From a virus, in IMG/VR virus record IMGVR_UViG_3300009436_001082, positions 1 to 25,686 of that record: DNA of 25,686 nucleotides; one strand, given 5' to 3'. The notes beneath the pieces are model-generated. The model did no database searches and was not told where the DNA came from. It was given only the letters and a program-made list of their open reading frames with translations. The stretch's first letter is position 1. Each line of letters opens with the position of its first letter. Shown piece after piece: positions 1 to 25,686 of the stretch. Made by a program: the position numbers and the translations under genes.

Positions 1-888
1 ACTTACATTGAACAAACAGGGACTACTGCGGCTACTAGGAAGTTTAGATTACAGAATCAGGATGGTAGTAATAATTATACTCAGCTAGTTATAGATGGTG
101 CGAATCGAAGAATTGAAGTAATTCCTGGACTCGATGTGCATGATGTCGGAACTGTTTATACTGGTGCGGGTACAGCAAAAGGTACAATACACTTAGACCC
201 AAATAGTGCTACAAACTTTGCCGGTAACGCTATAACATTTGGGGCGTCTGACGCGGGCGCTGGTCAAACTGCTCAAGCAGGGATATATACTCGTACTGAT
301 GGTACTCTTGGTAGTGAAATGCACTTATCAACTACAGACAGCTATGCCGCGGGGTCACAGACTGGCATTAAAATAAGCAATCTAGGCAACGTTACTGTAC
401 CTAGAGGTTATATGTCGGCAAAACAACCTGCTGCTATTGCAAGAGGGGTGGGGACTTGGCAAACTTCCTACACAGCAGCAGCTTGGAACGAGCTACACAC
501 TTTAGTCGCGTTTACAGCGTACAACAATAGTGTTGGATCGCCTTGGAGTAACTCAACAGGTAGATTTACTGCACCGATTGCAGGATACTATCTATGTAGT
601 ATGTCCCTATACGCAAACAACAGCGCCTCTTCGGCGCACGGGGCCACATATATACACCCAATGTGGGCAAAAAATGGAAGTACTAACATTCATGGTGTAG
701 CGCCTTACCAAATTTATGGGTACAATAACACGGCCGCTGATAACTATGCGGATGGAATTGGTAGGACTGATATAGTTTATTGCGCAGAGGGCGACTATAT
801 CACAGGGCAACTTTACATGGGCGGAGCAAATTGGCGGATTTATAAAAACTATGCTGCAATATCTTTTTGTTTACTCAGTGCTTCATAA
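1..888 (+). CDS. Tail fibre protein, C-terminal part, with C1q-like domain (5' end outside window)
   Basis: The reading frame is open from base 1 to the stop at 886-888, giving 295 residues. The true start lies upstream; an internal GTG at 136 has no ribosome binding site and is not a start. The first ~135 residues are Gly/Thr/Ser/Asn-rich with short beta-type repeats (for example ISNLGNVTV), as in fibre shafts. From about residue 141 there is a compact aromatic domain whose central TGRFTAPIAGYYL motif matches the C1q/TNF-like jelly-roll seen at the tips of phage fibres and in bacterial C1q-like proteins. Such tips trimerise and often bind receptors. The domain assignment is from motif resemblance only. 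It is followed after 19 bases by the next fibre-cluster gene on the same strand, so it is probably part of a late structural operon. A receptor-binding role is inference. Confidence 0.75.
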   Translation, partial: TYIEQTGTTAATRKFRLQNQDGSNNYTQLVIDGANRRIEVIPGLDVHDVGTVYTGAGTAKGTIHLDPNSATNFAGNAITFGASDAGAGQTAQAGIYTRTDGTLGSEMHLSTTDSYAAGSQTGIKISNLGNVTVPRGYMSAKQPAAIARGVGTWQTSYTAAAWNELHTLVAFTAYNNSVGSPWSNSTGRFTAPIAGYYLCSMSLYANNSASSAHGATYIHPMWAKNGSTNIHGVAPYQIYGYNNTAADNYADGIGRTDIVYCAEGDYITGQLYMGGANWRIYKNYAAISFCLLSAS

Positions 889-907
889 TTTAAAAAAGGA
901 ATATTAA

Positions 908-1171
908 ATGACAAACTTTACAATAACACTAACATCAGCACAGGAAAAAGCACTTAATACTGTAGCTGTAGATATAGCAACCTGGATAACAAATGCGGCA
1001 ACAGCAAGAGCAGATACTGCCATTGGTTATATCAGCTCCACTCTAATGGCTCACTGTAATGCTAACAGTATCGCAATAGCCGTAGGAGTTGAAGCACAGA
1101 TAGACCAAGCACTTGAACTTGGTTTAATATCAAATGCAGAGGCTTCTTCGGAAGCTCCTGCAATGCCTTAA
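908..1171 (+). CDS. Small conserved phage protein of unknown function, tail-fibre cluster
   Basis: This gene encodes 87 residues from an ATG with an AAAAGGA ribosome binding site about 8 bases upstream. The protein is mostly helical in character: after a short beta-like start (TNFTITLTSAQEKAL) it has Ala-rich amphipathic stretches and an acidic, Ala-rich tail. No signal peptide or membrane segment is visible. Small proteins that begin with this kind of TITLT.A.EKAL segment sit next to fibre genes in many marine phages as far as I recall, but no function is known to me. Position between two fibre genes suggests a virion or fibre-assembly accessory role, which is only inference. The next gene starts 14 bases downstream. 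Confidence 0.7.
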   Translation: MTNFTITLTSAQEKALNTVAVDIATWITNAATARADTAIGYISSTLMAHCNANSIAIAVGVEAQIDQALELGLISNAEASSEAPAMP

Positions 1172-1185
1172 TAGGAGAGTAGACG

Positions 1186-3435
1186 GTGGCATTAACACAA
1201 ATTTCAACAGGTATGCTGGCATCGGGAGATGGTACAGTAGACCTGAATATAGACAACGGTACTTTTGTAGTTGATGTCTCTACTAGCCGCGTGGGTATTG
1301 GTACTACTTCGCCTAGTCGCAAACTGCATGTAGATAGCGGCACAACTGATACAGTTGCTTTATTTGAAAGCAGTGGTGATGCGGCTGCTTACCTAGTTGT
1401 TAAGGATAGTGGTAGCAGCGGAGGAGCTTTCTTTGGAGCAAATGGTACTAGCACTATTATAGGAACTGGTGGCTCTACAGAACGCCTCCGCATAGACTCC
1501 TCAGGCAACGTGGGTATTGGTACTTCTAGTTTAACTGGTGGAAACACTATATTAAATTTAAGTCGTACTGGTTCAGGCGTAGGCTGTAACATGCAGTTTG
1601 CTAATAGTCACAACGGTGCTTTTTATGTAGGACTTGCTGGAAATACCTCAGGCGATGTAATACTACACAGTGCTGACGGCACGGCGGGTATGGCGTTTGG
1701 CACAGGCAACACAGAACGCATGCGCATAGACGCAAACGGCAACGTGGGTATTGGTATGTCGCCTGTTACCTTGCTTGATATTAAAGAAGGCACAGGGGCT
1801 ACAGATGCAATAATAGGGATTACCGCAGGAACTGGTGGTCGCGCACAGATAAGGTCAGAGGCACAAGCAGACAACACATCTTCTGAGTTAAGTTTTCATA
1901 CAATGAGCGGGTCTAGCACATCAGAACGCATGCGCATAGACTCATCAGGCATAGACGTTACTGGCACAGCCACCGCAACAAAACTTGTATCAACAAATGG
2001 CGTTTTGGAGCTAGACGATAACGGAAGTCACAATGGCGTTATCAACGTACCTGCTAGTTTGTTCATTAATATTGATAGTGATAACGGTGCAACAGGCGAA
2101 GACTTTGTCATAGCTAAAGACCGTACAGGAACTTCAGGAGGAACTGAGTTATTTCGGGTACAGGAAGACGGCTATGTTGAAATGGCTAGTGCATCACAAG
2201 TGCGCTTAACGCTTGGAAGCGCAGGCACTGCTGGCAGTAATACCGCGAACTGGATACGCGGAAACGGCACTTCTCTTGGATACAATTCGGCGGGTGGCGC
2301 CCACGCTTGGGAAGTCAGCGGAACCTCTCGTATGACGCTGGATGCCAGCGGCAACCTGTTGGTGGGTACTACTAATACAAACCCTGCTGAAAACAACGTT
2401 AATGGAATATCTTTGTATAACGATGGAAGATATTTTGGTGGGACAACTTCTAATGAGGCCATGCGTCTTAACCGTAAATCAACGGACGGTGGTATATTAA
2501 TTTTTCATAAAGACGGCACAACCGTAGGTGTCATTGGGTCTCAAACACTTGCGGGAAGTTCAGAGCTTTTTATAGGAAATGGAGGAAACATTGGATTAGG
2601 GTTTGAGCAGACTGGTGTAGATAAGATTTTTCCCTGTAATGGCTCTACGGGTGCAGCACGGGATGCAGCAATCGACCTTGGGGCTTACAGTGAAAGATTC
2701 GGAAACGGTTATTTTGCTGGGGATGTGAACGCTACAAACTTCACGGGGGTAGGTGACGGCGACACCTTTATAAATATGCCTGGCAGTAACATCATGCGCA
2801 TTCTCACAGGCAACTCGGAGCGCATGGAGTTCGAGGCATCAGGACAGATAACTACAAATGCATATAACTATAATAATGTTGATGGACATAAATTCACTCC
2901 TGCTGGCACGTTTCAGATAGGAATGAACTACAACAGTACTGGAGCTGAGATTATTCTTGTAAATAATCGAACCAGCGGTGGAACAGTATCCCTAATGCAA
3001 TACCGTACTGCGGGTGCAGTAGAGGGTTCTATAGTTGGAAATTCGAGTGGTCTCTCCATTAGTAACGTCTCTGACTACAGGATGAAAGAGAACATAGCTG
3101 ACCTGACAGGATCACTGGATGTAATTAACGCACTTCAACCCCGCACTTATACGTATAAGGCAGGCTTCGGAAAAAGTAGCGAAACACAGGTGGGCTTCAT
3201 TGCGCACGAGTTCGCAGAAGAGATTCCTAGTGCCGTAACAGGTGCTAAAGATGCTGTCTACACGCAGGCAGACATCGACGAGGGCGTTACCGAAGTAACA
3301 GTAGGCTCGGAGAAGCTACAGACACTAGCTTACTCAAGTGATGAAGTAATTACTCGCTTGATAGGAGCAATACAAGAACAGCAAGCAACAATCACTGCAC
3401 TTACTGCACGAATCGAAACATTGGAGAATAACTAA
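1186..3435 (+). CDS. Long tail fibre with C-terminal Peptidase_S74 intramolecular chaperone
   Basis: This gene encodes 749 residues from a GTG start with a TAGGAGAG ribosome binding site 7 bases upstream. The shaft (about residues 15-620) is built from degenerate repeats around ERMRIDSSGNVGIGT, which is typical of phage fibres and host-range proteins. The C-terminus from Ser629 is a Peptidase_S74 chaperone: it opens with SDYRMK, holding the conserved Ser629 and Lys634 of the autocleavage site, continues with GFIAHEFAEEIPSAV, and ends in a coiled coil (about residues 720-749). In this family the chaperone helps the beta-helical shaft trimerise and then cuts itself off at the Ser, here releasing about 121 residues. 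Its stop codon overlaps the start of the next fibre gene (TAATG), so translation is probably coupled. Fibre identity is well supported; the ligand is unknown. Confidence 0.9.
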   Translation: MALTQISTGMLASGDGTVDLNIDNGTFVVDVSTSRVGIGTTSPSRKLHVDSGTTDTVALFESSGDAAAYLVVKDSGSSGGAFFGANGTSTIIGTGGSTERLRIDSSGNVGIGTSSLTGGNTILNLSRTGSGVGCNMQFANSHNGAFYVGLAGNTSGDVILHSADGTAGMAFGTGNTERMRIDANGNVGIGMSPVTLLDIKEGTGATDAIIGITAGTGGRAQIRSEAQADNTSSELSFHTMSGSSTSERMRIDSSGIDVTGTATATKLVSTNGVLELDDNGSHNGVINVPASLFINIDSDNGATGEDFVIAKDRTGTSGGTELFRVQEDGYVEMASASQVRLTLGSAGTAGSNTANWIRGNGTSLGYNSAGGAHAWEVSGTSRMTLDASGNLLVGTTNTNPAENNVNGISLYNDGRYFGGTTSNEAMRLNRKSTDGGILIFHKDGTTVGVIGSQTLAGSSELFIGNGGNIGLGFEQTGVDKIFPCNGSTGAARDAAIDLGAYSERFGNGYFAGDVNATNFTGVGDGDTFINMPGSNIMRILTGNSERMEFEASGQITTNAYNYNNVDGHKFTPAGTFQIGMNYNSTGAEIILVNNRTSGGTVSLMQYRTAGAVEGSIVGNSSGLSISNVSDYRMKENIADLTGSLDVINALQPRTYTYKAGFGKSSETQVGFIAHEFAEEIPSAVTGAKDAVYTQADIDEGVTEVTVGSEKLQTLAYSSDEVITRLIGAIQEQQATITALTARIETLENN
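1477..1950 (+). repeat. Degenerate coding repeats in first S74 fibre gene
   Basis: Copies of a ~45-bp unit starting ACAGAACGCATGCGCATAGA and ending near GTGGGTATTGGTA lie at 1477-1521, 1711-1755 and, truncated, at about 1919-1950. They encode the ERMRIDSSGNVGIGT shaft repeat. The same unit occurs in the next fibre gene, so the two genes could recombine with each other. Confidence 0.8.
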
Positions 3436-5516
3436 TGGCAAAATCAATATCGAGGAGACTAGCAGATAGTGCTAGCCCCACAGGAGCTATAGACGGCACT
3501 CTATCTACTGCTGCTCAAACAAATATTACAAGTTTGGGTACTTTAAGTGCTCTCACTGTCTCTGGGGATTTAACTGTTGATACTTCTACATTAAAAGTAG
3601 ATAGTACAAATAATCGCGTGGGAATCGGAACAACTTCTCCTAACAGTTTGGCTCATGTTTATGGTGGGTCTAGCGGGAGATCTTGGACTCCTGATGGTGC
3701 AGATAAACTTGCGTTGGAACATAACGATAGCGTTACTTTTGACATCCGCACCCCTAACAACAAACAAGGGTTAATTTTGTTTTCTGATGCTGACGCTAGG
3801 GCAAGAGGCATTGTGGGGTATGTCCATGCCTCGGACCATATGTATTTTAATACTGCTGGCACAGAACGTATGCGAATAGACTCCAGTGGCAACGTGGGTA
3901 TTGGACGAGCAAGTGTAGCCCAACCTAGTGCTGGTGCTACTACCCTTGCTATACAAGGCACATCTACGACCAAAGGCGGCGCAATACAACTTTATTCTTC
4001 GGATGATTCTGTAGCAGCTTACATATATCCTGACAGTAGTAGTGGTTTATCTATAAACACTTCCACCAGTCACCCTATAGTATTTAGAACTGCTGCCACA
4101 GAACGCATGCGCATAGATGCAAGCGGGCGCGTGGGAATCAAAACAACTCCAAATGCTTGGAATACAGCGTGGTCTGTGTTAGATATAGGAGTTAGCGGTA
4201 GTCTATTTGCGCAAGACAATAATACTACAGGGTTATCTAACAACCTTTACTATAATGGTAGCAATTGGGTCCATAAAAATACTGGACAGACTGCTTTATA
4301 TCAGCAGAGCGAAGGTCTACATTTATTTTATAGTAATGCTTCTCAAGCAGCAGGGGCAACCTTCAGTCCTACAGAACGCATGCGCATAGACACCAGCGGG
4401 AACGTGGGTATTGGTCAAGCTCCTTCAACTTTTAGCAACTGGAAAATTTTAGAAATCAAAGGTGGTACAGCAGGTGCAATGCTGAACTTTGAAAACAGCG
4501 CAAGCACTAGAGTTTCCACTCTTGCTTACGATGACAGCAGTAACTCACTAAGAATACAAAACTTCTTGGCTAACCCCATTACGTTTGAAACAAACAACGC
4601 AGAAAGCATGCGTCTAACCTCTGGTGGAAAATTGGTTGTAAATGGAACTGTTGCTGGATACTCAGGCACCTATATAACTGTTGGTAGCCCGAGTATTACC
4701 ACCTCTGGTTTAAGCATTTTGAACAGCACTACGGGACACGGGTATCTCATGTTCGGTGATGCGACAGGTGATGCTGCCGCTGGGTATGTTGGACAAATTC
4801 ACTATAACCACAGTAGCAACTCTATGGATATTGTTACCAACGGTGTAAAAGCTTGCGAATGGGACAGTGGTGGATTACTGATTTCAAATCAAACCGTGTC
4901 AGAAGGTAGGCGTAGAGGTATGTATGGCCTTTATAGCCCTACCCATATTGCACACATATGGGGCATGGGAACTACTTACAAAGTAGCCGCAAACGGTAGT
5001 GACGCAGGAAACCTATACGGACTGTGTTACAGCTATGAGCCTAACTATGGGTCAACAGGCACCAACCCCGGAGCAAGAAGTGGGTTAGGTCACCAGATGC
5101 AATGGCGAGCTAACGGAGGTACTCACACTGCGATTGGCAATGGTATCTACACAGTTGGTTCTGTCACGGCAAACTCAGACGCTCGTTTGAAAACAGACAT
5201 CGAAACTATCCCAAATGCAATGTCAAAAGTTTCTGCTTTGACCGGCATCACTTACAAACGTATCGACTTGAGTGAGCCAGACGCCGCTACCGGCCTTCAA
5301 CAAGACGTCAGGCATACAGGTGTGCTTGCTCAAGATTTGCTTGCTGTATTACCCGAAGCTGTAGAGGGTGCAATAGACGGTCAGCAGCCTGAAGACGGCA
5401 CTTATTTGAGTGTTGCATACGGCAACATGGCAGGTCTTTTCATAGAAGCCCTGAAGGAGCAGCAAGCCACCATTGAAGCCTTAACTCAAAGACTAACAGC
5501 ATTGGAGAACAACTAA
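3435..5516 (+). CDS. Second tail fibre with C-terminal Peptidase_S74 intramolecular chaperone
   Basis: This gene encodes 693 residues. The ATG shares one base with the preceding stop (TAATG), and no separate leader exists. The N-terminus (NITSLGTLSALTVSGDLTV) is a motif common at fibre starts. The shaft again carries TERMRID..GNVGIG repeats, some nearly identical at DNA level to those of the upstream fibre gene. The C-terminal S74 domain begins at SDARLK, with Ser581 and Lys586 as the predicted autocleavage residues, contains HTGVLAQDLLAVLPEAV, and ends in a coiled coil with the same LENN ending as the upstream fibre. About 113 residues would be released. Shafts differ between the two genes while the chaperones are related, so the two may form distinct fibres or alternative adhesins. 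A bidirectional terminator follows directly. Confidence 0.9.
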   Translation: MAKSISRRLADSASPTGAIDGTLSTAAQTNITSLGTLSALTVSGDLTVDTSTLKVDSTNNRVGIGTTSPNSLAHVYGGSSGRSWTPDGADKLALEHNDSVTFDIRTPNNKQGLILFSDADARARGIVGYVHASDHMYFNTAGTERMRIDSSGNVGIGRASVAQPSAGATTLAIQGTSTTKGGAIQLYSSDDSVAAYIYPDSSSGLSINTSTSHPIVFRTAATERMRIDASGRVGIKTTPNAWNTAWSVLDIGVSGSLFAQDNNTTGLSNNLYYNGSNWVHKNTGQTALYQQSEGLHLFYSNASQAAGATFSPTERMRIDTSGNVGIGQAPSTFSNWKILEIKGGTAGAMLNFENSASTRVSTLAYDDSSNSLRIQNFLANPITFETNNAESMRLTSGGKLVVNGTVAGYSGTYITVGSPSITTSGLSILNSTTGHGYLMFGDATGDAAAGYVGQIHYNHSSNSMDIVTNGVKACEWDSGGLLISNQTVSEGRRRGMYGLYSPTHIAHIWGMGTTYKVAANGSDAGNLYGLCYSYEPNYGSTGTNPGARSGLGHQMQWRANGGTHTAIGNGIYTVGSVTANSDARLKTDIETIPNAMSKVSALTGITYKRIDLSEPDAATGLQQDVRHTGVLAQDLLAVLPEAVEGAIDGQQPEDGTYLSVAYGNMAGLFIEALKEQQATIEALTQRLTALENN
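3861..4415 (+). repeat. Degenerate coding repeats in second S74 fibre gene, shared with the first
   Basis: Copies of the same ~45-bp unit lie at 3861-3905, about 4098-4138 and 4371-4415. The first 20 bases at 4098 and 4371 are identical to those at 1711 in the upstream gene. The unit encodes TERMRID plus GNVGIG or RVGI. Confidence 0.8.
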
Positions 5517-5521
5517 TGCAT

Positions 5522-5550
5522 AAAAAAGGGGGCTTTGAGCCCCCTTTTTT
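5522..5550. terminator. Bidirectional intrinsic terminator between converging blocks
   Basis: A6 precedes a perfect 7-bp stem GGGGGCT/AGCCCCC with a TTG loop, and T6 follows. It therefore works as a Rho-independent terminator on both strands. It sits 5 bases after the fibre stop and just before the end of the opposing small gene, exactly where the + and - transcription units meet. Confidence 0.93.
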
Positions 5551-5551
5551 G

Positions 5552-5791
5552 TTACTGAGTGAATTCGCCTTCGGCTACTTCACCTTCATCATCCTCTAGC
5601 TCTACTTTGAGCCTTTGGGTGAATCCTTCCGCAGCTACTTTGATCTGATCCAGTTTAGCAGAAGTTTCTGCTTCCTGTCTCTTGAGATCTTGTAGCTGGG
5701 CTACTATGTATCTTGCTGTATCTTCTAGATCTTCAATTACATAGTTCTTGTCGTCAAAGCTTAATGTTGGCTTATCTTGTACATCGGTCAT
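5552..5791 (-). CDS. Small coiled-coil phage protein, DUF6447-like
   Basis: This gene encodes 79 residues from an ATG with an AAGGA ribosome binding site. The N-terminal part (PTLSFDDKNYVIEDLEDTAR) looks like a short beta hairpin followed by a helix. Residues 25-65 form a charged coiled coil (IVAQLQDLKRQEAETSAKLD), and the tail is very acidic. The arrangement resembles the small DUF6447 family found in marine phages, from memory and without a database search. It is the last gene of the - block, after nrdB, and ends at the bidirectional terminator. Function is unknown. Confidence 0.7.
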   Translation of the reverse strand: MTDVQDKPTLSFDDKNYVIEDLEDTARYIVAQLQDLKRQEAETSAKLDQIKVAAEGFTQRLKVELEDDEGEVAEGEFTQ

Positions 5792-5802
5792 TATAAGGTT
5801 CC

Positions 5803-6762
5803 TTATTTAAAAATGTCTTGCCAATTACCTGTAGTACTAGCGCGAGAGTACTCAGTGGCACGTTGTTCGAAAAAATTAGCGTGTTCTACGCCATTTAACA
5901 TATAATCTAGCCAGGGCAGAGGATTATCTCCACTTGAAAAGATTTTCTTCATTCCCAACCCTAATAGCCTTCGATCTGCAATATAACGAATATAGTCTTT
6001 TACTTCTTGTGGTGTTAGATCAGGCACTTCTGCACCTGTAAAACACAAATCAATAAAAGCATCTTCTAGTTCTACTGTCCGCTCTGCAGCGCAATAGATC
6101 TCATACTTTAGATCATCATTCCATAGGTCTGGATTTTCTTGAATAAAGGTTCTGAATAGCTGTGACATGCCTTCAACATGTAACGTCTCATCACGTATCG
6201 ACCATGTAACAATCTGTCCCATACCTTTCATCAAGTTGTGTCTAGGAAAGTTAAGCAAAATAGCAAAACTACTAAACAATTGTACACCTTCAGTAAATCC
6301 AGAGTAGATAGCCATAGTTTTTGCAATATCCATCGGCGTATCCATACCAAAATTACTTAAATGTTCATGCTTATCAAGCATTTCCTTGTGTTCAAAGAAT
6401 TTTTGATACTCATCATCCCCAAACCCAAGTGTTTCCAAAAGTAGCGAGTATGCTTCTTGGTGCACTGCTTCCATAGCAGCGAACGCAGATAGCATCATTC
6501 TTACTTCTGGCTGCTTAAATGTAGGAAGGTAGTGCTTAGCATACCCACAACATACATCTACGTCAGCTTGTGTGAAAAAACGAAAGATATTTGCAATAAG
6601 AGTCTTATTACCATCTGTCATCTTTTCTTTATAGTCTTTCAAATCATCCGCTAGATTGACTTCATCAGGAAGCCAATGCATATGCTGTTGAGACTTATAG
6701 TGCTCAAAAGCCCACGGATAGTTGAAAGGTTTGTAATATTCACGTTCTTCTAATAAATTCAT
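5803..6762 (-). CDS. nrdB: Ribonucleoside-diphosphate reductase, class I, beta (radical) subunit
   Basis: This gene encodes 319 residues. The small subunit of class I ribonucleotide reductase holds the di-iron/tyrosyl radical used by NrdA to make dNDPs. The expected metal ligands are visible: Asp67 (TQADV), Glu98 and His101 (AMEAVHQEAY), Glu158 (FTEG), Glu192 and His195 (RDETLHVEG). Tyr105 in HQEAYSLL is the probable radical tyrosine, so this looks like a tyrosyl-type rather than a Tyr-less enzyme. The start ATG has a GAGGG site lying inside the last codons of nrdA, which ends 2 bases upstream, so translation is probably coupled for stoichiometric NrdA:NrdB. The length is in the range of compact phage versions. 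Identification is firm; subclass is less so. Confidence 0.95.
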   Translation of the reverse strand: MNLLEEREYYKPFNYPWAFEHYKSQQHMHWLPDEVNLADDLKDYKEKMTDGNKTLIANIFRFFTQADVDVCCGYAKHYLPTFKQPEVRMMLSAFAAMEAVHQEAYSLLLETLGFGDDEYQKFFEHKEMLDKHEHLSNFGMDTPMDIAKTMAIYSGFTEGVQLFSSFAILLNFPRHNLMKGMGQIVTWSIRDETLHVEGMSQLFRTFIQENPDLWNDDLKYEIYCAAERTVELEDAFIDLCFTGAEVPDLTPQEVKDYIRYIADRRLLGLGMKKIFSSGDNPLPWLDYMLNGVEHANFFEQRATEYSRASTTGNWQDIFK

Positions 6763-6764
6763 AC

Positions 6765-8534
6765 TTAACCCTCACACGCCAGACAACCTTCGTCATCAAT
6801 ACTATCAAATATATACTGTCTTAATACTTCGTCAGAGACATTTTCAGCTCTCTTCATTGCTTCACTTCGTAAATAATACAAAGTCTTTACACCTCTTTTC
6901 CAGGCCATCATATGAACAGCGTGAAGTTCTTGCTTAGATATATTAGCAGGAAAAAATACGTTTAAGGACTGGCTCTGGCAAATAAACTCTTGTCTATCAC
7001 CCGCCATTTCGATTACCCATCTCTGGTCAATCTCTACTGCTGTCTTAAATACGTCTTTTGTCCACTGGTCTAAAAAATCTAAATGTTGTACTGAACCACC
7101 ATTTGTAAGAATACTCTTCCATACATCGTCGGTATCATACCCTAAATCTTGCAAAGTATCCTCTAAGTATTCGTTCTTGAGGAGACTAGAGCCGCTTTTA
7201 GTTTTTTGGGTAAAAGCATTAGCACGGTAAGGCTCAATTGAAGGAGAAGTATTACCGCAGATAATACTAGAACTGGCATTAGGAGCGATAGCAAGAAGAT
7301 GAGCGTTACGCACACCATAGCCTTCTCCATCAGGACACTCGCCTCTTTCTTCTGCGAGTTGTCTTGTAGCTCTGACAGCTTCTCCTTTAATCCTTCCAAA
7401 CATCTGCAAATTTCTTCCTTTAGCCATTGCAGATTCAAACGGGATACTATGTCTTTGTAAGTACGCATGAAAACCCATTGCTCCTAGTCCGAGACTTCTC
7501 TCCCTCATAGCACTATAACTAGCTCTTGAGAGCTGATCTGGTGCATTATTAACAAAAAACTCAATTACATTATCAAGCATTCTTACTAAATCAGGAATGA
7601 AATCATCATTATCTTTCCATTCATCATATTCTTCTAAATTTACACTAGATAGACAACATACTGCTGTTCTATCTTTATCGGTAGCAAGAGTAATCTCACT
7701 ACATAGATTTGAATGATGAACTGTTAAACCTAGATTCTGTTGAAACTCTGGCACTGCTTCTTGAACAGTATCCTTAAACATAATATAAGGTTCGCCAGTT
7801 TCAACACGATTTTGGATAAGTTTTACCCAAAGTGTCTTAGCTGAAACAGTCTTTTTAACTTCTCCTGAGTGTGGGTCAATAAGATCCCAACTATCATCAA
7901 ATCCTTCTATTTTTGTTGCTTTTTCTATAAGTTCCATGAACTGATCAGACAAAAGCACGCCGTGATGAAGATTAGTTGACTTTCTGTTAACGTCACCGCC
8001 AGTAGGTTTACGGACATCCAAAAACTCTTCCACTTCTGGATGAGATATGTCGAGATATGCTGCATAGCTTCCTCTTCTAGTTACACCTTGTGAGAATGCT
8101 AGCATTTCCGCGTCTACGACTTTTAGAAATGGTATCACTCCCGTACTCTCGGAGCCATTGCTCGTTTTCGAGCCTACGCTCCGAATTTCGTTCCAACATC
8201 CTCCGACCCCGCCGCCGACTGATGATAAGTAAGCATTTTCTGTATAATGATTTGTTATACCTTCTCGGCTATCTTCTACATAATTCAAGAAACAACTAAT
8301 TGGCATCCCTCGCTTAGTTCCTCCATTTGAAAGAATTGGTGTAGAAAACATAAACCATAGCTTACTAGCATAGTCGTACAATCTTTGAGCGTGTGCTTCG
8401 TCGTCTGCAAATGCTTTCGCCGCTCTTGCGAAAGCGTCCTGAGGAGAAGTCTCCTCATCAACAAAGTATCTATCTTCCAGAGTTTTTATACTAAACTCAG
8501 ATAAGTAGTTATCTCTATTATAGTTAATCTCCAC
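6765..8534 (-). CDS. nrdA: Ribonucleoside-diphosphate reductase, class I, alpha (catalytic) subunit
   Basis: This gene encodes 589 residues. The large subunit reduces ribonucleotides in the cytoplasm to feed phage DNA synthesis. Visible catalytic features are the NLCSEI motif with Asn276, Cys278 and Glu280, the redox pair Cys81 (PISCFLN) and Cys293 (AVCCLSS), the KTLYYLR tyrosine pair of the radical-transfer path, and a C-terminal CLAC motif (Cys584, Cys587) that receives electrons from thioredoxin or glutaredoxin. The protein is short for the family (E. coli NrdA has 761) and starts close to the catalytic core, so the N-terminal ATP-cone for allosteric activity control is absent. The start is GTG, overlapping the end of the 5' nuclease gene by 11 bases, with a GGGG site 8 bases upstream. 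No thioredoxin gene is seen in the window. Confidence 0.95.
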   Translation of the reverse strand: MEINYNRDNYLSEFSIKTLEDRYFVDEETSPQDAFARAAKAFADDEAHAQRLYDYASKLWFMFSTPILSNGGTKRGMPISCFLNYVEDSREGITNHYTENAYLSSVGGGVGGCWNEIRSVGSKTSNGSESTGVIPFLKVVDAEMLAFSQGVTRRGSYAAYLDISHPEVEEFLDVRKPTGGDVNRKSTNLHHGVLLSDQFMELIEKATKIEGFDDSWDLIDPHSGEVKKTVSAKTLWVKLIQNRVETGEPYIMFKDTVQEAVPEFQQNLGLTVHHSNLCSEITLATDKDRTAVCCLSSVNLEEYDEWKDNDDFIPDLVRMLDNVIEFFVNNAPDQLSRASYSAMRERSLGLGAMGFHAYLQRHSIPFESAMAKGRNLQMFGRIKGEAVRATRQLAEERGECPDGEGYGVRNAHLLAIAPNASSSIICGNTSPSIEPYRANAFTQKTKSGSSLLKNEYLEDTLQDLGYDTDDVWKSILTNGGSVQHLDFLDQWTKDVFKTAVEIDQRWVIEMAGDRQEFICQSQSLNVFFPANISKQELHAVHMMAWKRGVKTLYYLRSEAMKRAENVSDEVLRQYIFDSIDDEGCLACEG

Positions 8535-9366
8535 TCATCATACCCCTTATAGCTGAAACATTATCAGCTCCTATTGCATCGTCACAATACGTTATTAAAT
8601 CCATCAATTCGTAGTTTTGTAAGATCTGTTCAGTATTTTCGTTCAAAGACTGAATATACTTATACTTACCTAGTAAGGGTGCTGCGTCATATATACTTAA
8701 CGCATCTCCGTACTGTTTTATCAAATCAAATGCCCTCTTAGGGCCAATTCCAGGTATTCCTGGTACATTGTCTCCCTTATCCCCTGTCAAACACTTCAAT
8801 GAAATATACTCTTGTGGAGTTACATCATAATGATCGTGCCAATTATCTAGAGTGACTTCTTTTCTCGTTACATATGAGAATCTGCCTACATTTTCTTGTA
8901 TCAGTAAGTCCCAGTCTCGGTCACTAGAAATCATCCAAACATCTTCTAACCCGTACTTAGCTTTATCTTTCACTAGGTGTGCTGCTATATCATCAGCCTC
9001 TACACCTTTGAATCTAAGTACAAGGTATCCTTCTTCTTTTAAGACTTCTAGAGAAGCCTCATACTCTGAAAAGAACTCTTCGAAGGCCATCTTTTCTTCT
9101 TCGGATTGGTCTGCGAATTTATCTTTTCTATTCTGCTTATAGTCTGCATTTATGTTGCGTCTATAAGACGAGGAACCCCAGTCTGCCGTAATTATTACTC
9201 TACCACAGCCATAAGACTTTGCTAGAGATTCGACAGTTTTCTGGTACTCATACCTAAAGTCTGTTCTACCCTGATGTTTCCATCTAAACGCTAAGTTTAG
9301 GGCATCTACTATTAGCGTTTTACCTGGCTCACTATTATTTACTTTTTCTGCAAAGTTAAACGCCAT
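8524..9366 (-). CDS. 5'-3' exonuclease / flap endonuclease (FEN-like, H3TH)
   Basis: This gene encodes 280 residues. It belongs to the 5' nuclease family (T5 D15, T4 RNase H, the N-domain of bacterial Pol I), which removes RNA primers and flaps during lagging-strand synthesis. Acidic metal-binding residues occur in the family order: Asp21 (TLIVDALN), Asp62 (ADWG), Glu123, Asp125 and Asp126 (GVEADD), Asp149 and Asp151 (SSDRDWD), Asp196 and Asp199 (TGDKGDN). The helix-three-turn-helix DNA-binding motif VPGIPGIGPKRA follows. The phage DNA polymerase in this window lacks this domain, so this gene supplies it separately. It overlaps both neighbours by 11 bases. The family assignment is firm; whether it acts mainly as exonuclease or flap endonuclease cannot be told. 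Confidence 0.93.
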   Translation of the reverse strand: MAFNFAEKVNNSEPGKTLIVDALNLAFRWKHQGRTDFRYEYQKTVESLAKSYGCGRVIITADWGSSSYRRNINADYKQNRKDKFADQSEEEKMAFEEFFSEYEASLEVLKEEGYLVLRFKGVEADDIAAHLVKDKAKYGLEDVWMISSDRDWDLLIQENVGRFSYVTRKEVTLDNWHDHYDVTPQEYISLKCLTGDKGDNVPGIPGIGPKRAFDLIKQYGDALSIYDAAPLLGKYKYIQSLNENTEQILQNYELMDLITYCDDAIGADNVSAIRGMMSGD

Positions 9367-9802
9367 TAATCCACCTTATATCCTCTAATTCTAACCAATT
9401 TTCAGCAAGTAAAGCGTAACAGTCAAGAAAGTTAATATACATATACTTGTCACAGTTCTTAGGCTGTAGCTCTGTTACTACAAATACTGGAGACCTATTA
9501 TACTTGAAGAAAAGAAGCGGTTCTTGCTTCCCACCTGCTGCTTGTAAAATAAGTTTTTTCCACCAAAGAATCAAATTGTTTGTCTTTTCTTGCGTAAAAA
9601 TTTTATCTGTTAAGGGAGATTCTGCATAGTTTTTTACTTCTATACAGAATCTATTTTTCTCATGAGGGACATATAAGTCCCCCTTTAAGTACTCTAAAGC
9701 TCCTGAGTTTGGAACTCTTTCAAATTGAAGCTGAGTGCTATCTCTCAACATATCTCTTACAAGATACTCTCCTCTAGCACCTTTTGCTCTTGAATCTACC
9801 AT
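9356..9802 (-). CDS. PD-(D/E)XK nuclease, Holliday junction resolvase-like
   Basis: This gene encodes 148 residues. The N-terminal SRAKGARGEYLVRDML, a VPNSGALEYLKGDL segment and CIEVKNY fit the pattern of archaeal Hjc-type and related phage PD-(D/E)XK endonucleases. Candidate catalytic residues are Glu12, Asp42, Glu55 and Lys57. A DNA junction or recombination nuclease role fits its place between the Rad50-like gene and the 5' nuclease. Its ATG overlaps the Rad50 stop by one base (TAATG), indicating coupled translation. The rest (residues 60-148) is hydrophobic/aromatic and unassigned. An alternative is a different member of the same fold acting as a recombination exonuclease. Confidence 0.75.
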   Translation of the reverse strand: MVDSRAKGARGEYLVRDMLRDSTQLQFERVPNSGALEYLKGDLYVPHEKNRFCIEVKNYAESPLTDKIFTQEKTNNLILWWKKLILQAAGGKQEPLLFFKYNRSPVFVVTELQPKNCDKYMYINFLDCYALLAENWLELEDIRWINGV

Positions 9803-11598
9803 TACTTATCCAATGCACTTATATTGCCTTGTTTTACTACTTCAATCTTTTCTAGTAATGGATGTGTCCACCCATGTGATACAGCATAAGTATTCAAGTC
9901 TTCAGCCAGTAAAACCTCTACTAGCTTCTCTCTGCCATTATCATCTAACACACTAATAACTTCGTCTAAGAATAATATATTGATTCTAGACTTAGATATG
10001 CTACTCATAAGTTTACGAATAGCAATTAGTGTGGCAGTATTTACTCTAGCCAGCTCACCCGAGGAGAGTGCTAGAATGTCTACTATTACTTCGTTATCAG
10101 TAATTTGTACATTCAACTTATCATTAGATACGATGAATTGTAACGTAAAACGACCATCTGAAAGCTCTGCGAGATACTGATTAGTAAGTTCTTCTAGCTC
10201 TTTCACTAGATTTTCTATCTTATAAGCCAGTAAACCATTAGTGCTAAAGGCTTTCTTCAATACATCCAGATTAGAATCTAGTTGTGACTGTTCTGCCAGC
10301 ACTTCTCGAGCTTTTGCTAAATTATCTATAAATCCGTCTGTTTGGGCTTGTATTATTTCAATACGAGTATTAGATCTAGTTCTAGCTTCATTTTCTTTAG
10401 CTACTCTAGCCAACTCTTTTTTAGCCTCTAACAGCTTATTTTCTAAATGTTCTAAAGAAGCTGTAAGCTCCTCCTTGTCAAGAATCTGACTAGGTAAGGA
10501 ACTATCTATGCTTCTATACAAATCTTCCCACTCTTTCTCTGCTCTAGCTAAACCGTCTCTAGCAGCGTTATTCCTTTTAATTTGCCGTATCATATCTTCA
10601 TTAGAGTCTTTCTGCTCATCTAGAGTTTTTAGCTTGGCTCTCTCTTCGAGTACCAATGCGTCCTTAAACTCTGTATCTATGTCTTGTTCACAAGTAGGAC
10701 ACTTATCTTCTAAGTGTAATAACTTATCTAACATAGTTGAAGCAGCTCTTATACCGGCATCTAACTGTCCTAACTCACTTTGATACTTATCATAAGATTC
10801 TTTAGGAGGAAGAGGACTATTCTGTATAGCATTTATATCTATAGCAGCCAGCATTTCTTTGTACTGATTATTTTTTAGAATTTTTTTATTTTTTTCAGAG
10901 ATATTTTGCAATTCTACTGAAAGAGAACGGAAAGTATTCTCATCATCTTCCGTGTCTATATCTAAATCTAACATGGGCAGTACTATCGTACTCTCCAATT
11001 TATTGTTTGACAACCATTTTTCAATCGTTGCTGCCTCAGTACTCAACTCCGTCATCTTACTAGCAGACTCTCTTGAAGCCTCTTTGAAAGTTTCAAAAAG
11101 CTGCACATAATCATCTAAATGAAGAAGGTCAATTAAAAATTTCTTTCTATTCGTATCAGTTGCGGTAAGAAACTGCAAACTTGCGTTTGTGTTCTGATAC
11201 ACTAATTGCGAAAATGTTTTGAAGTCAATGCCTATGACTTCCTGTAGAGTCTTGTAGGTGTTAGTAGCTGTGTGGCTAGATATATCTTCGCCATCTTTCT
11301 TTAGTACTACTTTTATACCTGTCTTTCTATCTACAGAAACTTCATATACATTTCCATCCTTTTCAAAAAGCAAATATATACTATAACCGTTTTTAACATA
11401 ACGATTAGGTATATCTGCTTTCTTGATACCTTTGGAGTTCTTATTATAAAGAACTTCTTCTATAACTAATGGTATAGAAGATTTACCCATACCATTTGAA
11501 CCAATGATTTGAGTTACTGTATTTTCATTCAAGTCTAACTCGTTGTCAGGCCCGTAGCTGAAACAATTACTCCACTTGAGCTTTTTGAGCGTAATCAT
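9802..11598 (-). CDS. Rad50/SbcC-like recombination ATPase (T4 gp46-like)
   Basis: This gene encodes 598 residues with an SMC-like layout: N-terminal Walker A GSNGMGKSS (33-41), long coiled coils (about 170-290 and 310-440) meeting at a zinc hook CPTC (Cys300, Cys303), then the ABC signature LSSGE (511-515) and Walker B ILFLDE (541-546). Rad50 dimers tether DNA ends through the zinc hook and drive the partner Mre11 nuclease, here the gene directly upstream, which overlaps by 32 bases. In T4 the gp46/gp47 pair resects ends for recombination-dependent replication and degrades host DNA. The protein is much shorter than cellular SbcC, as is usual in phages. All active-site motifs look intact. Confidence 0.93.
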   Translation of the reverse strand: MITLKKLKWSNCFSYGPDNELDLNENTVTQIIGSNGMGKSSIPLVIEEVLYNKNSKGIKKADIPNRYVKNGYSIYLLFEKDGNVYEVSVDRKTGIKVVLKKDGEDISSHTATNTYKTLQEVIGIDFKTFSQLVYQNTNASLQFLTATDTNRKKFLIDLLHLDDYVQLFETFKEASRESASKMTELSTEAATIEKWLSNNKLESTIVLPMLDLDIDTEDDENTFRSLSVELQNISEKNKKILKNNQYKEMLAAIDINAIQNSPLPPKESYDKYQSELGQLDAGIRAASTMLDKLLHLEDKCPTCEQDIDTEFKDALVLEERAKLKTLDEQKDSNEDMIRQIKRNNAARDGLARAEKEWEDLYRSIDSSLPSQILDKEELTASLEHLENKLLEAKKELARVAKENEARTRSNTRIEIIQAQTDGFIDNLAKAREVLAEQSQLDSNLDVLKKAFSTNGLLAYKIENLVKELEELTNQYLAELSDGRFTLQFIVSNDKLNVQITDNEVIVDILALSSGELARVNTATLIAIRKLMSSISKSRINILFLDEVISVLDDNGREKLVEVLLAEDLNTYAVSHGWTHPLLEKIEVVKQGNISALDK

Positions 11599-12526
11599 TG
11601 TAAGTTCCTATAATATTCGATACTTGATCATCTTGTAATGCTAAATAATAGCTTAGATACTCTACTAATTCTTCTTCTATAGTCATGTCTTTGTCTAGGA
11701 CTAAGGACACTTCTGAGTTTCTTTTAATTACTTTTTTATCAAGTAAATCTGAGTTTTCAACAGAAGCTAACTCTTGAATATCTCCCTCTATTTCATAAAT
11801 AGTGTGATGATACTCGGTTGGAACCATATCATTTGGATCTGTAACTGTTTTTCTTAGTAACTGTGGCAGATCGAAAGGTTCCCAAACCCAACTCCAATTC
11901 TTTTCATTGATAAACAGACACCCCGTTGAGACTTCTTTTCTATGAAATGAAGTTGTCATTGGGCTTCCTGGATATACTATATTTGCCTGCGTATTGCTAT
12001 GAGCGTGAAGATCGCCTGCAAAAACTACAGGGAAATCTGCTAGCCGTTCTAAGTCAATCTCTGGCTTAACGTGTGGAGGTATTTCACCTCTTACATGAGT
12101 AAATAAAGGTTGTGAACTATCAAAATGCTCTATACTACCTTCTCTATGTAAATCTGCGTAAGGTAGAATACCAAAACCTACGTCAGTATCAATATATGAC
12201 ATATCAACTATATGTATAAGCGGGTTAATATCTCTACTAACCTGCTTTAGTTGACTGAAGAAAGTCTTATGCTTCTTCGTTGCTTCATGATTACCGTCGT
12301 AGATAATGGTAGGAACTCTAACATTTCTAATAAAAGAAAAGTAGAGTTCCAGCTCTTCCATACTTGGCAGACGATCAAATAAGTCACCACCGATAATGTG
12401 GGAATCACACTGCTTACAATAGCTGTGTACTTGATCAAAAAACATATTATAGCGTTTTAAAGCCCACTCCCTAGGAACATTCTTCTGTCCTAGCTTTATG
12501 TGCCAGTCTGCCGTAAATAGTATCAT
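11567..12526 (-). CDS. Mre11/SbcD-like nuclease (T4 gp47-like)
   Basis: This gene encodes 319 residues of the calcineurin-like phosphoesterase fold. Metal-binding motifs are in order: Asp7 and His9 (TADWH), Asp48 (GGDLFD), Asn79 and His80 (YDGNHE), His144, then His174 and His176 (GDLHAHS). The C-terminal ~100 residues are acidic/helical and probably form the cap and Rad50-binding part. It forms the nuclease half of an Mre11-Rad50 complex with the overlapping downstream gene. Its ATG overlaps the end of the ssDNA-binding protein gene by 4 bases (ATGA). Family identity is firm. Confidence 0.93.
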   Translation of the reverse strand: MILFTADWHIKLGQKNVPREWALKRYNMFFDQVHSYCKQCDSHIIGGDLFDRLPSMEELELYFSFIRNVRVPTIIYDGNHEATKKHKTFFSQLKQVSRDINPLIHIVDMSYIDTDVGFGILPYADLHREGSIEHFDSSQPLFTHVRGEIPPHVKPEIDLERLADFPVVFAGDLHAHSNTQANIVYPGSPMTTSFHRKEVSTGCLFINEKNWSWVWEPFDLPQLLRKTVTDPNDMVPTEYHHTIYEIEGDIQELASVENSDLLDKKVIKRNSEVSLVLDKDMTIEEELVEYLSYYLALQDDQVSNIIGTYNDYAQKAQVE

Positions 12527-13155
12527 GCGATATTGAACTCGTCTTCAATAGTTTCATCAATCTCGGAAGACTCACTACCACTATCACGAATACGGTCTAG
12601 TAACTCTTTCTGAGCATCAGGCGTAGGACGAGACATTACTTCATCCATAGACTTAATAGTTGCATATAGCTCTAACTCTTTTTCTGACAAGGCACGAGGC
12701 TTGCACTTAAGAGCTTGCAATTGGTACTCTACATTATAAGGCAGAGGGCCAGTCTTTACACGCTTAAATTGAACATCCCAGCCTGTTTCTGGGTCTGTTG
12801 GGTCACCTAAGTCTTCAGCAGCAGTAATGATTTGCTCCCATAATTTCTTCTTTAGGTTTACAACTTTAACTTCGCCGTTATCTATGCACTGAGTAGCATA
12901 GCTCCATCCACACTTAAGATCTGGATAGAATTCACGAACCCAATCTTTCTCTAAGTTATTGAAAGTTTCTTTGTTACGATCGAAGGATAGGCATTCTAGA
13001 GGAATGTTCTTACCATTCTCTCCAGTTACCCAATAGACGTAGCGAGCCAAAATGTCACCGGCTAGGCGGAATTTGTTGTCGCCATCTTTGTACTGAAAAC
13101 TGCTTACTGAACTTTTTTGTGCAGAACCTTTCTGCTGATTAAATGAAATAGCCAT
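12523..13155 (-). CDS. Single-stranded DNA-binding protein (gp32-like)
   Basis: This gene encodes 210 residues from an ATG preceded by a strong AAAGGAGA site. It has a basic, Gln/Ser-rich N-terminus (SFNQQKGSAQKSS), a central aromatic-rich region (residues 30-160, with ARYVYWV, WSYATQC and WDVQFKR) compatible with an OB fold, and a flexible strongly acidic C-terminus (SESSEIDETIEDEF). This three-part plan is that of phage ssDNA-binding proteins such as T4 gp32, where the acidic tail recruits replication partners. No clear zinc-binding quartet is visible. Neighbours are recombination genes downstream, with which it overlaps by 4 bases. The assignment rests on layout and context rather than a diagnostic motif. 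Confidence 0.75.
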   Translation of the reverse strand: MAISFNQQKGSAQKSSVSSFQYKDGDNKFRLAGDILARYVYWVTGENGKNIPLECLSFDRNKETFNNLEKDWVREFYPDLKCGWSYATQCIDNGEVKVVNLKKKLWEQIITAAEDLGDPTDPETGWDVQFKRVKTGPLPYNVEYQLQALKCKPRALSEKELELYATIKSMDEVMSRPTPDAQKELLDRIRDSGSESSEIDETIEDEFNIA

Positions 13156-13563
13156 TTAATGTATCTCCTTTGTATTGACTTCTTCATACATAAAGTGAAG
13201 TATATCTCCCTCTATGTATAGTAGCCTGTTGTTTTGTATTAATATTTCCGTATCCTCTGTTGGCAGAAGTACGGTATCTAGTGTTGTATCTTTAGTTAGA
13301 CGATAGTACGCCGTAGATCGAAAAGAACACAATGCAATGTATTGTGCTAATTCACGATACTGGTACTTATGAGAATGGTATAGCAGTACATCGGGATGGA
13401 GCATGAAGCTATCCCCAAGGAAGTTTTTCTGCGAATATTTATATATAGGGTCTTGGGCATTAGTAGGAATTTGCCTATGTACGAGCATCCGCACGATACG
13501 CACAATCTCTACAGCGTTGCCGTTAGACTCTTTATAAATCTTTCGCCAGTCAAATAAGAACAT
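13156..13563 (-). CDS. Conserved phage protein of unknown function
   Basis: This gene encodes 135 residues if the ATG at 13561-13563 is used. The sequence (FDWRKIYKESNGNAVEIVRIVRMLV, later FLGDSFMLHPDVLLYH) is helical and aromatic, with no recognised catalytic motif. It resembles a conserved family of phage unknowns from memory. The start is problematic: the ATG has no ribosome binding site and lies just after the -10 box of a strong promoter, upstream of the predicted transcription start. A later start (Val21 or Met26) or unusual initiation is possible. The stop codon abuts the ATG of the ssDNA-binding protein, and the last codons carry that gene's ribosome binding site, so the two genes are linked in one operon. 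Confidence 0.65.
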   Translation of the reverse strand: MFLFDWRKIYKESNGNAVEIVRIVRMLVHRQIPTNAQDPIYKYSQKNFLGDSFMLHPDVLLYHSHKYQYRELAQYIALCSFRSTAYYRLTKDTTLDTVLLPTEDTEILIQNNRLLYIEGDILHFMYEEVNTKEIH

Positions 13564-13565
13564 AT

Positions 13566-13603
13566 ATTATACTAAAAATTAAGGTTTGTGTCAAGAACTA
13601 TTT
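13566..13603 (-). promoter_or_regulatory. Sigma70-type promoter P1
   Basis: Reading on the - strand: upstream element AAATAGTTC, -35 TTGACA (13594-13589), 17-bp spacer, -10 TATAAT (13571-13566). This is a consensus promoter. Expected transcription start is near 13559. It would drive the ssDNA-binding protein, Mre11/Rad50 and nrdAB operon. It sits in the only gap after the UvsW-like gene. Confidence 0.88.
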
Positions 13604-13605
13604 TT

Positions 13606-14889
13606 TTATAGTTGCTTTATTGAATAACCCTCTCTCATATAGTGCCCCATCCTATTAGAAGCCTGCTTTTTAGCAGTATTCCCTTTCAAATGAATATCTA
13701 TAATGACAGGGTCGCGTTTGCCTTCCTGTAATCGTATGACTCTACCTATAAGTTGAGTCAACAGAGGCTCGTTATTTATTGGTGTACCTAGTATTAGGCA
13801 ACTAAGGTTATTAACAGAGATACCTTCTGAAAAAATTGCTTGAGTACCAAAAAGAATATCTTTCTTACCGCTTCTAATTTCAGACAGGTGCGTTTCTCTA
13901 TCTTCATGCGAGACCTCACCCGTAACACAAATTGCTTTATCACCAGCCAGTTCGGCGCATGCTTTCAAAAAGTGAACTCTATCGCTCACAACTAGCACCT
14001 TGTGCCCTTTTGCGGCGTAGGCCGCAGCAAGCATTGCTACTGTGTGTCGATATTCCTCATTATTAGCTAATGCGGTCACTCTATTAGCCCAGGGAGTCCT
14101 GTTACCATCCATAAATCTAACATCTGACTGCAAGACATGGATAGTAGGCACCATGAAGTTTTCTTTCGGTGGCTTAAAGAGTTTATTTCCAAAGTAATCT
14201 CTAAAGACTACATGTTTGCCATCTTTTCTTTCTATAGTGCCGGATAGACCTAACTTATATCTTGCATAGTTAGTATCTATTATCTTAGAAAAGGTGGGGG
14301 AAGATACGTGATGCATTTCGTCCAAAATAATTGTACCAAACTGATCTTTTATCTTCGGTAAGTTACGGTATAAAGTTTGAGTATTACCTATAGTGATAGG
14401 CTGGGAAGTATCGAAGTTTCCACTACCAATAATTCCCGGCGTAAAACCATAGACTTTCTCTACTTCCTGTGCCCACTGATTTCTCAGAGGGACAGTGTGT
14501 GTTACAACCAAGGTTTTCTGACCTAACTTTCCAGCGATAGCAAGACCTGTAAAAGTCTTGCCCCAGCTGACCCAAGCGTTAATTATGGCGTTATCTTCGA
14601 TCTCGTCATATACTACTTGTTGGCTTTCTCGTAAATCAAACTTAAACTCAGGAAAGTCTACAGGCACATTCAAGCGTTTATCAACAACTTCATAGTCATC
14701 TGGTATCAAATCCGTTCTTCCGACAGGTATACTGACAAGATTAGTTTTGATGCGTGACATATTTTTTATGACCATAGGAGGTTCTGTCGGATTGTACGAC
14801 GGAATAGCATAAGTAAGTTCATCATTAATGATGTCCTTATACTCTTGCGTTACTTCTAGGTATATTCTGTTGCTGATTACCGCTTTCAT
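13606..14889 (-). CDS. UvsW-like superfamily 2 DNA helicase
   Basis: This gene encodes 427 residues with SF2 helicase motifs in order: a Q/R-type segment FDLRESQQVVYDEI, Walker A WVSWGKT (106-112, last Gly-Lys-Thr at 110-112), motif II DEMH (190-193), motif III SGT (216-218), TQAIFSEGISV, and motif VI QLIGRVIR (379-386). The order and the DEMH box match the XPB/UvsW branch. T4 UvsW unwinds R-loops and branch-migrates recombination intermediates, which suits its neighbours here. The N-terminal ~85 residues are probably a small DNA-binding domain. Exact biochemical role is inference. It starts 68 bases after glyA ends, a gap with a weak promoter candidate. Confidence 0.9.
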   Translation of the reverse strand: MKAVISNRIYLEVTQEYKDIINDELTYAIPSYNPTEPPMVIKNMSRIKTNLVSIPVGRTDLIPDDYEVVDKRLNVPVDFPEFKFDLRESQQVVYDEIEDNAIINAWVSWGKTFTGLAIAGKLGQKTLVVTHTVPLRNQWAQEVEKVYGFTPGIIGSGNFDTSQPITIGNTQTLYRNLPKIKDQFGTIILDEMHHVSSPTFSKIIDTNYARYKLGLSGTIERKDGKHVVFRDYFGNKLFKPPKENFMVPTIHVLQSDVRFMDGNRTPWANRVTALANNEEYRHTVAMLAAAYAAKGHKVLVVSDRVHFLKACAELAGDKAICVTGEVSHEDRETHLSEIRSGKKDILFGTQAIFSEGISVNNLSCLILGTPINNEPLLTQLIGRVIRLQEGKRDPVIIDIHLKGNTAKKQASNRMGHYMREGYSIKQL

Positions 14890-14906
14890 TTACTTATTTT
14901 CCCTAT

Positions 14907-14947
14907 ATAATAGCCTAATATGAAGAAGGCAGTTGCAACTATGTAAC
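14907..14947 (-). promoter_or_regulatory. Weak promoter candidate upstream of UvsW-like helicase
   Basis: On the - strand a CATAGTT segment is followed one base later by CAACTG, 17 bases, then TATTAT (14912-14907). The geometry copies the other promoters of the block, but the -35 box is poor and the downstream ribosome binding site (AGGGAAAATAAG) is weak. It may be a decayed member of the family or chance. Confidence 0.25.
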
Positions 14948-14957
14948 ATTCTAACAC

Positions 14958-16103
14958 TTATTCGCCTTCCATGATATTTATCATGTGTTCTGCTATATCT
15001 GCAAAATCAGTTGTAGCTCTTCCTCTAGTCGTCTCAGCTGCAGTGCCTATACGAATACCGCTTGTTTCTACAAAACTGCGAGGGTCATTTGGTACTCCAT
15101 TTTTATTTACAGTAATACCATTCTCTTCTAGCATATCAGCAGCTTTTCTACCACTCAAGGATTTATCACTTAAATCTAAAAGTAATAAGTGACTGTCTGT
15201 TCCACCTGTGATAATATTGTATCCTTTCCGCACAAATACATCAGCCATAGCTTTAGCATTGTCGAGTACGTCTTGAATATACTCATCGAAAGAAGGATCA
15301 AGTGCTTCTGCATAACATTGAGCTTTTGCAGCAATGATATTCATTAGCGGGCCGCCTTGAGTCCCAGGAAATATAGCACTATTGATTTTTCTTGTGAAAT
15401 CAGGATTATTCCATAGAATCATGCCACCTCTTGGGCCTCTAAGAGTTTTATGTGTTGTGCTCGTTACCACATCCGCAAAGGGTAGAGGACTATCATAGCC
15501 ATTACCTGCAATAAGTCCACTATAGTGAGCCATATCGCACATTAGTGCTGCACCTACACTGTCTGCAATATCTCTGAAGGCTTTCCAGTTAATCTGTCTT
15601 GAGTAAGCACTTGCACCTGCAATAATTAGCTTAGGCTTTATAGCTTTTGCCTGATCTAGAATAGCATCATAGTCTAGCCACCCTGAGGTGTCTACTCCGT
15701 ATGTATGTGCATCATAAATCTTACCGCTAAGTGTTGGAGGAGCACCATGACTAAGATGCCCCCCACTAGCTAAGTCCATACCAAGAATTCTATCTCCTGG
15801 CTTTAGAAACGCTTGAAATACCGCAGTATTTGCATTAACCCCGCTATGAGGTTGTACATTGGCGTACCCACAATCATACAATTTACACAAAGACTTGATA
15901 GCGAATTCTTCTATCTCATCCATGTGTTCACAACCATTGTAGTATCTTTTTCCTGGGTAGCCTTCTGCGTATTTATTAGTAAATATACTGCCACATAGAG
16001 CACGGACAGACTCACTCGCAAAGTTTTCACTAGCGATTAACTCTATAGCGTGCTCCTGTCTTTCTTCTTCTCTTTCGAGGATTGACAAAATTTTATTATT
16101 CAT
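14958..16103 (-). CDS. glyA: Serine hydroxymethyltransferase
   Basis: This gene encodes 381 residues (cellular enzymes have about 415-420). It is a PLP enzyme converting serine and tetrahydrofolate to glycine and 5,10-methylene-tetrahydrofolate. The N-terminal ELIASENFAS and KYAEGYPGKRYYNGCEH segments are diagnostic. Asp190 and His193 (CDMAHYSG) bind the cofactor, Lys219 in STTHKTLRGPRGG is the Schiff-base lysine, and Arg351 (SGIRIGT) binds the substrate carboxylate. Everything needed for activity appears present. In a phage the likely benefit is one-carbon units for thymidylate or modified-base synthesis, but no thymidylate synthase or hydroxymethylase is in the window. It sits 0 bases from phoH in the same operon, with a GGGA site before its ATG. 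Confidence 0.96.
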   Translation of the reverse strand: MNNKILSILEREEERQEHAIELIASENFASESVRALCGSIFTNKYAEGYPGKRYYNGCEHMDEIEEFAIKSLCKLYDCGYANVQPHSGVNANTAVFQAFLKPGDRILGMDLASGGHLSHGAPPTLSGKIYDAHTYGVDTSGWLDYDAILDQAKAIKPKLIIAGASAYSRQINWKAFRDIADSVGAALMCDMAHYSGLIAGNGYDSPLPFADVVTSTTHKTLRGPRGGMILWNNPDFTRKINSAIFPGTQGGPLMNIIAAKAQCYAEALDPSFDEYIQDVLDNAKAMADVFVRKGYNIITGGTDSHLLLLDLSDKSLSGRKAADMLEENGITVNKNGVPNDPRSFVETSGIRIGTAAETTRGRATTDFADIAEHMINIMEGE

Positions 16104-16763
16104 TTATAATCCCAATTCTGTTTTTGCAGTTATATAACTCTTTACAAAGTCGCTTCTTACAATATCTTTAATCTCAAAATCAATCAAGTCAAAAGATTCC
16201 ATTCTTTTTAGCACAGAAACAAACTCTTCTAGTCCATTCTTACCCAAGTCGGATTGTCTGAAGTCACCACAAAAGATAACTCTACAATTCTCTCCTACTC
16301 TAGTAATAATTGAGTCTAATTCATGAAAAGTCATATTTTGACACTCATCAATAATTATTACTGCATCTCTTAGGGTAATACCCCGAATAAAAGATGTAGT
16401 CATAAAATGAACTATACTTTTTTGTTTTAATATCTCGTAAGCATCTCCTCGGCTGAATAGCTCTACAGCTATGTCTTTATAAGGTGCTTCATATATTGCG
16501 CTTTTCTCTTTCTCGTTTCCTGGAAGAAAGCCTATGTCCCTAGTAGGTACTGCACTTCTTAATATTACTAAGTTGTTGTAATATCCTTTTATCATATCAT
16601 CGAAAGCAAGATAACAGGAAATAAAGGTCTTTCCTGTGCCTGCTACTCCATGAAGTAAGAGGTGCTTGTCGCTATCAAAAGCCAACAATTGGTTTTGTGT
16701 AAGCGGTTCAATTTCTTGTAGGGTTAGACTTGCTCCAGCAAGAGTTCTTCTATTTTTAGCCAT
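16104..16763 (-). CDS. phoH: PhoH-like P-loop ATPase
   Basis: This gene encodes 219 residues. Walker A GVAGTGKT (39-46) and Walker B VIIIDE (135-140) are followed by CQNMTFHELDSIITRVGENC and FCGDFRQSDL, which are hallmark PhoH segments. The protein is the core ATPase domain only, without the PIN domain seen in some homologues. PhoH genes are very common in marine phages. The name comes from the phosphate regulon, but the molecular role is unsettled and may involve RNA helicase or nuclease activity. It follows the unknown 168-residue gene after 3 bases and directly precedes glyA. The ribosome binding site (GAAGAAAAG) is weak, suggesting coupled translation. Confidence 0.92.
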   Translation of the reverse strand: MAKNRRTLAGASLTLQEIEPLTQNQLLAFDSDKHLLLHGVAGTGKTFISCYLAFDDMIKGYYNNLVILRSAVPTRDIGFLPGNEKEKSAIYEAPYKDIAVELFSRGDAYEILKQKSIVHFMTTSFIRGITLRDAVIIIDECQNMTFHELDSIITRVGENCRVIFCGDFRQSDLGKNGLEEFVSVLKRMESFDLIDFEIKDIVRSDFVKSYITAKTELGL

Positions 16764-16766
16764 AAT

Positions 16767-17273
16767 TTATACTTTTCTTCGAGTGTCAGACTTTTTATCT
16801 TCTGAGTACTCGTACAATGCCCAGGGAGCATTATTAAAATGTAAAATACCTGCCCAACTAAACTCTAGTAAGGGCGGACGAAGTACAGTAAAAGGGTAGG
16901 ATATACCTTTTAGCCATAGCAATGAAGCAGTTCCTTTTCGTACTATTCTTTCTATCTTATGATACCTTAAAGGTAAGAATCTAGTCTTAGAATATATAAA
17001 TGGAGTACCATTATTATCTATAAAAGTACTCTTGGACTGCTTTATTACTCCTACCGGAGTTTCTATGCACTTTTTAAGTGTGTACAAGGAGTGGAAGGGA
17101 GTCTGTATCCTTCTAGCTCCCAGAGTCTTTCCAGACATATTTTTATCGTCTAAGATTTCGTTATCTAAGTACAACAAACCGTCAGATTGACTCCAGTTAC
17201 TAGATCCTATAGGGAATACAGGGAATACTACTTTATGAAGGTTAGAGTAAGTAACTACCATACTGTTTCTCAA
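16767..17273 (-). CDS. Conserved phage protein of unknown function between polA and phoH
   Basis: This gene encodes 168 residues from an ATG overlapping the end of the DNA polymerase gene by 32 bases; a second ATG at residue 5 would reduce the overlap to 20. Visible segments are SDGLLYLDNEILDDKNMSG, GARRIQTPFHSLYTLKKCI and a basic, aromatic C-terminal half ending in SDTRRKV. There is no recognised motif, signal peptide or membrane segment. It is rich in beta-prone residues. I recall similar LYLD...DDKNM.GKTLG proteins as unknowns in marine phages. Its place inside the replication operon suggests a DNA or RNA-related role, which is inference. Confidence 0.7.
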   Translation of the reverse strand: MRNSMVVTYSNLHKVVFPVFPIGSSNWSQSDGLLYLDNEILDDKNMSGKTLGARRIQTPFHSLYTLKKCIETPVGVIKQSKSTFIDNNGTPFIYSKTRFLPLRYHKIERIVRKGTASLLWLKGISYPFTVLRPPLLEFSWAGILHFNNAPWALYEYSEDKKSDTRRKV

Positions 17274-19521
17274 ATTTACCTAAAGAGTAGTCTTCATGCA
17301 CATCAAAGTCGCAGCCTACGGGGGCTCCTGGGATACTAACACCACGATCCATCTGGATAAACTGTCTTAGCTTATCGGAGTAGTGTTCTATCTCATCCTC
17401 GGGTACTTCAGCTAGAATAGAGTCATGAACAAGAGCAAAGATGCGAGCACCCATCTTGTTTACACGAATATACTCTGACATATCAATACCGCCTAGTAGA
17501 TTAATATCAGATGCAGGAGACTGTACTAAAAAGTTTAGTCCTGATCTAATACTATGACTCTTAATACCTTTGTCTTCTGAAGCAACATTAGGTAGTCTGC
17601 GTTTGCGACCAAAGTAACTATAGATAAATCCATTTACTTCTATTGACTTTTGATTCTGCTCTAACCATGCTTTGAGCTTATGGAAAGATTTGAAGTAATC
17701 GTCAATAACTTCTTGTGCTTCATTGCGACTAAAGGGCTTGCCCGAATCTGCTGTTACTTGCTGTGAAATCTTATTGGCTCCAGCGCCGTACATAATACCA
17801 AAGGTTACAGCTTTCGCCGCTTGTCTTTGCATTGGATATAGCTCTGCAACTTCTTCTGCTTCACAGGGTAGTCTAAATACTCTATGTGCAATGTTACTGT
17901 GGAAGTTACCGCCGGAACGGAATACATCCATCAGTGCTTCGTCCTTAGCTAGAACAGCGGCAACATATACCTCTGCTGTAGTTAAGTCCATTGCGACAAT
18001 CTTATTACCAGGAGCTGCTTTGATACAACCCTTAACAATAGGATTATCACGAGGTAACTGTTGCATATTTAACTTACCAGAAGACGACAAGCGACCACTG
18101 GTAGTTCCATGAAGATTGAAATTAGTACGCAGTCTGTTATCTCTATCAAGCTGCGGAATAATCTTATCTAAGTAAGTATTCTTGATTTTAGACTTCTGTC
18201 GTATCTCAAGGATGTGCTTGGGTACTGGATGTTTTCTACTTAGTTCTTCCAGAACTTCTGCATCAGTAGAGTTGGCACCTGTGCCAGTCTTCTTGCCTGT
18301 AGGCTGTAAGCCAATATAGTCAAAAAGAAGTGCACGAAGTTGTACTGTACTGTTTGCATTGAAGGGCTTACCCTGTGCAGCTTCAAACTTACTAATTTCT
18401 GGTACTTTGTAAAGTTCCTCGACAGCAACATCGATGTTGTCTTGCATAAGCTCCTGAGCAATAGACAAGCGTGATGGGTCAAACGGAACACCGTTATCCT
18501 GAGTAGTTAGAAGAAATCTAACACCAGGAATAAGAATATTATCGTATACCCACTTTAGCTTAGGGTTTTGCTTAATTTTTACAAATTTTTCAAACAGAGC
18601 AAAAGTACAGACAGCATCCATAGCTGCGTAAGTTTTCATAGTATCGAATGGAATCATGTCCCAAGTGAAACTTGCTTGGTTCAAACCATTAGCTCGCTTA
18701 TGTTGATCTATCCAATCATACATAGGCTTTTCGTAATCACCATAGGGTGTGAACTTAATAGCTAACTGCTTGAGGCCATGCCCACCAGGATTTTCATCAA
18801 TTAGATAATGCAGTAACATAGTATCTTCGAATTTAGGAAAAACGAAGTTAAAGTGATACTGGAAGAACGCTAAGTCGAACTTCGAGTTGTGGAAGATAAC
18901 TGTGCGATTTAGGAATAATTCGCGTAGCATATCTTCTATCTCTTCGTCAAAACACTCTGTGTCTATGTAGACCCCGCTGAGACCGTCATACGACATAGAG
19001 ATGCCGATAACGTGACCGTTACGAGGGTATAGACCAGTAGTCTCTGAGTCAAGAGCAATTAAGTCATGACCATCAAAATCTAGAGCACCTTGAATCCACT
19101 TCTTAGCTTCTTCAGTGTCTTGTATACCCCTAGCGATGGTTTCATCAATGATTATATCTTCTATCTCACCGTTGATATAGGCTATAATACTATCTTTGGA
19201 AGATTCCCAAGTCTTGCGAGCTTCTGGCTTGAAGGCAAGCATAGCTGGGTTAATCACAGGCAGGAATTTACCTTCTACTTTCTTACCAGAATATTCCGTG
19301 ACTGAGTTAATTTTTGTAAAGTATTTCAGTGCATCACTACCTACTAGGACAATCCAGTCATAGGCATCTGTATCTATAGTGATGTCACAGTCTTTTTTCA
19401 ATACTTTTTTAAGTGTAGGGTCGGAACACAGTTGATACTGATCAAACTGAAAAGCTCCTTCAAATTCTTTTTCAAAGTCTGTACGACTTGATTTAGTTTC
19501 TACTAATGCAACTTTAGGCAT
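17242..19521 (-). CDS. polA: Family A DNA polymerase with 3'-5' exonuclease
   Basis: This gene encodes 759 residues. It is the replicative polymerase of the phage. The N-terminal ~140 residues are unassigned. The proofreading domain shows Exo I Asp158/Glu160 (LDSETTG), Exo II Asp216 (NSKFD) and Exo III Tyr298/Asp302 (YAAMD). The polymerase domain shows TTSGRLSS, motif A Asp512 and Glu517 (MDLTTAE), the O-helix RQAAKAVTFGIMYG with Arg566, Lys570 and Phe574, and motif C His699-Asp700 (LVHDS). Phe574 corresponds to E. coli Pol I Phe762, a position used to group phage PolA enzymes. There is no 5' nuclease domain; a separate gene at 8524-9366 supplies it. It overlaps the primase gene by 8 bases. 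Confidence 0.96.
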   Translation of the reverse strand: MPKVALVETKSSRTDFEKEFEGAFQFDQYQLCSDPTLKKVLKKDCDITIDTDAYDWIVLVGSDALKYFTKINSVTEYSGKKVEGKFLPVINPAMLAFKPEARKTWESSKDSIIAYINGEIEDIIIDETIARGIQDTEEAKKWIQGALDFDGHDLIALDSETTGLYPRNGHVIGISMSYDGLSGVYIDTECFDEEIEDMLRELFLNRTVIFHNSKFDLAFFQYHFNFVFPKFEDTMLLHYLIDENPGGHGLKQLAIKFTPYGDYEKPMYDWIDQHKRANGLNQASFTWDMIPFDTMKTYAAMDAVCTFALFEKFVKIKQNPKLKWVYDNILIPGVRFLLTTQDNGVPFDPSRLSIAQELMQDNIDVAVEELYKVPEISKFEAAQGKPFNANSTVQLRALLFDYIGLQPTGKKTGTGANSTDAEVLEELSRKHPVPKHILEIRQKSKIKNTYLDKIIPQLDRDNRLRTNFNLHGTTSGRLSSSGKLNMQQLPRDNPIVKGCIKAAPGNKIVAMDLTTAEVYVAAVLAKDEALMDVFRSGGNFHSNIAHRVFRLPCEAEEVAELYPMQRQAAKAVTFGIMYGAGANKISQQVTADSGKPFSRNEAQEVIDDYFKSFHKLKAWLEQNQKSIEVNGFIYSYFGRKRRLPNVASEDKGIKSHSIRSGLNFLVQSPASDINLLGGIDMSEYIRVNKMGARIFALVHDSILAEVPEDEIEHYSDKLRQFIQMDRGVSIPGAPVGCDFDVHEDYSLGKFEKQYGSYLL

Positions 19522-20341
19522 ATAATTTTCTCTTTAGTCCAGTTACTTGAGATTGTGTAAGTGCTCCAGGGTCAGTGTCTTTTAGATTGACATTCCTAGA
19601 TATGAGACCAACTTTCTCGCACATTACCTTGATGTTTTGTGCAGCATTCTGACCTGCTTCGTCACCATCAAAGAAGATAGCTATCTTAGAACAGCCTTGC
19701 ATAGAAAGCATTCTTAGCTTATCTTCATTGATATTGTTTGTGCCGAAACAGCACACTGCATTTTCTAGTCCTTTATCATGTAGGTTGATTACATCATAAA
19801 TACCTTCTACTAGAATTATTTCTCCCAGTAGGGGAAATACCTGTGGAAACAAGGGCAGCTTTGCTCCTGGTGGTGTAAACTTGTACTTAGGAATACCATT
19901 AGCAGTATGCCTACCTTGAAAAGCTACTATCTTTCCAGAGATATTTCTAATAGGAAAGTTAATCCTACTAATATAATCTGAGTCTGTGTGTTCAAACGCT
20001 TCAAACTTTCTATAAGTTTTAGGCGTGATATTTCTCCAATTGCCTACATAAGGCATATGGTTGTGAGGGAAGGAGAGGCCGACAGACTCTGCTTTCTTCT
20101 CCTGAATTTTACGCTTCATTGTTTCTCTCTTGAGCTGAAATCCAGAGGCTGCTTCTCCAAAGAATGTAAACAAATTACCCTTGTAACCACAAGCAAAGCA
20201 ATTGAATCTACCATCAATCTGGTCAATTCTCATGCTAGGATTGCTGTCATCGTGCTCAGGATTCAAGCACTTGACAACAAAGTCTTTACCTTTAGGAGTA
20301 AAGGGTACTTGCTTCTGATTGAGTAATTCTTCTACGTTCAT
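19514..20341 (-). CDS. DNA primase (CHC2 zinc finger and Toprim)
   Basis: This gene encodes 275 residues. The N-terminal zinc-binding domain has Cys25, His30, Cys48 and Cys51 (CLNPEH ... FNCFAC). The Toprim core follows, with Glu179 (ILVEGIYD) and the DGDEAG motif (225-230). It makes RNA primers for lagging-strand synthesis. It is a stand-alone primase without a helicase domain, so it resembles the primase half of T7 gp4 or a trimmed DnaG; the helicase is encoded separately at 20704. Its ATG follows the stop of the 99-residue gene directly. The short interdomain part (about 65-130) is basic and may replace the usual RNA polymerase-like subdomain. Confidence 0.93.
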   Translation of the reverse strand: MNVEELLNQKQVPFTPKGKDFVVKCLNPEHDDSNPSMRIDQIDGRFNCFACGYKGNLFTFFGEAASGFQLKRETMKRKIQEKKAESVGLSFPHNHMPYVGNWRNITPKTYRKFEAFEHTDSDYISRINFPIRNISGKIVAFQGRHTANGIPKYKFTPPGAKLPLFPQVFPLLGEIILVEGIYDVINLHDKGLENAVCCFGTNNINEDKLRMLSMQGCSKIAIFFDGDEAGQNAAQNIKVMCEKVGLISRNVNLKDTDPGALTQSQVTGLKRKLYA

Positions 20342-20641
20342 TTACTTACCGATATGTGTGATGTCATCATTAGGAATAACCTGATATGTACCCTTGTTGT
20401 AAGGAATACTTATCGTATAATTACTACTAATATCTTTTTTGAACTCTCTGTCAGGGTCTGCTTGCATCTCTGATGCTCGTATAAATGGGGCAGACTTGTT
20501 GTTCTTCCATACAGGATCTTGAACAAATACACTGTCTGGTTTGAGTTTCATAGGAACAAAGGGTGGCTTGGCTCTTTTCTTGTACACGCGCTTCTTCCGT
20601 CTACCTGAAGTAGTGTGTGACATACTTCCATGAATAATCAT
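20342..20641 (-). CDS. Small basic protein of unknown function, first gene after promoter P2
   Basis: This gene encodes 99 residues from an ATG with a GAGGA site 5 bases upstream, 20 bases after the predicted transcription start of P2. The N-terminal 35 residues are very basic (SGRRKKRVYKKRAKPP), suggesting nucleic-acid binding. The rest is polar with a short beta-like end. There are no known motifs. An internal ATG (Met7) has its GGAAG too close to serve as the start. It is the leader gene of the primase-polymerase operon and abuts primase. Function unknown. Confidence 0.7.
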   Translation of the reverse strand: MIIHGSMSHTTSGRRKKRVYKKRAKPPFVPMKLKPDSVFVQDPVWKNNKSAPFIRASEMQADPDREFKKDISSNYTISIPYNKGTYQVIPNDDITHIGK

Positions 20642-20667
20642 ATGCTTCCTCGATTGTGAGAATGTAT

Positions 20668-20705
20668 ATTATACTCGATTCAGCTGGAAAAGTCAAGAAC
20701 TATTT
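20668..20705 (-). promoter_or_regulatory. Sigma70-type promoter P2
   Basis: On the - strand: AAATAGTTC, -35 TTGACT (20696-20691), 17-bp spacer, -10 TATAAT (20673-20668), predicted start near 20661. The upstream element overlaps the helicase stop codon. It drives the 99-residue gene, primase, polymerase, phoH and glyA. Confidence 0.87.
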
Positions 20706-22059
20706 AGAAGCTGACATCGTCAATATCTTCGTCTATCTTGTGCTCCGACGCTTCTCGCTGTGCGGGTGACATCGCAGACTCTGGGCCAATCTTCATTGTT
20801 TCCCAGTTCATTTTAGATGTAAAAGATAGCTGCGCGGCGGAACGCATTTTCATACAGTTAAACGTGATACAATTGTCTTCGTGCTCATACGCTTCTAGCG
20901 CATAGGCAGCGTCGGCTGCATCAAGAATACCTTTTGCAAAACGCGCTTCGCCGGTAGCATCCGTCTGATATGGCGAAATAACAGTACATTCATACTCTTG
21001 TGCCATACTCTTCAAAGCCTTGCTTACTTCTATTTGTTCTGTCCAATCATACTGTCCTGAACGAGATGGGATAGCGGAACGCTTCACTTGGTTAATGTAG
21101 TCTACTAGAATCACGCCAACATTGAGAGCTTTCACTTTCTTGTCCAATTCGGCCTTAATTTTTGCCAGAGTAAGGCCTGGATCATAAATTACATCTAACT
21201 GCTGAGTCGGGAGTAACTCAGTAGTAGTCGATAAGTTATGATGAAACTTCTCAAAGTCTCTGTGTTCTTTGTATTCCATTAAGCGGTCTTGACCATTCGT
21301 ATAACGATTAGCCCACCAACCCGCTACTTGTTCCCATTCAATTACACTAAGATTTTTAGTACGCAGACGAGAAAAAGGTATTCCCGTTGCAATAGAACAC
21401 ACTCTCTGAAGAATCGAACGACTATCCATCTCAATAGTGAAATACATAGCCGAACGACCACTCTCAAAGACAGTGTGAGCAATATTAGCACAGGTAAGAG
21501 ACTTACCAGCCCCGCGACGACCGCCAAGAAGAACAAGATCTCTGGGAGAGAACTGTATCTCGTAGTCGTACTCGGTGTTTAGACCGAGGGGCAGATATTT
21601 GCCAATCTCTTCATCATTTTCAAACAGTTGAATACGTTGCATACTCTCTGTAGGTAACTCTAGGTCGACTTTCTTTTCGACATCTAGAACGATTTGATGT
21701 AAGTGTGCTACTGACTCTTCCGCATCTTCAAAAGCTACAGAATTATCAATATAATCCTCAAGGGAATCTAAGATTTCCTTTTGGGTGTACTCGTTTTTGA
21801 GATACTGTAGCAACATAAATGCGTCTACGTCTACTTCTACGCTCTCGATTGCATATAGCTTTTCGACAGTCGCTGAGTCTCGTATCTCAAACTTCAAGTC
21901 TTCAAAGGTTGGTAGGTGGTGAAACTTGTCATAATGCCTATCAATTGTGTTAAACACAGTATGATACTCTGTAGGCAAATAATCCTTACGAACGGAACTC
22001 CAGGTTTCGAAATCCTGTAACGTAAGTACTTGCTTTATAAGCGCACTAGCAATATTCAA
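20704..22059 (-). CDS. dnaB: Replicative DNA helicase, DnaB family (T4 gp41-like)
   Basis: This gene encodes 451 residues from the TTG at 22059-22057, preferred because GGGAG lies 5 bases upstream; an in-frame TTG at 22071 adds 4 residues but has no ribosome binding site. The N-terminal ~140 residues are helical and match the primase-interacting domain of the family. The RecA core has Walker A GGRRGAGKS and Walker B VILVDYINQ, about residues 179-187 and 316-324 in this frame (183-191 and 320-328 from the longer start). Later SPYQTDATGEARFAKGILDAAD fits the DnaB sensor and arginine-finger region. It is the ring helicase of the fork, acting with the primase at 19514. It starts right after a terminator-like hairpin, so its expression may depend on readthrough. 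Confidence 0.93.
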   Translation of the reverse strand: MNIASALIKQVLTLQDFETWSSVRKDYLPTEYHTVFNTIDRHYDKFHHLPTFEDLKFEIRDSATVEKLYAIESVEVDVDAFMLLQYLKNEYTQKEILDSLEDYIDNSVAFEDAEESVAHLHQIVLDVEKKVDLELPTESMQRIQLFENDEEIGKYLPLGLNTEYDYEIQFSPRDLVLLGGRRGAGKSLTCANIAHTVFESGRSAMYFTIEMDSRSILQRVCSIATGIPFSRLRTKNLSVIEWEQVAGWWANRYTNGQDRLMEYKEHRDFEKFHHNLSTTTELLPTQQLDVIYDPGLTLAKIKAELDKKVKALNVGVILVDYINQVKRSAIPSRSGQYDWTEQIEVSKALKSMAQEYECTVISPYQTDATGEARFAKGILDAADAAYALEAYEHEDNCITFNCMKMRSAAQLSFTSKMNWETMKIGPESAMSPAQREASEHKIDEDIDDVSF

Positions 22060-22077
22060 AGTAACTCCCAACCAACC

Positions 22078-22114
22078 AAAAAGTAGTAGCTATCTGGCAA
22101 AAGATAACTACTAC
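22078..22114 (-). terminator. Intrinsic terminator or attenuator in front of the helicase
   Basis: On the - strand a 13-bp stem (GTAGTAGTTATCT / AGATAGCTACTAC, one G-U pair) with a TTTGCC loop is followed by T5. It lies between the stop of the HTH-repeat gene (22133) and the helicase start (22059). No promoter fits between hairpin and helicase, so partial termination or RNA processing is likely. Confidence 0.75.
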
Positions 22115-22132
22115 CAACTTATTTACGAAAGA

Positions 22133-22858
22133 TTAGCCTGCGGCTTTTTCTTTCTTCGCAGCACCATCATAGTCTGAAGCAACCAAACCACGACGAGTCA
22201 ACATAGTTTTAACACCACGTGCAGTCTTACCAATAGACTCTGCAATAGCTTCTACTGTCATGCTTGAGATATCACCCAAGTCTGCCAATGGATCTTCTTT
22301 TGCAGAACCTTTTGTATGTTCCTGACGAGGGATACCGTCAATGTCACCAGAACGAAGTAGGCTAAGAGCCTTGCCACGTACTGAGTTTACACTGCGGTCT
22401 AGCGCGTCTGCGATTTGCTCAACGAAAGCACCATCATTAACCATAGAAACAAAAGTTTCCTCTTCTTCTGGGCTGTAGGTACGAACGGCTTCAACTTTAG
22501 GAGCAGGCTTGACATGATCGGTCAGTTCCATAGAAAGAATCTTTCCTTGGATTGACTTAGCAGAGAAAGCGCCTGATTCAAAGTTATCAGCGATTTGAGC
22601 ATAAGTATATTCGCCACTGTTATCAGACACGAATGTCTGTAGAGTAGCTTCTTGTGCTTCCGTAAAAGCACGAGCAGATGAAGCAGAGGCAAGCTCTACG
22701 TCATGACCCATCTTACGCAGTTTACTAGAAACTGAGCGAGTTGAGGTTTCAAGCTGTTCTGCGGCTTCTGCAACAGTTGCTTGGGAAATAGGGGATTCGT
22801 TACCTACAAAGCTAGTAAGCTGTTCAGTACGTTCGTCGGTCCACTTTGGCAATGCCAT
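22133..22858 (-). CDS. Protein with four HTH-like repeats, GcrA/Myb-like, putative DNA-binding regulator
   Basis: This gene encodes 241 residues with a GGAGA site in the end of the ligase gene 2 bases upstream. Four related helical segments are visible at about 5-52, 64-113, 128-170 and 190-230. Each has a start such as PKWTDERTEQL or SPEEEETFV, then an AxxIAexL helix and a turn leading to a recognition-type helix (TRSVSSKLRKMG, AKSIQGKILSM, VNSVRGKALSL, ARGVKTMLTRRG). The first repeat resembles the WTDER..L start of GcrA-type HTH domains. This suggests a multivalent DNA-binding protein, perhaps a transcription regulator or DNA-organising protein. The tail is basic (GAAKKEKAAG). The same fold recurs in the partial gene at the right edge. 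Function is inference. Confidence 0.75.
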   Translation of the reverse strand: MALPKWTDERTEQLTSFVGNESPISQATVAEAAEQLETSTRSVSSKLRKMGHDVELASASSARAFTEAQEATLQTFVSDNSGEYTYAQIADNFESGAFSAKSIQGKILSMELTDHVKPAPKVEAVRTYSPEEEETFVSMVNDGAFVEQIADALDRSVNSVRGKALSLLRSGDIDGIPRQEHTKGSAKEDPLADLGDISSMTVEAIAESIGKTARGVKTMLTRRGLVASDYDGAAKKEKAAG

Positions 22859-22860
22859 AT

Positions 22861-23604
22861 TTAATCTCCAATAAAATCTTTTAGATTTTCAATAATAGTT
22901 ACACCAGATTCTCTGGCTTTAGTTGTTTTTGCTGACTCTACTCCGCTCTCATTTATGAGAATTGTTACCTCTTTGGTCAGGGAGCCTACGACTCTGTATC
23001 CTGCATCTGATAGTACTTTAGTTGCGTCAGCTTTAGTTTTGAAACTCTTCAACCTACCACTAATACATACTACACCTTTATCTGCTACTAACACATTCCT
23101 ATTAAATCTAAGGGAATGAGGCAGAAATACAGGGTAGTCGCACATATATAGAGCATCCAACAAAGACTCAGTAGCCTTGGGGCCGAGACCTGCTTTCTGA
23201 CAACTTTCTTGCGTTATATCTAAAATGTCTTCACACACTGCAGAAAGTTTCTCAGAAGCTGTCTTGCCGATCAAAGGAATACTAAGTGCTGGCAACACTA
23301 TATTGAGTGGGGCGTCGATAGAGTTTTCTATTTCGTTATACAATTTCTCGGCTAGTTTCTCAGAGCTAAGAGCACACTGTATATCTACAAGGGTTAACTC
23401 GTAGATATCGAAGATGCTGTTAAGGTTGAGTTTTTCAATAGCTGCGGGTCCAAGACCTTTGATCTTCAAGGTCTTTGCGAAGTGTTCTACTTTCTTTCTT
23501 GACTGGCTATCGCAAGACATATTGCGGCAGTAAAGAAGGTGGTTAATCCACTCAAGGTCAGAATTGCAACTTGGGCAACTCGTGGGGGCTTGAATTGAAA
23601 ACAC
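22861..23604 (-). CDS. NAD-dependent DNA ligase, C-terminal half (zinc finger, HhH, BRCT)
   Basis: This gene encodes 247 residues from a GTG with a GAGGAG site 8 bases upstream, in a transcript from promoter P3. The layout matches the C-terminal part of LigA: a four-Cys zinc finger (Cys10, Cys13, Cys26, Cys31), helix-hairpin-helix repeats (IKGLGPAAIEKL; IPLIGKTASEKL; AGLGPKATESLL) and a BRCT domain from about residue 172 (VVCISGRLKSFKTKADATKVL). These parts bind and encircle nicked DNA. The catalytic half is the separate gene upstream at 23685, 80 bases away. A comparable two-gene ligase is known in T5-like phages. It is not a frameshift artefact: each half has its own promoter, start and ribosome binding site. 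Confidence 0.9.
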   Translation of the reverse strand: MFSIQAPTSCPSCNSDLEWINHLLYCRNMSCDSQSRKKVEHFAKTLKIKGLGPAAIEKLNLNSIFDIYELTLVDIQCALSSEKLAEKLYNEIENSIDAPLNIVLPALSIPLIGKTASEKLSAVCEDILDITQESCQKAGLGPKATESLLDALYMCDYPVFLPHSLRFNRNVLVADKGVVCISGRLKSFKTKADATKVLSDAGYRVVGSLTKEVTILINESGVESAKTTKARESGVTIIENLKDFIGD

Positions 23605-23633
23605 TAATTAGACTCCTCTGAAATTGAACATAT

Positions 23634-23671
23634 ATTATACGAGATTTTAAGGTTCTTGTCAAGAACTATTT
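23634..23671 (-). promoter_or_regulatory. Sigma70-type promoter P3
   Basis: On the - strand: AAATAGTTC, -35 TTGACA (23662-23657), 17-bp spacer, -10 TATAAT (23639-23634), predicted start near 23627. It lies between the two ligase halves and drives the C-terminal half and the HTH-repeat gene. The stretch from -10 onward (TATAATATATGTTC) is identical to P1. Confidence 0.9.
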
Positions 23672-23684
23672 TTTCTCAGTCTAC

Positions 23685-24605
23685 CTAAATATTTACGCGT
23701 CGGACAACCCTAGGTATAATTTCTCCACTACGAATAACTTCTACGTCACATCCGATCTCTAACTCTAGTTCACGAATATACTCAATGTTATGTAGCGTAG
23801 CCCTAGCGACTTCCGCGTCTCCTATAATGACAGGCTGTAGAATTGCTACAGGGCTTACGACCCCGCTCTTGCCTACTTGCCATTTGACATCTAGTAGTTT
23901 TGTTACTACTCCATCCTTCTGCTCTTTGAGAGCAAAGGCACCTCTAGGGTGGTGAGCAGTAGTACCTTTAGCATAGTAGTCAACAACATTATCTATTCGG
24001 AAAACTTCTCCATCAGTAGGATATTTGTCATCTTCTACATCTATAACAGTAGTAAAGCCGTGGTGATTAAGATACTCCATAGTCTTATGCCAGTAGGTAA
24101 AAAGATTAGGAGTCATATCATACGCCACAAAAGTCACATCCCTACTAAGAAACTCATCCTGATCTTTGAGGTTGAGTGCACCACTTGCGTAGTTTCTAGA
24201 GTTAGGGATAGACTTAGGAGAAACTACCTCCCCTGTAATCTGAACAGTTTCATCAATGTCGATTCTCTCTGGGACAAGATGTTGCAATTTATCAGTGATA
24301 TCTCTACCAATCTTGCCATCACCACGGGTTAGACCCATGACGAGTTTGCCAGATACATATAGAATGGATACTGCTGCACCGTCCAACTTCGGGGAGGAAG
24401 TATAGATACCCAGATCAGGGGCATCATCAAGGGAAAAGAATTTTTGCAACGAGTACATCTGATACATATGTGGAGTGCCATCAGTAATAGTATGGCCTAC
24501 ATTATCATATCCAAAGATACCAGCTAGCTTATCAAACTCTTCGTCTGATAGTATAGGTGTACCTTCGTAGTATTGATGTGCTGCGTGTGTCAAAAATTCT
24601 TTCAT
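23685..24605 (-). CDS. NAD-dependent DNA ligase, N-terminal half (adenylation and OB domains)
   Basis: This gene encodes 306 residues from an ATG with a GAGGG site 5 bases upstream. The N-terminus (HQYYEGTPILSDEEFDKL) matches the NMN-binding Ia domain. The adenylation domain has KLDG with Lys73 as the nucleotidyl-lysine, Arg94 (TRGDG), Glu126 (TGEVVS), and Lys227 (ALKEQ), probably the counterpart of E. coli Lys314. The usual DGVVIK motif reads DGEVFR, so Arg203 replaces the family lysine (Lys290 in E. coli); I believe this also occurs in some phage split ligases. The OB fold follows (VGKSGVVSPVAILQPV ... SGEIIPRV) and the protein ends there. It needs the partner half at 22861 for zinc, HhH and BRCT functions. 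Promoter P4 lies directly upstream. Confidence 0.92.
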   Translation of the reverse strand: MKEFLTHAAHQYYEGTPILSDEEFDKLAGIFGYDNVGHTITDGTPHMYQMYSLQKFFSLDDAPDLGIYTSSPKLDGAAVSILYVSGKLVMGLTRGDGKIGRDITDKLQHLVPERIDIDETVQITGEVVSPKSIPNSRNYASGALNLKDQDEFLSRDVTFVAYDMTPNLFTYWHKTMEYLNHHGFTTVIDVEDDKYPTDGEVFRIDNVVDYYAKGTTAHHPRGAFALKEQKDGVVTKLLDVKWQVGKSGVVSPVAILQPVIIGDAEVARATLHNIEYIRELELEIGCDVEVIRSGEIIPRVVRRVNI

Positions 24606-24629
24606 ATTACCCTCAATTCAATACATACT

Positions 24630-24667
24630 ATTATACTAGAGAGAGGACTGAAAGTCAAGGATTATTT
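24630..24667 (-). promoter_or_regulatory. Sigma70-type promoter P4
   Basis: On the - strand: AAATAATCC, -35 TTGACT (24658-24653), 17-bp spacer, -10 TATAAT (24635-24630), predicted start near 24623. The upstream element overlaps the stop codon of the PC4-like gene. It drives the N-terminal ligase half. Confidence 0.85.
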
Positions 24668-24961
24668 ATACATTTCGTCTATATAATCTTTGAAGAACTC
24701 CTCTAGGATGTCCTTACTTTCAGCTAAAGATAGTATCTCTATCAGCCCTGCGAACAGTTCTCTTGAGTTACTTAAATCTAAAGGCATTGCTACACCCTCT
24801 CTACCTGCTCTCCATTCTTCCTCAAAGTCTAGAAAATACTTGCGTACATGTAGATATTCTACACCACGAAACTCGTTAACTACAAGACGTACTTGTGTTT
24901 CCTTTGCTTCATCGTAGTGAATAACCTTTTCATACTTATAGGGGGCTTCATGAAGTTCCAT
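24662..24961 (-). CDS. PC4-like single-stranded DNA-binding protein
   Basis: This gene encodes 99 residues from an ATG with a GGAG site 7 bases upstream. The segment VRLVVNEFRGVEYLHVRKYF, then an EEEW..GREGVAMPLDL stretch and a C-terminal amphipathic helix (ELFAGLIEILSLAES) follow the pattern of the PC4/YdbC fold: a curved sheet with an R-Y motif plus a GR.G loop that binds ssDNA, then a dimerising helix. Such proteins act as ssDNA binders in replication or transcription. If correct, the phage carries two unrelated ssDNA-binding proteins (see 12523-13155). The assignment is by pattern only. The upstream gene ends 2 bases before the ATG, so both are cotranscribed. Confidence 0.6.
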   Translation of the reverse strand: MELHEAPYKYEKVIHYDEAKETQVRLVVNEFRGVEYLHVRKYFLDFEEEWRAGREGVAMPLDLSNSRELFAGLIEILSLAESKDILEEFFKDYIDEMYK

Positions 24962-24963
24962 AA

Positions 24964-25230
24964 CTATACTCCATTTCGCAGTATAGTTGAGAGAGGCACT
25001 ACGCTAGTGACACTCTCAGGCTTTAGCAATCTGTACGAATCTGTATCCCAACAAAAAAGCAAAAGAGTCCTGTCGGATTCTTTTGCCCTATTAGTTTTTG
25101 TCTGGATATACGGGGTACTAAAGTCAAGCGTACAAACATTATACTTTAGTTTTCTTGAGTTTTCACTTCTGTAGGTAATAATTGCATCACCAAATTCCGT
25201 TACTAACTTTGCTAAGTCCTCTTTCTTCAC
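24964..25230 (-). CDS. Small conserved phage protein of unknown function
   Basis: This gene encodes 88 residues from a GTG with a strong AAGGAG site 4 bases upstream. The N-terminal half has alternating polar and hydrophobic residues (LAKLVTEFGDAIITYRSENSRKLKYNVCTLDF). The C-terminal half contains LLLFCWDTDSYRLLKPESVTSVVPL, which looks like two or three beta strands and seems well conserved in phages as I recall it. There is no catalytic motif. It precedes the PC4-like gene with 2 bases between them. Function unknown. Confidence 0.65.
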   Translation of the reverse strand: MKKEDLAKLVTEFGDAIITYRSENSRKLKYNVCTLDFSTPYIQTKTNRAKESDRTLLLFCWDTDSYRLLKPESVTSVVPLSTILRNGV

Positions 25231-25252
25231 AATTACTCCTTAGTAGTAGGTT

Positions 25253-25270
25253 AGCAAAATTTATTTTGCT
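25253..25270. other. Perfect 8-bp inverted repeat
   Basis: AGCAAAAT and ATTTTGCT flank a 2-base TT spacer. It lies 22 bases upstream of the GTG of the 88-residue gene, between that gene and the tRNA-like element. No T-tract follows on either strand. It could be an RNA processing stem, a protein-binding site or chance in AT-rich DNA. Confidence 0.45.
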
Positions 25271-25293
25271 GCAATACTCTCTAGGAGGTAGAA

Positions 25294-25357
25294 GGTGAGC
25301 CCTGCGGGAGTTGAACCCGCATTCACTGTTTAGTTGTATTGATTATACGAAGGGCTC
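25294..25357 (-). ncRNA. tRNA-like element with tmRNA-like T-arm, lacking a normal anticodon arm
   Basis: On the - strand a perfect 7-bp acceptor-type stem (GAGCCCT at 25357-25351 with AGGGCTC at 25303-25297) encloses 30 bases and a perfect T-arm (GCGGG-TTCAACT-CCCGC, 25320-25304). The 3' end is ACC without the final A. The enclosed 30 bases are about 12 short of a normal tRNA and show only a GTAT/ATAC mini-hairpin; no 5-bp stem with a 7-base loop and U33 can be drawn. The T-arm sequence matches, as I recall it, that of bacterial tmRNA (ssrA). It may be a degenerate tRNA, a tmRNA-derived remnant or a tRNA mimic. Confidence 0.45.
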
Positions 25358-25367
25358 CTGGAAAGAG

Positions 25368-25686
25368 CTAGTCTTCCTCAGAAGTTCCATTAGATAGAAT
25401 AGATACAAAGTACATAGCTGCTTTGCCAGTCAACTTAGAAATAACATCTTCGTCAACTTCTTTACCTGCATCTACAATAGCTGCGGTAAGAGCTTCTTGA
25501 GCCGCTGCTTTAGATACACGAGTGCTAGGTGCTTTTGTAGAACTGGAACTACTTCCAGATGCGGGGGTCTTTTTGATGTAAACACCAGCTTTGCTAAGTA
25601 CCATACGAACTCCGTTTGGAGACTCGTCATATTCCTCAGCGATGTCTTTTACAACTTCCATTGATGTTTCGGGGGTAGGGTTTGCG
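25368..25686 (-). CDS. HTH-type protein, paralogous to the HTH-repeat protein (5' end outside window)
   Basis: The frame is open to the window edge (106 residues visible). The ATG at 25661 has no ribosome binding site, and the sequence before it (ANPTPETS) reads as protein, so the true start lies outside. Visible residues ~8-38 (SMEVVKDIAEEYDESPNGVRMVLSKAGVY; 29 residues, key positions Ile, Ala, Gly-Val, Leu) align with the fourth repeat of the 22133-22858 protein (SMTVEAIAESIGKTARGV). A Ser/Thr/Lys linker follows, then a helical C-terminal part (LTGKAAMYFVSIL). It is probably a DNA-binding protein of the same family. The tRNA-like element begins 10 bases after its stop. Confidence 0.65.
   Translation of the reverse strand, partial: ANPTPETSMEVVKDIAEEYDESPNGVRMVLSKAGVYIKKTPASGSSSSSTKAPSTRVSKAAAQEALTAAIVDAGKEVDEDVISKLTGKAAMYFVSILSNGTSEED

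Follow-up and report, generated by a model that had tools for sequence, protein, structure and literature searches.

The stretch of DNA analysed here (the window, 25,686 bases, a marine viral record of IMG/VR from a virus of bacteria) harbours on its minus strand a miniature cloverleaf of 62 nt at 25357-25296, or 25357-25294 with the trailing CC, as predicted by RNA folding. The sequence is tRNA-like and not a tmRNA remnant. It lies in a 137-nt gap on the minus strand, after the stop codon of one gene (P0001) and before the next gene (P0002). Our preferred reading, which we hold tentatively, is that this tRNA-derived element may act within the transcript as a structural or RNase P processing signal.

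Fold and parts of the element

The genes around the gap and the parts of the element are the following, all on the minus strand:

25368..25686, minus strand: P0001, the upstream gene, coding for a DNA-binding protein of phrog_1725; its 97-aa open reading frame starts at 25661 and its stop codon lies 13 nt before the element
25351..25357, minus strand: acceptor stem, 5′ strand GAGCCCT; 7 of 7 pairs Watson-Crick with 25297-25303 (pair probability 0.54-0.97; covariance model alignments)
25349..25350, minus strand: linker TC, tRNA positions 8-9; two bases from acceptor to D-arm, tRNA-like
25336..25348, minus strand: reduced D-arm GTAT-AATCA-ATAC, 4 bp with a 5-nt loop without GG (pair probability 0.87-0.92; D-loop 3 shorter than in the tRNA model)
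25335..25335, minus strand: linker A, tRNA position 26; one base from D-arm to stub
25325..25334, minus strand: vestigial anticodon arm ACT-AAAC-AGT, 3 bp with a 4-nt loop, 10 nt against the usual 17 (pair probability 0.60-0.68; 7-nt deletion against the tRNA model)
25321..25324, minus strand: variable region GAAT, unpaired in the minimum free energy and centroid structures
25304..25320, minus strand: T-arm GCGGG-TTCAACT-CCCGC (pair probability 1.0), identical in 17 of 17 bases to the E. coli ssrA T-arm
25297..25303, minus strand: acceptor stem, 3′ strand AGGGCTC, partner of 25351-25357
25294..25296, minus strand: discriminator A73 and CC; the next base is T, so that no CCA is encoded (sequence; covariance model alignment)
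24964..25230, minus strand: downstream gene P0002, phrog_3696, function unknown
24662..24961, minus strand: P0003, third gene of the probable operon, phrog_4053 / Pfam PC4 transcriptional coactivator
24630..24658, minus strand: promoter-like site, 11 of 12 in the consensus scan, between P0003 and the ligase gene

Read from its 5′ end, the element is GAGCCCT-TC-GTATAATCAATAC-A-ACTAAACAGT-GAAT-GCGGGTTCAACTCCCGC-AGGGCTC-A-CC. All 19 pairs are Watson-Crick and the minimum free energy is -22.4 kcal/mol, with a z-score of -3.7 against shuffles, none of which (0 of 200) folded equally well. Acceptor stem and T-arm form a stack of 12 bp, which is followed on its 3′ side by A73-C74-C75 (RCC). A sequence-only reading of this DNA had described a perfect acceptor stem and a perfect T-arm, and both were seen: the stem has 7 bp, and the 5-bp T-stem stands flush against it and closes the loop TTCAACT. 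The 30 nt that were counted between acceptor and T-arm are right in length, but they are not empty, as they hold the 4-bp/5-nt D-arm and the 3-bp/4-nt stub joined by tRNA-like linkers. The extent to 25370 did not hold, since the element spans 25357-25294 instead. The alternative 5′ strand TAGCTCT is unused in the predicted fold, overlaps the stop codon of P0001 and could compete through a weak hairpin at best; a full-length tRNA starting there was rejected, as the fold uses 25357-25351. At the same stop codon, a hairpin GCTCTT-TCC-AGGAGC can be drawn (25356-25369, minus strand; -4.7 kcal/mol alone), and by folding this hairpin could compete with the acceptor 5′ strand as a possible weak switch.

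The combination of a Watson-Crick 7-bp acceptor stem, a 5-bp T-arm and a TTCRA loop occurs once in the window and in none of 300 dinucleotide shuffles; when G-U pairs are allowed, the acceptor and T-arm pattern is found 0.06 times per shuffle. A chance origin was ruled out by the shuffles together with the two covariance models described below.

Likeness to tRNA and to tmRNA

The Rfam tRNA model RF00005 matched the element over the whole model with 39.5 bits, at a cut-off of 29 (170 bases searched, relaxed filters). An independent covariance model was built from 10 ordinary tRNAs in contigs of related phages, with the window excluded, and gave 38.2 bits at 25357-25293 (E 1.7e-8 by a rough calibration, filters off); the runner-up site in the window reached 8.7 bits. 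With this model ordinary tRNAs score 43.5-80 bits and one long-arm Leu tRNA 31.4. It was also run over 172 loci (158 distinct-gap representatives, 10 tRNA-bearing loci and 4 more), and among their gaps only that of a single contig, L002, matched, again with 38.2 bits. The earlier suggestion of a shrunken tRNA mimic is therefore borne out, as the two tRNA models align end to end. ARAGORN on the window, an Rfam scan of the whole window at gathering settings with fast filters and a first genome scan all missed the element. These negatives are uninformative here, because all of them miss an element that is found by a covariance model with relaxed filters. Mini-tRNAs in viral genomes can escape ARAGORN and default Rfam settings.

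No register of the element gives a 5-bp anticodon stem with a 7-nt loop, leaving the 3-bp/4-nt stub only; G18-G19 are absent from the D-loop, which reads AATCA, and the 3′ end encodes CCT. With no 5-bp anticodon stem, no D-loop GG and no encoded CCA, the element cannot decode in the manner of an ordinary tRNA. The sequence-only reading had named the recovery of an ordinary tRNA by a covariance model as evidence against itself; a tRNA model was indeed recovered, but the tRNA has no usable anticodon arm. That the element takes part in translation, as a tRNA whose anticodon arm is extreme, is highly improbable: a 7-nt loop CTAAACA, with a U before the possible anticodon in this register, can be drawn with a 2-3 bp stem only, while ARAGORN gave nothing in 7 of 8 settings and a misplaced 93-nt call at the 50% threshold. 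All 19 pairs are Watson-Crick despite the reduced D-loop and anticodon arm, which suggests that the stems were retained after the loss of decoding.

Crude scoring of the 5′ half against particular tRNAs gave Thr (5.0) and Glu (4.0) as best and did not settle the donor. BLAST of a 66-nt stretch returned 24 phage records with weak and partial matches (E of at least 0.5 among the matches listed), several of which fall under annotated tRNAs; the same stretch had no match at E 10 in E. coli genomes, a search that is uninformative for a 17-nt match. A two-part pattern of the element matched only L002 in viral contigs, and the T-arm core was found only in the window and L002 among 50 related contigs.

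The sequence-only reading had equated the 17-base T-arm GCGGGTTCAACTCCCGC with that of bacterial ssrA, and the identity held (17 of 17 against E. coli K-12 ssrA on NC_000913). The identity alone is weak evidence, because T-arms of such make-up are common. A hallmark of the tmRNA acceptor stem is G3.U70, and bases 3-70 of the element are G-C. The element has a 4-bp D-stem and lacks the stemless GG-TTCGAC D-loop that is seen in the tmRNAs of L020 and L243. As these hallmarks fail (no G3.U70, no D-loop GG), we regard it as tRNA-like rather than as a tmRNA remnant. ARAGORN and the Rfam tmRNA models did not recognise the element as tmRNA, and no tmRNA family scored above tRNA. The relatives have permuted tmRNAs whose T-arm differs, and that of L243 reaches only 15.4 bits with the model built from relatives' tRNAs, against 38.2 for the element.

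These data bear on two further explanations. That the element is an ssrA 3′-end remnant or an attachment site, a possibility named earlier for which the 17-nt T-arm identity would speak, is barely conceivable, since it has its own 5′ acceptor strand and D-arm, a complete 5′ half. Neither its 24-nt 3′ half nor the two-part pattern had a match in a species-representative genome collection, and in a non-systematic look no integrase was seen in two sets of 10 and 8 window proteins. We consider it very unlikely that the element is a tmRNA reduced to its tRNA-like domain that titrates SmpB or EF-Tu, as is discussed for mycobacteriophage DS6A. The ssrA-identical T-arm, the lack of a usable anticodon arm and this precedent (in the parts of PMC4131195 and PMC11915505 used here) would agree with it, but the G-C pair at 3-70, the D-stem, the missing GG-TTCGAC loop and the better score of the tRNA model over every tmRNA model, together with the low score of the L243 tmRNA, do not.

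Relatives of the element and of its gap

We examined 397 loci, a collection seeded with P0001, P0002 and the P0002 of three relatives, of which 386 were usable and 11 were not; they gave 158 distinct gap sequences, several loci coming from one contig, and the contigs are of metagenomic origin. Only the window and L002 carry the element among the loci examined. For the same structure in related phages, which the sequence-only reading had wanted compared, this means one other contig and none of the remaining loci. L002 is a separate contig that is 98.96% identical over 4,309 bases; of the 45 mismatches 41 are silent, 3 change an amino acid, 1 is intergenic outside the gap and 0 fall in the element. 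Constraint or compensatory change in the element is invisible in this pair, because two near-identical copies hold too few differences.

By its DNA polymerase and other genes, the phage falls close to the T5-like viruses (Demerecviridae). The nearest contigs without the element are L013 (87%) and L006, L011, L023, L024 and L029 (~83%), and all of these have TGGCCC-TTCG-GGGCCA-CC at its place, between the same flanks CTTTCC..ACCTT. A MAFFT alignment of the window gap with these sister hairpins was rejected, as it misplaced the hairpin; the correspondence of the stems (GAGCCC/GGGCTC and TGGCCC/GGGCCA) was drawn by eye and is not counted as covariation. In a tree of the 4.5-kb flank with 16 rows, the window and L002 are the sister of the UUCG-hairpin clade with full support, and the outgroups L087-L090 and L075/L106 also have UUCG hairpins. 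Judged by parsimony over few lineages, a single gain of the tRNA shape that replaced a hairpin is the simplest history; in the opposite direction, an ancestral tRNA would have had to leave a UUCG hairpin behind several times.

The main rival, close behind an in-transcript role, is a decaying phage tRNA: after capture in the gap it would have shed the anticodon arm and the guanines of the D-loop, keeping no role other than that of a stable hairpin. We regard this as a real if lesser possibility. T5-like phages and the relatives of the window carry ordinary tRNAs, the 5′ end GAGCCCTTCGTATAAT resembles tRNAs of the 8-11 'TCGT' type (cf. the L244 tRNA-Glu) and the element is confined to one narrow lineage. 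Against decay, the 19 pairs contain no mismatch or G-U despite two separate reductions, and the element fits seamlessly where relatives keep a hairpin.

A simple rule, which undercounts near-terminators, sorts the 158 distinct gaps into 53 whose hairpin has TTTT within 9 nt, 79 whose hairpin lacks it and 26 in which no stable hairpin forms. Together with the sister hairpin of L024, which was flagged as terminator-like in the terminator scan, this would favour an element that is chiefly an intrinsic terminator, attenuator or 3′-end protector with an incidental tRNA shape. We think this improbable, as the stem in the window is followed by no T-run (tail ACCTTCTACC) and was not flagged as a terminator, and a terminator has no need of a T-loop, linkers or A73.

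Other gaps hold other structures. For instance, a complete permuted (two-piece) tmRNA lies in the gap at L020:3415-3716 and L028:3570-3871, with the ARAGORN tag ANDDVYSLAA and Rfam scores of ~94 bits (RF04321) and ~97 (RF01850); marine phages with two-piece tmRNAs have been described before (PMC9004378). Judged by eye, the gaps of L081, L160 and L161 contain an apparent tmRNA remnant, in which the tag-stop stem and the 3′ pseudoknot are kept and the tRNA-like part is gone; no tRNA-domain match was found in these gaps. A second permuted tmRNA with the tag ANDDVYQLAA was seen at another place in the genome of a relative, near a tRNA-Trp (L243:1997-2318, minus strand, on the contig of L088). Two clades have a structured element of ~72 nt in common (L134:2370-2440 and L309 / L411 5556-5583, minus strand), whose loop GGTAACA is complementary to a 3′ TGTTACC (pseudoknot); it had no Rfam match, and its 28-nt core occurs in only 2 viral contigs. 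The gaps of L155, L348, L375, L021 and L022 show by eye a probable H-type pseudoknot CCAGGAGGNATGCGCTGCCTGGG...ACGGCGCA, and for the unusual gaps of L142 and L134 Rfam gave no convincing match. The slot is a place of structured-RNA exchange among T5-like marine phages, and comparing the forms it takes could reveal how phage operons exchange termination, processing and RNA genes.

Position in the transcript and proposed role

In scans for consensus matches, a sigma-70-like promoter (12 of 12) was found before P0001 in all five related loci (L002, L024, L208, L028 and L088), with a spacer of 17, or 18 in L208, and the next one (10-12 of 12) after P0003 in the same loci. The window starts inside P0001, whose frame in L002 extends further upstream past the window end, and so it shows only the promoter-like site after P0003. 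On the coding strand of the gap no promoter-like site was found in any of the five related loci scanned, nor in the window, and no intrinsic terminator was called in the gap of the window. With promoter-like sites on either side of the three genes and the gap free of them, the element is probably part of one three-gene transcript, in the order P0001, element, P0002 and P0003.

Some further features were seen nearby. Inside the start of P0002 (25059-25086, minus strand), and also at 5143-5174 in L088, a stem GCAAAAGAATCC-GACA-GGACTCTTTTGC is followed by TTTTTTG and resembles an internal terminator. Directly before P0002, the leader has a further GCAAAA..TTTTGC hairpin. The NAD-dependent DNA ligase is split in two genes (23685-24605 and 22861-23604, minus strand), as in T5-like phages.

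The core recognised by bacterial RNase P is an acceptor stem stacked on the T-arm, with A-C-C behind it. On the preferred reading of a signal within the transcript, the tRNA body would have replaced, or entered, an attenuator-like UUCG hairpin on the branch of the window, and this hairpin may have set the ratio of the upstream to the downstream gene product. The acceptor/T stack with A73-C74-C75 would then be read by host RNase P as a minimal pre-tRNA and cut on its 5′ side at 25357, perhaps with a 3′ tRNase acting on it as well, and cleavage would separate the transcript of P0001 from that of P0002 and P0003. Alternatively, the element would at least form a stable 3′-end or intercistronic structure. 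A processing signal would fit the predicted position inside the operon. Two features speak against processing: the D-loop lacks the two guanines of the elbow (G19-C56) that RNase P and RNase Z read, and base -1 is G, where U is usual.

RNase P cuts tRNA-like and phage RNAs (in the part of PMC11143913 used here), and in humans RNase P and Z release mascRNA and menRNA, small tRNA mimics that lack a usable anticodon loop, from long transcripts (as the portion of PMC11693755 used describes). A bolder and rather unlikely reading is that the element is a bacterial-virus counterpart of MALAT1 mascRNA, in which a tRNA body grafted into the loop of an attenuator hairpin became RNase P-cut punctuation, at a place where relatives swap permuted tmRNAs, pseudoknots and terminators that tune the same two regulators. 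If it is processed, the element would be a compact natural test of the minimal tRNA for host RNase P, as it lacks both the anticodon arm and the guanines of the D-loop, and would show a phage putting a tRNA to use as gene punctuation in place of decoding. The open-access literature searched listed no phage operon with an anticodon-less mini-tRNA.

Several known systems can be set beside it. Like tRNA (RF00005), the element has an acceptor stem, linkers, D-arm, variable region, T-arm and A73 that align end to end; unlike it, it measures 62 nt, with an anticodon arm of 3 bp/4 nt, no D-loop GG and no encoded CCA. The tRNA-like-domain-only tmRNA of DS6A, which is also phage-borne, and the ~65-bp plastid tmRNAs without a coding sequence are similar in size, with a tmRNA-like T-arm and no anticodon arm, in the parts of PMC4131195 and PMC11915505 used here. 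In contrast to these, with DS6A compared by description only, the element has a D-stem and lacks G3.U70 and the tmRNA D-loop. The RNase P-cut phage RNAs (C4 antisense RNA of P1/P7, M3 RNA) are likewise phage transcripts with a tRNA-like cut signal; the likeness is by their description in part of PMC11143913, and processing of the element is predicted. Truncated mitochondrial tRNAs of mites and nematodes, as far as the account used here covers them, share the shortened cloverleaf, but those lose the D- or T-arm, whereas the element loses the anticodon arm. The human mascRNA and menRNA (MALAT1, MEN-beta) are, in the same portion of PMC11693755, small tRNA mimics inside a longer transcript, as is the element; in both, the D stem-loop is reduced and a usable anticodon loop is missing. 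The human RNAs differ in keeping the D-loop guanines, in having a longer anticodon-equivalent stem and in being eukaryotic, and the processing that is predicted for the phage element is proven for them.
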